Source of the DNA: Dehalococcoidia bacterium
GTDB taxonomy: Bacteria > Chloroflexota > Dehalococcoidia > GIF9 > AB-539-J10
Direction: 5' to 3'
Assembly: GCA_016930935.1 (NCBI GenBank)
Contig: JAFGFT010000026.1
Location: forward strand, 1-64,000
DNA: 64,000 nt
Below the pieces are notes generated by a model, which saw only the letters and a program-made list of their open reading frames with translations, did not search any database and had not been told where the DNA came from. Below, piece after piece: positions 1 through 64,000 of this stretch; within the stretch, counting starts at the first letter, position 1; each line of letters opens with the position of its first letter. The position numbers and the translations under genes are program-made.

Positions 1-159
1 ATGGACCGTTTGACACCCGACCAGAAGGAAGTTGTCAGCCTGCGTTTCTTCGCCGGACTCAGCGCGAAGGAGACTGCCGAGGTCATGCACAAGGGGCATG
101 GGGCTGTTCGAGAGATGCAGCGTGCAGCGCTTGAGAGACTGCGAGGGCTACTTGCCTGA
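1..159 (+). CDS. RNA polymerase sigma factor, sigma-70 region 4 C-terminal fragment (truncated by window edge)
   Basis: Frame 1 reads MDRLTPDQKEVVSLRFFAGLSAKETAEVMHKGHGAVREMQRAALERLRGLLA*, a typical region-4 HTH; not in ORF track because short. Confidence 0.85.
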   Translation: MDRLTPDQKEVVSLRFFAGLSAKETAEVMHKGHGAVREMQRAALERLRGLLA

Positions 160-160
160 G

Positions 161-1312
161 ATGGCGGAACGACACATGAAGGGCTTCGAACTGATACTGG
201 ATGAGTGCCTCGACCGGATTGCCTCCGGCGAGTCGATTGCCGACGTTCTAGCCTCTTATCCGGAACAGGCGTCTTCGCTCGAGCCACTGCTGCGTGCTGC
301 AGAGGTGACACTCGATGCAGGACGATTCGAACCTTCGAACGCCGGCATGGAACGCGCACGTCAGAAACTCGCCGCGGCACGCATCGCGCGCGCCGCGCAC
401 ACCCAGTCAATGGTCAAACCGTCCATCGTGGACCGACTGCGCCGACTCCGTCTGCCAGCCTCCACAATAGCGACTATTGCGGTTCTCGCACTAACCGCAG
501 TCCTGCTCCTGCGTCCTGCGATGGAGACAGGGGAGATACCCTTTCAGCCCCCTGCGGAGGAGCCCGCCGTGGTGGATGATACCCCTGGTATTGATACGCC
601 TGCAGAGCCTCATGAAACAGACGTGCCAGACGTCGCTGAGGTGACTGATGAGACAGCAGGGAACCCCGCTGAAGAGGTACCCGAAACCGCTCCTCTGCTC
701 GTCCCTCCTGATTCCGACGGCTCATTCGTCTTCTACGTGAGCGACCAGCCAAACGACATAGGCGATTTCGAACAACTCATGGTGACTGTCTCACGCATCG
801 AGTTGAAACCGCGTGATGGCGGCCAATGGGTCGAAATCGTGCCAGAGCCAATGAGTATCGACCTGGTACAACTGCAGGGCACCCGCGCAACGGAGTTGTG
901 GCGCGGCAACCTGCCAGAAGGCGAGTACGACGCAGTGTTCCTGTCCATCGGAACCATCCAGGGAACCCTTGCGTCTTCCGGTGAGGAGGCCGACGTGGTG
1001 TTGCCGTCAGACCGGCTCCACATACAATCCCCGTTCACTATTGCTGAGGGTGAAGACGTCGACTATGTATTCGATATCACCGTGCATCGGAACGGCAACG
1101 GCTACCTCATATCTCCGCAAGCCACAGAGAGCGGCGTTGGCCGCGAGATTGAGCGTATCCAACTTTCGGAAGACCCTCTCGGCCATCCCGGACCACAACC
1201 AGGAAAGTCAGGAGATGCGCCTGGACAGCAGGACTCGGACCCTCCCTTAGCAGACAAGCCAGGACCAGGACCGGGACAGACTCCGAGAACAAGAACCATC
1301 AAACGCGCCTGA
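161..1312 (+). CDS. Membrane protein with DUF5667-like N-terminus, one TM segment and C-terminal DUF4382-like domain
   Basis: ATG 161 one base after the sigma stop; 'DECLDRIASGESIADVLASYPEQASSLEPLLRAA' N-terminus; hydrophobic segment ASTIATIAVLALTAVLLL; DUF4382-like 'FYVSDQPNDIGDFEQLMVTVSRIEL...FDITVHR'. Confidence 0.75.
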   Translation: MAERHMKGFELILDECLDRIASGESIADVLASYPEQASSLEPLLRAAEVTLDAGRFEPSNAGMERARQKLAAARIARAAHTQSMVKPSIVDRLRRLRLPASTIATIAVLALTAVLLLRPAMETGEIPFQPPAEEPAVVDDTPGIDTPAEPHETDVPDVAEVTDETAGNPAEEVPETAPLLVPPDSDGSFVFYVSDQPNDIGDFEQLMVTVSRIELKPRDGGQWVEIVPEPMSIDLVQLQGTRATELWRGNLPEGEYDAVFLSIGTIQGTLASSGEEADVVLPSDRLHIQSPFTIAEGEDVDYVFDITVHRNGNGYLISPQATESGVGREIERIQLSEDPLGHPGPQPGKSGDAPGQQDSDPPLADKPGPGPGQTPRTRTIKRA

Positions 1313-1380
1313 CATTTTCCCTCACGCTCCGTTTTCATCTGTGGAATCCATACTGAATCTCCCCTCAGGAGTATTACGAT

Positions 1381-2238
1381 ATGAAGACACGAATAGCGCT
1401 ACTACTTGCCCTGGTCCTCGGCACTTTACAGCTCGCCGCCTGTGCGACGCCGGTGAATGAGACGACCTCACCCGACGTCCAGACGCAGGGAGCAGCAGCA
1501 ACCACTACTCAGAATGCCGAGCCAAACTTCCTGCTCGTTGTCAGCGATGAAGCGAACGACATCGCCGATTTCACCAGCCTCTGGGTGACTATCACCAGTA
1601 TCGGCTTCGTCCAGGGCGATAACGAGGGTATCATCGAAGTACCGCTCGACCCAACGGCTACAGTCAACCTCGTGGAGTTCCAGGGTGCAGACGCAGTAGA
1701 CCTCTGGGAAGGCTATATCCCCGATGGAGACTACACAGGGGTATTCCTGTACGTTGACACGACTGTCACGGGCGAACTGACAGACGGCGGTGACCCTATT
1801 GAGGTCAAGCTGCCCTCCAACAAGCTGCACCTCACAATCCCCCTGACAGTGGGAGATGAGGCGGAAGGAGACATGACCGAGTTCGTGTTCGACATCACCG
1901 TACACCGCGCAGGAAACAGCGGACAGTACATTCTCAGCCCTCAACTCAGCGAGAGCGGTGAAGGGAAAGAGTATCGTCTGCTGGAGAAGACCCAGAACCG
2001 TCTGAAGACGGGCAAACCGGAGTGGGCCGGCAACCCTGAAGATGCAGGAAAACCTGAGAAGGCGGGGAAGCCGGAAGAAGCCGGGACAGGCGCCCAGGCC
2101 GCTCCACCCGAAGATGCAGGAAAACCGACGGACGCCGGCAAGCCGGCCGATGGTGGCAAACGCGAAGAAGCCGGAATACCCGACATGGCAGACAAGCCAG
2201 GAACTGATAGTGACTCCCCGGGCGGCGGCCAATCCTGA
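1381..2238 (+). CDS. DUF4382-like lipoprotein with low-complexity AGKPE-rich C-terminal tail
   Basis: Lipobox-like LQLAACA; body parallel to preceding ORF (VSDEANDIADFTSLWVTITSIGF; VFDITVHRAGN); repetitive tail. Confidence 0.8.
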   Translation: MKTRIALLLALVLGTLQLAACATPVNETTSPDVQTQGAAATTTQNAEPNFLLVVSDEANDIADFTSLWVTITSIGFVQGDNEGIIEVPLDPTATVNLVEFQGADAVDLWEGYIPDGDYTGVFLYVDTTVTGELTDGGDPIEVKLPSNKLHLTIPLTVGDEAEGDMTEFVFDITVHRAGNSGQYILSPQLSESGEGKEYRLLEKTQNRLKTGKPEWAGNPEDAGKPEKAGKPEEAGTGAQAAPPEDAGKPTDAGKPADGGKREEAGIPDMADKPGTDSDSPGGGQS

Positions 2239-2828
2239 GTAGCCCGGCAATCATCCATCTCAGACCCAACCACTGACCACGCTACATCCCACAGGGACCC
2301 GCGAGAGATACCCCCCTCCGCGGGTCCTCTGTGCATACACGCAGGCTGTCATTCCATCACACAAACAGTACTATTTCTCCCTGAAATCTCTGTTATTCAG
2401 CGTCAACCCGGCGTATCATGACGCTACTTCATTCTCTTTGCTGCGCTGTCGCGTCACGACGGCACCTGTTGCTCGTCGTTGAAAATGTACGTGGCGAACA
2501 GAGAACTTCGTCGGCTCAGCCCAGCACGGCGAAGGTCATCATGGCGCGACAGCACCAGTTCGATTCCCTCTATCCAGTGCAGCACCAGACCAGCAAGTGT
2601 GGTCAAATGCTCCACTCCCTTCCATCACCACGGTCATGCACGGCCATCAGGCCAATCAGTCTGACAAATCGTGAAGCGGGCTCCGCATCCGGGTCATCGG
2701 GCGGCACGAATCCTGCAGTCACTGGACAACCACCAGAATACAGGCACAACAGTAACGCGGACTGTATGTGAGACCATCCTTCTGAATTACCCGTAGCGCC
2801 CGCGAGAAAAGTTACGTATACTGCGCAC

Positions 2829-3455
2829 ATGTCTGACGACACAGGACCTTCGGCAGAGTCACATGAGCTGTTTCTCAAACTGACACAACTCAACAATGAC
2901 TTGCAGAGTGTGCAGCAGGAGTTGGCGCGCAAGAACGCTGACCTGGAGAGACTGGCCTACTTTGACACGCTCACCGGTCTGTTCAATCGCCGCTCCATCC
3001 TGGAGAAGCTCAATGAGTGGCTTCGTCACCTGGAACGCTACGGCGGACGGCTCTGTGTCATCATGCTCGACATTGACCACTTCAAGGCCGTCAATGACCT
3101 CTACGGCCACAGAATTGGGGACCGTGTACTGACGAACATCGCTCACCTGATGAGAGAGACCATCAGGCAAACAGACTTCGTTGGCAGGTACGGAGGCGAG
3201 GAATTCCTCATCCTCCTGCCGCAGACGGACGCCGGTGGAGCCGCCATCGTGGCCGAAAGAACGAGGGCATCGATTCAGGGATGCCCGATGCACGATGCAG
3301 AAGGAAAGGCTTTCCCTGTCACCGCAAGCCTGGGAGTGGCGGAGTGGTGCAAGGGAGACGATGAGGACCTTCTCATCACCAGGGCAGATGCCGCCCTGTA
3401 CCGGGCGAAAGATGCAGGACGAAACAAGGTAGAGATTACGGCCTGCACCCTCTAG
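2829..3455 (+). CDS. GGDEF-domain diguanylate cyclase
   Basis: DTLTGLFNRRSI, DIDHFKAVND, GRYGGEEFLILLP, ADAALYRAKDAGRN motifs. Confidence 0.93.
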   Translation: MSDDTGPSAESHELFLKLTQLNNDLQSVQQELARKNADLERLAYFDTLTGLFNRRSILEKLNEWLRHLERYGGRLCVIMLDIDHFKAVNDLYGHRIGDRVLTNIAHLMRETIRQTDFVGRYGGEEFLILLPQTDAGGAAIVAERTRASIQGCPMHDAEGKAFPVTASLGVAEWCKGDDEDLLITRADAALYRAKDAGRNKVEITACTL

Positions 3456-3553
3456 CGGTCCTTCACGCACACGGACTGCCTCAAGGACAGGAATCTCCTA
3501 CCGCCCACAACCCCGTCAGGCTGTAGCTGACACCCGCGCTCCCCAGTGAAGCG

Positions 3554-4072
3554 CTACTCTGCGTCCCGCGCGTCCAGAATCATCTCGGCTGCCTTACGCG
3601 CGGCCTTGCCGACCACGCTACCGCACAGCACGTATCCGCCATCATCTATGAACGCCTGAGCTTCCGTCGGATTGGCGCTGTCATACACCCTACCCATGCC
3701 GGTTTCACGAATGTCATAGCACATCTTGTAGCCAATCTCTTTCTCGAACCAGCGATGGAACTCCTTCGCCTTCTTGGTCACGAATGAGCGGCGAGGTGGA
3801 TTCGCCTCAGTTGCATCGTAATCGACAAGAGCAAGACCAAGAGCCATGATGCCCCCTGTCAGACCACCACAATGGTTGCGTGTGCCGGCGATACCTCCAG
3901 AAAACGGGATTGATGCCTTCAACGTCGCTTCAATGCACTTCTCGTCGGCCAGTTCGAGGTTCTTCGCCACTGCGTACAGCGTGCATCGCGCGCATGCCTT
4001 CTTCGTCTGTTCCATCTCATTCGCTTCCTGCTCGATCCGGTCGAGAAGTTCCTTGCGTTCATCCGCCGTCAT
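3554..4072 (-). CDS. C_GCAxxG_C_C-type redox-associated protein (paralog 1)
   Basis: Conserved pattern CARCTL...SGGIAGTRNHCGGLTGGIMALG...MCYDIR; shared with two other ORFs in window. Confidence 0.75.
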   Translation of the reverse strand: MTADERKELLDRIEQEANEMEQTKKACARCTLYAVAKNLELADEKCIEATLKASIPFSGGIAGTRNHCGGLTGGIMALGLALVDYDATEANPPRRSFVTKKAKEFHRWFEKEIGYKMCYDIRETGMGRVYDSANPTEAQAFIDDGGYVLCGSVVGKAARKAAEMILDARDAE

Positions 4073-4251
4073 TGAGTAGTCCTCCCCTTCATAATTCTCA
4101 TTGGGCCATCAGCACGCACGTGTGCTGAATCCGTACTGCGTCTCGAATGTCAGCCTACCACGCTGCCCCCAATCTGCGTCTTCGAAAGCACAAACGGACA
4201 TGGTATAGTACCAGCGTATGCGAACATCTGAAAGGACAAGGGAGGCACGTC

Positions 4252-4734
4252 ATGATTAAAGGGATTCAGCACGTCAGTTTCACGGTAAGCGATATCGATG
4301 AAGCACGTTCATTCTTTGTCGACAAGCTCGGATTGGAAGCAAATGACATTCGTGAGGTCAGCGGCGAAAGGGTCGAGAAGATAATCGGTTTCCAGGACCT
4401 CAAGATGCGCATCACAAACATCATTCTTCCCGACAATGGAAACGTTGAGCTCATTCAGTATGTGAGCCCCAAGGGCAAGACGATTGACCTCGCAACCTGC
4501 AATACCGGCGTTGCCCACCTCGGATTCGTCGTGGATGACGTCGAAAACACCTACAAGGACTGGGTAACGAAGGGCGTCACGTTCGTCTGCGAACCGCAAT
4601 GGGCGGCCGGAGGCGCTCTCAAGGGCTGGGGAATCTGCTATTTCCGCGGCCCTGACGGCATCACGATGGAAATCATGGAGGCACCCAAGGGCGTCAAGCT
4701 TCACCCTGCAACCGGCACCCCTGTCGAAGACTAG
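4252..4734 (+). CDS. VOC-family (glyoxalase-like) protein
   Basis: IKGIQHVSFTVSDIDEARSFFVDKLGLE...GVAHLGFVVDD...FRGPDGITMEIME; ATG 4252 preceded by aaggacaagggagg. Confidence 0.85.
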   Translation: MIKGIQHVSFTVSDIDEARSFFVDKLGLEANDIREVSGERVEKIIGFQDLKMRITNIILPDNGNVELIQYVSPKGKTIDLATCNTGVAHLGFVVDDVENTYKDWVTKGVTFVCEPQWAAGGALKGWGICYFRGPDGITMEIMEAPKGVKLHPATGTPVED

Positions 4735-4760
4735 TTCAGAAGGCTGGCCCGTTACACAGC

Positions 4761-4800
4761 ACTGGCGGCCAATCCCCGTGAGGGACTGGCCGCCAGTTTC
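4761..4800 (+). terminator. Hairpin with terminator character
   Basis: ACTGGCGGCCA (4761-4771) / TGGCCGCCAGT (4787-4797) followed by TTTC, shortly after VOC stop. Confidence 0.6.
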
Positions 4801-4842
4801 ATCAATCAGCCTTGTTTCAGCTTTTGAGCGTAGTGCAACGGG

Positions 4843-5361
4843 CTACGCGCTACGAAACTCAAGAATCATCTCAGCCGCTTTGCGCGCAGCTTTGCCCACC
4901 AGGCCAGCACACATCTCATTGCCGCCTGCCTCGATGTATTTCTGGTTCTCAACAGGGTCAGCCTGGTCATAGAACCGGCCAAGGTTAGCGTCGCGGATGT
5001 CATAGCAGGACGCATGACCAACTTCCTTTTCGAACCATCGGAAGAAGGTCTTGGCGGCGGACATCACCGGCTTGCGCGCCTCGGGATTCTTGGTACCAGG
5101 ATCGTAACCAACCATACCCATTCCTATGGCCATCACTCCGCCAATGAGCGCGCCGCACTCATTCCGCGTGCTGGCGATGCCACCACTGAGCGGGATGGCA
5201 GTCTTGAGGGCGCCATTCAGAGCGTCATCAGAGCCAAGGTCGAGGTTTCTGCCCACGGCGAGCAGTGTCGAGCGAGCACACACACCCACCTCACGGTGAA
5301 GCCTTTCACCGTCCGCCTGAATCTTGTCGAGCAGTGCAATCTGTTCGGCAGTAAGAGCCAT
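4843..5361 (-). CDS. C_GCAxxG_C_C-type redox-associated protein (paralog 2)
   Basis: VCARSTLLAVGRNLDLG...SGGIASTRNECGALIGGVMAIG...SCYDIRD; start at CAT 5359-5361 with aggagg RBS. Confidence 0.75.
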   Translation of the reverse strand: MALTAEQIALLDKIQADGERLHREVGVCARSTLLAVGRNLDLGSDDALNGALKTAIPLSGGIASTRNECGALIGGVMAIGMGMVGYDPGTKNPEARKPVMSAAKTFFRWFEKEVGHASCYDIRDANLGRFYDQADPVENQKYIEAGGNEMCAGLVGKAARKAAEMILEFRSA

Positions 5362-5621
5362 GTAGTTGAGCCTCCTAAATCTCCAGCTATGCTGGGAGTA
5401 ATTCACACAATTCTATCAGGTACCTGCTCCGGCAAGAACATCCACTCGCAACGCCCGGTGGGCCATGACAGTCTTATCGGGCAACAAGCAAGCTGCATCA
5501 CACACGTAATGCTCGTTGTCGAGCCGAGAGCAGGAAACCGCCACGAGGGCACAAGACACAACCTTGTACCATCACGCGACAACTGAACATGCACGCGGCA
5601 GGTAAATGCCTGCCTTCAACC

Positions 5622-6596
5622 CTAGAACTCCGGTATCTCATAGTTCAGCAGTTCCCGATTCTCCGTGCACTGCTTCACATAGTCCTGCATCGACTTATCG
5701 AGGTCGAACTCAGGTTTGAAACCCCAATCCTCTCTCGCCAGGCTGATATCCATCTGGCGGGCCAGGTTCAATGACTTGACCTTCGCCATCATGTCTGCGT
5801 TCACACGGAAACTTATGTCGGCCTCTGGCACGTACTTCTTCGCGACATCAGCCAACTGCTTCGCCGTCACCGAATAGCCCATGATGGGGTACACACGGTA
5901 CCTCAGTTTGGCATCGTCTGCTTCATTCAAGTCAATGAGGGCTTTCGCCGCGTCCTTCACGTAGATACTTGCCACCTCAACGTCCGGCTCTACAAAGACC
6001 TTGAATGGTCGTTTCAGGGCAGCCATCTGCAGGGTCCAGACAACGAATTGTCCAGGGTTCACGCCGCCGCGACCGGGACCATTCACGATGCAGTAGCGCA
6101 CTCCGCGGAAATTGACGCCGAAGTGACGCCAGTACGACTCGCCCATACGCTCGCCGCATACTTTCGTCATTCCATAAAACGTACCCGGCCTCTGCGGAAA
6201 GTCCATCGGAATGAATGCATCACCGTCAGAGTACGACGACTGCGTGCTGGCGAAGATGACGCTCTTCAGGTTGAACAGTCGCGCCGCCTCGAGAATGTTG
6301 TAGGTACCTGTGATATTCGCGTCGAATGCGGTCGCAGGGTCGCGCTCTGTAAGCGGGGGTATTGCCGCGCCAACGTGATAGATGGTATCAACCTTGTTGG
6401 CCGTGATGGCCTCCGCCACATGCGCCCAGTTGCCCAGGCTGCCGACCTTCACCGCGAACTCGCCCTTGATATCCTCGAGAAACGGTGACGATGGCACGAT
6501 GTCGAAGACCGTGACATTGTCGCCTTTGTCCAGGAGCATGCGGACCAGATGCCTGCCCACAAACCCGAATCCGCCGGTAATCATGCTGTTTGCCAT
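5622..6596 (-). CDS. NAD-dependent epimerase/dehydratase
   Basis: Rossmann MITGGFGFVGRHLVRM; TFYGMTKVCGE (YxxxK). Confidence 0.85.
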   Translation of the reverse strand: MANSMITGGFGFVGRHLVRMLLDKGDNVTVFDIVPSSPFLEDIKGEFAVKVGSLGNWAHVAEAITANKVDTIYHVGAAIPPLTERDPATAFDANITGTYNILEAARLFNLKSVIFASTQSSYSDGDAFIPMDFPQRPGTFYGMTKVCGERMGESYWRHFGVNFRGVRYCIVNGPGRGGVNPGQFVVWTLQMAALKRPFKVFVEPDVEVASIYVKDAAKALIDLNEADDAKLRYRVYPIMGYSVTAKQLADVAKKYVPEADISFRVNADMMAKVKSLNLARQMDISLAREDWGFKPEFDLDKSMQDYVKQCTENRELLNYEIPEF

Positions 6597-6662
6597 TCTT
6601 CTATGTCTCCTCTCGTTGTGCCGGCGCCCGGGACGTCCGGCCTGTTGCAGAAATGCTGACAC

Positions 6663-7436
6663 CTATCCCCTGGGGAGCGTGCGATACACCAGCCAGCCGC
6701 CGTCGACCGGCAATGTGACACCGGTGATGTAGTCTGAAAGGTCAGAGACCAGGAAAAGAGTGGCATCCGCAAGGTCCTGCGGCACTGCAAGTCTCCCCAT
6801 GGGAACATTCTTTCCGACCTTATCGAGGTCAGCCCCGGCCCTCTTGAATGCCTCAATCGACATGGGAGTGAGACAGAACCCCGGGGCAATGCAGTTCACA
6901 TTGATGCCATAGGGCGCCCATTCAACCGCCAGTGTATGCGTCAGGTCAACCACGGCACCCTTCGCAGGAACATATGCCGGTCGCGGCGCCAGACCGGTGA
7001 ACGCGGCCACCGAGCTGATATTGACTATCTTGCCGGTGCGGTGCTCCACCATCCATTGGCCGGCACGCCGACAGCACAGGTACGTCCCCCGCACGATGAC
7101 GCGGAAGACCTCATCCCATTTCTCAATCGCCGACTCGGTCGTAGGAACCCCCTGGTCGATGATGCCGGCGTTGTTGACCAGTATATGAATACCACCAAGC
7201 TGTTCAATCGTTCGAGTCACCATTGCGTCGACTTCACCGGGGTCACCGACATCGGCCTTCACGGCGATCGCCTTCCGGCCAAGTGCGCGTACTTCTTCCG
7301 CCGTTTCTTCTGCCGCGTCCAGGTTCACGTCATTGATGCACAGGTCTGCGCCCGCATTGGCGAGCGTCAGCGCCATCGTCCGTCCTATTCCTCTCCCTGC
7401 GCCGGTGATAAGCGCAATCTTTCCATCAAGTCGCAT
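6663..7436 (-). CDS. SDR-family oxidoreductase
   Basis: KIALITGAGRGIG, NNAG, YVPAKGAVVDLTHTLA, SDYITGVTLPVDGG. Confidence 0.9.
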   Translation of the reverse strand: MRLDGKIALITGAGRGIGRTMALTLANAGADLCINDVNLDAAEETAEEVRALGRKAIAVKADVGDPGEVDAMVTRTIEQLGGIHILVNNAGIIDQGVPTTESAIEKWDEVFRVIVRGTYLCCRRAGQWMVEHRTGKIVNISSVAAFTGLAPRPAYVPAKGAVVDLTHTLAVEWAPYGINVNCIAPGFCLTPMSIEAFKRAGADLDKVGKNVPMGRLAVPQDLADATLFLVSDLSDYITGVTLPVDGGWLVYRTLPRG

Positions 7437-7495
7437 AGAGTCCTCCTCGTGTATTCCCGCGAGTCGCTGCCAACTCGTGCATCTGCAATTATGCT

Positions 7496-7535
7496 CGCAG
7501 GTCGCACCCTCTGTTTGCAAGGGGTGCGACCTGCG
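7496..7535. other. Perfect 14-bp inverted repeat (stem-loop)
   Basis: CGCAGGTCGCACCC (7496-7509) / GGGTGCGACCTGCG (7522-7535). Confidence 0.7.
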
Positions 7536-7552
7536 GAATCAATCAAGCACTA

Positions 7553-8890
7553 TTAGAACTTGATCATGTGGTGAGGCAGCCAGAGGATAATGTCAGGGAA
7601 GATGATGCACAGAATCAGTGCCACAACAATGAATCCCACGAACGGTGCTATCCCTTTAATTATGTGCGCCGTCGTTATGCCCCATTCTTCCTTTGCTATC
7701 CCACGCAGGAAGAATATGGCCGGAGCCATGGGTGGAGTCATGAAGGCCATCTGCAGGTTCACACACACCATTATGGCGAACCATAGAGGGTCGAAACCGA
7801 GCTGGGGCATTATGGGAGCCAGCAGCGGAACAAGGATGAACACAATGGCCATCCAGTCCACCAGGAATCCCAGGATGAACACGACAAACATGATGAGGGC
7901 GAACGCTCCCCAACTCCCACCGGGCGCAGCCATAATCATGTCAGCAACCACCGTTCCACCCTGAAGACGAAGGAATACGCCGGTGAACATGGTGGCACTC
8001 CAGCCAATCATCAATGCCATGGTGGACACTTTGACGGTCTGGTACATCGTTTCCCTCAACACGGTCCAGGTGAGCTTCTTATTCACGAAAGCCAGTATGG
8101 TCGCAGCAAACGCTCCGCACGCTGCGGCTTCCGTTGGGGCCGCGATGCCGAAGAAGATGACGCCCAGTACGCTCAAGACAAGTATGAGCGGAGGCAACAT
8201 GCCGGTAAAGAGCGTCTTCGCCTTGAAACTGAACGGCACAGACCGTTCCTCAGTGCTCAGTAGCGGAGCAACGCTCGGCTGCAGGAATGCACGCACCGCA
8301 ATGTAGGTAACGTACAACCCCGACAGGAGCAGTCCAGGGCCAAACGCGCCCATGAACAGCTTCCCGACGGAGATTCCTGCCATCGGGCCATAGATGACAA
8401 GCATGATGCTCGGCGGAATCAGAATGCCGAGGCTTCCCCCTGCACAAACAGAGCCGCAGATGAGCGACCTGTCATAGCCTCTCTTCAACATGCTCGGAAT
8501 GCCGATGAGGCCAAGTGTGATGACTGAAGCCGCAATGATACCCACGCAGGCAGCCAGGACCGTACCCATCAGCACAGTGGCGATTGCAAGTCCACCGCGA
8601 AGACCGCCGAACGCAAGGTAGAGCCCATGGTACAACCCCTCGGCACACCCTGACTTCTCCACCATGGACCCCATGAAGATGAACAGCGGGATGGCCAGAA
8701 GGATATAGCTGATCATCATGCCCCAGAGTCGTACACGTAAGAGGGAAAAGACATCAGGCCCCATGACCAGGAAGCCGACGACCATTGCAACACCACCGAC
8801 GATGAACGGCAGTGGATATCCCAGGAACACGCCAATGAAGACGAGCCCGAACATCAAGAGGACAACCATCTCAGGACTGATGCTTACCAT
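7553..8890 (-). CDS. dctM: TRAP transporter large permease (DctM-type)
   Basis: About 445 aa polytopic protein; PLFIFMGSMVEKSG, GGSLGILIPPSIMLVIYG, MAPAIFFLRGI. Confidence 0.92.
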   Translation of the reverse strand: MVSISPEMVVLLMFGLVFIGVFLGYPLPFIVGGVAMVVGFLVMGPDVFSLLRVRLWGMMISYILLAIPLFIFMGSMVEKSGCAEGLYHGLYLAFGGLRGGLAIATVLMGTVLAACVGIIAASVITLGLIGIPSMLKRGYDRSLICGSVCAGGSLGILIPPSIMLVIYGPMAGISVGKLFMGAFGPGLLLSGLYVTYIAVRAFLQPSVAPLLSTEERSVPFSFKAKTLFTGMLPPLILVLSVLGVIFFGIAAPTEAAACGAFAATILAFVNKKLTWTVLRETMYQTVKVSTMALMIGWSATMFTGVFLRLQGGTVVADMIMAAPGGSWGAFALIMFVVFILGFLVDWMAIVFILVPLLAPIMPQLGFDPLWFAIMVCVNLQMAFMTPPMAPAIFFLRGIAKEEWGITTAHIIKGIAPFVGFIVVALILCIIFPDIILWLPHHMIKF

Positions 8891-9405
8891 GGTTCCTCAC
8901 CCCCCTTCGCCAGCGACGCCACGTCCTTAATGAAGTTGGCGAGCCCCTGGAGGAGTAGAAGGGCGAATCCGATAGTGATTATCGCTTTCATAGGCCAGAG
9001 CAGTGGGTAGAAGATACCGGTAACCGGCACTTCCCCCACAACGAAGGCATGCCAGGTATCCAGCACCCAGACCCTGGTGAGCATGAAGGTGAGCGGGAAG
9101 AAGAGTGCCACCGTCAAACCTATATCAAGGCCAAGCTGTACCTTCCGAGGAAAATGATTATAGAAGAGGTCAACCCGGACGTTGCCCCTCTCCGCGTGCA
9201 GATAGCACATGCCAAGTGCGATGATAACGGTGCCCATCATGTAGCTGACCGTAAACGACCAGTCAGTAGGTGCATTGAACGCATAACGTGCTACGACCTC
9301 ATAGATGATGCTGAGAATGAGGGCTGGCAACAGGAAACTGACAGCACGACCAGTCCATACGCTGACACGGCCCATGCCCTCACAGAATCTCTGAAGAACT
9401 TGCAT
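8884..9405 (-). CDS. dctQ: TRAP transporter small permease (DctQ-type)
   Basis: Four-TM protein immediately upstream of DctM; YEVVARYAFNAPTDWSFTVSYMM. Confidence 0.88.
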   Translation of the reverse strand: MQVLQRFCEGMGRVSVWTGRAVSFLLPALILSIIYEVVARYAFNAPTDWSFTVSYMMGTVIIALGMCYLHAERGNVRVDLFYNHFPRKVQLGLDIGLTVALFFPLTFMLTRVWVLDTWHAFVVGEVPVTGIFYPLLWPMKAIITIGFALLLLQGLANFIKDVASLAKGGEEPW

Positions 9406-9430
9406 ATACTCTCCATTCCGCCGAAGTAGA

Positions 9431-9464
9431 GGTGGCAGTCCGCCTCAGAAAGCGAACTGCCACC
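9431..9464 (-). other. Intercistronic hairpin between dctP and dctQ
   Basis: GGTGGCAGT (9431-9439) / ACTGCCACC (9456-9464). Confidence 0.6.
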
Positions 9465-9484
9465 CTTGAGAGAGAAATCCGTAA

Positions 9485-10630
9485 CTACTCGTTGTAGATA
9501 GTGTATTTCGGAGTAATCTCCGCAATACCAGCCCACACACTGAAGAATTCGTTCTGCTGGTCCCAGACCTGCTTGAAGAGTGGGTCGGATGAAGCGAATT
9601 CCTCACACTTTGCCCTTGTCTTCAGAGCAATATCTGCCTGGAAGTCATCGTCAACGTAGAAGACCTTCGTGCCATAGTCCTTGAACTTCTGGATACCCAC
9701 GGCGTTCTCGTACCCGATGTAGCCGATGCTGCGCATTGCCAGCGCGGCAAGTTCATCGTCGAACATACCCTGGAGGTCAGCGGGAAGCGCGTCATACCAG
9801 CCCTTATTCACGATGGCCGGCTTGAAGTAGCCGGGCGACTGTACGCCTGGCAAACCAACGTACTCTGCTATCTCCTGGAAGCCGAATGTCCAGTTCAGAC
9901 CGGCAGGGCCAAGCTCGAAGGCGTCAATAACGCCACGCTCCATGGCCGAGTACACCTCTCCACCAGGGATCTGAACCACGGACGCACCGTAGCTCTCCTG
10001 CAGTACCTCGCCCCAGAGGCCAAGGGCGCGGAACTTCAATCCCTTAAACGCGGCGGCGTTGTTGAGTGGCTTGTGCGAGTGGCAGAACAGCTCGGCTGCG
10101 CCACCGACAACGCCCTTCACATAGCCATAGTCCTCGTAGACGTCACTCATGATTGCAAGACCATCGCCATGTATGGCCCACACAACCCAGTCAGTCGTCG
10201 AGCCACCAGCGGGAAGACCTGACGAGCCAAGAATGTACGTGACAGGGCCCAGGCGGCCCATATCCATTGAAGCCGCCGGCGAGGCGATGTCGACAATACC
10301 GTCCTTGACCGAAGGAGTGCCCTCATCCCTGGGGATAATCTCGCCCGAAGCGGAGATTGTGATATCGAGCCGGCCATTGGAGGCCACCCTGAGGTTGTCC
10401 GCCATCTCGATGAGGACCAGGTTCTGGTCAGAGCCAGCCGTGTCAACGTCTGCCCACGTGCCAGTGTAGACCTTGTCTGCAGCCGCTGCGGGAGCCTCCT
10501 CCTCTTCAGCCGCAGGAGTCTCAGCCTCCTCTTCGGCTGCGGGTGGTGCGGCGTCAGGAGCACAACCAACCACAAGAAGCGTCAAGATTACGCCGATTGA
10601 AAACAGAATAGTCAGTGCTTTCTTATTCAA
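9485..10630 (-). CDS. dctP: TRAP transporter substrate-binding protein (DctP-type), lipoprotein
   Basis: Lipobox LLVVGCAPD; Ala/Glu linker; SASGEIIP...FKGLKFRALGLWGEVLQESYGASVVQIPGGEVYSAMERGVIDAFELG. Confidence 0.92.
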   Translation of the reverse strand: MNKKALTILFSIGVILTLLVVGCAPDAAPPAAEEEAETPAAEEEEAPAAAADKVYTGTWADVDTAGSDQNLVLIEMADNLRVASNGRLDITISASGEIIPRDEGTPSVKDGIVDIASPAASMDMGRLGPVTYILGSSGLPAGGSTTDWVVWAIHGDGLAIMSDVYEDYGYVKGVVGGAAELFCHSHKPLNNAAAFKGLKFRALGLWGEVLQESYGASVVQIPGGEVYSAMERGVIDAFELGPAGLNWTFGFQEIAEYVGLPGVQSPGYFKPAIVNKGWYDALPADLQGMFDDELAALAMRSIGYIGYENAVGIQKFKDYGTKVFYVDDDFQADIALKTRAKCEEFASSDPLFKQVWDQQNEFFSVWAGIAEITPKYTIYNE

Positions 10631-10831
10631 CTCTTCTCTTCCTCCTTTGGATACTTGCCTGGGTCAGGACCACGCGGACGTCACATAGATCACCTCCGCT
10701 CGCTAGATAGCTATGCATCTGTTTCTCTGTAACAAACGCAAAAAACGGCCGTCACACCTCGATGGTGCTCGGACCGTTCATCGGTCGTGCGGGATAGACT
10801 CGCTATCTCTCGCGTTCAGTATTCAGTTCTG

Positions 10832-11062
10832 TCAGCCGTGTCCGGCCTGATGAGAGACGGATGAGGGGACTGGTTCCGCACACGTGAAACAACCACCCAT
10901 GATTCGGAGAATTTCGCATTTAGGGATAACCGCGACGTGCCGTTGGCCGTGCCGCCTGTCATACACGACCAGTCTGTCGGGAAAGACCTCTGCGAGCGTC
11001 TCCCGTCCACACCCATCACATTTCACCATCCACCCACCATCTTCAGGATTCCAGCTCAGCAT
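10832..11062 (-). CDS. Small CxxC-containing hypothetical protein
   Basis: 76 aa with CDGC and CFTC pairs; aaggag upstream of ATG; no recognised family. Confidence 0.4.
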   Translation of the reverse strand: MLSWNPEDGGWMVKCDGCGRETLAEVFPDRLVVYDRRHGQRHVAVIPKCEILRIMGGCFTCAEPVPSSVSHQAGHG

Positions 11063-11301
11063 CCCTGTGGCTTCTCCTTAAGTCCAGCGATGGAGTACCC
11101 GGCACTCAGAAATATTCAAGGGTAATACGATAGTCGGATATGAAGATGCCTGTAGACATACACTATTACACAGGGCAGGTACGCCTTGTCAATAGACTAC
11201 ATGGCATAACACGAGTACTGCCACACACCTCAGAAGCACGGCCTCTGTGACAGCATGGAGCAAGCGCCACCATGGACGCCGCCACACGCCTGCGGACCGC
11301 G

Positions 11302-12276
11302 CTAGAACTCGGGTATCGGCTGGTCGATGAGGTCCCTGTGCGCCTTGCACTCTGCGATGTAGTCCCGCATGGTGGCGTCGAGGTCATACGACGGTTTGTA
11401 GTCGAAGTCCTTTCTGGCAGGTTCAAGGTCCATCACACGGTCAAGACTCAGAGAGGTAATCTTCTTCATCATCTCATCGTTCACTCTGAACGTGAGGTCG
11501 GCATCGGGCATGTGCTTCTTCGCCACTGCAACAAGGTCGCGCGCGGTCAGCGTGTAGCTCATGCTGTTGTAGATACGTCGCGTCAGGCGTGATTCATCGG
11601 CATCGTTAATGTCGATGAGCGCTTTGGCTGCGTCCTTCACATAGATGCTCGCCACCTCCACATCGGGGTCCACGAATACCTTGAAAGGATGCCCCAGTGC
11701 CGCCATCTGCAGCGTCCAGACTACGAACATACCCGGGGTGGTACCACCCCTGCCCGGACCGTTGACAATGCAGTAGCGGATGCCCCTGAAGTTGACTCCA
11801 AAGTGCTGCCAGTACGCCTCTCCCAGCCGTTCACCACAGACCTTGGTCGTGCCATAGAACGTGTTGGGCTTCTGCGGATAATCATCTGGAATGAAACGGT
11901 CGCCATCTGAGTACGTTGACGTTGTGCTTGAGTAAATGAAGCTTTTGACCCCGAACATCCGGGCGGCTTCAAGGAAGTGGTAAGTGCCGAGGACATTCGC
12001 GTTGAAAGCGAAGGATGAATCCCATTCAGACCGGGGAGGAATGAGGGCACCGACGTGGTAGATGGTATCGATATCGTTGTCACGCACCGACTCGGTCACA
12101 TGAACCATGTTCTCGAAGTCGCCCACCTTGACGTTGAAACGGCCCTTGATGTCGTCAAGGTACGGAGAGGTTGAGACACGGTCGAACACGGTGACCTTAT
12201 CGCCCCTCTCGACGAGCATCCTCACAAGGTGTCTACCGACGAAGCCGAAGCCTCCGGTCACAAGACAATTGGACAT
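11302..12276 (-). CDS. NAD-dependent epimerase/dehydratase (paralog of 5622-6596)
   Basis: CLVTGGFGFVGRHLVRMLVERGDKVTVFD...NTFYGTTKVCGERLGEAYWQHFGVNFRG; nearly collinear with the ORF at 5622. Confidence 0.87.
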   Translation of the reverse strand: MSNCLVTGGFGFVGRHLVRMLVERGDKVTVFDRVSTSPYLDDIKGRFNVKVGDFENMVHVTESVRDNDIDTIYHVGALIPPRSEWDSSFAFNANVLGTYHFLEAARMFGVKSFIYSSTTSTYSDGDRFIPDDYPQKPNTFYGTTKVCGERLGEAYWQHFGVNFRGIRYCIVNGPGRGGTTPGMFVVWTLQMAALGHPFKVFVDPDVEVASIYVKDAAKALIDINDADESRLTRRIYNSMSYTLTARDLVAVAKKHMPDADLTFRVNDEMMKKITSLSLDRVMDLEPARKDFDYKPSYDLDATMRDYIAECKAHRDLIDQPIPEF

Positions 12277-12386
12277 TCTGCTGCCTCCTCTTCCTGGTTC
12301 GGGCATGCTCACGGCGAGCTACTAGGACATGGCGCAGATACCTCAAGGTACCCATGCCGAAGGTCAGTGACGGCTGGCGACGGTCG

Positions 12387-12911
12387 CTAGCCGGTTGCGC
12401 GCCGCATCTCCATTATCATCTCCGCGGCCATGCGGGCACCCTTTCCGACCACCCCACGGCACATCTCAACCCCACCGGCCTCCTGGTACTTCCGAACTTC
12501 GTCAGGGTCCGACGTATCGAACGGCCGCCCCAGCGCGGCGTCCCTGATATCCCTGCACATGCAATGGCCAATCTCTTTCTCGAAGCGTCGATAGAACGCC
12601 TTGGAAACGGCAGTGGCAGCGTTCTTCTGTTCGACATTCGGCACACGCGGACTGTCCGTGATTCCGGCGACGCCGATAGCCATAATCCCGCCAATCAGTG
12701 CGCCGCAATGATTTCGTGTCCCTGCAATGCCGCCGGAAAGGGTCATGCCGGCACGGAGCGCGTTATCCATGGTATCCGGACCGCCGAGGTCCAGGTTATC
12801 TGCAATGGCCAGAAGAGCGCAACGCGCGCACCCGTGCATCTCCACAAGGCACTCTCCTGCCTGTTTCTCTATCCGGTCAAGAGTCTCCATCTCAGACGTA
12901 CTGAATTCCAT
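12387..12911 (-). CDS. C_GCAxxG_C_C-type redox-associated protein (paralog 3)
   Basis: GCARCALLAIADNLDLG...SGGIAGTRNHCGALIGGIMAIG...MCRDIRD. Confidence 0.75.
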   Translation of the reverse strand: MEFSTSEMETLDRIEKQAGECLVEMHGCARCALLAIADNLDLGGPDTMDNALRAGMTLSGGIAGTRNHCGALIGGIMAIGVAGITDSPRVPNVEQKNAATAVSKAFYRRFEKEIGHCMCRDIRDAALGRPFDTSDPDEVRKYQEAGGVEMCRGVVGKGARMAAEMIMEMRRATG

Positions 12912-13160
12912 CGAATCCTCCTTCCACGAATGACCCTGTCGAATGCCACCATGGTATCGCGCATTCTACCAGAGACAACAGCGGCTTCAAGGGTATTCAG
13001 CAGAGGAACAGCTACGAATGTGCAGCACCGGAACGCTGTGCTACGGCGGCAGAACGCCATCCAGACGATGTGCCTACCGGCCCGGGATGACGCATGACGA
13101 ACGCACGCGGAATCACCACCCCTGAATAGTGAGAATGCGCAAGCCCACGAGAGAGGACTG

Positions 13161-13220
13161 TGCTGCCACGCGGGAACTCGTGGCAGCATCACAAACGAAT
13201 GGCGGCTCAAAGCCGCCATT
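13161..13220 (-). terminator. Two consecutive hairpins downstream of the 13264-14316 CDS
   Basis: TGCTGCCACG/CGTGGCAGCA (13161-13170/13179-13188) and AATGGCGGCT/AGCCGCCATT (13198-13207/13211-13220). Confidence 0.5.
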
Positions 13221-13263
13221 CAGGAATGGTCACCCCTTCCTCAAGCCTGATAGCGCCTCGATG

Positions 13264-14316
13264 TCAGGCAACTTCTCTGGCCAACCGGTCTGCAAGCCCC
13301 CAGTAGGGGTCAACCCTCGGATGCACGAGAGGCCGCTCCGTGCCTGCACGGACAATCTTCATTCCGTCAGCCGTAGGCCGGACTTCACCCACAGCCGCGG
13401 CAAGGATGTCGTTGCGGTCGAACTCGGCAAGAAGGGCGGGAACATCAGAGGGGTCAGAGATGAGCAGGAGCGTTCCCTCGCTTATGCCGCAGAACGGGTC
13501 GACATCGAACATCTCCGCCGTTCTCTTGATGGCAGGCTGGATGGGAATGCTTTCCTCATCGATACGAAGACCATGGCCACTCGCGACCGCCATCTCGTAC
13601 AGACCACCCCACACTCCACACTCGGTGGCATCATGCATCGCATGAACTCCCGGGAAGCGGCGGGCGATTGCACAGTCGTCGAGAACAGACATCTGGAAGA
13701 AGACGTCTTCCGCCTCTTTCTGGAAGGAAGCCCCGCCCACGTCAATGAACTTCTGAGGGAAGCACACTGCGAGCAATCCCGTCATCTCGATTGCCGGGCC
13801 CTTGGTGACAACCACGACGTCGCCGGATTTCACACGATGAGGCCCACGCAACTCGGATTCGGGTCCAACCGCCATCGCCGTCGCACCGCCGACCATCGGA
13901 TAGTTGCAGCCGGCATAGCGCGCAGTGTGGCCGGTGACCACGCTGATGTCGTACTTGAGTGCTTCACCGTGTACCGACTCCCACATCTCCTCTATCTGTG
14001 CCTCAGTCATCTCCGGCGGCAGGTTGAGGTCGACTGACAGGTAGCGCGGCACCAGACCGGACACGGCCACGTCACACATCACGATGTGGAAAGCGAACCA
14101 GGCCGCTCTCGTGAAGCCGAAGGCGGGTACGATGAAGAAAGGGTCGGTCGACATCGCCATACATCCGTCTCCGGTACGGACGACTCCATAGTCGACACCA
14201 TGCCGGGGACCTATGATGATTTCAGGTGCAGGAGCACCGAGGCGCGGATAGATAACGCGGTCGAAGAACTCAGGGTTGATTTTGCCGAGTGCAGGCAGGT
14301 CGTGACTATCGGACAT
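13264..14316 (-). CDS. AIR synthase-related protein (HypE/PurM-like fold)
   Basis: DPFFIVPAFGFTRAAWFAFHIVMCDVAVSGLVPRYLSVDLNLP...VTGHTARYAG..YPMVGGATAMA...GDVVVVTKGPAIE; HypE/ThiL-like layout. Confidence 0.75.
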   Translation of the reverse strand: MSDSHDLPALGKINPEFFDRVIYPRLGAPAPEIIIGPRHGVDYGVVRTGDGCMAMSTDPFFIVPAFGFTRAAWFAFHIVMCDVAVSGLVPRYLSVDLNLPPEMTEAQIEEMWESVHGEALKYDISVVTGHTARYAGCNYPMVGGATAMAVGPESELRGPHRVKSGDVVVVTKGPAIEMTGLLAVCFPQKFIDVGGASFQKEAEDVFFQMSVLDDCAIARRFPGVHAMHDATECGVWGGLYEMAVASGHGLRIDEESIPIQPAIKRTAEMFDVDPFCGISEGTLLLISDPSDVPALLAEFDRNDILAAAVGEVRPTADGMKIVRAGTERPLVHPRVDPYWGLADRLAREVA

Positions 14317-14526
14317 ACATTCCTCCCTTCGCAGGTCTTAGCCTGATCAGGTCCTAAGGGTCCCCCACGCAGGAGTGGGGTTCTCAGCCTCACCATCGAA
14401 GCTCCCCCGGAACCAACGCCCCATTCTAGATTGCCCCCATTCCCCTGTCAAACCAAGCGTGAACAAGAAAGCTTGCCTGTGACACGCGGAGCCATGTACA
14501 GTGCACATGCCACCTCGGCAATTGTC

Positions 14527-14751
14527 ATGCAACGCCAACTGAGAGATCTCAAGACATACGACGCGATACGCGCCTTTGAGCGCGCCGGCGGTGTACGCCG
14601 CTCGGGAAGAGGCGACCACGTGAATCTGAAGATGCCAAACGGACGCATCATCACGTTGCGGACCACTGGCGACGTGAAGATAGGAAGACTCAAAGACGCG
14701 CTGCGGGAAGCCGGTATGACGTCCGATGAGTTCACCGTGCTGCTACAATAG
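14527..14751 (+). CDS. hicA: HicA-family mRNA interferase toxin (putative)
   Basis: TYDAIRAFERAGGVRRSGRGDHVNLKMPNGRIITL...IGRLKDALREAGMTSDEFTVLL; dsRBD-like HicA pattern with His in GDHV. Confidence 0.8.
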   Translation: MQRQLRDLKTYDAIRAFERAGGVRRSGRGDHVNLKMPNGRIITLRTTGDVKIGRLKDALREAGMTSDEFTVLLQ

Positions 14752-14761
14752 GGAGAGGACA

Positions 14762-14980
14762 ATGGAGTTCACGGTACTGGTCTACCCTGCTGAAGAAGGC
14801 GGCTATTGGACTCGTGTGCCGGCGCTTCCCGGATGCGGCTGTTGCGGAGAGTCAGTGGAGGAGGCAATCGAGAACACACGCGAGGCCATCGCGTGTCACG
14901 TATGCGCACTCAAAGAGGACGGGCAGGAAATCTCCTGCGCCTGTGAGTGTTTCCAGACACGGGTAACTGTGGATTGCTGA
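14762..14980 (+). CDS. hicB: HicB-like antitoxin, short and cysteine-rich
   Basis: MEFTVLVYPAEEGGYWTRVPALPGCGCCGESVEEAIENTREAIACHV...; follows hicA by 10 bp. Confidence 0.75.
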   Translation: MEFTVLVYPAEEGGYWTRVPALPGCGCCGESVEEAIENTREAIACHVCALKEDGQEISCACECFQTRVTVDC

Positions 14981-15138
14981 ACAAGGTACAGAGAAGTGCT
15001 CATGCACGCACACACATTCACAGCTAGCTGTCTTCCCGCTTTTCCGAGTTCATTCCAGAATCACATACTTGTGCGTAGCATCATGGACGACTGCATCCTC
15101 ACCCCTGTCACAATGAATCAGGAGCGGAGACAAAGCAT

Positions 15139-16140
15139 ATGAGAATCGAACATTCGCACGAACCGATTGAACGAAACATCGCCATGGAGCTCGTACGAGT
15201 CACAGAGGCGGCAGCCATGGCATCCGCCCGCTACCTGGGCAGGGGCGACAAGAACCTTGTCGATGAAGCCGCTGTGGTAGCCATGCGCTACGTACTTGAC
15301 AACGTGAGCATGGATGGCATCGTGGTCATCGGAGAGGGTGAGAAAGACGAAGCCCCCATGCTCTTCAACGGAGAGATTATTGGAGACGGTTCCAGTCCTA
15401 AGGTGGATGTGGCCGTGGACCCGATTGATGGCACAAACCTTGTCGCCAAAGGTCTTCCCGGCGCCATTTCCGTTGTCGCACTGTCAGAGCGCGGCACAAT
15501 GCATTGCCCTGAACGCTTCTTCTACATGGACAAGATCGCCACGGGGCCGGTAGCCAAGGATTGCATCGACATCAATGCCTCGGTCGAAGAAAACCTCGGC
15601 AACATCGCGGAAGCGAAGAAGCGCAACGTGAACGAGTTGACCGTCTCTGTCATGGACAGACCCAGGCATGCACAGTTGCTGGCCGAGATTCGAGCCACCG
15701 GCGCCAGGGTCAAACTTATCTCGGAAGGCGATGTTGCTGCGAGTATTGAAGCAGCTCTGCCTGACAGGGATGTCGACGTCCTGATGGGCATCGGTGGCAC
15801 GCCTGAGGGCGTCCTCTCGGCCGCAGCGATGCACTGTCTCGGAGGAGCCATTCAGTGCAAGGCATGGCCACGGGATGAAACAGAGAGGGCTGAGGCCCTT
15901 GAGGCAGGAATCGACATCAACAGGGTCTACAAGACCGAGGACCTCATCGACAGCACCGAGATATTCTTCGCCGCAACGGGAGTCAGCAGCGGTGAGTTCC
16001 TGAAAGGTGTGCGCTACTTCAGGGGAGGTGCCCAGACCCGCTCGGTCGCCATGCGCAGTCACTCCGGAACCGTGCGCTGGATAGATTCCCTGCACAACTT
16101 CGGCAGGCTGGACAAGCTCAGCTTCTTTGAGCTGCCCTGA
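15139..16140 (+). CDS. glpX: Class II fructose-1,6-bisphosphatase (GlpX)
   Basis: VIGEGEKDEAPMLFNGE, DVAVDPIDGTNLVAKG, MGIGGTPEGVLSAAAM motifs. Confidence 0.95.
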   Translation: MRIEHSHEPIERNIAMELVRVTEAAAMASARYLGRGDKNLVDEAAVVAMRYVLDNVSMDGIVVIGEGEKDEAPMLFNGEIIGDGSSPKVDVAVDPIDGTNLVAKGLPGAISVVALSERGTMHCPERFFYMDKIATGPVAKDCIDINASVEENLGNIAEAKKRNVNELTVSVMDRPRHAQLLAEIRATGARVKLISEGDVAASIEAALPDRDVDVLMGIGGTPEGVLSAAAMHCLGGAIQCKAWPRDETERAEALEAGIDINRVYKTEDLIDSTEIFFAATGVSSGEFLKGVRYFRGGAQTRSVAMRSHSGTVRWIDSLHNFGRLDKLSFFELP

Positions 16141-16162
16141 ACCGTGTACGCAATCCTTCTGC

Positions 16163-16203
16163 GCAGAGGGGAGAGGCGTGCCTCTCCCCTCTGCCTGTTT
16201 TCC
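16163..16203 (+). terminator. Rho-independent terminator of glpX
   Basis: Perfect 15-bp stem GCAGAGGGGAGAGGC/GCCTCTCCCCTCTGC followed by CTGTTTT. Confidence 0.9.
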
Positions 16204-16235
16204 GTAAGAAAGCCCCGGGGGTTCGCTTCGGTGGC

Positions 16236-16949
16236 TCAGATTTTCTCAGCGATGACGATGTGCTCTATTCCCAGTGGTTGCTCAAACCAGAGCATTCGTT
16301 GCAGTGGCACCAGCGCGCGCGGCACCAGGAAGGGCGACAACTTCCCCCACGTGCGACTTCTCACCACTTTCATTCCTGCTCTTTCTAACGCAACCTTGAG
16401 ACACTTCGCGCTGAAGTAGGGATTCGGCAACTCCTCAGCCCCCAACAACACGAAGCCCATGTTGACAGGATTCCACTTGTTAAGGTCGGACACTACCACG
16501 TAGCGACGTGAGACCCGCGCCATCTCGGCGAGCGCGGCATTGAAATCAACGATGTGGTGCAGCACGTGGTGCGCCAGTACCACATCGAAACTGGCATCGG
16601 CGAAGCCGAGGCGGGTTGCGTCCATGAGAGAGACTGTGCGGACCGGGTTCAGTCGCAGATTCTCCGTTGATGTATCAACGCCCTGCAGCTTGCACTGACG
16701 GGCAAGGTGAAAGCTGGTGATGCCCCAGCCACACCCGACCTCGAGGACGGACGTGTCCGCGTTGAGCGGCACATCCCGCCGTATCAGTTCTATGAAGTGC
16801 GTTATGTCCGCAGCAATCGACGGCCTGTCATGTTTGAATGCAGACCACTGTTCTTCCGTCTGATGACGACCTGTTGGTTCAGACACAATCGATACTAGAT
16901 ATACCACACGAGGAACCTGTTGCGCGATTGGAGTGTCGGGACTACCCAT
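16236..16949 (-). CDS. Class I SAM-dependent methyltransferase
   Basis: VLEVGCGWGITSFHLAR, DASFDVVLAHHVLHHI; start chosen at MGSPDTP. Confidence 0.85.
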   Translation of the reverse strand: MGSPDTPIAQQVPRVVYLVSIVSEPTGRHQTEEQWSAFKHDRPSIAADITHFIELIRRDVPLNADTSVLEVGCGWGITSFHLARQCKLQGVDTSTENLRLNPVRTVSLMDATRLGFADASFDVVLAHHVLHHIVDFNAALAEMARVSRRYVVVSDLNKWNPVNMGFVLLGAEELPNPYFSAKCLKVALERAGMKVVRSRTWGKLSPFLVPRALVPLQRMLWFEQPLGIEHIVIAEKI

Positions 16950-17124
16950 CACCTGCCATATCAACGCCGCAGGTCGACACATGTCGGACCTCTTCACGCC
17001 ACCATCCAAAGAACATGTGAGTGCAGAGCGAGGTTCAGGCGACCATGAAGACGGCATCGCTTCAACGGAGTCCGCTATCACACTGGTGGCTTTCGTGCTG
17101 CAAACCATTGCTTCTTTTTCATTA

Positions 17125-17157
17125 TTGCAGTACATTTTCCATCGGAAAATACTGCAA
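17125..17157. promoter_or_regulatory. Imperfect inverted repeat upstream of abiEi, candidate autoregulatory operator
   Basis: TTGCAGTacATTTTCC (17125-17140) atc GGAAAATACTGCAA (17144-17157): complementary except a 2-nt bulge. Confidence 0.55.
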
Positions 17158-17191
17158 TCCAGTACACGAGACGATGGAAGAGAGATAGCAC

Positions 17192-18013
17192 ATGTACCGA
17201 GACCGACTGCTAAGAGCCCTCATGGAACAGGGACTTGTCGTCTTCTCCATCGCTGAGGCGCGGCATGTCGCCGAACAGGAAGCAATACCCGCTAGCTCCG
17301 TTGCACCCCTGTTGGCAAACCTCACACGCAGTGAATGGGTATCTCGCCTGAGACGAGGTCTCTACGTAATGAGCGGACCTGTCCCCGGCACTACACCCGT
17401 GCACTCATTCACCATCGCGACACATCTCGTGGTCCCGTCAGCAATCAGTCACTGGTCAGCGTTGCACTACCACGGCCTTACAGAACAGATACCGAGAGTC
17501 GTCACCGCCTTCACGCCCAAGAGCGTCGTTACGCCCGGAATGCGCCGCCCTGCAGCAGCAGAACGACGAAGGAAGCACGCCTGGACCATCCAGGGAGTCA
17601 GATACGAGTACGTGACCGTCAAGCCAGAACACTACTTCGGCGTTGAACCAGTCTGGGTGGACGAGCACTCACAAGTTGGTATCACGGATAAGGAACGTAC
17701 GATTCTTGAGACCTTCATCTCACCCCGCACGTTCGGCGGCCTCGGACAGGCAATGGGGATACTCCAGGAGCATCTTGGCTCACTCCAGATCAGCAAGCTC
17801 ATTGACTACGCCCTCAAGTGCGGCACAGTGGCTGCCGCCAAGCGCCTTGGATGGACGCTCGAACACGCTGGTATAGATGAGCGCTACCTCACCCCACTTC
17901 TCGAGTTGTCATCCAGCGGGTATCACCTGCTTGACCCAGTACATCCTCGCAAGGGACCGCGCGAAAGGCGCTGGATGATTCAGAACAATATGCACGCACA
18001 CAACACAAGATGA
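17192..18013 (+). CDS. abiEi: AbiEi-family antitoxin / transcriptional regulator (type IV toxin-antitoxin)
   Basis: N-terminal wHTH, RLRRGLYVMSG, HWSALHYHGLTEQ; 4-bp overlap with the AbiEii-like gene. Confidence 0.85.
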   Translation: MYRDRLLRALMEQGLVVFSIAEARHVAEQEAIPASSVAPLLANLTRSEWVSRLRRGLYVMSGPVPGTTPVHSFTIATHLVVPSAISHWSALHYHGLTEQIPRVVTAFTPKSVVTPGMRRPAAAERRRKHAWTIQGVRYEYVTVKPEHYFGVEPVWVDEHSQVGITDKERTILETFISPRTFGGLGQAMGILQEHLGSLQISKLIDYALKCGTVAAAKRLGWTLEHAGIDERYLTPLLELSSSGYHLLDPVHPRKGPRERRWMIQNNMHAHNTR

Positions 18014-18882
18014 AGCAACTCTCGATTCGATTGCGCGAAGTCGCCCTGCTTCAACGAGTCCCTCAGGAAGTCATCGAGAAGGACTACGCCATCAGCTATG
18101 TCCTCGCTGGCATTTCCGCTCAGCAAGAACTCAGGGACGCCCTGGTGCTCAAGGGCGGAACAGCCCTCAAGAAGCTGTTCTTCGGGGAGTATCGATTCTC
18201 GGAAGACCTCGATTTCTCCTCCACAAGTGCTCCGACCGGCGAGAAGCTCGAAGATGCACTTAACGAGGCGGTGAGAGAAGCAGGGCGCATGATTTCCGTA
18301 CAGGGCCCTTTCGCTCTCCAGGTCGAACGCTACTTGGAGCGGAACCCGCATCCGCTCGGCCAGGACGCCTTCACCATCAGGGTCCGGTTTCCATGGCAAC
18401 GCCAGGCACTCTGTCGACTCAAGATAGAAATCTCCCACACAGAACCTGTCCTCATGAAGCCGGAATTGCGGACTTTGCTTCACGGTTACGAAGAAAAGCT
18501 AGACTGCCAAGTACAATCGTATCCGCTTGAGGAGATAGTCGCGGAGAAGCTTCGCGCACTCTTGCAGACGCATCAGAAGCTTGTGACACGCGGATGGAAC
18601 CAACCCCGCGCCCGCGACTACTACGACCTGTGGCGAATACTTGAAGACTACGGAGAGAGGCTGCAAAAACCCGTGATTATCGATCTTCTGAACAGGAAGG
18701 CCGCTCACCGCGCAGTCTCGTGGGAGAGTCTGGACGACTTCTTCACACAGGAACTGGTCGCCGAGGCAATACGAACATGGGACAGCAATCTCGGCACATT
18801 CGTTGCTGACCTGCCCGAATGCAGCATTGTCTTGAGACAACTCCGCGTTTCCCTTTCAGCGCTGCTGTTGAAGTCGCCCTGA
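18010..18882 (+). CDS. abiEii: AbiEii/AbiGii-family nucleotidyltransferase toxin
   Basis: VLKGGTALKKLFFGEYRFSEDLDFSS; EEIVAEKLRALLQ; RARDYYDLWRIL. Confidence 0.92.
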   Translation: MKQLSIRLREVALLQRVPQEVIEKDYAISYVLAGISAQQELRDALVLKGGTALKKLFFGEYRFSEDLDFSSTSAPTGEKLEDALNEAVREAGRMISVQGPFALQVERYLERNPHPLGQDAFTIRVRFPWQRQALCRLKIEISHTEPVLMKPELRTLLHGYEEKLDCQVQSYPLEEIVAEKLRALLQTHQKLVTRGWNQPRARDYYDLWRILEDYGERLQKPVIIDLLNRKAAHRAVSWESLDDFFTQELVAEAIRTWDSNLGTFVADLPECSIVLRQLRVSLSALLLKSP

Positions 18883-18970
18883 TGACGGCCCGCGTAGTTC
18901 ATCCCCCCTGCCAGCAGAACTCCACATTGCTCTGTAGCGTAGGCTGCGGAATCGAGCTGCTCCGCGTATC

Positions 18971-19354
18971 ATGGAAGATGTGACTGGTCCCTCGCTGGCC
19001 GAAGACCCGGTGAAATATGTTGGTTGCTGCGGCGCCTGGTGCAGGACGTGCAAACCCTTTGTGAAAGGCTTCTGCAAAGGATGCAAGCTCGGCTATCAGA
19101 ATGGGGAGCGCGATATCGCCAAAGCCAGATGCGCTATCAAGGTCTGCTGTCTGAGTCGCGGCTACGAGTCCTGCGCCGACTGCCCTGACCTTGAAGGGTG
19201 TCCAATCGTGGGCGTCTTTCACAACAAGACCGGCTACAAATACGGGAAGTACAGGCAATCGACGCAGTTCCTCCGGCATCACGGCTACGCGGAGTTCATC
19301 AGACAGGCAGACAACTGGACCGGCGCGTATGGGAAACTGCAACAGCCCGAGTAG
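18971..19354 (+). CDS. DUF3795-like cysteine-rich protein
   Basis: YVGCCGAWCRTCKPFVKGFCKGCKLGYQNG...CAIKVCCLSRGYESCADCPDLEGCPIV. Confidence 0.75.
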   Translation: MEDVTGPSLAEDPVKYVGCCGAWCRTCKPFVKGFCKGCKLGYQNGERDIAKARCAIKVCCLSRGYESCADCPDLEGCPIVGVFHNKTGYKYGKYRQSTQFLRHHGYAEFIRQADNWTGAYGKLQQPE

Positions 19355-19433
19355 TAAGATTCAACAGCCGGGGTCACTCCCACATCCCCCTTGATTGACG
19401 TACAATTGCACTCGATTCACGGAGAGGTGGTCC

Positions 19434-19907
19434 ATGAACAGACAGGGAATGCTTCCGGCCCTCGGCAGCCTTGCCACCATATCTGTCGTGGCAGTGGCAG
19501 CGGTCGCCTACACAATCTACAACGTCAGACTCATCGGCCCGCTCATGATAGCCCTTGGATTCCTCCCATGGCTCGCCATACGGCTCTCAGCCCGTACTAT
19601 CCGCTCCACCGGTGCTGATATCGTTTTCGGCGCTGTGGACACCGGATTCCTGGGAGTGGCCGCGCTCATCGGAGCAGAGCTTGGCGGAGTGCTGGGAGCC
19701 ATCGTTGGAGGTCTGGTGGGTGACTCCATTACAGATGGCTTCGCCGGCATCTTTGAGGGACAGGCTTCGGACTACCTCCGGCGCCATGGCATAGAGGAAG
19801 CCCGAACGCCGTTGAGTTCTTCCATGGGCAAGATGTCCGGCTGTCTCATGGGCGCAGGTATCACACTCACCATCGCATGGAGCATTGCAGGAGTGGCGCT
19901 GCCGTAG
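19434..19907 (+). CDS. Hypothetical membrane protein
   Basis: Several hydrophobic segments; glycine-rich EFGGVLGAIVGGLVGDSI-type segment; RBS ggagaggtgg upstream. Confidence 0.6.
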   Translation: MNRQGMLPALGSLATISVVAVAAVAYTIYNVRLIGPLMIALGFLPWLAIRLSARTIRSTGADIVFGAVDTGFLGVAALIGAELGGVLGAIVGGLVGDSITDGFAGIFEGQASDYLRRHGIEEARTPLSSSMGKMSGCLMGAGITLTIAWSIAGVALP

Positions 19908-19931
19908 AGAGACGGTGCGCGCATAGGAGGA

Positions 19932-21458
19932 GTGAAGAACGTGGACAACGCAACAGAGACTTCAGTCATCATCATCGGCGCGGGAATAGCGGGGCTATCC
20001 GCAGGCTGCTATCTGCAGATGAATGGCTACCGTACGCGCGTCTTTGAAATGGCCGCCAGACCGGGCGGCGTCTGCACGTCATGGAATCGCAATGGTTACA
20101 CCATCGACGGCTGCATGCACTGGCTGGCAGGGTCAGGCGGGGCCAGCGCCATGTATCGCATCTGGCAGGAACTGGGCGTCATCCAGAACCACACGTTCGT
20201 CAACCATGAGGAATACCTGCGGGTTGAGGGCCAGGACGGCCGCTACTTCGCCCTGTACACCGACCCCGACCGCCTTGAGCAGCACATGATGGAGATTGCC
20301 CCTGAGGATAGTGCTCCCATTAAAGAGTTCACGAACGCCCTCAGGAAGATGAAGGGCTTCGACATGCCGGTTGGAAAGGCCCCCGAACTCGAAGGCCCGT
20401 TCGACAAGCTCAAGGCAGGCCTCAGGTTCCTTCCACACCTTGGCGTTCTCAACAAGTCGCTCAAGACAACGATGAATGATTTCGCGGCACGCTTCAAGAA
20501 CCCTTTCCTTCGCGAGGCGTTTCTGGCGACCACCGGCGATGTGAAGGACTTCCCGATGATTGGCCTGCTACTGCCGATGAGCTGGGTCCATGCCAAGGCG
20601 GCAGGCTATCCGTCGGGAGGCTCGTTCGAGTTCGCAAAGACCATTGAGCAGCGCTACCTGGGACTCGGAGGCGAGGTCACGTACAACTCGGCGGTGTCGA
20701 AGGTGCTTGTAGAGAACGACAGAGCGGTCGGTCTCAGGCTGGCTGATGGCACAGAGCACAGGGCGGACATCGTCGTCTCGGCAGCCGACGGCCACTCCAC
20801 CATATTCGACATGCTGGAAGGGAAGTACCTCAACGATACCGTTGAGGGCTACTACAAGAACCTCACCCTCTTCCCTCCCATGTTGCTCGCATCCTTTGGC
20901 GTTGCGCGCTCTTTTGAAGAGTTGCCGACCTCGGTTGGCGGGTTCTACCTGCCGCTTGATGAGCCACTTACTATCGCAGGCAAGGAGTACCATCGGCTGA
21001 ACCTCTACGTCTACAACCAAGACGCCAGCCTTGCCCCGAAGGGCAAGACAGTGGTCAAGTTCACCCTCATGACCGATTACGACTACTGGGAGAGTCTCTA
21101 CAAGGACAAGGAACGGTACCGTGCGGAGAAGGAGCAGATAGCTGACATGCTGCTCGGAGTACTGGAGAAGCGCTTCCCCGGCATCTCACACCTGGTTGAG
21201 ATGAGAGACGTGGCTACACCAATGACGTGGGTCCGCTACACCGCCAACTGGCGCGCAAGCTATGAGGGTTGGATGATGAGCGTGGACACGTTCGGCATGC
21301 GGATGAGCAAAACCCTGCCGGGTCTTGAGAATTTCTACATGGTAGGCCAGTGGGTTGAACCGGGTGGCGGACTGCCGCCGGCAGCCATGTCAGGCCGGAA
21401 CCTCACGCAGATACTGTGCAAGAGAGATGGGAAGCGGTTTGTGACGAGCGTGCCGTAG
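19932..21458 (+). CDS. FAD-dependent phytoene desaturase-like oxidoreductase
   Basis: VIIIGAGIAGLSAGCYLQMNGYRTRVFEMAARPGGVCTSW; C-terminal MVGQWVEPGGGLPPAAMSGRN. Confidence 0.9.
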   Translation: MKNVDNATETSVIIIGAGIAGLSAGCYLQMNGYRTRVFEMAARPGGVCTSWNRNGYTIDGCMHWLAGSGGASAMYRIWQELGVIQNHTFVNHEEYLRVEGQDGRYFALYTDPDRLEQHMMEIAPEDSAPIKEFTNALRKMKGFDMPVGKAPELEGPFDKLKAGLRFLPHLGVLNKSLKTTMNDFAARFKNPFLREAFLATTGDVKDFPMIGLLLPMSWVHAKAAGYPSGGSFEFAKTIEQRYLGLGGEVTYNSAVSKVLVENDRAVGLRLADGTEHRADIVVSAADGHSTIFDMLEGKYLNDTVEGYYKNLTLFPPMLLASFGVARSFEELPTSVGGFYLPLDEPLTIAGKEYHRLNLYVYNQDASLAPKGKTVVKFTLMTDYDYWESLYKDKERYRAEKEQIADMLLGVLEKRFPGISHLVEMRDVATPMTWVRYTANWRASYEGWMMSVDTFGMRMSKTLPGLENFYMVGQWVEPGGGLPPAAMSGRNLTQILCKRDGKRFVTSVP

Positions 21459-21490
21459 GTTCCGCAGCAAGGAGTTGGCAACGCGAGGCC

Positions 21491-22279
21491 TTATCTCTTC
21501 ACAGCGCTGATGAGTGCTGAGCGGACGAACTCCTCATATCCCTGCCCTTCCTGCCATCCGCTGATGACTTCCGCACTCTCGGGCTTGACCGCCACATCAA
21601 TGTCGGAGAATCCGGCGCTTCGCAGCATCCTCTCGATATCCGGCACCAGGGCTGCGCCCCCGATGCAGGAGCAATACGCACCTGTGTCCCCTTCAACACG
21701 CTCAGGCAGAGGCTTCAACGCAACCACGTCCGAGATGGCAAGCCGACCACCGGTGCGCAGGACACGGAATGCCTCGTTGAACACGGACTGCTTGTCCGGC
21801 GAGAGGTTAATGACGCAGTTGGAAAGGATGATGTCGACCGTCCCATCAGCCACGGGCAGATGCTCAATCTCACCCAGGCGGAAGTCCACGTTAGTGTGGC
21901 TTCCTTCACGCGCGTTGCGTCTCGCCTTGCTGACCATGTCCGGCGTCATATCCACGCCGATAACACTACCTTCCGCGCCAACCTGCCTGGCGGCAAGAAA
22001 GCAGTCCAACCCTCCCCCGCTCCCCAGGTCCAGCACGGTCTCCCCCTGCTTCAGACCTGCAATCGCATGAGGATTGCCGCAGCCGAGGCCCATGTCTGCT
22101 CCATCCGGCACAGACAGGACATCGTCCGGTGAGTATCCCAGCTTAGCCGCGTACTCCGCAGCATTCCGCTCGTTCGGGCCACACTCACCACCGCAGCAAC
22201 AGGAGCCTTCACTGCGCGCTATACCGCCGTACCGGTTGCGGACTTCTTCTCTCAGCGTATCGTTGTCCGGTTGATTCAT
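21491..22279 (-). CDS. arsM: Arsenite methyltransferase (ArsM-like)
   Basis: CCCGGECG, LGCGNPHAIAGLKQGETVLDLGSGGGLDCFLAARQVG, ISDVVA. Confidence 0.9.
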   Translation of the reverse strand: MNQPDNDTLREEVRNRYGGIARSEGSCCCGGECGPNERNAAEYAAKLGYSPDDVLSVPDGADMGLGCGNPHAIAGLKQGETVLDLGSGGGLDCFLAARQVGAEGSVIGVDMTPDMVSKARRNAREGSHTNVDFRLGEIEHLPVADGTVDIILSNCVINLSPDKQSVFNEAFRVLRTGGRLAISDVVALKPLPERVEGDTGAYCSCIGGAALVPDIERMLRSAGFSDIDVAVKPESAEVISGWQEGQGYEEFVRSALISAVKR

Positions 22280-22310
22280 GACCTCACCATCCCCTGGAGG
22301 TTCTCTCCAT

Positions 22311-22697
22311 TCATTCATCGATCGGCTTGACTGTGCCGTGCCGTTGTTCTGGCTGGCTCCGGCAGGGTGACCCGGGAGTGCAGGAAAGAACCTGCAGAAC
22401 TTCAGTCCGGTCGGCCGCCACCTGCGGGGACTGAGAGAGAGACTCGGTCAGCCACGCCCTCAGCAAAGGTGGAAACGTGTCAGACAGCCTGTAGTAGACC
22501 CACTGCCCTTCCTTCCGGCTCTGCACCAGGCCTGCGCCGTGCAGGATACTCATGTGGCGGGACACGGTGGCGGTTGCGAGGTGAAGCAGGGCGGTTATCT
22601 GACAGACGCACAACTCCTCTTGCTCCATGAGTACCGCAAGCACGCGTATGCGGGTGGAGTCCGCGAGTGACTTGGTGATGGAGAGCGTCTGTTGCAT
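22311..22697 (-). CDS. arsR: ArsR-family metalloregulator
   Basis: LADSTRIRVLAVLMEQEELCVCQITALLHLATATVSRHMSILHGAGLVQSRKEGQWVYYRL. Confidence 0.92.
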   Translation of the reverse strand: MQQTLSITKSLADSTRIRVLAVLMEQEELCVCQITALLHLATATVSRHMSILHGAGLVQSRKEGQWVYYRLSDTFPPLLRAWLTESLSQSPQVAADRTEVLQVLSCTPGSPCRSQPEQRHGTVKPIDE

Positions 22698-22717
22698 CTG
22701 CTGCCTCTATGTTTCGC

Positions 22718-22738
22718 TGTTTGGCTAAATGCCGAACA
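22718..22738. promoter_or_regulatory. Candidate ArsR operator
   Basis: TGTTTGGC-TAAAT-GCCGAACA, 7 of 8 bp complementary, 20 bp upstream of arsR start. Confidence 0.55.
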
Positions 22739-23000
22739 AAATGGTAGCCCGAGTGTCCGGGGATGTCAAAGAATTGTCGCTCTCCTCTCTTGGGCAAAAT
22801 TTCCTGACATTCTCTGGCAGGACGTTGTGCGGTGGCTATATACAAGGAAGTGGCATAAGCAACAGGCAGGGAACTCAGGAAGGACCGACGGCTCACGGTG
22901 AACCCCTTGTCCATATTGACGCGGCCATCCATAATGTCACCGTCACCGGAACCCGACCAGTTCCATTGCAGGTGCACAACGTCGATTGGGAGGTCCGAAG

Positions 23001-23333
23001 GTGAAGAATCCACCCTGGTCGCGAGAAGAACTCATTCTGGCCCTTGACCTGTACTTTCGCCTTAGCCCATCCAAGGCAAGCCCACATCACCCTGAGGTCG
23101 TGGCGACCACCGAGGCACTACATCGTCTGCATGTGCACGCGCAGGAAGTACGAACGCCCAACTTCAGAAGTCCCGCAAGCGTGGGAATGAAGCTCTGCAA
23201 CTTCCGTAGGCTGGACCCAGATTATCATGGCGTCGGATTGAAAGCCGGTAGCAAGGGAGAGATATCCGTGTGGAATGAGTTCTCCGCGGACAGGGAACGG
23301 TTGGCTCGGGTCGCCAAAGACCTGATGTCCTAG
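23001..23333 (+). CDS. Stand-alone N-terminal domain as found in some HNH (McrA-like) restriction endonucleases
   Basis: VKNPPWSREELILALDLYFRLSP...FRSPASVGMKLCNFRRLDPDYHGVGLKAGSKGEISVWNEFSADRERLARVA; no HNH motif follows; RBS gggagg before GTG. Confidence 0.6.
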   Translation: MKNPPWSREELILALDLYFRLSPSKASPHHPEVVATTEALHRLHVHAQEVRTPNFRSPASVGMKLCNFRRLDPDYHGVGLKAGSKGEISVWNEFSADRERLARVAKDLMS

Positions 23334-23460
23334 CGTGGAGGAGCAACTTGACGACAGCTACCCCAAACGCATTGATACCATGCACAGGTTCAATTCAACA
23401 ACGCCACGCCACCTCTGTCCCAAGACCAGTCGGCCGATGTGTTGGTCAGACCCCACCTCG

Positions 23461-23904
23461 TCATACCACCTTACCGCGGCTCGATGCATGCACGCCGTAT
23501 CCTTCACGGACAGCATGAACAACGCGCTCGATAGAACCATCAAAGTCATTCTTGAGATCGTGCTGCCACAGGCCAACCACGGTCCAACCCATATCTACAA
23601 GTCTTGAGCGGTTGGCCCAGTCTCGCTCCATGGTCGCCTGAATCTTGCGATGCCAGAACTCGGAGATTTTTCCTCCCCAAGACTCAAACCCGTACCCGTG
23701 CCAGAAGTCCCCATCAACAAACACCACAACCCGCGCACGCGAGAACACAATATCCGGCTTTCCGGGAAGCATGGACACATGCTTTCGAAAGCGCAGACCA
23801 CGACGATGAAGGGCTGAACGAACACGTAGTTCCGGAATCGTGTCCTTGCCCTTGACGTGGGACATGCAGTAGCGGCGCTGTTCGGTCGTTAAGTTGTCTG
23901 GCAT
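23461..23904 (-). CDS. vsr: Very-short-patch-repair (Vsr)-type endonuclease
   Basis: QRRYCMSHVKGKDTIPELRVRSALHRRGLRFRKHVSMLPGKPDIVFSRARVVVFVDGDFWHGY...FWHRKI...RDWANRSRLVDMGWTVVGLWQHDL. Confidence 0.95.
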   Translation of the reverse strand: MPDNLTTEQRRYCMSHVKGKDTIPELRVRSALHRRGLRFRKHVSMLPGKPDIVFSRARVVVFVDGDFWHGYGFESWGGKISEFWHRKIQATMERDWANRSRLVDMGWTVVGLWQHDLKNDFDGSIERVVHAVREGYGVHASSRGKVV

Positions 23905-23938
23905 CTTTCGCGCTGCTGGTCAATTCCGTCAAGCACGG

Positions 23939-26900
23939 TCATTGTTCTCGGACAGCGTCCATCCCGCAGAACCCTCTGAAGTCGCACTCCACGCACCGCG
24001 ACCCGTTCGAACGAGTTCGCGGAGGACCGCTCGGTCCACACTTGAAGTCGCGGTTCCAGATCCTGTGTGCAGTCTCAGCAACAATGTTCTCTGCATTTTG
24101 CAGAGAAGAGGCATTCAGTGGCACTGACATCTCGCCACTCGCCGCGTTGCCAGCATCCAAGTACCGTACCAATCCTGCTTCCGGCTGATATTCAAGCTCG
24201 CGTTTGGCTCCGATCGCATAAAGCGCAACCTGCAGTTGCATCTCATTCTCGTCCAGCTTCATGTGAAGGTCAGAGTCAGGCTCACCCGACTTGAAGTCAA
24301 TCAGTGCTACACGGGGCGGATCGTCCAGTCGTACCACATCGATTGCTCCTGACACAAGTACTCCACCGATGGCCTCCCCACAGTCAACCAGGGTCTCAAA
24401 CTCCTTCTCCGGTTCAAACTCCAGCGTGCTCAATTCGTCCGCGTGTCTCATCACGTAATCGGCTACAATACGGACGCCCTTCTCCCGCATGAGAGTGGCA
24501 GGTTCACCCGTTGTATACCGCAAATAGAAGAGCCCTTGCGAAACTAGTCTCCTGACTTCGCCCTCAAGTAGACTCCGATCAGAGGCCAGTGCAGCCCACT
24601 TGCGTGGGTCTGTGTGTATCGCGCGCAGAAGATTGTGTACGCCGCGGCCGTAGCCAAACGCCTGGTCGATTGTAGGTGAGAACCCCAGGACCTTCCTCAA
24701 GTAGAAGTCGTGAGGGCACTCAAGGAAGTATCTCAAGTCCGAGAACGAAGTACAAAGACGGGTGTCTCTAAGGTGTTCCTTGGGTGCATACCGCAGTTCC
24801 GCAAGGAGTTGGTCTGAGTCGTCTGTTACTAGTCCGCCAGCTCCATCGATGATGTTGCGGAGTTCTCCCACAAATCTGGAGGTCGAGTGCCCCGAGTGTG
24901 TCACGAACAGAAACCGCTCCGACCTCGTCAGAGCCACGTACATCAGCCTTCGCTCGCCATCGTAGTTATCGTTGTCAGCGAGGCCTGTCACATCCAATCG
25001 CCGAGATGCTGCACTAGCAAAGGGCACGTCTGGCGTTCTTCTCGAATAGGCGCTAGGGAATCGACGAGGATTCACATCGGCCAGGAACACGGCGGCGAAC
25101 TCTAGTCCCTTGGCCGCATGGATTGTCATGATGCTTACGGCGTCTGGTTGGACCATCAACGGCTGTTCCTCGGTGCGGCCGGACCCGGCACCGTACAGAC
25201 ACAGGCCGACTACCTGCCAATGATACTCCGCTGCGCTTGTCCAACCGGGAGTCTCAATTCCAGTCACGAGCTTGCTGAGGGCTCCCAAATGAAACAATGC
25301 TGACTGCCCTCTTCCCTCGCAAGTGTCCCACAAGCCTACGCCTGCCTCGCCAAGAAGCATGTGATATATGTGCTGAGGGAAGACTCTACGCAATTCGCGC
25401 CGAGAAGTGGCAAATTCCCGAAGGCTTCGCGTCGTGATAGCGCACGCGTCATCCTCGGACAACGTCTGTCCCGAGGAAATACGGCTACCAATTGCACGCG
25501 CGGCGAAGAGCAGTCTGGCCTCAACCTCTGGGTCAAACGACAATCCTGTGGCCCGAACACTTCGCGCGGCTGCGTGGAGCACCGCTTCAGGCTCAGGAGA
25601 ACAGCCAAGTACCGTCCGTATTCGATTTGGCAAGCTTCGCGAATCGTGGGAGGCTCCCATAAAAACACTGCAGTTGGCCGTTATAGCGAGAGCCGCAAGA
25701 AGTAGCAGTACTTCTGGCTGTGAGAACAGGTCGGGGCCAGCCCGAACCACACAGGGAATCCCTGCCGCTTCCAGAGCTTCCATATATGCACGCACATCGG
25801 TGGAAGACCTGACGAGAACGGCCACGTCGGACAGCGTTAGCCCTCGATGTGTTCCATCTCTCTTGTCGTGCCTGACACCTTCAACCTCAGAAGGTACAAG
25901 CGCGGCAATCGCCTTCCCTATCCAACCCGCTTCATCTTCGCGAGACATGAAGTCGACTAGCGCGACATGCGACCTATGGTGATCCGTACGCGTGGAATTT
26001 CCATGAATCATTGGTTCGGTCACCATAGATCGAACTGGACCAATCGTGTCGGCCCACTCATTTGCAACCGTAACGACTCGCCGCGTCGACCGGAAGTTCT
26101 CCTGCAGATCGACAACGTCTGCGTCGTCTGCTTCCTTGAACTCCTCCCACAAGTCGCCGATAATTTCTACTCTGGCCCCGCGAAAACCGTAGATCGACTG
26201 CCGGTGGTCCCCCACTGCGGTCAGCCGGCCTGAGTCCCCTACCAACAACTCCACTATCTTGCGCTGGACGGGATTTATGTCCTGGACTTCATCGACCACA
26301 ATGCGCACCCCACCATCGGCCCCCAATAGATCGAGACGGACTTGGTCAGCACGCAGCCTGCGAACGAATTCGCTCTGCGACGTACTGAAATCCAGAAATC
26401 GGCGGCACTTCAGATACGCGTAGTATCTTGCAGCTGATCGGGCGAAACACTCCGCAACTTCAGAATCTCCCACGTCAGTCAACAGTCGCGCCTGCCTACA
26501 CCAAGCATGTTCAACTTCACCAAGTTGGTACGGAGCCTCACCATTGGGCAAATCAATCTCGAACTCGCCGCGCTCGTGCAGCTGATCATAGCCCTGCGTG
26601 AAAAACTGCATTGTCCTGTACTGTCCTAGACTTGTCGCGTCCCTAAGTGCACCAAGTGCCAGAACGCCATGAAAACCACGAAGCAGGAGAGCCACACGAG
26701 AACCCTCGTCCAGAATATCAAAGTTGTGGTAGTCGTCGGGCCAGTACTCACGCAATCGAGCAAGACAAAAACCGTGTATTGTGCCGACGTACATCCCACC
26801 AAGAGAAGATTCGACACCGTCAGTCGAAATCCTAGCGAGCCAGCCCCTAATGCGGAACTTCATCTCCTCGGCTGCCCTCTCAGTAAAAGTGAAGGCAACG

Positions 26901-27076
26901 ATCCGATCTTTCTCAACTCCCTCGACAGCGATCCACCATGCAATTCGTCGAGCCATGACCTCCGTTTTTCCTGAACCCGCGCCAGCGACTACAAGAAGCC
27001 GCCTCGCTGGCGAAGAGGCTGCATCCGCCTGTCGTGCAGTGAGTTGGCCCAAGATCAAGTCTTCAACAGACGCCAT
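23939..27076 (-). CDS. UvrD/AddA-like SF1 helicase fused to C-terminal RecB/Cas4-type PD-(D/E)XK nuclease with predicted Fe-S cysteines
   Basis: VVAGAGSGKTEVMARRIAWW; VDEVQDINPVQ; GDHRQSIYGFRGA; MTIHAAKGLEFAAVF; VALTRSERFLFVTH; C-term GRGVHNLLRAIH, GAIDVV, ALIDFKSG, QLQVALYA, CVECDFRGFC. Confidence 0.93.
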   Translation of the reverse strand: MASVEDLILGQLTARQADAASSPARRLLVVAGAGSGKTEVMARRIAWWIAVEGVEKDRIVAFTFTERAAEEMKFRIRGWLARISTDGVESSLGGMYVGTIHGFCLARLREYWPDDYHNFDILDEGSRVALLLRGFHGVLALGALRDATSLGQYRTMQFFTQGYDQLHERGEFEIDLPNGEAPYQLGEVEHAWCRQARLLTDVGDSEVAECFARSAARYYAYLKCRRFLDFSTSQSEFVRRLRADQVRLDLLGADGGVRIVVDEVQDINPVQRKIVELLVGDSGRLTAVGDHRQSIYGFRGARVEIIGDLWEEFKEADDADVVDLQENFRSTRRVVTVANEWADTIGPVRSMVTEPMIHGNSTRTDHHRSHVALVDFMSREDEAGWIGKAIAALVPSEVEGVRHDKRDGTHRGLTLSDVAVLVRSSTDVRAYMEALEAAGIPCVVRAGPDLFSQPEVLLLLAALAITANCSVFMGASHDSRSLPNRIRTVLGCSPEPEAVLHAAARSVRATGLSFDPEVEARLLFAARAIGSRISSGQTLSEDDACAITTRSLREFATSRRELRRVFPQHIYHMLLGEAGVGLWDTCEGRGQSALFHLGALSKLVTGIETPGWTSAAEYHWQVVGLCLYGAGSGRTEEQPLMVQPDAVSIMTIHAAKGLEFAAVFLADVNPRRFPSAYSRRTPDVPFASAASRRLDVTGLADNDNYDGERRLMYVALTRSERFLFVTHSGHSTSRFVGELRNIIDGAGGLVTDDSDQLLAELRYAPKEHLRDTRLCTSFSDLRYFLECPHDFYLRKVLGFSPTIDQAFGYGRGVHNLLRAIHTDPRKWAALASDRSLLEGEVRRLVSQGLFYLRYTTGEPATLMREKGVRIVADYVMRHADELSTLEFEPEKEFETLVDCGEAIGGVLVSGAIDVVRLDDPPRVALIDFKSGEPDSDLHMKLDENEMQLQVALYAIGAKRELEYQPEAGLVRYLDAGNAASGEMSVPLNASSLQNAENIVAETAHRIWNRDFKCGPSGPPRTRSNGSRCVECDFRGFCGMDAVREQ

Positions 27077-28127
27077 TCACATCACCTCTCACAAGCGCGT
27101 TGGGCTGCAGGCCAGCAATTACCGATTCCGCATGCCTTTGGATAAATGGCGGAGGGAGAGCATTGCCAATCATCAGTGCGACCGAAGCCTTGTTGGCAAT
27201 AGTCGGGAACCTGTAGTCACACGGAAAGCCCTGCAATAGGGCGGCCTCACGCATTGTGATGGCCCTGTCCTCTTCGGGATGAAGGAATCGTCCTTTCGAT
27301 GGATTGAAGCACCCTCCAGTAATCGTCGGCGCAACCGAATCCCATTTCATACGCCCGTACACGTCTTTGAAACCGTTGCATCGTTTGTGGCACTCCAATT
27401 GGTCCGCGAACGGCAAGTCCGTTCGACTCCCACCATCTTTGGGGATGCGCCGTATCAGATCAAGCACTCTCTGCGAACGATGCTCCACGATATCATGTGC
27501 AGTGTCACCACTAGTTCCAGATGTTGGCAGGTCACCTATGGCCTCTCTCACCGTCACTTGCTTGTCCAGCGGTGCCGCAAGAGGCACCTCAAACCCCTGT
27601 CCCGCAAGATACAAGAGGCGCTTTCGGCGCTGTGGCACTCCATAACGGGACACGTCCAACACGTATGGCTCTCCAACGTATCCAATATCCTCAAGGTGCG
27701 CTCGAAAGTCCTCAAATCGCTGGTCTTTGAGCAACCCAGGCACGTTCTCGAGCATTACCACACGCGGCCGTAGAGCCTCAACAAAGCACTGAAATTCCAG
27801 AAGGAGGTCATTCCGAGGATCTTCAACGGACAATCTGCCATTGCGCGTCCTCATGGTCGAGAAACCTTGGCAAGGGGGACAACCAGCCAGCAAGTCCAGT
27901 CGTTGTTCGCCAAGGCCCAATGCTTCTGCCACCTTGAAGGGATCAAGCTGCCGGATATCTTCCCGCCATGTCTTCACTTTGGGATGATTCGCCTTGTACG
28001 TTTGCATAGACAGAGGATCGATGTCGACAGCCCCAAGCACATGGAAGCCTGCCTGCTTCAGACCCACCGTGAGTCCTCCACATCCGCAGAACAAGTCAAT
28101 CGCTGTCGGAGCTTGATTACTTTCCAT
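27063..28127 (-). CDS. dcm: DNA (cytosine-5-)-methyltransferase
   Basis: AIDLFCGCGGLTVGLKQAGF (I), GCPPCQGFS (IV), LENVPGLL (VI), QRRKRLLYLA (VIII), GNALPPP (X); overlaps helicase start by 14 bp. Confidence 0.95.
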   Translation of the reverse strand: MESNQAPTAIDLFCGCGGLTVGLKQAGFHVLGAVDIDPLSMQTYKANHPKVKTWREDIRQLDPFKVAEALGLGEQRLDLLAGCPPCQGFSTMRTRNGRLSVEDPRNDLLLEFQCFVEALRPRVVMLENVPGLLKDQRFEDFRAHLEDIGYVGEPYVLDVSRYGVPQRRKRLLYLAGQGFEVPLAAPLDKQVTVREAIGDLPTSGTSGDTAHDIVEHRSQRVLDLIRRIPKDGGSRTDLPFADQLECHKRCNGFKDVYGRMKWDSVAPTITGGCFNPSKGRFLHPEEDRAITMREAALLQGFPCDYRFPTIANKASVALMIGNALPPPFIQRHAESVIAGLQPNALVRGDVNGVC

Positions 28128-28397
28128 GAATAATCCTAGTGCGCAGGGGGCAGACAATTTTCGTGGAAGTCCTGCGCTCAGTAATCTAGTCTGCCCCGCC
28201 TTGAGTGTCAATGGGATGGCTGCAGAATCAGCCATGCATGAACTCGGGAATCCCACAAGTGGCTTCCTCTAGCGCCACACCAAACCGTGTGGTCTGCCAA
28301 TAGCCGCAGTGGCTATTCCCCCTCCTTGCCCCCATACGCATTTCGCTCTACAATTGCACCTTCGTAACACCCATGTCCGTTCGGGGGCGTGGGGGTG

Positions 28398-28434
28398 CAG
28401 GTTGAGGGTTCCAAATCGGGAGGAACCACCTGCG
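28398..28434. other. Compound stem-loop in intergenic region
   Basis: GCAGGT-tgag-GGTTCC-aaatcggga-GGAACC-ACCTGC, two stacked stems with one-sided bulge. Confidence 0.5.
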
Positions 28435-28537
28435 GAAGGGTGAGGGGAGCGGGGTACAAGTCAACTTCACACACCACATGGTAGAATGCACATCCGCGGC
28501 GTGAGCTGCGAATACAGACCGGAGGTCACACAACCCT

Positions 28538-29728
28538 ATGCCTGAGGACAGCTGCCCCAAGAAACGTACCTCACAACGCGTGGACAGGATTGCCGGCATC
28601 GGCTTTGCGCGGTTCCTGAAACTGCTCCACAGCATGTCAAAGGAGGGACTCATCTCGCTGAGCGTGGGCGAGCCGGATTTCGGCACCGCAAGCCCCGTCT
28701 GCGAGGCGGCAGCACAGGCAGCATCAGAGGGTTGGACCAAGTACACGCCCAGCAACGGCTTCCCCGAACTGCGTGAGGCAATTGCACGCGACCTCAAGAA
28801 GCGCCATGGTCTTGACTACGACCCGGAGACGGAGATAATCGTCACCGTCGGCGTGTCACAGGCGATGGACCTGGGCTTCCGCGCGCTACTGGACCCGGGC
28901 GACGAGGTTATCACGCCTGACCCTCACTACATCTGCTATCCGCCCAACATCACCCTCGCGGAAGGCGTCACCGTTCGAGTGCCCACATACCCGTCTGACA
29001 GCTATGCGCTGGAACCGGATGAGATGGAGAAGGCCATCACGCCGAGAACCAAGGTGCTGCTCTTCGGTAACCCTGCCAACCCCACCGGCGCACTCATGGA
29101 GAAGGACGTCCTCGAGGGCGTGGCACGAATCGCTGAGAAGCACGACCTTGTGGTCATCGCAGATGAGATATACAACACCTTCACCTACAACGCCAAGTTC
29201 ACCAGCTTTCCCACGCTGCCCGGCATGAAGGAGCGCACGCTCCTGCTGGACGGCTTCTCCAAGCGCTATGGCATGCCCGGATGGCGCATCGGCTATGCAG
29301 CCGGCCCGAAGGACATCATCGGCGCAATGCTGGAGATGATGCAGCACACCATGCTCTGCCCCCCGAACGCGACCCAGTGGGCCGCGCTTGCCGCGCTCAA
29401 CATGGACGACGATGCGGACTTCGCCAAGGTGCTTGAGCACTACGACAGGCGCCGCACCCTGCTCTACACCGAACTGAACCGCATCGGCCTGACCACCCCC
29501 GAACCCAAGGGTGCGTTCTACATATTCCCGGACGTGTCCGTGACCGGCATGAACTCCGAGACGTTCGTGGAGAAACTGCTCCTTGAGGAGAAGGTCATGT
29601 GCCTGCCCGGAGATTCCTTTGGCAACCAGGGCAAGAACCACATCCGCATCTGCTATGCCACTCCCTATGAGGGCATCAAGGAAGCCCTGGTGCGCATAGA
29701 GAACTTCGTCAACCGCTACCGGAAGTAG
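28538..29728 (+). CDS. PLP-dependent class I/II aminotransferase
   Basis: SVGEPDFGTASP, GNPANPTGAL, ADEIYNTFTY, LLDGFSKRYGMPGWRIGYAAGP. Confidence 0.94.
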   Translation: MPEDSCPKKRTSQRVDRIAGIGFARFLKLLHSMSKEGLISLSVGEPDFGTASPVCEAAAQAASEGWTKYTPSNGFPELREAIARDLKKRHGLDYDPETEIIVTVGVSQAMDLGFRALLDPGDEVITPDPHYICYPPNITLAEGVTVRVPTYPSDSYALEPDEMEKAITPRTKVLLFGNPANPTGALMEKDVLEGVARIAEKHDLVVIADEIYNTFTYNAKFTSFPTLPGMKERTLLLDGFSKRYGMPGWRIGYAAGPKDIIGAMLEMMQHTMLCPPNATQWAALAALNMDDDADFAKVLEHYDRRRTLLYTELNRIGLTTPEPKGAFYIFPDVSVTGMNSETFVEKLLLEEKVMCLPGDSFGNQGKNHIRICYATPYEGIKEALVRIENFVNRYRK

Positions 29729-29757
29729 GGGTTGTCTTCTGCTGAATTGGAATCAGC

Positions 29758-29790
29758 GGGCCGCCGGGATTCGGCGGCCCGTTTTCTTTC
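29758..29790 (+). terminator. Rho-independent terminator (copy 1 of repeated hairpin)
   Basis: GGGCCGCCG-GGATT-CGGCGGCCC then GTTTTCTTTCT. Confidence 0.88.
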
Positions 29791-29808
29791 TCAACTGCTA
29801 ACAATCCT

Positions 29809-29826
29809 CATAACATATGTGTTATG
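29809..29826. promoter_or_regulatory. Palindromic candidate HigA operator
   Basis: CATAACA-TATG-TGTTATG, perfect 7-bp arms immediately upstream of the higB-like coding start. Confidence 0.6.
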
Positions 29827-29834
29827 CTCCCCTT

Positions 29835-30182
29835 GTGTCCTGGAACATTCTCTACTACGAAGATGAGACAGAACACGAATCAGTTGTTGAAGAAATAGAG
29901 AATTTCTCCGAGAAAGCCCGGGCGAAGATACTTCGCTTCATTGACCTGATGGAAGAGAAGGGGCCAACCAAGCTGAGAGGCGAATACACAGCTCATATTC
30001 AGGACGATACCTGGGAGTTACGCATTGACTCTGGCTCCGACAGGTTTCGAGTACTCTATTTCGCAGTGAAAGGACGTACTGTGATAATGCTGAGAGCTTT
30101 TCTCAAGAAGACAAAGAAGACTCCACCACGAGAAATCACCACTGCGAAACGAAGACATGACGACTGGCTAGCACGAACTTGA
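29835..30182 (+). CDS. higB: RelE/HigB-like (Gp49 family) toxin
   Basis: VSWNILYYEDETEHESVVEEIENFSEKARAKILRFIDLMEEKG...LRGEYTAHIQDDTWELRI...FRVLYF...VIMLRAFLKKTKKTPPREI. Confidence 0.88.
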   Translation: MSWNILYYEDETEHESVVEEIENFSEKARAKILRFIDLMEEKGPTKLRGEYTAHIQDDTWELRIDSGSDRFRVLYFAVKGRTVIMLRAFLKKTKKTPPREITTAKRRHDDWLART

Positions 30183-30223
30183 TGCGCCACGAACGTTGGG
30201 CACACTAACAGGTATGAAAGACA

Positions 30224-30556
30224 ATGAAAACACATGAAGAAGTGAAACGCCGACTACTCGCAGATCCGGAAGTGCGCGCTGAGTACGACAGTCTGGAAAC
30301 AGAGTTCACCCTACGGAGCGCGATTGTTCAACTCCGCAACGCATCAGGCCTATCGCAACGTGTTGTCGCCGAGCAATTGGGGACACACCAGTCCGCACTG
30401 TCGAGAATCGAGTCTGGCCGGGCCAACGTCAGCATCACTAACCTCGCACGAATGGCGGACGCGCTCAATTCTGATTTTGCAGTCTGCTTCGTTCCGCGCT
30501 CCGGCCCACACGAGGGTAAGCGAATCGAAGCCCGTGTACGTGTTCCGTCGAAATAG
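30224..30556 (+). CDS. higA: XRE/HigA-like antitoxin
   Basis: HTH LRNASGLSQRVVAEQLGTHQSALSRIESGRANVSITNLARMADALNSDF; follows toxin by 41 bp. Confidence 0.9.
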   Translation: MKTHEEVKRRLLADPEVRAEYDSLETEFTLRSAIVQLRNASGLSQRVVAEQLGTHQSALSRIESGRANVSITNLARMADALNSDFAVCFVPRSGPHEGKRIEARVRVPSK

Positions 30557-30583
30557 GCAGTCAGTTACCGTCGACAAAGCAGC

Positions 30584-30606
30584 GGGCCGCCGGGATTCGG
30601 CGGCCC
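30584..30606 (+). terminator. Copy 2 of repeated hairpin, downstream of higA
   Basis: GGGCCGCCG-GGATT-CGGCGGCCC identical to copy 1; followed by GATTTGCG. Confidence 0.65.
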
Positions 30607-30967
30607 GATTTGCGTTCCTGTCAACGCATTACCACCATCTTGTACGCCGACAAGACTACGGGCGAGGCATGGAACCTACTACCCCCTACAATCGTGGACT
30701 GACACGGACGAAATCAGGCCACGACCGACCTGCGGAGTTCCGATTGCAGCGACACATGGTGTTCTGACATAGGAGCCGTTCGGGAACGGCCCGTCGGTTA
30801 TCAGGAATCCAGGTTAAAGATGTTCGGCAGAGCAGTTCAATTGCCCCGTGGTGTGAATGCCAGCCGTGCCCTTCATCAACGAACGGGCTCTTCACGAAGA
30901 GCCCCTACATTCTGAACAACAAACCCCGCCTCAGCAAGGCAGCAACTTCATAGCATGACACATAAAA

Positions 30968-30990
30968 GGGCCGCCGGAATCCGGCGGCCC
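30968..30990 (-). terminator. Copy 3 (variant) of the hairpin
   Basis: GGGCCGCCGG-AAT-CCGGCGGCCC; flanked by A-run on the left (U-run on the minus-strand transcript), downstream of porB. Confidence 0.65.
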
Positions 30991-31078
30991 GATTTCTATC
31001 AACGAGCATGCACACCACAACCTTGTGTGCCGACCCGAACAGGGGAGAGGCATGCCTCTTACCCACAAATGGGGACCG

Positions 31079-31999
31079 CTACACAGACACCCCGCACTCA
31101 GCCAGCGTCTTGTAGCGCTTCCACTCGTCATCGAGATACTGCTCGATGGCTGCGAGGGCTTTCTCATCCCGCTCCGGCTTGAACAGGTGCGCGAAGCGTC
31201 CCTGCCCCTTCAGGTATTCCTCTATGGGCTTGCGGGCAACCTTGCCCTCCAATATCTGCTTGGAACGAAGGTTGAACTCCACCTTTCCGTTCTCAGCCTC
31301 CATCAAAGGCCACGCACCCGTCTCAACTGCCAGACGGCCCACGTCTATGGTCCGCTCCATCGGGAAGCGCCAGCCCGGCGCACAGGGAATGTGGAACTCC
31401 AGGTATTTCGGCCCCTTGATGCTGGCTGCCTTCTGCACCTTGCGGTACAGGTCTTCAATGTAAGAAGGCGACGCGCTGGCAACATACGGCATTCGGTGCG
31501 CCATCATGATGCCCATCATGTCCTTGCGCTGCTCCACCTTGCCCGTCCAAGTGGTGGTTGTCCACGCGCCGAACGGTGTGGCGCCCGAGCGCTGGATTCC
31601 CGTATTGGAGTAGATCTCGTTGTTGTAGCAGATGAAGATGAAATTGGTACCGCGCTCAACGGCGCCGGACAGAGACTGCAGCCCGATATCGTACGTGCCG
31701 CCATCGCCAGCCCACACCAGCACGTTCACGTCATCCTCACCCATCCGATTCAATGCCGCGGCCACGCCGGACGCGGCTGAGCCACCCGCCGCGAACGCCA
31801 TGCTCAGCAAAGGAACCTGAAACGGACTATTCGGGTAGCTCGTGGCGATAGAGGCCGTGCATGAAGCCGGACTGACCACGATGGTCTTCGGTCCCAGCGC
31901 CTTCAACGTCATGCGCAACGAAAGCAAATCCACGCAACCCGGGCACGAGCCGGCACCGGGAAGCATCAACTCTTCTCTTGGCAGATCCTTGATAGCCAT
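31079..31999 (-). CDS. porB: 2-oxoacid:ferredoxin oxidoreductase beta subunit (TPP-binding)
   Basis: GAGSCPGCVDLLSLRMTLKALG; WAGDGGTYDIGLQSLSGAVERGTNFIFICYNNEIYSNTGIQRSGATP. Confidence 0.92.
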   Translation of the reverse strand: MAIKDLPREELMLPGAGSCPGCVDLLSLRMTLKALGPKTIVVSPASCTASIATSYPNSPFQVPLLSMAFAAGGSAASGVAAALNRMGEDDVNVLVWAGDGGTYDIGLQSLSGAVERGTNFIFICYNNEIYSNTGIQRSGATPFGAWTTTTWTGKVEQRKDMMGIMMAHRMPYVASASPSYIEDLYRKVQKAASIKGPKYLEFHIPCAPGWRFPMERTIDVGRLAVETGAWPLMEAENGKVEFNLRSKQILEGKVARKPIEEYLKGQGRFAHLFKPERDEKALAAIEQYLDDEWKRYKTLAECGVSV

Positions 32000-33172
32000 C
32001 TACTTGTCCTCCGTGTTCTTGAGGTCCCACCACCCCGCCATGTCAGGACTCGCCTCACCATTGATGACCTGTAGCGCCATGCCCTCAACATCCTCAAACG
32101 TCACATCGCGCCCACCAACGCCGGCGAGGTAGCCGTACACTTTACAGCCTTCAACGCCCATGACTGCCGACCGCGTTTCGTGGTACACCATGCCGCCGGA
32201 GCCAACCGAGATATTCCGGTCCAGCACGATGAGTGAGCGGCCTTTTCCGATGCGCCGGAGGTCCTCAACAGGGAACGGTCTGACGACCCTGACGCGCGCC
32301 AGGCCAACCTTGTAGCCCATGGCACGCAGGTTGTCCACCGACACCTTCGCTTCAGAACCGATGGCCGCCATGGCGAGGATGACGTATTCCGCATCATCCA
32401 GGCGGTATTCCTCTGTGAGGCCGCCATGATAGCGGCCAAACTTCTGTTCATACTCACGCGCTATCTCCGGAATGAGCCGCTTCGCAGCCTCCATTCCACG
32501 GTACATGCTGTGACGCATCTCCATTGCGTATTCATCCGATATCACGTTGCCGAAGGTTATCGGGTTCTTCCAGTCCAGCCGCCAGTACGGCTTGAACGGC
32601 GGAACGAATCCATCCACGTCTTCCTGCGTCAGAATCTCCGCAGTCATCATGGTGTGGGAGATGGTGAAAGCACTGTAGTTGATCATGACGGGCAATTGCA
32701 CGTCGCTGTGCTCCGCCAGTTTGAACGACTGGATAACCGTGTCGAAAATCTCCTGAGCGGTGGAGCAGTATATCTGTATCCAGCCCGTATCCCGCTGAGA
32801 CATGGAATCAGTCTCATCAACCCATATGCTCCAGCCGGGACCGAGCGCCCTGTTCACGTTAATCATGACCACGGGTAGCCGGGAAAGACCTGCCCAGTGC
32901 AGCATTTCATGCATGTAGGCGAGGCCCTGCGACGACGTAGCGGTAAACGTCCGCACACCCATGGAAGCGGCAGCCACTGTGGCCGCCATCACTGAATGCT
33001 CGCTCTCAACGCGCAGGTACTCCGCAGACAACTCACCCGCCTCTACCATCCTAGCCAGTTCTTCCACGATGACCGTCTGTGGTGTGATGGGGTAGGCCGC
33101 GATGACCTCAGGTCTGCAGAGTTGCACGGCCTTCGCCGCTATCTTGTTGCCGACGTCGAACATCGTCGTCAT
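32000..33172 (-). CDS. porA: 2-oxoacid:ferredoxin oxidoreductase alpha subunit
   Basis: AYPITPQTVIVEELA, VESEHSVMAATVAAASMGVRTFTATSSQGLAYMHEML. Confidence 0.92.
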   Translation of the reverse strand: MTTMFDVGNKIAAKAVQLCRPEVIAAYPITPQTVIVEELARMVEAGELSAEYLRVESEHSVMAATVAAASMGVRTFTATSSQGLAYMHEMLHWAGLSRLPVVMINVNRALGPGWSIWVDETDSMSQRDTGWIQIYCSTAQEIFDTVIQSFKLAEHSDVQLPVMINYSAFTISHTMMTAEILTQEDVDGFVPPFKPYWRLDWKNPITFGNVISDEYAMEMRHSMYRGMEAAKRLIPEIAREYEQKFGRYHGGLTEEYRLDDAEYVILAMAAIGSEAKVSVDNLRAMGYKVGLARVRVVRPFPVEDLRRIGKGRSLIVLDRNISVGSGGMVYHETRSAVMGVEGCKVYGYLAGVGGRDVTFEDVEGMALQVINGEASPDMAGWWDLKNTEDK

Positions 33173-33174
33173 CG

Positions 33175-33438
33175 CTAGTCCTCCCTCTCCATTGTGATTG
33201 CTTTCTTCGGGCATTCGAACGCGCACACGCCGCAGCCCTTGCAGTAGTCATAGTCGATGCTCACCGAATCATCTTCGGCTCGCTTCACTGCGTTCTCCGG
33301 ACAGTATGCCCAGCACCGCAGGCACTTGATGCAGTTTGACTGGTCGATGACCGGTTTGAAGTCACGCCATCCACCAGTCTTCCCCGCCGCACCTGAGCAG
33401 GGATACGAGATTGTCGTATCGGCTTCATAGCGCTCCAT
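33175..33438 (-). CDS. porD: 2-oxoacid:ferredoxin oxidoreductase delta (ferredoxin) subunit
   Basis: Two 4Fe-4S motifs: CIKCLRCWAYCPENA and CKGCGVCAFECPKKA. Confidence 0.92.
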   Translation of the reverse strand: MERYEADTTISYPCSGAAGKTGGWRDFKPVIDQSNCIKCLRCWAYCPENAVKRAEDDSVSIDYDYCKGCGVCAFECPKKAITMERED

Positions 33439-33998
33439 CAGCGGTTCACCTCCGTCTTGTCATACGCCTCTCTGGCAGCTTCAGCGTTGGCCTCACCTGC
33501 CTTGCCCTTCCACTGCTGTTTGATAACTTCCTGGATGGACTCGAGAGACACCTCATCCGTCATCCGGGCAACAACACCAAGCATAGGTGTGTTCAAGGCC
33601 GGAATGCCGCTCACCAGCAGGTTGCGCGCGATGGAGATGCCCGCCGCATCCACAACCGCCACCCTGAACCTGTCCGAAAACTCGAACTCCTCCGGCTTCT
33701 TCCGACTGTTGATGATGATGGTTCCGCCTTCCTTGACCCCCGCTGTCACATCCGTCAGCTCCAGGGTCTGTCTGTCCATCACCACCACGATGTCAGGGTG
33801 ATACACCCTGCTCCTCAACCGTACCTCTTCATCAGCGATACGCACGAATGACGCAACCGGAGCCCCACGCCTCTCTCCGCCAAAATGTGGGAACGATTGC
33901 ACTCCCTTCTTTCCATCACGGAGTGCAGCACCCGCGAGTAGATTCGCAGCCGTAACGGCACCCTGTCCACCACGACCGTGGAAACGCACTTCGAGCAT
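33438..33998 (-). CDS. porG: 2-oxoacid:ferredoxin oxidoreductase gamma subunit
   Basis: MLEVRFHGRGGQGAVTAANLLAGAALRDGKKGVQSFPHFGGERRGAPVASFVRI. Confidence 0.93.
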   Translation of the reverse strand: MLEVRFHGRGGQGAVTAANLLAGAALRDGKKGVQSFPHFGGERRGAPVASFVRIADEEVRLRSRVYHPDIVVVMDRQTLELTDVTAGVKEGGTIIINSRKKPEEFEFSDRFRVAVVDAAGISIARNLLVSGIPALNTPMLGVVARMTDEVSLESIQEVIKQQWKGKAGEANAEAAREAYDKTEVNR

Positions 33999-34089
33999 GC
34001 CTGGTCTTCCTCCTTGCTATTTCAGCCTGCCGCAGACGGCTCAATGACCACCCCACCAACGCCCACACTGCCGACTTCGTGCAGGGGTA

Positions 34090-34482
34090 TTATGCTTTCT
34101 TCATGTCGAGGAGGATGCCATAGAAATAGCTCCCCTCTCTCTCCGCCTTCAACGCCTTGAACCTGTGCTTCACTCCCGCAGGGACGTAGATAACCACCGG
34201 TGATTCCACGGTGAATACCTCATCGTCAAGTGTAATCTCAAGCACCATGTCTCCGCGATTCGGGGAGGGAGCCATGTAGACCTCAGCACAATCATGTGCA
34301 TGCGCATCAGTCAGATACTTGCCGATTATCTTGCTCACATCCACTGCAGCGACGCCGAATTCGAAGCCCTCCCCCATGTCCGGACTCACCCAGAAGGGTA
34401 CCGGAGCAAAGTGCGAAGGCAGGCTCACCATCTGCGGAACATCAGTGAAAATCAGTTCTTCGTGTTTCCTTGCCATTCTCAT
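34090..34482 (-). CDS. Cupin-like protein
   Basis: DAHAHDCAEVYMAPSPNRGDMVLEITLDDEVFTVESPVVIYVPAGVKHRFKAL. Confidence 0.7.
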   Translation of the reverse strand: MRMARKHEELIFTDVPQMVSLPSHFAPVPFWVSPDMGEGFEFGVAAVDVSKIIGKYLTDAHAHDCAEVYMAPSPNRGDMVLEITLDDEVFTVESPVVIYVPAGVKHRFKALKAEREGSYFYGILLDMKKA

Positions 34483-34570
34483 TGCCCTCCATCTACACCA
34501 CTGCGAGCCGGAACCCGGTTCGTTTCAGGATGCGAGGTCCGACCCTTCAATCTCAGACATGCCATACCTG

Positions 34571-35422
34571 CTAGGAATAGTCGTAGAAGCCTCTGCCTGC
34601 CTTGCGTCCAAGCTGCCCTGCCGTCACCATCTTTTCAAGAAGGATGGGAGCCGCAAACTTCGGGTCTTTGAAAGACGCGTACATCCCATTTGAGATATTC
34701 AGCAACACGTCGAGTCCGATGAGGTCCGCCAACGTCAACGGGCCCATTGGATAGTTGAAGGACAGCACACAGCACGAGTCTATGTCTTCCTTCGATGCGA
34801 AGCCGCTCTCGAGCAGCCGGATGGCATCGATAAGGTACGGAATCAGCAGACGCGTGCTCAAGAAACCCGGCGCATCCTTCGCCACCCAGGTCTCCTTTCC
34901 AAGGGACACGGAGAACTGCCGCGCAGCCTCCAACGTCTGGAACGACGTCATGATGGTGCATACCAGTTCAACGCCCTTCATACGGGGCACGGGGTTGAAG
35001 AAATGGATGCCAACCACGCTCTCGGGACGCTTCGTCGCCATTGCGATGTCCAGCATGGACAGGGAAGAACTGTTACTGCCGAGGACAACACCCTCACCGC
35101 AGTACTCGTCAAGCTGCGCAAAGACCTTCTTCTTAGCCTCCAGGTCTTCGTAGATGGCCTCAACTACGAGGTCTACCTTTCCCATGTCCCGAAGGTCCGC
35201 ACTGGGCCGGATATGCGACAGGATGCCATCTCTTTCAGCGGCCTCAATCTTGCCCTTGTCCACCAGCTTTCCAAGGTCACCTGACATGTGCTCGATAGAC
35301 GTGGTGACAAACTCGCGGGTCGTGTCATTCAGAATAACGTCGTAGCCTGCCGCCGCCGACACTTGTGCGATACCTCGGCCCATTGCGCCGGCGCCAACAA
35401 TGCCAATTGTGCCCTTCTCCAT
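34571..35422 (-). CDS. 3-hydroxyacyl-CoA (3-hydroxybutyryl-CoA) dehydrogenase
   Basis: IGIVGAGAMGRGIAQVSAAAGYDVILND; GIHFFNPVPRMKGVELV; DAPGFLSTRLLIPYL; NYPMGPLTLADLIGLD. Confidence 0.95.
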   Translation of the reverse strand: MEKGTIGIVGAGAMGRGIAQVSAAAGYDVILNDTTREFVTTSIEHMSGDLGKLVDKGKIEAAERDGILSHIRPSADLRDMGKVDLVVEAIYEDLEAKKKVFAQLDEYCGEGVVLGSNSSSLSMLDIAMATKRPESVVGIHFFNPVPRMKGVELVCTIMTSFQTLEAARQFSVSLGKETWVAKDAPGFLSTRLLIPYLIDAIRLLESGFASKEDIDSCCVLSFNYPMGPLTLADLIGLDVLLNISNGMYASFKDPKFAAPILLEKMVTAGQLGRKAGRGFYDYS

Positions 35423-35640
35423 GTCTGCCTCCTATCTACGCACGGGTGACACTCACTTCATGTCTCCTGGTTGAAACCGGCCCGCAGCGTTGGGCGATTC
35501 TACCATTCCACACGCGTCATTGCCATTTGGAAGGCAGATGCCGCATCGCCGACTCAGTTGTGTCAAGTGAACCCGTCTTTCGGCATCACATACGGGCTGG
35601 GAACGTTGACGCCGTTGCTGCTCAACGGTACCATCTATCC

Positions 35641-36972
35641 ATGATATCAAGCACACGACAAGCACCTCGGCTCATGCTGTTTCCAAAGGATTCCGGGATA
35701 AACGCAGCCGGCCATCTCACCATAGGTGGGTGCGACGCATTCGACCTCGCACGGGAGTATGGTACTCCGCTCTACGTCTATGATGAACAGTCACTGCGCT
35801 CTCAATGCAAGGAATTCAAACAACGATTTGGAGGCCGCTATCCCGATACGTCCGTGTGCTATGCGTCCAAGGCATTTCTCAACAAGGCCATGGCGCGGAT
35901 TATCAAGGAAGAGGGCCTCGGTCTTGACGTAGTATCGATAGGCGAATTCGCAATCGCGCACTCCGTAGGTTTTCCTTCAGAAAAGGTCTATTTCCACGGC
36001 AACAACAAGGGCCCTGAGGAACTTGCACAAGCGCTCGACTGGGGCATCGGCCGCGTGGTGGTGGACAGCATGTACGAGCTGACATTGCTCAACACGCTGG
36101 CAGCGGAACGCGGCATCCAGCAGGACATCCTGCTGCGGCTCACACCAAATGTAGACCCACACACACACGAATTCACCACCACCGGCGTGCTGGACAGCAA
36201 GTTCGGCATTCCACTGAGCACCGGACAGGCGGAAGAGGCGGTTGTCGAGGCTCTGAGACTACCCGCCCTCAACCTGCTGGGGCTTCATTTTCATCTTGGC
36301 TCACCCATTCCCGAGACAGCGCCATACGAGGCCGCGTTGCAGGTGGTACTGGAATTCGCGAAGAAGATGAAGCAGAAGTACGATTTCGACATGGTTGAGC
36401 TGAGCGTCGGCGGTGGCTTCCCCACACCGTACACCACGGAAGACCAATTCGCTCCAGTCGCAGTGTACGCGGATGCAATCATCTCGAAGATGACCAACAT
36501 CCTGATGAAATTGAGCCTTCTTCCCCCAAGGCTCACGATTGAACCAGGCCGCGCCATCGCCAACCCTGCCGGGGTCGCCCTCTACACTGTGGGCGCCCTC
36601 AAGGAGGTCCCGGGCGTCAGGAAGTTCGTATGTGTTGACGGCGGCATGTCAGACAACATCAGGACACCGCTCTACGGGGCGAAATACGAGGCCCTCATAG
36701 CCAACAGGGCAAAGGACCCGGACGTCCACACCGTGACCATAGCCGGAAAGCTATGCGAATCCGGTGATATACTTATAAGAGACATTCAGTTGCCGCGTGT
36801 TGCATCGGGTGATGTCATAGCAATTCCTGCATGTGGCGCGTACTGTATCCCCATGGCAAGCAACTACAATGCCATTCCGCGTCCGGCCATTGTTTTCGTC
36901 AATCACGGCAATGCGCGAGTCGTGCGGCGCCGGGAGACATACGAAGACCTGTACGGACATGACGCAGTCTGA
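35641..36972 (+). CDS. lysA: Diaminopimelate decarboxylase
   Basis: YGTPLYVYDEQSLRSQCKEF; YASKAFLNKAMARI; FHGNNKGPEEL; LEPGRAIANPAGV-type motif; CESGDIL. Confidence 0.95.
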   Translation: MISSTRQAPRLMLFPKDSGINAAGHLTIGGCDAFDLAREYGTPLYVYDEQSLRSQCKEFKQRFGGRYPDTSVCYASKAFLNKAMARIIKEEGLGLDVVSIGEFAIAHSVGFPSEKVYFHGNNKGPEELAQALDWGIGRVVVDSMYELTLLNTLAAERGIQQDILLRLTPNVDPHTHEFTTTGVLDSKFGIPLSTGQAEEAVVEALRLPALNLLGLHFHLGSPIPETAPYEAALQVVLEFAKKMKQKYDFDMVELSVGGGFPTPYTTEDQFAPVAVYADAIISKMTNILMKLSLLPPRLTIEPGRAIANPAGVALYTVGALKEVPGVRKFVCVDGGMSDNIRTPLYGAKYEALIANRAKDPDVHTVTIAGKLCESGDILIRDIQLPRVASGDVIAIPACGAYCIPMASNYNAIPRPAIVFVNHGNARVVRRRETYEDLYGHDAV

Positions 36973-36974
36973 AA

Positions 36975-38066
36975 ATGTGGCGAACGCTCGGACAGCAGAG
37001 CAGCATTGAACAGTTCTCACGCGGTATCGCTGAGGACAACATTCATCATGCCTACCTCTTCGTAGGCCCCGCGCACACGGGCAAGAAGACGCTGGCCGTC
37101 GACCTCGCCTGTGCACTCAATTGCGACGGTGATGAGAAGCCCTGTGGAACGTGCAACACGTGTCACCGCATCCTCGAAGAGAAGCACGCGGATGTCATCA
37201 TCACAACCCCCGCCACACCCATCGACGACGAGTCGAACGGCCAGTCCGAAGACGGTCAACCGGGACGCTCCATCCGCCTGGGGCATATCCATAACCTTCA
37301 GCACACTTCCAGCCTGCCGCCATTCGAGGGCAGAAGGAAGATACTCATCATCGACAACGCGGACCGCATGACCGATGAGGCCGCCAACTGTCTGCTGAAG
37401 ACACTGGAAGAACCCCCCCCCTACATCACCTGGATACTCATCGCCGAGGATGAGGACAGGATTCTCGAGACTGTCACCTCCCGCTGTCAGCGCATCGACG
37501 TTCGGCCCCTGCCCTCGGGTGAGCTTGAGAGCCATCTCTGCGAAGCGCTGGGTGCGCCACCCGAGCAGGCGCACCTGCTCGCCTGCGTCTCCCAGGGACG
37601 CACCGGATGGGCAGTCTCCGCGCTGACCGATGAGTCCGTGCTGGCAGGCCGCTCGTCACGTATTGAGAGCATCATCCAGCTCATCCACATGGGCTACGCA
37701 GCAAGGTTCGACCTCTCACGAGAACTTGATGCCCAGTTCAAGAGAGACCGAGCCGGCGCTCTGGAGACTCTCGACGGGTGGAGTACATGGTGGAGAGACC
37801 TGCTGGTCACGAAGGGCGGTTGCGCCGAGAGTATTGTCAACGTAGACTATGTCAACGACCTCAACGAGCAGGCAGCGCGTCTTACGCTCGAACAGATACG
37901 CGACTCCATCAAGAAGCTCGATGAGGCAAGAGAGAATCTCGACCTCAACGTGATACCGCGTCTCGTGTTTGACTCACTCGTCTACTCGATTCCGCATATC
38001 GTGAGGCCGACTGGTGAATCCGGCACACCGGCAGGCGTGCTCCAGGATAAGAACGTGACTCAATGA
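36975..38066 (+). CDS. holB: DNA polymerase III delta-prime subunit
   Basis: HHAYLFVGPAHTGKKTLAVDLACALNC; CGTCNTCHRI; KILIIDNADRMTDEAANCLLKTLEEPPPYITWIL. Confidence 0.92.
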   Translation: MWRTLGQQSSIEQFSRGIAEDNIHHAYLFVGPAHTGKKTLAVDLACALNCDGDEKPCGTCNTCHRILEEKHADVIITTPATPIDDESNGQSEDGQPGRSIRLGHIHNLQHTSSLPPFEGRRKILIIDNADRMTDEAANCLLKTLEEPPPYITWILIAEDEDRILETVTSRCQRIDVRPLPSGELESHLCEALGAPPEQAHLLACVSQGRTGWAVSALTDESVLAGRSSRIESIIQLIHMGYAARFDLSRELDAQFKRDRAGALETLDGWSTWWRDLLVTKGGCAESIVNVDYVNDLNEQAARLTLEQIRDSIKKLDEARENLDLNVIPRLVFDSLVYSIPHIVRPTGESGTPAGVLQDKNVTQ

Positions 38067-39475
38067 ACCAATATGATAGGTTTGAAGAAATACGGGAAGA
38101 ACCGCGTGAAGCAGACGTAGAGGACACCGCAGAAAAGTCCGAAGGACCGGAAGGTACTCCCGTTGATGAGGCTGCTCTCGATGCAGAGGACGTCGATGTG
38201 ACTGCCCCTGAGCAGCCACAGGACGACGAAGAGACAACACCTCCCGACCGTCCGGAAGACCTCTCATCTGCTGAAGACGAGGCAACCGCTGCAACCGAAG
38301 AACCGGCTGGTCGCCCTGAACCAGCAGGCGTGGTAGACGCATCACCTGAGCCAGATATCGCGGATTCCGCGTCCCCTGACGTTGAGACGGCTCCGCAGGA
38401 AGAACTGAATCTGGCCGAGGCGCCATTGGACACGTCTGATATGGACGCGGCCGAAGCGACGCCCCTCATCACTGATTCTTCCCGTCCGGAAACACAGGCC
38501 GATACTGAGCCTCTGACCGACGCGATGCCCGCCATTCCTGCAGAAGACACCGAGGAAGTGGAGCACTTCACGACTGAGATTTCCCGGACGGAAACACAGG
38601 CCGATACTGAGCCTCTGACCGACGCGCTGCCCGCCATTCCTGCAGAAGGCACCGAGGAAGTGGAGCCCTTCACGACTGAGATTTCCCGGCAGGAGGCCCA
38701 GGCAGATAATGAATACGCTGCCGACACTCCGGTGGAAGACTCTGTGCAGGGAGCAGGGCAGGAAGTCGCCCAGGGCGGCGACGAGCAAGGTCCCAACCAC
38801 GATGTTGTGGCACAGTCTCAGCCATCTCAAGAGGGACAGGAACAGGCGTCTGGGAGAGAGGAAGGCGAAGCCGCCCACCCACGAGTGGTCATCAGTGCGG
38901 GAACCGATGAGCAATCCCTGGAGGCTCTCAGGCTCTGCAGGGAGAAGGTGAATCAACTCCACCTCAAGATGCATCCCCTTGCCGCACGCTACGACAATGA
39001 CAAGCACGTCATCATCTTCTTCAGAGCAGATGACAAGGTTGACTTCCGAAAACTTGTCCGCGAACTCAGCCGTATACTGCGGGCACGCATCGAGATGCGC
39101 CAGTTGGGCCCACGAGAACAGGGCAAGCTCTGTGGACTGATAGGAAAGTGCGGATATTCCCTCTGTTGTCAGACATTCCTGGGACAGTTCGCTCAGTCAT
39201 CCATCAAGATGGCCAAAGCCCAGGACCTCGCGCTCAATCCTCTGAAGATATCCGGTGTGTGCGGACGCTTGATGTGTTGCCTCAATTTCGAGCAGGAACA
39301 CTACGCAGAGGTCAGGTCACGGATGCCCAAGGTGAACAGGCAGGTAGAGACAGAATTCGGGCCGGGCAGGGTCGCCTCCCTGAACGTGCTGCGTGAAACA
39401 GTCACGGTTCAGTTCGAAACGACGTTCAAAGAGATTCCTCTGGAACAAGTCCGGCTATCTGAAACCCAGGGATGA
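38063..39475 (+). CDS. PSP1/RicT (YaaT)-like protein with long acidic repeat-containing N-terminus
   Basis: C-term EMRQLGPREQGKLCGLIGKCGYSLCCQTFLGQFAQSSIKMAKAQDLALNPLKISGVCGRLMCCLNFE; N-terminal ~270 aa low complexity; 4-bp overlap with holB. Confidence 0.9.
   Translation: MNQYDRFEEIREEPREADVEDTAEKSEGPEGTPVDEAALDAEDVDVTAPEQPQDDEETTPPDRPEDLSSAEDEATAATEEPAGRPEPAGVVDASPEPDIADSASPDVETAPQEELNLAEAPLDTSDMDAAEATPLITDSSRPETQADTEPLTDAMPAIPAEDTEEVEHFTTEISRTETQADTEPLTDALPAIPAEGTEEVEPFTTEISRQEAQADNEYAADTPVEDSVQGAGQEVAQGGDEQGPNHDVVAQSQPSQEGQEQASGREEGEAAHPRVVISAGTDEQSLEALRLCREKVNQLHLKMHPLAARYDNDKHVIIFFRADDKVDFRKLVRELSRILRARIEMRQLGPREQGKLCGLIGKCGYSLCCQTFLGQFAQSSIKMAKAQDLALNPLKISGVCGRLMCCLNFEQEHYAEVRSRMPKVNRQVETEFGPGRVASLNVLRETVTVQFETTFKEIPLEQVRLSETQG
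38489..38692 (+). repeat. 102-bp near-perfect tandem repeat (2 copies) inside the RicT-like gene
   Basis: ETQADTEPLTDAMPAIPAEDTEEVEHFTTEISRT / ETQADTEPLTDALPAIPAEGTEEVEPFTTEISRQ; DNA copies start 38489 and 38591. Confidence 0.9.
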
Positions 39476-39986
39476 TGCGCAACTGCTGGGGCAGATACTT
39501 CTGCCACTCCTCGTGCGCGTAGAAGTAGTGGTCGGGAACGTGGTAGCCGTAGCCGCGGGGAGTCCTGATGGCGCTCAACAGCTTCATACCAGCTTCCTCA
39601 GGGGTGCGCCCACCCTTCTTCCTATTGCAGTTCTTGCACGCACTGACCACATTCAGCCAGTGATGCCCACCACCCTGACTCCGGGGCACCACATGATCGA
39701 GGGTCAGGTCTTTGGTGTGTCTACCACAATACTGACAGGTGAAACCGTCACGAGCGAACACCTCCAGCCTTGTGAGTCGCCGTTCGTGGCACGGACGCCT
39801 CACACCCAGCGTCAAACGAATGACTGATGGTATGGCGTACGACGCGGACACGGTGTGTATCTCCCCCCTGCTATCCTCCACAAGTTCTGCCTTGCCACCC
39901 AGCACGAGTATGATGGCGCGGCGGGTGCGACACACATCGTGGGGCTCATAGCCCTGGTTCAAGACTAGCACCGGCGCGTTTACCAT
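39426..39986 (-). CDS. HNH endonuclease
   Basis: VFARDGFTCQYCGRHTKDLTLDHVVPRSQGGGHHWLNVVSACKNCNRKKGGRTPEEAGM. Confidence 0.92.
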   Translation of the reverse strand: MVNAPVLVLNQGYEPHDVCRTRRAIILVLGGKAELVEDSRGEIHTVSASYAIPSVIRLTLGVRRPCHERRLTRLEVFARDGFTCQYCGRHTKDLTLDHVVPRSQGGGHHWLNVVSACKNCNRKKGGRTPEEAGMKLLSAIRTPRGYGYHVPDHYFYAHEEWQKYLPQQLRIIPGFQIAGLVPEESL

Positions 39987-40067
39987 GCGCGAACTCTGGC
40001 GGTATTCTAGCAGCAGCCATACGGGGTCGCAACAGATGCTCCCGCACGACTGCTGCCATTTTTCTGA

Positions 40068-40868
40068 CTACACCACGCTGGTGCGGAAATACGTCATCCC
40101 GCCACTCGCAACGACCGTCTGCCCGGTTACATAGCTGGATGCATCAGATGCGAGGAAGACTGCAAGCCTGCCAATCTCATCTGGGTCGCCCCATCGCCGC
40201 AGCGGAATGATGCGGTTCTGAGCCTCAAGCAGGTCTTCCTTCCCCTTGTAGAGAGACATTGGAATCGGTGTCTTCACATGTCCGGGAGCGATGGCATTCA
40301 CACGGATGCCATTCTGGCCATACTCCCACGCCAGTGTCTGAGTGATGCTCACGACACCCGCCTTTGCGGCGGCGTATACCACGGAGGTCTCGTAGGGCAC
40401 CATTGCGGCCAGAGAGGCGATGTTGACGATACTGCCCTTTCGCCCATTGTCCACGGCATACTGAATGAAAGCCTTGCAGCACAGAAACTGCGATGTCAGA
40501 TTCAGCCTCATGAGGAATTCCCAACCCTCAAGGTCAAGCTCAAGGGCGCGGACTCTCTTCGGCTTCGGTCCAAGACCACCAACATTGTTCACGAGGATGT
40601 CGACTCCCTCGAACGTACCCAGGGCCGACTTCAGAATCACGTCTGCGGCGTCAGCTTTCGTGACATCCGCCTCAATAACCAGGGCCTTGCGACCCACCTC
40701 TCGAACCATGACCGCAGTCTCTTGAGCGCCAGTGGTGTTCATGTCCACTGCCACCACGTCCGCCCCCACCTTCGCCATTTCAACACAAATGCCCCTCCCG
40801 ATGCCCGACCCTGCACCCGTGACAATCGCAGTCTTTCCATCAAGTCCGTATGCCGTTGCTTCCATCAT
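40068..40868 (-). CDS. SDR-family oxidoreductase
   Basis: KTAIVTGAGSGIGRGICVEMA; NNVGG; YAAAKAGVVSITQTLA; SSYVTGQTVVASGG. Confidence 0.92.
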   Translation of the reverse strand: MMEATAYGLDGKTAIVTGAGSGIGRGICVEMAKVGADVVAVDMNTTGAQETAVMVREVGRKALVIEADVTKADAADVILKSALGTFEGVDILVNNVGGLGPKPKRVRALELDLEGWEFLMRLNLTSQFLCCKAFIQYAVDNGRKGSIVNIASLAAMVPYETSVVYAAAKAGVVSITQTLAWEYGQNGIRVNAIAPGHVKTPIPMSLYKGKEDLLEAQNRIIPLRRWGDPDEIGRLAVFLASDASSYVTGQTVVASGGMTYFRTSVV

Positions 40869-41056
40869 GCCTGTAACCTCCGCTGTGTCTAGCTTGCAGG
40901 CAGCAGGAAACGTATGTTCCCATGCGCCACACGATTGTGCAGTATGGCATACCGTTTCCCTGATGGTAAGACCCCCCATTCCCGGGCCGGATACACATGA
41001 GGGACGGAGGAGAACCCCCATCCCTCATGCTGAAAGACACTCCCGTGCTCAAGATA

Positions 41057-41857
41057 CTACGGCAGTTTTGTTAGAAACTGGGTCAATCCGCCGCTCGCAA
41101 CCACTGTCTCCCCTGTAATGTAGCTCGACGCATCCGATGCAAGGAAGACCGCAAGCCTTCCCAACTCCTCCGGTTCTCCCCATCGGCCGAGAGGACTCAC
41201 ACGATTCTGCGCTGCCTTCACCGCATCACGCCCCTTGTAGCGGGCCTCAACCAACGGTGTGCGAACAGGTCCGGGAGCGATACAGTTGGCCCGGATGCCA
41301 CTCATACCGTATTCGCTCGCTATCGTCTTCGTGATGCTGACAACTCCCGCCTTCGCAGCACCATAGGCTATTGAGGCCTCATAGGGCACCAGCGCTGCAA
41401 GCGATGCGATATTGACGATGGAGCCTTTTCTTTCGTTCTTCAGAAGATAGCGCACAACCTCTCTGCAGCAAAGAAACTGCGAAGTCAGATTGACCTTGAG
41501 AAGAGTCTCCCAGAACGAGAGACTCATGTCTGCCAGGGTTGTCTTCTCTCCATCAGGGCCAAGACTGCCGACGTTATTCACCAGGACATCCACGGCACCA
41601 TACTCCGCAAGTGCCGCTGCCATCATCCGAGCAACACTGCCCTCACTCGTCACATCAGTCTCCACGACGAGAGCCTTGCCTTCCATCGCGCGCACCTCAA
41701 CTGCCGTCTCCTCCCCCAACTCCGCTTTCAATTCCGCAATCACTATATTGGCTCCGGCATTCGCCATTTCCAGTGCAATGCCCCTGCCGATGCCCGAACC
41801 CGAACCCGTCACAATGGCGGTCTTGCCATCCAGACTGTACGCCGAATCATCTCGCAT
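41057..41857 (-). CDS. SDR-family oxidoreductase (paralog of 40068-40868)
   Basis: KTAIVTGSGSGIGRGIALEMANAG; NNVGSLGP; YGAAKAGVVSITKTIA; SSYITGETVVASGG. Confidence 0.92.
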   Translation of the reverse strand: MRDDSAYSLDGKTAIVTGSGSGIGRGIALEMANAGANIVIAELKAELGEETAVEVRAMEGKALVVETDVTSEGSVARMMAAALAEYGAVDVLVNNVGSLGPDGEKTTLADMSLSFWETLLKVNLTSQFLCCREVVRYLLKNERKGSIVNIASLAALVPYEASIAYGAAKAGVVSITKTIASEYGMSGIRANCIAPGPVRTPLVEARYKGRDAVKAAQNRVSPLGRWGEPEELGRLAVFLASDASSYITGETVVASGGLTQFLTKLP

Positions 41858-42040
41858 GGTGATTCCTCCTCAAAGACTATTTGTAAGAACAAGCATCCTC
41901 TGCCCGCTGCCACGGCATTTCAATATACAGAAAGAGACCATAGAACGCACAGTCGCACACGGCCATTCCACCATACTGCAACCCGAAGGTTCATATACGG
42001 GACTGCACGTCAACATCGTCAACATGTATAATCTCGCGCA

Positions 42041-42769
42041 GTGGCTCAAACCGTCTGGCAGGTTCTTGACTCCGTTGCCGCCGGAGGGGCGTTGTGGCTC
42101 TCGGTCGTGTTCGTTCTTGCAGTCCTGGGGGAGATAGGACTGCCCTTCACCTGCATCATCATTGAGACGCTGTTCATCTTCACGGGATTCGAGCTCATCC
42201 ATGGTGCTTCTCTCGTTGCCGCACTTCCTTTGCTTGCCACTGCAGGCGCAGGCCGACTCCTGGGCTCGACCTTCTTCTATCGTTTCTCGGGAGGATTCGG
42301 TACCAGCATCATAGGCAGGTTCGGTCCACGCATCGGAGTCACTCCCAAGAGCGTTGCCATGCTCACGGACCGCCTGGCCCGCCTTCTACTACCCACTATC
42401 GTCATTGTACGATTCATTCCCGGGTTCACCATTCTGCCCTCATTCATCTGTGGGGCAACGGCGGTCGGCAGGCGGAAGTTTGCGACAGCAATCCTTGCTC
42501 ACATAGCTATCTGGGAGGCTGCCTTCATCATGGCCGGCACGCTTGGCGCTCTGGCGTCTCGTTCCCTGGACCCGTCCACATATCCTCTGACACTCGCCAT
42601 CATCATAGCGATTGTCCTCACGATAGCTACGGCAAACGGCTATGTCATCCTGCACAGGCTACACCGACTGGAAGGCTCTGAAGGTGCTGACTACAAGACG
42701 GGAATCAGTCCTGACCCGTCAATGGAAGGTCGAAGAAGAGTCTCCGCAACAAAACCACATGCATCCTGA
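42041..42769 (+). CDS. DedA/VTT-like membrane protein
   Basis: Polytopic; GEIGLPFTCIIIETLFIFTGF, GAGRLLGSTFFYRFSGGFG, RFIPGFTILPSFICGA. Confidence 0.75.
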   Translation: MAQTVWQVLDSVAAGGALWLSVVFVLAVLGEIGLPFTCIIIETLFIFTGFELIHGASLVAALPLLATAGAGRLLGSTFFYRFSGGFGTSIIGRFGPRIGVTPKSVAMLTDRLARLLLPTIVIVRFIPGFTILPSFICGATAVGRRKFATAILAHIAIWEAAFIMAGTLGALASRSLDPSTYPLTLAIIIAIVLTIATANGYVILHRLHRLEGSEGADYKTGISPDPSMEGRRRVSATKPHAS

Positions 42770-43391
42770 CCCCGACAGTCAGGTCCACCATCAACCCCGC
42801 CGTCAGTCGTCTCACCACAATTACGCAGAGCACGAGCGCGAGGCCCAGGGACAGGCCAACCGGCTGTCCGGATAAGAAGGACAGCACGACTGCGGCGGTG
42901 AAGCCAAGAAGCATTCCGAGGGGAAACACAAGAGACAGAGGATGTCCCACGCCGTTCATTCCACCCCCCTGCAGAAAGACCATGAGGATGACGGCTCCTA
43001 TGCCCAGGATGAAGAAAATCAAGCTGAACATCGGCAGGTTTGCCCCATGCAGCGAGAGGAGCGTGACAACAACGCCCATACCGGTAACATTGCCCTTTCC
43101 CCCGTGACCTCTCAAAGGTGGCCAGACCTGCCCTGCGACAGCCGCAACTCCTGAGAGCGCCACAACGCCCACAGAAAGTGAAAACCCGAATCCCACCAGC
43201 ACAGGAAAGACGCCCTTGGCGAAGTCAACCAGGATGACAGTCACCGCCTCAAGCTTTCCCACCTCACGCCAGAGAGTACTGTTGAGCCGGGTAGACTCAG
43301 AAGGGTCGATGTCGTGCGCAACGGCAAGAGCCACGCCGAACGGCAAAGCTCCAAGGAGGTATCCGCCAACCATCAGTGCAACTGCACCCAT
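42705..43391 (-). CDS. plsY: Glycerol-3-phosphate acyltransferase PlsY-like
   Basis: GGYLLGALPFGVALA; LRGHGGKGNVTGMGV; polytopic; convergent overlap with the DedA-like gene. Confidence 0.8.
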   Translation of the reverse strand: MGAVALMVGGYLLGALPFGVALAVAHDIDPSESTRLNSTLWREVGKLEAVTVILVDFAKGVFPVLVGFGFSLSVGVVALSGVAAVAGQVWPPLRGHGGKGNVTGMGVVVTLLSLHGANLPMFSLIFFILGIGAVILMVFLQGGGMNGVGHPLSLVFPLGMLLGFTAAVVLSFLSGQPVGLSLGLALVLCVIVVRRLTAGLMVDLTVGVRMHVVLLRRLFFDLPLTGQD

Positions 43392-43426
43392 TCCGACCGA
43401 CTCGCAATGACGCCACTACTGACCAC

Positions 43427-44704
43427 TCAGCCGCGCCTGTCGGCACGACCGTCATCCACGTCAAGGTTGTAGTGAGGAGCACGTATCTCGAAGACTGTGT
43501 TGAACCGGGGGTCCGCAAACCGGGAGCCGAAGCGAACCTCTATCTGCTCAAGCGACTGCTCCATGGTCACCACCATCGGCAGCCGCGCATTGTACCGGTA
43601 ATTGATGAGTTGAAACAGCTTTGACCTCGCCCATGGAGTACTCGCCTGCTCCCCGAAATCGTCCAGAATCAGAAGCGGGCACTGCTTCACTTCCTCAAAG
43701 ACTTTGCTGTAGGAGATTCGACTCTCAGGCCCGAAGGCAGACCTCAAGTAGTCCAGCAAGTCAGCCACAACCAAGAACAGCACAGGCTGTCCCTTGGACA
43801 TCCGGTAATTGGCTATTGCAGCAGCGAGGTGCGTCTTGCCACAACCGTTCCTGCCCTGAAACACGAGCCATCCCTCAGGATCAGCTGCGAACTCCACGGC
43901 AAGTGTGTACGCCGTCTGAAGGTTCTGCCTATCCTCAAGGGACAATTCGACGCGCCCATAGTCGAAGTTCTCGAAGGTCTCCTGTTTGAGTCCTTTGGGC
44001 AACTCCAGGATGTCCATTCCGCTCACACGAGGCTTCGCAACCACGCAGATAGAACAGAACTCGGCGTCAAGAAGGCGGTCGCTCAACCGGACGTCCAGGT
44101 CGCCCTCTTCAATGTCTGTAGTGATGACTGAAGGCAATCTCAGGTTATACCTGTGGTTGAGAATCTGCTCCAGCTTTTCCCGCGCCCACGGTGTAGCGCC
44201 TTCCAGCCGCACGTCATCAAGAACGAGGAGCTTTACGTTCTTGACCTGCTCGAACAGGTCATCGTAGCTCACTCCGCTCTCAGGATTGAACGCGCCGCGG
44301 AGATGGTCAAGGAGGTCGGCAGTACTGACGTAGAATGCCGCCTCGCCCCGCGCGACCATGGCATTCGCTATTGCGCACGCGAGGTACGTCTTTCCGCTCC
44401 CTGCAGGCCCAAGAAGGACCAGCCATCCTTCGGGTTTCTCCGCGTACGCCCGAGCCTTTGAATACGCTGTCCGAAAGACCTCAGACCCACCCGCACGACC
44501 GTCAGGACGCATGGTATCGAACGTGTAGTGCGCGAGATACCCCAGGTTGCTGTAACGCTCCAGATGTGACTGCTTCGCGCGAGATAATGTAGAGACGCGA
44601 CAACGACACGGCACCACCTTCGCGTAGTCGGGCGAGCCGTCAGGCATCAAAGGGTGTACGAAGCCGGCACCATGGCACAGAGGACATCGCTGCTCATCAC
44701 TCAT
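43427..44704 (-). CDS. Tandem DnaC/IstB-like AAA+ ATPase (two P-loop domains), putative helicase loader
   Basis: Zn-like CPLCHGAGF...CRC; GPAGSGKTYLACAIANAM ... KLLVLDDV and GRNGCGKTHLAAAIANYR ... PLLILDDFG. Confidence 0.88.
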   Translation of the reverse strand: MSDEQRCPLCHGAGFVHPLMPDGSPDYAKVVPCRCRVSTLSRAKQSHLERYSNLGYLAHYTFDTMRPDGRAGGSEVFRTAYSKARAYAEKPEGWLVLLGPAGSGKTYLACAIANAMVARGEAAFYVSTADLLDHLRGAFNPESGVSYDDLFEQVKNVKLLVLDDVRLEGATPWAREKLEQILNHRYNLRLPSVITTDIEEGDLDVRLSDRLLDAEFCSICVVAKPRVSGMDILELPKGLKQETFENFDYGRVELSLEDRQNLQTAYTLAVEFAADPEGWLVFQGRNGCGKTHLAAAIANYRMSKGQPVLFLVVADLLDYLRSAFGPESRISYSKVFEEVKQCPLLILDDFGEQASTPWARSKLFQLINYRYNARLPMVVTMEQSLEQIEVRFGSRFADPRFNTVFEIRAPHYNLDVDDGRADRRG

Positions 44705-44732
44705 CGGTCTGGACTGGTTTCCACTGTGTTCC

Positions 44733-45413
44733 TCAGCGCCTGACGATATGGCCGAATCTACCTTTGATGTATTTGTCTGCGTCACTCTGGCCAGAACCTG
44801 GTCTATTCGTTCCACTATCTTTGCCCTCTGCTGTCCAGCGCTCGAGTATTCGACATATGTACTTCCAGTTCAACTTGCGTGCAAGCACCGCTTCGCGGAA
44901 CGCTTCTTCTATCCAGTCAGCACGGTACGTTCTCTGCGCATCCTTCAATTCTTCCGCAATCATCGGCGTCAAGACGCCGATGTTCTGCTCATAAAGCTCG
45001 AAGATATTCTGAGTCGGCGTCGAGCTGCCCTCCCCTCCACCAACCACCAATCGCTCCTTGAAGTCCTCTATGGCCTGCAGATCCGCCTCGATGTTGGCAA
45101 AGTACACTTCAGTGTCGGTCCCATCAAGCGGAACCATAGCCTCAAGCAGCACTCCTCTCCGCACTACGGTCTGGAGACCTTCCCTGCACGTATCGGCGTC
45201 GATGCCCAGAATCGATGCCGCCCTCAGCTCCAATTCCGACGCAGTCACGTACGCAGGATAATCGCGCGCACGGCTCAGCACGTAGAAAGCCAGCAGGGTG
45301 AGTTTCAATTCCAGAGGGTCCTCAACCTGACGTATGAGTTGACTCACATACGAGGAGGGAACCGTGATGAACCCACCAGGTTGTGCCGCTGAATACGGAA
45401 CACGCCCTGACAT
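44733..45413 (-). CDS. dnaD: DnaD-domain replication protein
   Basis: FELYEQNIGVLTPMIAEELKDAQRTYRADWIEEAFREAVLARKLNWKYICRILERW. Confidence 0.88.
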   Translation of the reverse strand: MSGRVPYSAAQPGGFITVPSSYVSQLIRQVEDPLELKLTLLAFYVLSRARDYPAYVTASELELRAASILGIDADTCREGLQTVVRRGVLLEAMVPLDGTDTEVYFANIEADLQAIEDFKERLVVGGGEGSSTPTQNIFELYEQNIGVLTPMIAEELKDAQRTYRADWIEEAFREAVLARKLNWKYICRILERWTAEGKDSGTNRPGSGQSDADKYIKGRFGHIVRR

Positions 45414-45430
45414 CTAGCCTGTATCCTATC

Positions 45431-46828
45431 CTACACGAACGATGAGGCAGCAGTCTCCCGCTGTGTGAAATCAACGTTGTCGAACCGGACAGACCGGTCA
45501 ACAAATCGCAGTTTAACCTGTCCGAGTGGACCATTGCGGTGTTTCGCAATGATGAGGTCAGCCAGTCCCTTGGGGTACGGCTCGCCCATTATGTCATGAA
45601 GACGATTCCATTCCTCTTCACTCACATACTTGTCTTCACGATAGATGAACATGACTATGTCCGCGTCCTGCTCGATGGTACCTGACTCTCTCAGGTCCGC
45701 AAGTTGGGGGATATGAGATGTGCGCCACTCCACAGCTCTGCTGAGCTGCGACACGGCGATAACCGGCACGTCAAGTTCGCGGGCAAGCAGTTTAAGCGAG
45801 CGCGTTATCTGACTCAACTCCTGAACGCGGGTCTCCTTCTTGCTCTCACCCTGGATCAACTGCAGGTAGTCGACAACAACAAGGTCAAGGTGGTGCTCAA
45901 AGGCAAGACGCTTCGCCTTGCTCCTGATGCTCATTGTGCCCACCTGCGGTGTATCATCCACGAAGATGGAAGTCTCAGACAGACTGCCCGCAGCTTCCAT
46001 TACCTTGCGCTCTTCACTCTCGAAGAACTTACCCAGTCGAATCTGCCAGAAATCAACATCCGCCTGCGCAGCCAGCATGCGTTGGACCACTGACTCAGCC
46101 GACATCTCAAGACTGAAGAAGGCCACACACGCCCCTTGCTCGATTGCAGCACGACGGCCGATATCAAGTGCGAGCGTGGTCTTGCCCATGCTGGGGCGAG
46201 CCGCAAGGATAATCAGATCGGACCGCTGCAACCCCCCGAGCAAACCATCAAGGCCAACGTAGCCTGTCTTGACCACCTGCTGGAAACTCTGTCCCGCCTC
46301 ATCTCCTGCCTTTCCTGCCCGCTCGAAGTAATCGCTCAGCACGCTGCTGATAGACACGAAATCGCGTGAGCTCTCCCGCATGCGGACGTTGAAGAGTGCG
46401 TCTTCAGCCTGACTGAGACTCTCATCAATATCAGCAGACGCCTCATACCCGATTGCGGCAATCTGACTACCTGCCTTGATGAGTTTCCGCATCACGGACA
46501 CCCGTTCAACGATGCGGCCGTAGTACTCTGCGTGAAGGGAGGTGGGGACAGAACCGATGAGGTGACTCAGATAGGCGGCACCGCCCACATTCTCGAGCAT
46601 GCCCATCCGCATCAACTCGTGGGCGACGGTAATCTGATTGATGGCGTCGCTACGACGATACAGAGAAGCGCACGCGTCGTAAATTCCCGCGTGCACCTCG
46701 TCGAAGAAGTCTGCCGGTGTCAGGAACCCGACGACCTTCAGAATGGCGTCAGGATCAACCAGAAGGGAGCCAAGCAGCGCTTCTTCCGCCTCGATATCAT
46801 GGGGCGGTAGCTTCTCTTGATCCGCCAT
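45431..46828 (-). CDS. dnaB: Replicative DNA helicase
   Basis: PPHDIEAEEALLGSLLVDPDA; LIILAARPSMGKTTLALDIGR; VDYLQLI; LRESGTIEQDADIVMFIYR. Confidence 0.97.
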   Translation of the reverse strand: MADQEKLPPHDIEAEEALLGSLLVDPDAILKVVGFLTPADFFDEVHAGIYDACASLYRRSDAINQITVAHELMRMGMLENVGGAAYLSHLIGSVPTSLHAEYYGRIVERVSVMRKLIKAGSQIAAIGYEASADIDESLSQAEDALFNVRMRESSRDFVSISSVLSDYFERAGKAGDEAGQSFQQVVKTGYVGLDGLLGGLQRSDLIILAARPSMGKTTLALDIGRRAAIEQGACVAFFSLEMSAESVVQRMLAAQADVDFWQIRLGKFFESEERKVMEAAGSLSETSIFVDDTPQVGTMSIRSKAKRLAFEHHLDLVVVDYLQLIQGESKKETRVQELSQITRSLKLLARELDVPVIAVSQLSRAVEWRTSHIPQLADLRESGTIEQDADIVMFIYREDKYVSEEEWNRLHDIMGEPYPKGLADLIIAKHRNGPLGQVKLRFVDRSVRFDNVDFTQRETAASSFV

Positions 46829-46837
46829 ACGTGCAGC

Positions 46838-47296
46838 CTATGACTCTTCAGATTCTGGTTCGATGACGACAGTGACCATGGCCTCAGACTGGCCATTGAG
46901 CTTGATCTTGACCTCGTGAGTGCCAGCCTCACGCAACGGACGATCGAGCGCAACATGTCTCTTGTCGATAGTCGTCTCAACAAGCTTGCTCAATTCTTCC
47001 GCGATGATTGCACCCGTGATCGAGCCGAACAGTTTGTCCTCAGCACCAACCTTGGCCTTCAGAACAATCCGCTGTCCCTCAATACGTTTTGCGAGCAACT
47101 CAGCCTTGTGCAGTTCCTGCTGCTTCCGCTCAAGTTCCTGCCGAATATGGGATTCTGACTGCTTTATGGCACCGGGAGTCGCTTCAACAACGAGACCGTT
47201 GGGAAGCAGGTAGTTCTTCGCATAGCCGCGAGAAACCTCTTTCGTCTCGCCGACCTCGCCGGAACCGAACACGTCTTTCAAGAAGATGACCTTCAT
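46838..47296 (-). CDS. rplI: 50S ribosomal protein L9
   Basis: [40 protein letters not shown]. Confidence 0.97.
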
Positions 47297-48222
47297 AGTG
47301 AGCTAATGTACCTCCTTGCCGAAAGTGCGGCCGTCGCCCCGTCGCCCGCAGCAGTAATAACCTGCCGCGCCGAGCCATGGCGAACATCGCCCGCAGCGAA
47401 CACGCCCGCGATGTCTGTTTCCATTTGTTCGTTGGTAATGATGCACCCCGACTCGTCAAGGGGTAGCACGTCATGCAGGAACCCGGTTGAGGGCACCGAA
47501 CCAACCGCCACAAAGACACCATCCACCGAAAGCTCAGAGATTATACCACTCTTTGTGTTCTTCAGGCGGAGAGAACTCACCATGGGGTCCCCGACCACTT
47601 CCTCAACCACGGAATCCCAGACGAACTCTATCTTCGGATTGCTCCTGGCCTTCTCCTGCACAGCGACGCTGGCCCGCAATTCGTTTCTGCGATGAATCAC
47701 TGACACTTTGCTGGCGAACGTAGTCAATTCAATAGCATCCGTTATAGCGGTGTCTCCACCACCAATCACCGCGACCTTCTTCTCACGGTAGAATGGACCG
47801 TCGCAGGTGGCGCAGTACGAGACTCCCCTGCCGGTCAACTCGACTTCACCGGGCACTTCCAGCAAGCGGTACCGGGCACCGGTTGCCACAATCACCGCAG
47901 TTGCGGTGATATCGCCCTCAGACGTTTTCAGAAGATGGCTTCCACCGGCGCCACCGCCAGGAACAAGTCCGGACAATTCGGCGGTAATCGTCTCAGCACC
48001 AGATTTCTCCGCCTGCCGATGCATAAGCTGCCCCAACTCCATCCCCGACACACCATCAGCAAATCCAGGGTAGTTCTCCACAAGCGCCGCGTTGGATATC
48101 TGTCCTCCGGGGAAACCCACCTCAATGACGGCGGTCTTCAGACCTGAACGAGCCGCGTACATCCCGGCAGACAACCCGGCGGGGCCAGCACCTGCAACCA
48201 CAACATCATACTGTGTAGACAT
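47293..48222 (-). CDS. trxB: Thioredoxin-disulfide reductase
   Basis: [56 protein letters not shown]. Confidence 0.96.
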
Positions 48223-48335
48223 GATTCACAATAGTAGCAGATTGACCCTGCCTTTTCATCGAAACGCCTGTTCGCAATCCGTACGCATTTACGTTTGCCC
48301 GCACCCCCGAAAATGATGTAGATTTGCATGGAAAC

Positions 48336-48803
48336 ATGCTCACTGCTGAGTCCCTCTCCGGAGACCCGATACAGGCACGCTACAGTGTCGGCTCGTTGCT
48401 GCAGCAGCCTGTGGGCACCCAGGTCACGCATGACATCGCCGACATACTGACCAGAGAGCAATCGTCTCTCGTGTCCGGCCACATCACTTTCACACACACG
48501 AACAGAGGCATCGCACTGAGCGGTGAGGGAGAGGCGGACGTCCGCATGATGTGCATGCGATGTCTGGACGAATTCGCCGCGCAGGTCGCGTTCACAATCG
48601 AGGAACAGGTTCACCCCGACCCCCGTTACGCGCATCGAAGAGGAGCAGAAGGCTTCGAGGAAGACGATGAGCCGGGCATCCGCGAAGACAACACGCTTGA
48701 CTTGGGAGAGATAATACGCCAACATATCGTTTTGCATTTGCCAATAAAACCGTTGTGCCGACGTGATTGTCCCGGCATCAAGGAGTTGAACCCAGATGGC
48801 TGA
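48336..48803 (+). CDS. DUF177 (YceD-like) protein
   Basis: [21 protein letters not shown]...[27 protein letters not shown]; upstream of L32. Confidence 0.9.
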
Positions 48804-48987
48804 ACCGAAGAAGAAGACGTCTCAATCGCGGAAGGGAATGCGCCGAAGCCATCATGCGCTGACCGCTCCCGCGATGGACATATGTCCGAACTGCAAGAGT
48901 CCCAAACTCTCTCACCGCGTGTGCACGACATGTGGCATGTACCATGGCCGTGAGGTCATCCTGGTTACAACGCCAACCAAGAAATAG
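48796..48987 (+). CDS. rpmF: 50S ribosomal protein L32
   Basis: [22 protein letters not shown]...[25 protein letters not shown]. Confidence 0.97.
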
Positions 48988-48992
48988 TTGCA

Positions 48993-49940
48993 ATGTCCGC
49001 GTGGGCCTCTTACGTTTTTCCAGGACAGGCATCCCAGAATGTCGGGATGGGCTCCAATGTGTACGACAAGTACTCATCAGCCCGTGACGTATTCGATGAG
49101 GCTGATGCTACCCTTGGATTCCCCATTTCAAAGCTCTGTTTCGAGGGTCCCCCTGAAGAGCTGACCAAGACCGTCAACGTACAACCTGCCCTGGTCGCCA
49201 CAAGTATCGCCTGTCTCAAAGCAGCGCAGCAGGAACTCGGAAGCAAACTCCCCACACCCGCACTTCTGGCAGGACACAGCCTCGGTGAGTACACGGCCCT
49301 CACGGCAGCGGGCGCGCTCACCTTTGCCGACGCCCTGAAGCTGGTGCGCGAGCGCGGGCGCCTCATGTACGAGGCCGGATTGAAGAGTCCGGGCAGTATG
49401 GTGGCCGTCATCGCATTCGACAAGGCACCGTTGCAGGAAGTGTGCGAAGAAGCAGGGGTGGAAATATCCAACATCAACGCGCCCGGACAACTGGTCATCA
49501 GCGGCTCACTCGAGAAGCTTGAGATAGCAACGCAACTGGCGAAGCAGAAGGGAGCGAGACGGCTCATACCCCTGAACGTCAGCGGCGCATTCCACTCCAC
49601 CCTGATGGAGCCCGTGCTCGGTGAATTCAGCGCATTCATGGAATCCGTCGAATTCACCACGCCACGAATACCCGTTGTCTCGAACGTGACGGCAGTGCCG
49701 CTCACCGACGCAGCATCAATCAGAGAGGAACTCCTGTCCCAACTCAGGCGCTGCATCCAGTGGCAGTCATCCGTCGAGTTCATGACACGCAGTGGTATCA
49801 CCACGTTCTACGAAATAGGGCCGGGGACGGTCCTGAGCGGTCTCATCAGACGAATCAGCCCAGAAGCACATACTATCAACATCTCCGGAGCAGAGGATAT
49901 CGCTGCGCTTGCCGAACCGGCGCCGCCCGCACAAGCATGA
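48993..49940 (+). CDS. fabD: Malonyl-CoA-ACP transacylase
   Basis: YVFPGQASQNVGMG; LLAGHSLGEYTALTAAGAL; GAFHSTLMEP. Confidence 0.96.
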   Translation: MSAWASYVFPGQASQNVGMGSNVYDKYSSARDVFDEADATLGFPISKLCFEGPPEELTKTVNVQPALVATSIACLKAAQQELGSKLPTPALLAGHSLGEYTALTAAGALTFADALKLVRERGRLMYEAGLKSPGSMVAVIAFDKAPLQEVCEEAGVEISNINAPGQLVISGSLEKLEIATQLAKQKGARRLIPLNVSGAFHSTLMEPVLGEFSAFMESVEFTTPRIPVVSNVTAVPLTDAASIREELLSQLRRCIQWQSSVEFMTRSGITTFYEIGPGTVLSGLIRRISPEAHTINISGAEDIAALAEPAPPAQA

Positions 49941-50359
49941 CCTCACGTCACAGAGCACGAAGCATCGCCCTCCAGATTCTCTACGAGATTGACAGCACGA
50001 CACACAGGGCAGAAGAGGTTCTCGCCCGCCTCGTCTACGACGATTCCGTAGAGGAAGCAACGTATGACTTTGTCGCTACTCTCGTGCAGGGAACACTGAA
50101 GAACCTTCATCAGTCGGATGCACTCATCGCGCGGCACGCAACCGCGTTTCCCGTGCAGCAGATGGCGGTGATTGACCGCAGCATATTGCGCATCGCCCTC
50201 TTTGAGCTCCTCAACCCATCCGAGACTCCGGTCAGGGTATGCATCAACGAGGCAGTTGAGCTTGCCAAGGAGTTCGGTGGTGACGGTTCGCCGGCACTGG
50301 TGAACGGGGTTCTGGGCGCCATAGTAAGAAGCTGGCCCGAAGACGGTTCCAGCCAGTGA
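49937..50359 (+). CDS. nusB: Transcription antitermination factor NusB
   Basis: SRHRARSIALQILYEID; MAVIDRSILRIALFELL; VCINEAVELAKEFGGDGSPALVNGVLGAIV. Confidence 0.93.
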   Translation: MTSRHRARSIALQILYEIDSTTHRAEEVLARLVYDDSVEEATYDFVATLVQGTLKNLHQSDALIARHATAFPVQQMAVIDRSILRIALFELLNPSETPVRVCINEAVELAKEFGGDGSPALVNGVLGAIVRSWPEDGSSQ

Positions 50360-50399
50360 CAGCTTTCTTATTTACCGAAACGAACAGACAGGACACATC

Positions 50400-50741
50400 G
50401 TGCACGAATATGGCATAACTGAGAGTCTGCTCAACATCGTCGAGCAGAAGGCAGCCGAGGCCGGAGTGGAACGCGTGGCGGTCATCCGTATCGTTGTGGG
50501 AGTACTCACCGGATTCGCCCCTGACAGCATCGAGTTCTACTTCGGACCCATGAGTCAGAACACGGTCGCAGAGGGAGCCACCCTCGAATTCGAGGAACTT
50601 CCGGTACAACTTCGTTGCAGAGTATGCAAGAGTCTCTTCACCCCCCGCGAAAGAGACTGGACGTGTCATGAGTGTGGTTCTTCAGAGGTGGATATCGAGG
50701 GGGGGCGCGAGTTATACATCAAGGAGATGGAGGTCTCATGA
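50400..50741 (+). CDS. hypA: Hydrogenase maturation nickel metallochaperone HypA
   Basis: MHEYGITESLLNIVEQKA; CRVCKSLFTPRERDWTCHECGSSEV. Confidence 0.95.
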   Translation: MHEYGITESLLNIVEQKAAEAGVERVAVIRIVVGVLTGFAPDSIEFYFGPMSQNTVAEGATLEFEELPVQLRCRVCKSLFTPRERDWTCHECGSSEVDIEGGRELYIKEMEVS

Positions 50742-51400
50742 GAAAGATAGAAGTTGTCCAGAATATTCTGGACGCAAACAACGCAACCGCCGAGAGCAAC
50801 AGGGTAACTCTTGACAGTCATAAGTGTGCCGCCATCAACGTCATGGCCGCACCGGGAGCAGGCAAGACCAGCTTCATTCTGCGCACCCTCGACCTTCTCC
50901 GACCGGGTATCCGTGTCGGAGTCATCGAGGGCGATGTCGCCTCAACCGTCGACGCGGAGAAGGTTCAGAACGCCGCCGATGCCATCGTACAAATAAACAC
51001 CAGGTACATGCCTGAAAGCTGCGCCCTGGTTGCAGACATGGTTGATGAAGCCCTCAAGAAACTCCCTCTCGCCGAACTCGACCTCATCATCATCGAGAAT
51101 GTGGGCAACCTGATCTGTCCCTCCGAGTTCAACCTGGGGGAAGACCGGAAGATAGTCATTGCAAGCACTCCAGAGGGAGACGACAAGCCGCTCAAGTACC
51201 CCATGATATTCTCGGACGCTGATGCAATCATCATCAACAAGATTGACCTCGTTCCGTACGTCGATTTCGACATCGCGAAGTTCAAGAGTTCAGTACGCGA
51301 CTTGAATGCCACAGTCCCGTTCTTCGAGGTATCGAGCAAGACAGGAACAGGAATGGCGGAATGGATTCAATGGCTTCGTCAGCAACTGCCAGGGAAGTAG
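50738..51400 (+). CDS. hypB: Hydrogenase nickel incorporation GTPase HypB
   Basis: INVMAAPGAGKTSFILRTL; VIEGDVAS; IIENVGNLICPSEFNLGE; INKIDLVPYV. Confidence 0.96.
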   Translation: MRKIEVVQNILDANNATAESNRVTLDSHKCAAINVMAAPGAGKTSFILRTLDLLRPGIRVGVIEGDVASTVDAEKVQNAADAIVQINTRYMPESCALVADMVDEALKKLPLAELDLIIIENVGNLICPSEFNLGEDRKIVIASTPEGDDKPLKYPMIFSDADAIIINKIDLVPYVDFDIAKFKSSVRDLNATVPFFEVSSKTGTGMAEWIQWLRQQLPGK

Positions 51401-51401
51401 T

Positions 51402-53699
51402 ATGACTCCCGGCTCCGGCATTACCCGCCTGGAAATCCAGGTACGGGGCATCGTCCAGGGCGTCGGGTTCCGTCCGTTCGTCTACAGGCTCGCCACTGAG
51501 GAGAGACTCGCCGGGTGGGTGAGAAACACGTCCACGGGCGTGCAGCTAGAGGTTGAAGGTCCAGAGTCCTCGACATCTGCCTTTCTCCGCAGGCTGAGAG
51601 AGGAAGCGCCCGCCCTCGCCCGCATCGAAGAAATCGTGACCGAGAGGCGCGATTCACAGGGCGCCACGCTGTTCCAGATTCGAGACAGTTCATTCGAGGA
51701 CGGAAAAGGCCAACTCGTCTCCCCTGACGTTGCCACCTGTGCTGACTGCCTGGCAGAACTGATGGACCCCACCAACCGGCGCTACCGCTATCCCTTCACC
51801 AACTGCACCAACTGCGGTCCCAGGTTCACTATCATCACCGACATGCCCTACGACCGCCCCAGCACGACAATGCGGTCTTTCAGGATGTGTCCCGAGTGTC
51901 AGAGCGAGTATGACGACCCTTCGGACAGGCGCTTCCACGCGCAGCCCAACGCGTGTCCCGTCTGCGGTCCGCATCTTACACTTCTCGATGCGCATGGAAA
52001 GGTTGTGCCCTGCACTGACGCCATTGCGAAGACTTCGTCACTGCTGACAGAAGGAGCCATCGTCGCCATCAAGGGACTGGGAGGCTTCCTGCTGGCGTGT
52101 GACGCAACCTCACGACACGCAGTGAGCCTGTTGCGGCAGCGCAAACAGAGACCCTCCAAGCCATTCGCTGTGATGGTAACTGACCTCCACGTCGCTCGGC
52201 ACCACTGCGAAATAGGCGATGCAGAAGCCGCACTTCTCGAATCGCCTGCCGCTCCAATCGTTCTCGGGCGATGGAAGAGGGAGTCTTCAGTATGTCCCGA
52301 CACCGCACCGGGATTGGTGTTCCTTGGCCTGATGCTGCCCTACACCCCGCTGCATCATGTATTGATGCGCGACTGCCAACGACCTCTCGTCATGACAAGC
52401 GGCAACCTCAGCGAGGAGCCAATCATCGCCGACGACGATGAGGCACTGGAACGGCTTTCGGATATCGCAGACTACTTCCTGCTGCACAACAGGCCAATCT
52501 GCTCCCGGTATGACGACAGTGTGGCCATGGTGGTCGATGAGACACCCCAGATGCTCCGCCGTGCGAGAGGTTTTGCCCCCCGTCCCGTGGACACCCCATT
52601 CAGGTCGCCACCACTCCTTGCCACAGGTTCTCAGACCAAGAACACCTTCACCCTCGCCACAGGTCACCACGCATTCGTCTCCCAACACATAGGAGACCTG
52701 GATAGCGTTGAGACGCTGGACCACTACGAGGCAACCGTCAGTCTCTACACCAGGATGTTCCGCATAGAACCGAAACTCATCGCGCATGACCTGCACCCTG
52801 ACTATCTTTCCACACACTACGCGCAGCAGATGGCATCACAGGGACTCCGGCCCATCGCCGTTCAGCATCACCACGCACACATCGCAGCCTGCATGGCGGA
52901 GAATGCGTACGAGGGACCCGTCATAGGAGTCGCCTACGACGGTGCAGGGCTCGGCAGCGACGGACACATCTGGGGCGGAGAATTCCTCATCTGCGATTTC
53001 CGCACGACCCGAAGGGCAGGCCATATCGAGTATCTCCCGCTCGCAGGGGGAGACGCCGCCACCCTCCGGCCATATCGCACCGCCGCAGGATACGTCGCTT
53101 CACTATTCGGCAAGAGCACCGTGGATGATAATCACTCCTTGCGCAGCCACATCGCGCCGGAGGAGTTATCTGCCATCGTCAGCCAGGTTGAACATCACCT
53201 CAACGCACCTCTCACCTCGAGCATGGGCAGGCTCTTCGACGCCGTGGCTGCGATAGCCGGCATACGCTACGAGACCAGCTACGAGGGACAAGCGGCCATA
53301 GAACTGGAGGCAGCTGCCCACCGAAACAGCGGCATACACGGCAGTGGCTACACCCTGCCCGTCGACAATACTCCCGAGGGCCACATCGTGCGTGTTGGAG
53401 GCCTCCTTACTGCAGTACTCCGCGACGCCACCAACAAACGACCGGACACGGAGATAGCCGCGGCTTTCCACGAAGCAGTTGCGCAGATGACAACCACGGT
53501 CTGCGAGGAACTCGCACGCAATTCCGGGATTCATACAGTCGCACTCAGCGGCGGTGTCTTTCAGAACAGGCTTCTGCTGAGCAGAGTATGGGAACTCCTG
53601 CGCACAGCAGGTCTCACGGTGCTTGTCCACAATGAACTGCCATCCAACGACGCATGCGTATCCCTCGGGCAAGCAGCGGTCGCAGCTCACGCAGAATAG
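51402..53699 (+). CDS. hypF: Carbamoyltransferase HypF
   Basis: Acylphosphatase GIVQGVGFRPFVYRLA; Zn CxxC repeats CADCLAEL...CTNCGPRFT; LALSGGVFQNRLL-like VALSGGVFQNRLLLSRV. Confidence 0.97.
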   Translation: MTPGSGITRLEIQVRGIVQGVGFRPFVYRLATEERLAGWVRNTSTGVQLEVEGPESSTSAFLRRLREEAPALARIEEIVTERRDSQGATLFQIRDSSFEDGKGQLVSPDVATCADCLAELMDPTNRRYRYPFTNCTNCGPRFTIITDMPYDRPSTTMRSFRMCPECQSEYDDPSDRRFHAQPNACPVCGPHLTLLDAHGKVVPCTDAIAKTSSLLTEGAIVAIKGLGGFLLACDATSRHAVSLLRQRKQRPSKPFAVMVTDLHVARHHCEIGDAEAALLESPAAPIVLGRWKRESSVCPDTAPGLVFLGLMLPYTPLHHVLMRDCQRPLVMTSGNLSEEPIIADDDEALERLSDIADYFLLHNRPICSRYDDSVAMVVDETPQMLRRARGFAPRPVDTPFRSPPLLATGSQTKNTFTLATGHHAFVSQHIGDLDSVETLDHYEATVSLYTRMFRIEPKLIAHDLHPDYLSTHYAQQMASQGLRPIAVQHHHAHIAACMAENAYEGPVIGVAYDGAGLGSDGHIWGGEFLICDFRTTRRAGHIEYLPLAGGDAATLRPYRTAAGYVASLFGKSTVDDNHSLRSHIAPEELSAIVSQVEHHLNAPLTSSMGRLFDAVAAIAGIRYETSYEGQAAIELEAAAHRNSGIHGSGYTLPVDNTPEGHIVRVGGLLTAVLRDATNKRPDTEIAAAFHEAVAQMTTTVCEELARNSGIHTVALSGGVFQNRLLLSRVWELLRTAGLTVLVHNELPSNDACVSLGQAAVAAHAE

Positions 53700-53768
53700 G
53701 AATCCGGCACCAACCAGCTACCCCGCGTTTGTGTTCTGCAGTCATCGCACGCTACAATGCCTCTTACT

Positions 53769-53996
53769 ATGTGTCTTGCCATACCTGCGCGCATCATCTC
53801 GATAGACGGTCAGAATGCCGAGGCCGAAATCGAAGGCGTCAAGAGACGTATCGGCATCATGCTCACACCACAGGTGAAAGTGGGTGACTACGTCCTTCTC
53901 CACACCGGCTACTCCATAGGCATCGTGAACGCCACCGAGGCTGAAGAAACACTCCAGGTGTTCAGGGAACTGGCAGAAGTCAGTGAGATTCGTTGA
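53769..53996 (+). CDS. hypC: HypC/HybG/HupF-family chaperone
   Basis: MCLAIPARIISIDGQNAEAEIEGVKRRIGIMLTPQVKVGDYVLLHTGYSIGIV. Confidence 0.95.
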   Translation: MCLAIPARIISIDGQNAEAEIEGVKRRIGIMLTPQVKVGDYVLLHTGYSIGIVNATEAEETLQVFRELAEVSEIR

Positions 53997-55071
53997 CGAG
54001 TACCACGACCCCGCGATTGCCAGCCATCTGGCCCGGTCGATAGGTCGGCTCTCCACAAAGCCCGTCCAATTCATGGAGTTCTGTGGTGGACACACGCACG
54101 CCATACTACGATATGGCATTCGCGACCTTCTCCCTCCGACGGTAACCATGCGATCCGGCCCCGGCTGCCCCGTCTGCGTCACATCCGCCCGTGACATAGA
54201 TAGAGCGATAGCCATGTCACAGATACCGGGTGTGATACTCGCAACCTACGGGGACCTTGTGAGAGTTCCCGGCAGCATCACCTCCCTTGAACGTGCCAAG
54301 GCAACGGGCGCAGACGTGAGAGTCGTCTACTCCTCTATGGACGCGGTCGACCTCGCCGAGCGCAATCCTGACAGACAGGTGATTCTCGTTGGCATCGGAT
54401 TCGAGACCACCGCACCCACCGTAGCCGCATCCATACTGCAGGCATCCGGCAGGGGGCTCACCAACTATCGCGTGCTCTCACTTCTGAAACTGACTCCACC
54501 GGTGATGCAGGCACTGCTCAGAAGCGGAGAGACCCATATCGACGGCATCGTGTGCCCGGGGCACGTCAGCGTGGTCATTGGAACTCTGCCATATGAAGAA
54601 CTCCCTGTGAAGTACAATATCGGCTGCGTTGTGACCGGCTTTGAGCCGCTGGACATACTCAGAAGCGTGCAACTCCTGGTCGAGCAGGCGGAATCCAACA
54701 CCCCGCACGTCGTGAACGCGTACTCCCGCGTCGTGGAAACCAACGGAAACCAGGTAGCACTGGCCATGATGGGCGAGGTATTTGAACCATGCACCGCGAA
54801 CTGGCGCGGCATAGGCTCCATTCCGTCCAGCGGTCTGGCACTCAGACCTTCGTTCAGACAATACGATGCAGGGACAGCCTTCCCCATCGAGGTGGAGGAA
54901 GCACCCGAGCCTCCAGGCTGCCGGTGTGGCGACATACTGCGCGGTGCGGCGGTGCCGGCAGAGTGCCCGCTGTTCTCTCGAACGTGCACTCCGGAGCATC
55001 CAATCGGGCCATGCATGGTGTCGAACGAAGGCGCATGCGCCGCTCACTATCGCTACGCTGATACCGCATGA
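53983..55071 (+). CDS. hypD: Hydrogenase formation protein HypD
   Basis: FMEFCGGHTHAILRYGIRDLLP; SGPGCPVCVTS; CPGHVSVVIG; CRCGDILRGAAVPAECPLFSRTCTPEHPIGPCMVSNEGACAAHY. Confidence 0.97.
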   Translation: MRFVDEYHDPAIASHLARSIGRLSTKPVQFMEFCGGHTHAILRYGIRDLLPPTVTMRSGPGCPVCVTSARDIDRAIAMSQIPGVILATYGDLVRVPGSITSLERAKATGADVRVVYSSMDAVDLAERNPDRQVILVGIGFETTAPTVAASILQASGRGLTNYRVLSLLKLTPPVMQALLRSGETHIDGIVCPGHVSVVIGTLPYEELPVKYNIGCVVTGFEPLDILRSVQLLVEQAESNTPHVVNAYSRVVETNGNQVALAMMGEVFEPCTANWRGIGSIPSSGLALRPSFRQYDAGTAFPIEVEEAPEPPGCRCGDILRGAAVPAECPLFSRTCTPEHPIGPCMVSNEGACAAHYRYADTA

Positions 55072-55113
55072 CATGCCCACAGCATTCCACTACAGAAAAG
55101 GAGGCGCTTCACT

Positions 55114-55665
55114 ATGGCTCAGATGCAGGATTACAGGGGTGACTTCAACCCGGAACTGAAACTCACGGATTTCTCTCCGGAATTCTCGGCTGAGTTGCTG
55201 CGCCTCTATGGCAAGCTCTACATCGGCATCGATGGGTTCTGGTACCTGGGCGTCAAGGAACATATCAACAACGCGATGGCACTGAAGGTCGACCTCTGGG
55301 CCTGGGACAAGGCCACACGATACGAATTGAAGCGACTGACTGCACTGGCAGGCATCGAAGGCAATGGCATCGATGCGCTCTTCAAACTGCTGCAGATAGT
55401 CCCGTGGATGCAGGTCACCGACCACAAGTTGGAGATGGAAAGCGACAAGCGCGGAACACTCACCGTGACACGGTGCAGCATTCTCGAGGCACTCGAACGA
55501 GAGGGAACGGGAAGAGAAAAGGAAATCTGCCATATCGTTGACGCAGCCATCTTCAAGAAATATGCTGAGTTCTTCAATCCCAACATCAAGATCACTCCGC
55601 TCTTCCTGGCGCCAAGAGAGGACAAGAGCGGACTCTGCTGCAAATGGGAGTTCACACTCGATTGA
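55114..55665 (+). CDS. DUF6125-like protein inserted between hypD and hypE
   Basis: ELLRLYGKLYIGIDGFWYLGVKEHINNAMALKVDLWAWDKATRYELKRL; TRCSILEALEREGTGREKEICHIVDAAIFKKYAEFFNPNIKI. Confidence 0.7.
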   Translation: MAQMQDYRGDFNPELKLTDFSPEFSAELLRLYGKLYIGIDGFWYLGVKEHINNAMALKVDLWAWDKATRYELKRLTALAGIEGNGIDALFKLLQIVPWMQVTDHKLEMESDKRGTLTVTRCSILEALEREGTGREKEICHIVDAAIFKKYAEFFNPNIKITPLFLAPREDKSGLCCKWEFTLD

Positions 55666-56681
55666 ACGAAGACACACAAGACGTCGTACTGCTTGCCCAC
55701 GGAAGCGGTGGCACGATGAGCCGCGACCTCGTGGAGCGAAGGTTGCTTCCGCGTATCTCAAACCCCATATTGTCGCGCCTCGATGACTCAGCCGTACTGA
55801 ATGCAACAGGACGGCTTGCCTTCACCACGGACAGCTACATCGTTGACCCCATCTTCTTTCCCGGTGGCGACATCGGCAGGCTTGCCATCTGCGGAACGGT
55901 GAACGACCTCTCAATGGTTGGCGCCACTCCCATCGGACTGAGTCTGGCACTCATCATAGAAGAGGGACTGCCATTCCAAGTGCTGGACCGCATCATGGGG
56001 TCCGTGCAGAGCACATGCGCGGAGGCTGGCGTTGATGTCATCACGGGAGACACCAAAGTGGTCAATCGCGGCAAGGCTGACAAGCTGTTCATCAACACCG
56101 CAGGCGTAGGGACCATCTCTGGCTACATCAATATCTCCGGAAGCAACGCACGTCCCGGCGACAAGATATTACTGAACGGCGGCATCGCGGAGCATGGAAT
56201 CGCCGTCATGACATCACGCGAAGGCCTCACGTTCTCCTCCACGATTCAGAGCGACTGTGCTCCACTGAACGGTATCGTCAAAGACCTTCTTGAGGCTGCC
56301 GGGTCATCAGTCCGTTCTCTCAGAGACCCCACCAGGGGAGGACTCGCGACCACACTCAACGAGATTGCCGCTCAGTCCGGGGTCAGCATCATGATCGAGG
56401 AGCGGGCGATACCGATAGACGACGGCGTGCGCGCTGCATGCGAGATGCTTGGGCTCGACCCTCTCTACGTCGCCAACGAGGGCAAGTTCATTGCAGTCGT
56501 CGCGCCGGAAGCCGCTGACGCCGCGCTGGCCGCGCTGAGACATCACCCCCTCGGCGCACGCGCCTGCATCATCGGCGAAGTCGTTGAAGGCACAAAGCGA
56601 AGAGTCACAATGCACACACGATTGGGACCAACCCGCCTGCTTTCGATGCTCACGGGCGAACTGCTGCCACGTATCTGCTAG
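55662..56681 (+). CDS. hypE: Hydrogenase expression/formation protein HypE
   Basis: VVLLAHGSGGTMSRDLVERRLLP; FTTDSYIVDPIFFPGGDIGRLAICGTVNDLSMVGA; C-terminal LLPRIC; TTG 55662 or upstream ATG 55644 possible. Confidence 0.95.
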   Translation: MNEDTQDVVLLAHGSGGTMSRDLVERRLLPRISNPILSRLDDSAVLNATGRLAFTTDSYIVDPIFFPGGDIGRLAICGTVNDLSMVGATPIGLSLALIIEEGLPFQVLDRIMGSVQSTCAEAGVDVITGDTKVVNRGKADKLFINTAGVGTISGYINISGSNARPGDKILLNGGIAEHGIAVMTSREGLTFSSTIQSDCAPLNGIVKDLLEAAGSSVRSLRDPTRGGLATTLNEIAAQSGVSIMIEERAIPIDDGVRAACEMLGLDPLYVANEGKFIAVVAPEAADAALAALRHHPLGARACIIGEVVEGTKRRVTMHTRLGPTRLLSMLTGELLPRIC

Positions 56682-56788
56682 ACCGTTCTCTGTCCATACC
56701 ATCCATGACGGCGCTGTCGCTCATACCACACAGATTGCGCGCTCGGATCACCTGCGGGAGAAGATTGCAGATCGAGGTGGACCGGCAG

Positions 56789-57511
56789 CTACGAGACCAG
56801 TCGACTGCCGTTCGAATAGGAGAGAAGCTCGGCCGGACTACCATGAGCCACGATCTTCCCCTTCTCCATGAAGTAGCTGTAGTCTGCGATATGGCTTACG
56901 GCCTTCACGTTCTGTTCAACCAGCAACGTAGTGATACCGTGCGCACGCAGTTCAAAGATGGCACTCATGACCTTGCGGACCAATATGGGCGCGAGCCTCA
57001 GAGAAGGGCAGTCGAGCAACAGCAACCGGGGGCCGGACATGAACGCCCGGCCAATCGCAAGCATCTGCTTCTCACCACCAGATAGCGTGCCGGCTGTCTG
57101 CTCCAGACGTTCCTCAAGCACAGGAAAGAGTTGAAACACCGTTGCCCTGGCAGATGAGATATCGGCGGCAGTCCTACCATGTCGGCGATATGCCCCGAGC
57201 GCGAGGTTGTCCGCAACGCTCATCGAAGGAAAGATGAGACGCTTCTCATCCACGTAGGAGATTCCCCACTCGACGAGCTTCTCCATGGACGTCCCGTTGA
57301 CCACGTTTCCCTCGAAACGAATCTCGCCACCAGTCACGGGCAGCAGACCACATATAGCCTTCAATGCAGCACTCTTTCCCGCACCGTGGGGGCCGATAAG
57401 AGCCGCAATCTCTCCACGTCCAACATCGAAAGACATGCCGTCCAGAGCGCTGACCAGGCCATACTTTGCACGGACGTCAGTCAACTCGAGAATCATCTTG
57501 TCAGATTTCAT
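56789..57511 (-). CDS. livF: Branched-chain amino acid ABC transporter ATP-binding protein (LivF-type)
   Basis: LIGPHGAGKSAALKAICGLLP; AGTLSGGEKQMLAIGRAFMSGPRLLLLD. Confidence 0.92.
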   Translation of the reverse strand: MKSDKMILELTDVRAKYGLVSALDGMSFDVGRGEIAALIGPHGAGKSAALKAICGLLPVTGGEIRFEGNVVNGTSMEKLVEWGISYVDEKRLIFPSMSVADNLALGAYRRHGRTAADISSARATVFQLFPVLEERLEQTAGTLSGGEKQMLAIGRAFMSGPRLLLLDCPSLRLAPILVRKVMSAIFELRAHGITTLLVEQNVKAVSHIADYSYFMEKGKIVAHGSPAELLSYSNGSRLVS

Positions 57512-57528
57512 CGCTCACCATTCACACG

Positions 57529-58359
57529 CTAGTCACCAAGATACGTGGAGATAACCTGTTCGTTTTCACGTATTGCGGCAGGAGTGCCTTCGGCGATCTT
57601 CTCACCATAGTGGAGAACGACGACACGGTCCGCGATGTCCATCACGACATCAGTGAGATGCTCCACCATCAGAATGGTCATCCCCCTGGAACGCAGCATC
57701 CGCAGCAGGGCGCTCAGTCTTTCAATCTCTTCAGTATCCAGCCCTCCGTATGGCTCATCCAGCAGCAACAATGTCGGCTTGCAGAGCAGAGCCCTCGCCA
57801 GCCCGACCAGCTTCTGTTCGCCCCATGAGAGCTCGGAAGGAAATTCGTGCAGCACTCCGGACAGGCCCACCTTCGCAAGCTGGTCCACCGCTACATGTCG
57901 AATCCTCCGCTCCTCGCTCACTGCACGGCTGAGCCGCAGACCTGTACCGACTAGCCCTCCGTCAGTCCAGACGTGCGCCCCCGTCATGACGTTATCCAGC
58001 ACAGACATGTTCGAGAATAGCTGGATATCCTGAAACACCTGAGTGGATCCGAGTGCAGCTATCTGGTACGCCGGCATCGTGTCGATACGCCGGCCTTCAA
58101 GCCATATCTGACCGCCGGAAGGCTTCAGGAGGCCACTCGTCATGCGCAGCAGCGTGCTTTTCCCGGCCCCGTTGGGTCCAATGATGCACAGAATTTCGCC
58201 GCGCTCGACAGAGAAACTCACATCTTTCACTGCAAGCAGTTCTCCATACGAGACGGTGAGACCCCTGTATTCGAGCATCGGGCAGTGACCGTCGCCTGAC
58301 ATCGCCATGTCAGCCCGTGCCTCAGACCTTGCACTCATATCCGCCGCTCCTTCCGCCAC
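57529..58359 (-). CDS. livG: Branched-chain amino acid ABC transporter ATP-binding protein (LivG-type)
   Basis: IIGPNGAGKSTLLRMTSGLL; ELSWGEQKLVGLARALLCKPTLLLLDEP; start uncertain. Confidence 0.92.
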   Translation of the reverse strand: MAEGAADMSARSEARADMAMSGDGHCPMLEYRGLTVSYGELLAVKDVSFSVERGEILCIIGPNGAGKSTLLRMTSGLLKPSGGQIWLEGRRIDTMPAYQIAALGSTQVFQDIQLFSNMSVLDNVMTGAHVWTDGGLVGTGLRLSRAVSEERRIRHVAVDQLAKVGLSGVLHEFPSELSWGEQKLVGLARALLCKPTLLLLDEPYGGLDTEEIERLSALLRMLRSRGMTILMVEHLTDVVMDIADRVVVLHYGEKIAEGTPAAIRENEQVISTYLGD

Positions 58360-59363
58360 CGCGACATGCGCGAAGGGAGGGAGTAGAGGCCCGCGGGCAG
58401 GAACAGCAGGCTGACGACCAGCACTACACCGTACGCCACAAGTTCATACGCTCCGGTCGGTCCGCCGAGCACGATGGGCGCCACCTCACGCAGAAACTCG
58501 GTCAATAGCACGATGAGGGCGGAGCCAACTATGGCGCCCCACGGACTGGAAACCCCGCCAACAATGACCATAATGGCCACAAGGACAGACATATTCACAC
58601 TGAACGTACCGGGCTCTATCACGCTCGTGTGGTGGGCATATACGCCGCCGGCCATACCTGCAAAGAAGGCGGCAACGACGAATGCGAGCACCTTGTAATG
58701 CATCGGGTCGATTCCCAGCACCTGCCCTGTGTCCTCCGTGCCTCCGGCGAGAACATTGACAGACTTGAGTGCACGACCGACCCGTGATGAGGCTATGTTA
58801 CTCGTGAGGACGAGAGCAACGAACGCCATGATCCACACGAGGTAATAGACGAATACCGTATAGGGCACCACCTTCGGATAGGACAGACGTGGAATCTGCA
58901 CAAGACCGGTCGCACCACCCGTCAGACCGGACACGCTGATGACCAGGTAGTAGAAGATGAGATTCACCGTCAGCGTCACTCCAGCAACAATGATGCCCCG
59001 CAGCCTGAGGATGGCCCTACCTATCGGCACAGCCAGTAATCCGCTTGCCGCCGCAGCGAGAGGTATCGCCAGCCACGGAGACAGGCCCAGTCTCATACTC
59101 AACAGGGCTGAAATGTACGCACCGCTCCCGTAGAAGACGCCCTGTCCCAGGGACACCTGTCCCGCCAGACCCGTTATCAGCACGAGGCCCATCGCCACCG
59201 TTGCGTACAATCCGATGCTGATAAACACACTCTGCATATAGGGATTGCCGAACACAGGGAGCAGTACCATCACCGCGAGCAGCACGAGGGCCGGACGTGA
59301 AACGCGCGGCATGTTCCTCACCCTGGCAACACGCGCCCTGATGACATCAGCAGTCGCACTCAT
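58335..59363 (-). CDS. livM: Branched-chain amino acid ABC permease (LivM-type)
   Basis: ATVAMGLVLITGLAGQVSLGQGVFYGSGAY; MVIVGGVSSPWGAIVGSALIVLLTEFL. Confidence 0.92.
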   Translation of the reverse strand: MSATADVIRARVARVRNMPRVSRPALVLLAVMVLLPVFGNPYMQSVFISIGLYATVAMGLVLITGLAGQVSLGQGVFYGSGAYISALLSMRLGLSPWLAIPLAAAASGLLAVPIGRAILRLRGIIVAGVTLTVNLIFYYLVISVSGLTGGATGLVQIPRLSYPKVVPYTVFVYYLVWIMAFVALVLTSNIASSRVGRALKSVNVLAGGTEDTGQVLGIDPMHYKVLAFVVAAFFAGMAGGVYAHHTSVIEPGTFSVNMSVLVAIMVIVGGVSSPWGAIVGSALIVLLTEFLREVAPIVLGGPTGAYELVAYGVVLVVSLLFLPAGLYSLPSRMSRWRKERRI

Positions 59364-60235
59364 TCCAGACCACCCCGCGCGGGAAACAACCCTCTCGGAC
59401 GCATGAGAAAGACGACGAGGAGGGCTCCAAGCGCGATCGCGTCATGGTAGCCCGTGGGCATCAGGCCGGCAGAGAGAGCCTCTGCGAACCCAACGAGCAG
59501 TCCTCCGACAATGACGCCCTCAACACGATGAAGACCACCGACGAAGGCCGCCAGCAACCCCTTGATGGTCAAAGGCACGCCGACGTTGTACGCGGTCATG
59601 GTCAGCGGAGTAATCGTCGCTCCGGCAATCGCGCCGAGACCCGCGGCCAGCACGAAGGAAAGCAAAGCCATTCGTTCAACGCTGATGCCGACTGAGCGCG
59701 CCCCGAGAGGCTCATCAGCACAAGCTCGCAGACCCTTACCGACCATCGTATGGCCGAAGAAGTAGTACAGACCAACAACCATGAGCACAGTCATTCCGAC
59801 GACCCATGGCGCCTGTCCGAAGATAGTCGCTCCCCACAAATGTATGCTGGAACTGCCGAGGAAGTTGGTCAGGGAGCGGTATTCCCAGCCCCAGACAAGC
59901 AGGGTGATTCCTTCGATAGCGAAGGCAAAACCCACGGTCAAGAAAGCGAGAGTTGAACCCGAAGCGTTTCGCGCCGGTCGAATAACGAAGAGATAGAGCG
60001 CCGCCCCACTCACGACGGTGATGAAGACAGCGAGGATGATTGCCCCCGCGAGAGGCACGCCCATTGCGGTGAAGCTGACCGTCAACATCCCGCCAAGCAT
60101 CACGAACTCACCCTGAGCAAGGTTCAGCACGCGGGTGACGCCATAGACCACAAACAGACCCAGCCCGAGTGCAGCATAGATGCACCCGAGCGTGAGTCCG
60201 CTTATCAGCGATTGAAGGACAGTAGTAGAATCCAC
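59360..60235 (-). CDS. livH: Branched-chain amino acid ABC permease (LivH-type)
   Basis: LISGLTLGCIYAALGLGLFVVYGVTRVLNLAQGEFVMLGG. Confidence 0.93.
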   Translation of the reverse strand: MDSTTVLQSLISGLTLGCIYAALGLGLFVVYGVTRVLNLAQGEFVMLGGMLTVSFTAMGVPLAGAIILAVFITVVSGAALYLFVIRPARNASGSTLAFLTVGFAFAIEGITLLVWGWEYRSLTNFLGSSSIHLWGATIFGQAPWVVGMTVLMVVGLYYFFGHTMVGKGLRACADEPLGARSVGISVERMALLSFVLAAGLGAIAGATITPLTMTAYNVGVPLTIKGLLAAFVGGLHRVEGVIVGGLLVGFAEALSAGLMPTGYHDAIALGALLVVFLMRPRGLFPARGGLE

Positions 60236-60252
60236 TCAAAGGTTCCGTTCAG

Positions 60253-61446
60253 CTAGTCGTCGTAATGTGTCCTGAGAAGAACCTTCTCGCCATCTTTGAA
60301 AGTGACAAGTACCTCCTTGGGAACGACCCTTCCGTAGTGGTCGTCAGGTGACATGGTGTAGGTCCCGATAATGACGCTCAGATTCTCCGTCTGTTCGTAG
60401 GCATCTCTCAGTTGGCTTCGCGCCTTCGCGATGTCGCTGAGGTCGGGGTCGGCACGCTCCAACCCATCGGCGATGAACGTTATGAACGACCACCCGATTG
60501 CCTCATAGATTCCGGGGATGCGTCCATACTCAGCAGAGAAATCCTCTTCAAACTGCTGACACATTGCCTTGTCAGTGTCGCTATCGGACAACTGCGGCCA
60601 GATTGTAGGTTTGTTGTCGAGGAACCCTGGTGAAGGCTCCATCTCGTAGGCCTCAGAGAACGATTCGTAGTATCGGAGAGATGACTGTGCGGGAGTGGTC
60701 GCTATCGGAATCATAATTCCCATCTCGCGCGCCTGCTTGATAGCAAGTGCTCCTGCAGGGCCACTGCCCCAAATGAGCATGGATTCGGCGCCGGACGACC
60801 TGATGTTTGCGAGTTGGGGAGTCATGTCCGTGGCGCCAGGGTCGAACTGCTGCATCTCCACGACTTCCATACCCATAGTCGGTGCAACCTGCCCCAGGTA
60901 GTACTCGCCACCCTCGCCATAGCCGCTGTTCTCAATCATGGCGGCAACAGTTGTCGCGCCCATGTCATCCCTCAGGTACTTGAGTGGCAGTGGAATATAG
61001 TCAGCTTCGCAGGAAGAGGGCTTGAAGGTCCAGGCACCAAGCTGGTCCATGATGAGTCCCGTGCCCGAAATGATTAGGCCGGGCGTCTCGTTGTCGTTCA
61101 ATATCGGAATTGCACCATGAGACAGGGCTGTCGCAGTGGCCGATGCCAACGTTATGACTTGCTCTACCTCAATCAGCTTCTGTGCGCCGAGCGCGGTATC
61201 CGTTGCCGTGCCTTTGTCATCAATGAGGACGAGTTCGATGTCCTTCCCGTTGATACCGCCAGCCTCGTTAATCTGCTTGACTCTCAGCTGCGCCCCCTCC
61301 AGCGATGCCAATCCGAGCGCCGCATAGGGTCCGGTCTGGGACGCCAGATACCCAACTTTGTACGTATTCGCACTGCCGCCTGCACAACCAATCGTGCCGA
61401 CCGCCAGCAGCGTCAGACAGCAGAACACCAATCCCAGTTTCCGCAT
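60253..61446 (-). CDS. Branched-chain amino acid ABC substrate-binding lipoprotein
   Basis: Lipobox AVGTIGCAGG; YKVGYLASQTGPYAALGLASLEGAQLRVKQINEAGGINGKDIELVLIDDKG. Confidence 0.92.
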   Translation of the reverse strand: MRKLGLVFCCLTLLAVGTIGCAGGSANTYKVGYLASQTGPYAALGLASLEGAQLRVKQINEAGGINGKDIELVLIDDKGTATDTALGAQKLIEVEQVITLASATATALSHGAIPILNDNETPGLIISGTGLIMDQLGAWTFKPSSCEADYIPLPLKYLRDDMGATTVAAMIENSGYGEGGEYYLGQVAPTMGMEVVEMQQFDPGATDMTPQLANIRSSGAESMLIWGSGPAGALAIKQAREMGIMIPIATTPAQSSLRYYESFSEAYEMEPSPGFLDNKPTIWPQLSDSDTDKAMCQQFEEDFSAEYGRIPGIYEAIGWSFITFIADGLERADPDLSDIAKARSQLRDAYEQTENLSVIIGTYTMSPDDHYGRVVPKEVLVTFKDGEKVLLRTHYDD

Positions 61447-61568
61447 AGTAGTCCTCCGTATTCTCCTTCCAGATTCCGAAAGTTGCTCAAGGACGGGTGC
61501 CATGTCGCCCGTAACAAACGTCTACTGCTCCACATCCGGGCGTGAATCGTGAAGCAGAAAAGACGGTC

Positions 61569-62444
61569 CTACACCTTGTAGAAGCCGAAGGTCACAAAGC
61601 CAAGGCCATTCTGAATGGCGGTCACTGCCCGACCATGGGAGATGACCAGTTCGTCGACGTCGACTTTGTCCTCAAGAAGGTGCTTGAGATACTGCGCGTC
61701 CTCTTCGGCCCCGATGTGAACGATTGCCCCCGAGAGGGACCCTTCTCCTATCCTGTCAGTCGCAATAGTGACCATCTTATTGATGAGCTGTCTCTTGGCA
61801 CGCGCTCGCGCCACAAGATTGACAGTACCGTCGGTTGAGTGGTCCACCTCAATCATCGCCTTGAACCCGGTAGCGCTTTGCTCTTCTGATTCAGCCCACG
61901 CCTTGGCCTTGAAGATGCGTCCACCCTTGTCGCGAAAGAAGAGTGTCTCGAAGCAATACAGCGAACAGATCGCATCGCGCACTTCGTAGGCCTTCTTCAC
62001 CACTTCGTCGAAGCCCACACCATCCATAGCCAGTCTTGCGGCCTTCATCGCAATGGGCATCTCCCCTGCCTCGACGGTCAGCGTATCCACGGGCTCGATT
62101 CGCAGACCAGGGTGTTTCTCCATGCACATTTTGCTTGCCTCAACTGCAGACTCGTAGGTCTTGGTGAACCTGGAAGTCATGTGAAATGAGACTATGGACT
62201 CCGCACTCTCCGCAGCCTTCTCATACGCGACGAGGAACTCGCCTATCGAGGTTGCTGAGGTAGTCGGTAGATCGCCCTTCTGTGCGAGCCTCTTGAGCAA
62301 CCAGTCCATGTCGACTTCCGTCTCCGGATAGTCCTTGCCATCGATGATTGCATGGAGTGGAACAACCCCTATGTCGAACTTATCGACAATATCCTGAGGC
62401 ACTGCCGCAGGTGCATCCACTATGACAGCCACCGGTCTCTTCAT
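61569..62444 (-). CDS. DegV-family fatty-acid-binding protein
   Basis: VDAPAAVPQDIVDKFDIGVVPLHAIIDGKDYPE; TTSATSIGEFLVAYEKAAESAESIVSFHMTSRFTKTYESA. Confidence 0.92.
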   Translation of the reverse strand: MKRPVAVIVDAPAAVPQDIVDKFDIGVVPLHAIIDGKDYPETEVDMDWLLKRLAQKGDLPTTSATSIGEFLVAYEKAAESAESIVSFHMTSRFTKTYESAVEASKMCMEKHPGLRIEPVDTLTVEAGEMPIAMKAARLAMDGVGFDEVVKKAYEVRDAICSLYCFETLFFRDKGGRIFKAKAWAESEEQSATGFKAMIEVDHSTDGTVNLVARARAKRQLINKMVTIATDRIGEGSLSGAIVHIGAEEDAQYLKHLLEDKVDVDELVISHGRAVTAIQNGLGFVTFGFYKV

Positions 62445-62692
62445 GTGTTCAGACTCCCTTCGACGTATAGAGTGACAGGCATGATACCTCGGTTCACGAT
62501 ATATCGCAACGTGATATATGGTCGCTGACCACCATCACTTTGTCAAGAGCCTTCAGTCCGAAACAACCCGCGAACAACCGACGCAGTGTTGCTCAGAACG
62601 CGCCACACGTTCAGGTCCTATGTACACGACGTGTGGAACTGAACATGCTAAAATGCCTCCCTGCTATGCAACGCGCGACAGGAGCACAACAC

Positions 62693-63892
62693 ATGAATAG
62701 AACCATGGCTCGTACGTTTGCCCTTCTCCTCGCGACTCTGGTCGGCTCGATGCAGATGGTGGGCTGTAGCGGGGAAGTCAGTTTCACCACTGCCAACCTC
62801 AGCGAAGCAATGCTCGCGGAAGGTATTGACAGCGAAGGCAAGCCCATCGGGGTAACCAACGTCTTTGAGATTGACACGCCGGAGATATTCTGTTCGGCGA
62901 AACTCTCCAACGCCCCTGATGACACGGAAATCCTCTCAGAGTGGTACTACGTCAGCGGCGAGCTTGAGGACGTCGAAAACCTGCTCATCGATTCCGTGCC
63001 ATTCACTGCTGACGGCAGTCAATATCTGCAATTCTCTCTGACCATTCCGGACAACGGGTGGCCCAGGGGCAGCTATAAGCTGGTGCTCTACATAGACGGC
63101 AAGGAAGAGGTCACGCTTCCATTCACTGTCGGCAGCGCAGACAACCCGTTTGCCGCAACAGGCAGCTCAGCAACACTCACGGAACCAGTCATGGCACTCG
63201 GCGTCGACGCTGAGGCCAGGCCGGTGAACCCGACCACGACATTCGCAGTCGACACACCGGAGATATACTGCTCGGTCAAACTCAACGATGCCCCCGCAGG
63301 CACTCAGATACTCTCGGAATGGTATTATGTCAAGGGTGAAGTGGCCGATGTCACGAACCTGCTGATTGACTCTGTTCCGCTCACGGCTGACGGCACCCTG
63401 TACCTGAAGTTCTGGTTGCAGAAGCCGGACAATGGCTGGCCAAAGGGCGAGTACAGACTGGATTTCTATCTCAATGGCACAGCAGCCTTGTCCGTCCCGT
63501 TTTCGGTTGGAGACGCCACCAACCCGTTCGTTCCAGCATCCCCTGCCACCCCAATCAGCGAGGCAACCATGGCGCGAGGCGTCAACGCCGATGGCACTCC
63601 TGAGAATATCACCTCAACCTTCGATGTCAACACGCCGGAAATCTATACCTCCATGTGGGTTGAGGGGCCGCCTGCGGGCACGCAACTCGGCGCGGAGTGG
63701 TACTACATCAGCGGAGAGGTTGAGGGACTGACGGACTACCTCATGGACTCTGTCGAAATCGAGATAGAGGAAGCCAATTACTACTACTTCTACTATCCGC
63801 GACCAGACGGCGGATGGCCAAGGGGGAATTACGCGATTGTGTTGTACCTGGACGGCGTACAGCAGACCTCACTACCGTTCACGGTCTCCTAG
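62693..63892 (+). CDS. Lipoprotein with three tandem ~125-aa repeats
   Basis: Lipobox SMQMVGCSG; TPEI(F/Y)..., (L/A)EWYYV.GE(L/V).., PDGGWP.G.Y...LY.(D/N)G...(L/V)PF(T/S)V repeated three times. Confidence 0.8.
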   Translation: MNRTMARTFALLLATLVGSMQMVGCSGEVSFTTANLSEAMLAEGIDSEGKPIGVTNVFEIDTPEIFCSAKLSNAPDDTEILSEWYYVSGELEDVENLLIDSVPFTADGSQYLQFSLTIPDNGWPRGSYKLVLYIDGKEEVTLPFTVGSADNPFAATGSSATLTEPVMALGVDAEARPVNPTTTFAVDTPEIYCSVKLNDAPAGTQILSEWYYVKGEVADVTNLLIDSVPLTADGTLYLKFWLQKPDNGWPKGEYRLDFYLNGTAALSVPFSVGDATNPFVPASPATPISEATMARGVNADGTPENITSTFDVNTPEIYTSMWVEGPPAGTQLGAEWYYISGEVEGLTDYLMDSVEIEIEEANYYYFYYPRPDGGWPRGNYAIVLYLDGVQQTSLPFTVS

Positions 63893-63910
63893 ATTTGAAG
63901 CATGCTTAGC

Positions 63911-63945
63911 CGGGGAGGGGTGCACACACAGTCCGCTCCTCCCCG
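63911..63945 (+). terminator. Hairpin downstream of the repeat lipoprotein
   Basis: CGGGGAGG (63911-63918) / CCTCCCCG (63938-63945) then ATTCTAT; weak U-tract. Confidence 0.5.
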
Positions 63946-64000
63946 ATTCTATCTGTCACGTACGACGCAGAAGCCTCATCAGCAGGGCAAGACTCAACCT

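Follow-up and report, generated by a model that had tools for sequence, protein, structure and literature searches.

Loci in which a UvrD-Cas4 fusion is encoded beside a Dcm methylase were described from computation by Hudaiberdiev et al. in 2017. A Vsr endonuclease was present in several of them and a role in defence was predicted, with an ancillary role proposed for helicase-nuclease fusions of this type (PMC5704561). We found no experimental test of such loci in the open-licence literature searched. The three-gene locus analyzed here lies in a stretch of DNA of 64,000 nucleotides (the window), which is part of an 86 kb contig (C37) in an assembly of 2.4 Mb and 83 contigs. It belongs to this kind of locus, already predicted as defensive, and is a clean, intact copy. 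Compared by description, both share the fusion of UvrD with a PF12705 nuclease (here HEL), a 5mC methylase (here MT), and Vsr. An earlier reading, made from the window's letters alone, took the arrangement as new; the association had in fact been published. Added here are a linkage to BREX, a link between the MT and HgiDII-type systems, and the separation of HEL from AddAB. On balance, we lean towards reading the trio as a defence cassette resembling a restriction-modification (RM) system, in which HEL would be the DNA-destroying effector, MT would provide the self-mark, and Vsr would repair mutations. As a compact unit of three genes (4.7 kb), it makes the 2017 prediction directly testable.

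Several other known systems resemble the locus in part. In Gabija, GajB is a UvrD-type helicase and GajA is an ATPase-TOPRIM nuclease. The PADLOC models of GajB are the top matches of HEL, but neither the trio nor the genes directly flanking it include GajA, and HEL has a nuclease domain of its own. The logic of methylase, helicase, and nuclease is shared with DISARM, Druantia, and ARMADA, and Vsr domains act as nucleases in ARMADA systems (PMC12458937). However, the helicases of those systems belong to SF2 (YprA or Snf2 type), whereas HEL is an SF1 enzyme, and their other components are absent beside the trio. The Type II RM systems of the HgiDII/BbrUII type have an MT that is homologous over its length, and the recognition region is shared with an MT that partners a full-length HgiDII-like enzyme. 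Unlike these systems, the window's locus and genome lack an HgiDII-like nuclease (no NF050001 match in the genome at 1e-40).

All four open reading frames lie where the sequence-only reading had placed them (Table 1). MT, HEL, and Vsr form one compact operon on the minus strand, and the catalytic residues of HEL and Vsr are all intact. The 14 bp overlap between MT and HEL and the 34 bp gap between the HEL stop and Vsr are exactly as had been claimed. The convergent small frame, given earlier as 110 aa, has that length if it starts at 23001; an alternative TTG start at 22986 gives 115 aa. A possible, weak promoter precedes MT, and four promoter-like sites of such quality occur in the region against 2.3 expected. 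A longer MT frame could begin at a GTG at 28256, but we favor the ATG at 28127 because of this weak promoter-like site.

Table 1. Features of the MT-HEL-Vsr locus in the window.
Feature	Position	Strand	Description
MT (C5-cytosine DNA methyltransferase)	27063..28127	-	354 aa; PF00145 1.2e-58
HEL (UvrD helicase + Cas4/RecB-like PD-(D/E)XK nuclease fusion)	23939..27076	-	1045 aa; Pfam
Vsr-family endonuclease	23461..23904	-	147 aa; PF03852 4e-26, TIGR00632 over cut-off
Small ORF, stand-alone N-terminal domain of HNH endonuclease family	22986..23333	+	115 aa from TTG; PDLC04132
Candidate operon promoter, TTGACA-17-TAGATT	28211-28183	-	10/12 consensus; 55 bp before MT ATG

The Pfam matches of HEL (PF00580, 1.2e-45; PF13361, 1.3e-34; PF12705, 9.5e-21) are all above the gathering cut-off. 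Residues 1 to about 735 form an SF1A helicase of the UvrD/PcrA type, and residues 777-1037 form a Cas4/RecB-type PD-(D/E)XK nuclease. We aligned 33 members of the family, comprising clade 1 and distant members. Across 16 motif residues, the sole change in this alignment is one serine for T38, beside the Walker A lysine. The Walker A lysine, the DExQ box, and the motif VI arginine of the helicase are invariant, as are H814, D913, D927, K929, Q949, and Y953 of the nuclease. Four cysteines positioned for an Fe-S cluster (C787, C1028, C1031, and C1037) are likewise invariant and fit the Fe-S pattern of AddB and Cas4. The nuclease domain is predicted to carry such a cluster. HEL has no recognisable sequence-recognition domain and no visible means to tell methylated from unmethylated DNA. 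Plasmid records held no HEL match; phage records gave only partial matches (22-31% identity), none of them covering 80% of HEL.

The AlphaFold2 model of HEL (pLDDT 88, pTM 0.88) has AddA (4cej_A, E 2.7e-30) as its best match in the PDB, followed by UvrD, RecB, and AdnB. Like AddAB, AdnAB, and RecB, HEL joins an SF1A helicase to a C-terminal RecB-type nuclease. A housekeeping AddAB/AdnAB enzyme, the only one of its genome, would have undone the defence proposal of the sequence-only reading, and HEL is not of that kind. Scored with the family profile in ten HEL-carrying genomes, HEL reaches 1517-1722 bits, and no other UvrD-type protein exceeds 155. The window's genome encodes two ordinary UvrD-type proteins and, on contig C19, a separate pair of AddB-like (1027 aa) and AddA-like (1084 aa) proteins. 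In a tree, the 31 clade-1 HEL rows form one fully supported group apart from AdnAB and from the genome's own UvrD and AddA. These outgroups have very long branches, and we therefore read only the separation of the family from the tree, leaving the deep order aside. The single gene, the score gap, the tree separation, and the genome's own pair led us to reject HEL as a housekeeping AddAB/AdnAB enzyme. Unlike those enzymes, it is a single gene of a separate family, mobile, patchy in occurrence, and placed in an operon with MT and Vsr.

MT exceeds the cut-off of the NCBIfam model TIGR00675. The PC (C86), ENV, and QRRxR motifs are conserved in an alignment of 23 sequences, and the target-recognition region is of the type 'IPxDGGSR...CHK..GFKDVYGRM.W'. 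With family, catalytic motifs, and recognition region all present, MT is predicted to be a sequence-specific C5 methyltransferase as in Type II RM systems. A cognate restriction enzyme is not found adjacent to it. Profile searches recognised no restriction endonuclease adjoining the trio, in agreement with the sequence-only reading, and the HNH-type neighbor is without an HNH domain. Within the MT family, mean identity is 0.71 in the second half of the recognition region versus 0.55 in the N-terminal catalytic part. This higher conservation of the recognition region suggests that the family shares one target.

The same methyltransferase is also found with another type of nuclease. In a prophage-like region of Pantoea, an MT with the same recognition region as that of the window precedes a full-length HgiDII/BbrUII-like restriction enzyme, which scores 304 bits (under the equivalog cut-off of 550 bits), and there is no HEL in this region. 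In a further genome (G149), the same MT and Vsr are accompanied by an HgiDII-like enzyme and by what remains of a helicase (256 aa). A GHKL-type nuclease and HEL are thus alternative partners of MT and Vsr, and HEL therefore appears to occupy the slot normally held by a restriction enzyme. M.HgiDII methylates GTCGAC (PMC5867850). The HgiDII-like partners, together with this literature, suggested GTCGAC as the target of MT. We dropped this candidate and do not predict GTCGAC because the recognition region differs clearly in the MTs that adjoin true HgiDII/BbrUII equivalogs.

The trio recurs widely. Lack of recurrence, a housekeeping HEL, or an adjacent restriction enzyme would each have spoken against the sequence-only reading; none of the three was found, and its interpretation is supported in part. 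A two-sequence alignment was used to scan 85,462 species genomes and gave 46 loci, 28 of which hold full or partial members of the HEL family. With the window, a relative from the same phylum (L061), and two loci from IMG/VR, this makes 32 HEL loci, scoring 1444-1745 bits apart from one fragment of 640 bits. One MT subfamily (520-605 bits, versus at most 202 for other C5 methylases) is found no more than 0.85 kb from HEL in 24 of the 32, and Vsr adjoins HEL in 26, a count that includes loci where only tblastn detected it. Chance cannot plausibly account for the arrangement, given that three-quarters of the loci have this MT subfamily near HEL. The 32 loci are labelled to 12 phyla, many of them being short MAG contigs and some bearing doubtful organism labels, for example the near-identical loci L018 (Uliginosibacterium) and L027 (Chthonomonas). 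Gene order varies. MT is divergent and Vsr comes first in L018, L027, L039, and L090; L030 and L038 carry Vsr on the opposite strand; the order in L061 is HEL-Vsr-MT. This MT subfamily is also the partner of a second helicase clade of about 30-34% identity (L062, L097, and L098). Among 400 Chloroflexota genomes, four MTs stand above a score gap (E < 1e-150; the next is 4e-101), and all four adjoin a HEL-type helicase gene, truncated in one case. The HEL and MT distances covary (Mantel r 0.40, p 0.016). The three Mantel values are similar (0.29-0.46); co-divergence of Vsr with MT was dropped as a way of ranking the partners because it gives no discrimination. The HEL tree mixes phyla and the pattern is broad; the MT-HEL-Vsr unit therefore moves horizontally.

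Vsr of the window has a genuine Vsr fold. It scores 118 bits with TIGR00632 (cut-off 98), and its model matches the E. coli enzyme (1cw0, E 4e-8). Residues E25, D51, F67, W68, and H69 are invariant in 22 relatives, and by analogy with E. coli Vsr we presume D51 and H69 to be catalytic. The E. coli zinc ligands are missing from the window's copy (C66 is replaced by D, and equivalents of C73 and C117 are absent). These positions vary in the family, and cysteines are present in many other trio members; not all Vsr-family proteins need such ligands. Vsr is predicted to be a T:G mismatch endonuclease, and the simplest view is that it serves as the repair enzyme that goes with a 5mC methylase. A different role for it would be that of the initiating nuclease, nicking or cutting at unmethylated MT sites, with HEL then loading at the nick to degrade the strand. 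The invariant catalytic residues combined with the loss of zinc-ligand positions in some copies, including that of the window, would fit such a role, as would the nuclease function of Vsr domains in ARMADA. Yet no Vsr was found in four intact MT-HEL loci with flanks on both sides (L020, L091, L062, and L098). The opposite orientation in L030 and L038 and the divergence of the Vsr subtypes at trio loci (minimum identity 25%) also look accessory-like. Because Vsr is absent from several intact loci and free in orientation, we regard it as accessory and give little credence to Vsr acting first.

The surroundings of the trio at other loci are rich in defense genes. In L022 and L026 it directly follows the BREX genes pglX-pglZ-brxL, and L016 has brxL immediately before the trio and, beyond two unassigned genes, pglZ (the BREX genes of L016 and L026 were assigned by clustering with scanned L022 genes). 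This repeated placement behind BREX suggests layered defense. Beside the trio in the window, no BREX genes (PglZ, BrxC, PglX/BrxX) are recognised. In L021 the trio comes directly after genes for Type III Res and Mod and for an HgiDII-like nuclease. GmrSD is part of the context in L017 and HerA in L038, and an AAA_15/AAA_21 ATPase gene lies beside MT in L039, L090, and L097.

These contexts bear on the view that the trio is a DNA-repair cassette with no role in defense, in which HEL would process Vsr nicks to fix deaminated 5mC. In mismatch repair, UvrD and exonucleases process nicks. All three proteins have known repair-type activities and the gene linkage is compatible with such a cassette, but MT and HEL persist at several loci where Vsr is missing. 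The repeated siting after BREX and by GmrSD, Type III RM, and other defense genes argues against it, as does a patchy distribution across phyla (only 7 of the 400 Chloroflexota genomes have any HEL match at 1e-30). We consider a pure repair function improbable.

The HEL relatives also occur with Type III Mod/Res and Z1 operons. In actinobacteria, HEL closes an operon with Z1 (MzaC-like) and DUF4420 genes that is MZA-like, and several of these Z1/DUF4420 loci have other C5 methylases and Vsr nearby. Since its relatives occur with other systems, an ancillary DNA-processing role for HEL fits as well as that of a dedicated effector. HEL would then be a methylation-blind, RecBCD-like degrader of broken or nicked DNA that aids BREX, Type III RM, and Z1 systems, and MT and Vsr would be a separate pair for methylation and repair. 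This is the main rival explanation. In its favor, Type III RM or Z1 systems accompany HEL of clade 2 and of the actinobacterial branch, the fold matches those of AddA, RecB, and AdnB, and an ancillary role was already proposed in PMC5704561. Against it, pairing with the one MT subfamily is tight and extends to the second clade, and many trio loci, the window included, have no other recognised restriction gene directly adjoining. We judge it unlikely on this evidence.

The RM-like cassette is favored by the recurrent linkage, the siting of all four top-scoring Chloroflexota MTs beside HEL-type genes, the near-invariant active sites of HEL, the defense contexts, the exchange of partners with HgiDII-like enzymes, the mixing of phyla in the tree, and the covarying distances. 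Against it stand the other systems with which HEL relatives occur, the lack of any visible means by which HEL could sense methylation, and the absence of HEL from plasmid records and of all but partial matches from phage records. For this cassette, we infer restriction, methylation gating, and a division of labor among the three proteins along the following lines. MT would methylate cytosine at one sequence of the host genome and so label that genome as self. HEL would act as a single-chain helicase-nuclease powered by ATP, unwinding and cutting DNA that is without this mark. In Type I, Type III, and ISP restriction, a methylase subunit recruits or licenses the helicase-nuclease. By analogy, gating by MT may operate here: on binding a site that lacks methylation, MT would recruit or license HEL. 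This would be the likeliest gate because HEL has no recognisable sequence-recognition domain. Vsr would remove the T:G mismatches that arise from deamination of the MT mark. More specifically, and only tentatively, the locus may represent an RM system whose restriction subunit is a processive helicase-nuclease of the RecB/Cas4 type that does not itself recognise a sequence and is gated by a monomeric C5 methyltransferase. In this proposal, the system would have arisen when HEL took the place of the GHKL-ATPase nuclease found in HgiDII-like systems, and it would serve on its own as well as in a second layer behind BREX. If the RM-like reading is right, the locus would exemplify a widespread form of restriction in which an SF1 RecB-like motor is the effector and 5mC the self signal. 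It raises the question of how a sequence-blind helicase-nuclease learns which DNA is foreign.

The small convergent frame had been put forward as a partner of the system, which is not borne out. It matches positions 27-121 of the 286 in PDLC04132, a PADLOC HNH model (E 1e-12), so that only the N-terminal third is covered, and the 127 bp between it and Vsr contain no HNH-like frame. Its Chloroflexota relatives sit in open frames of 258-300 aa. A relative adjoins the trio in just one of the 31 other loci (L044), where it is full-length and has the HNH domain. The small frame is probably a truncated remnant and not part of the MT-HEL-Vsr unit. The HNH-type protein was rejected as the restriction enzyme, being an N-domain only and not recurrent.

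Of the defense neighbors named in the sequence-only reading, HicAB was not recovered, with no HicA-like frame found by a simple motif scan, and the other two modules were. An AbiEii toxin (5e-38) with an AbiEi-like partner slightly under the cut-off, and a Gp49/RelE-like toxin paired with an HTH antitoxin, lie within about 7 kb of the trio.

BREX genes (pglX, pglZ, brxL) precede the trio of C5-cytosine methyltransferase, UvrD helicase-nuclease fusion and Vsr endonuclease in three loci from other genomes (L016, L022, and L026). Because the trio comes after the BREX genes, this arrangement suggests a second defence layer joined to BREX.

At L085, the same methyltransferase and Vsr (62-65% identical to the window copies) occur together with an HgiDII/BbrUII-like restriction enzyme, and the helicase is reduced to a remnant of 256 aa. 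This locus looks like a partner exchange. In L039, L090, and L097, an AAA_15/AAA_21 ATPase gene (68-89% identity across the loci) adjoins the trio methyltransferase. The ATPase recalls those of Gabija/OLD, but no TOPRIM domain was detected in it. The helicase-nuclease is the last gene of an actinobacterial operon in L032, L034, L036, L040, and L045 (hosts Planobispora, Actinomadura, Spirillospora, and Nonomuraea). Its partners there are Z1 (MzaC-like), DUF4420, a DUF6339 gene, and two genes without family assignment (about 630-685 aa and 298 aa).

The trio loci L018 and L027 are near-identical, yet their MAGs are assigned to different phyla (Uliginosibacterium, Chthonomonas), a likeness probably due to misbinning or a mobile element. 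A phage-lysozyme gene adjoins the trio there.

Among the other window genes, the HNH_5 endonuclease is probably unrelated to the trio, and the methyltransferase following the ArsR-family regulator looks like ArsM (arsenite methylation).

Coordinates of features in the window and in loci from other genomes
Source	Position	Feature	Remark
Window	17192-18882	AbiE-type toxin-antitoxin pair	AbiEii 5e-38; AbiEi_4 slightly below cut-off
Window	21491-22697	ArsR-family regulator, then ArsM-like methyltransferase	
Window	29817-30556	Gp49/RelE-like toxin + HTH antitoxin pair	
Window	39426-39986	HNH endonuclease (HNH_5)	Stand-alone
L039	935-2704	AAA_15/AAA_21 ATPase gene	
L090	2330-4099	AAA_15/AAA_21 ATPase gene	
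L097	2646-4862	AAA_15/AAA_21 ATPase gene	
L085	5411-9745	Methyltransferase, Vsr, helicase remnant, restriction enzyme
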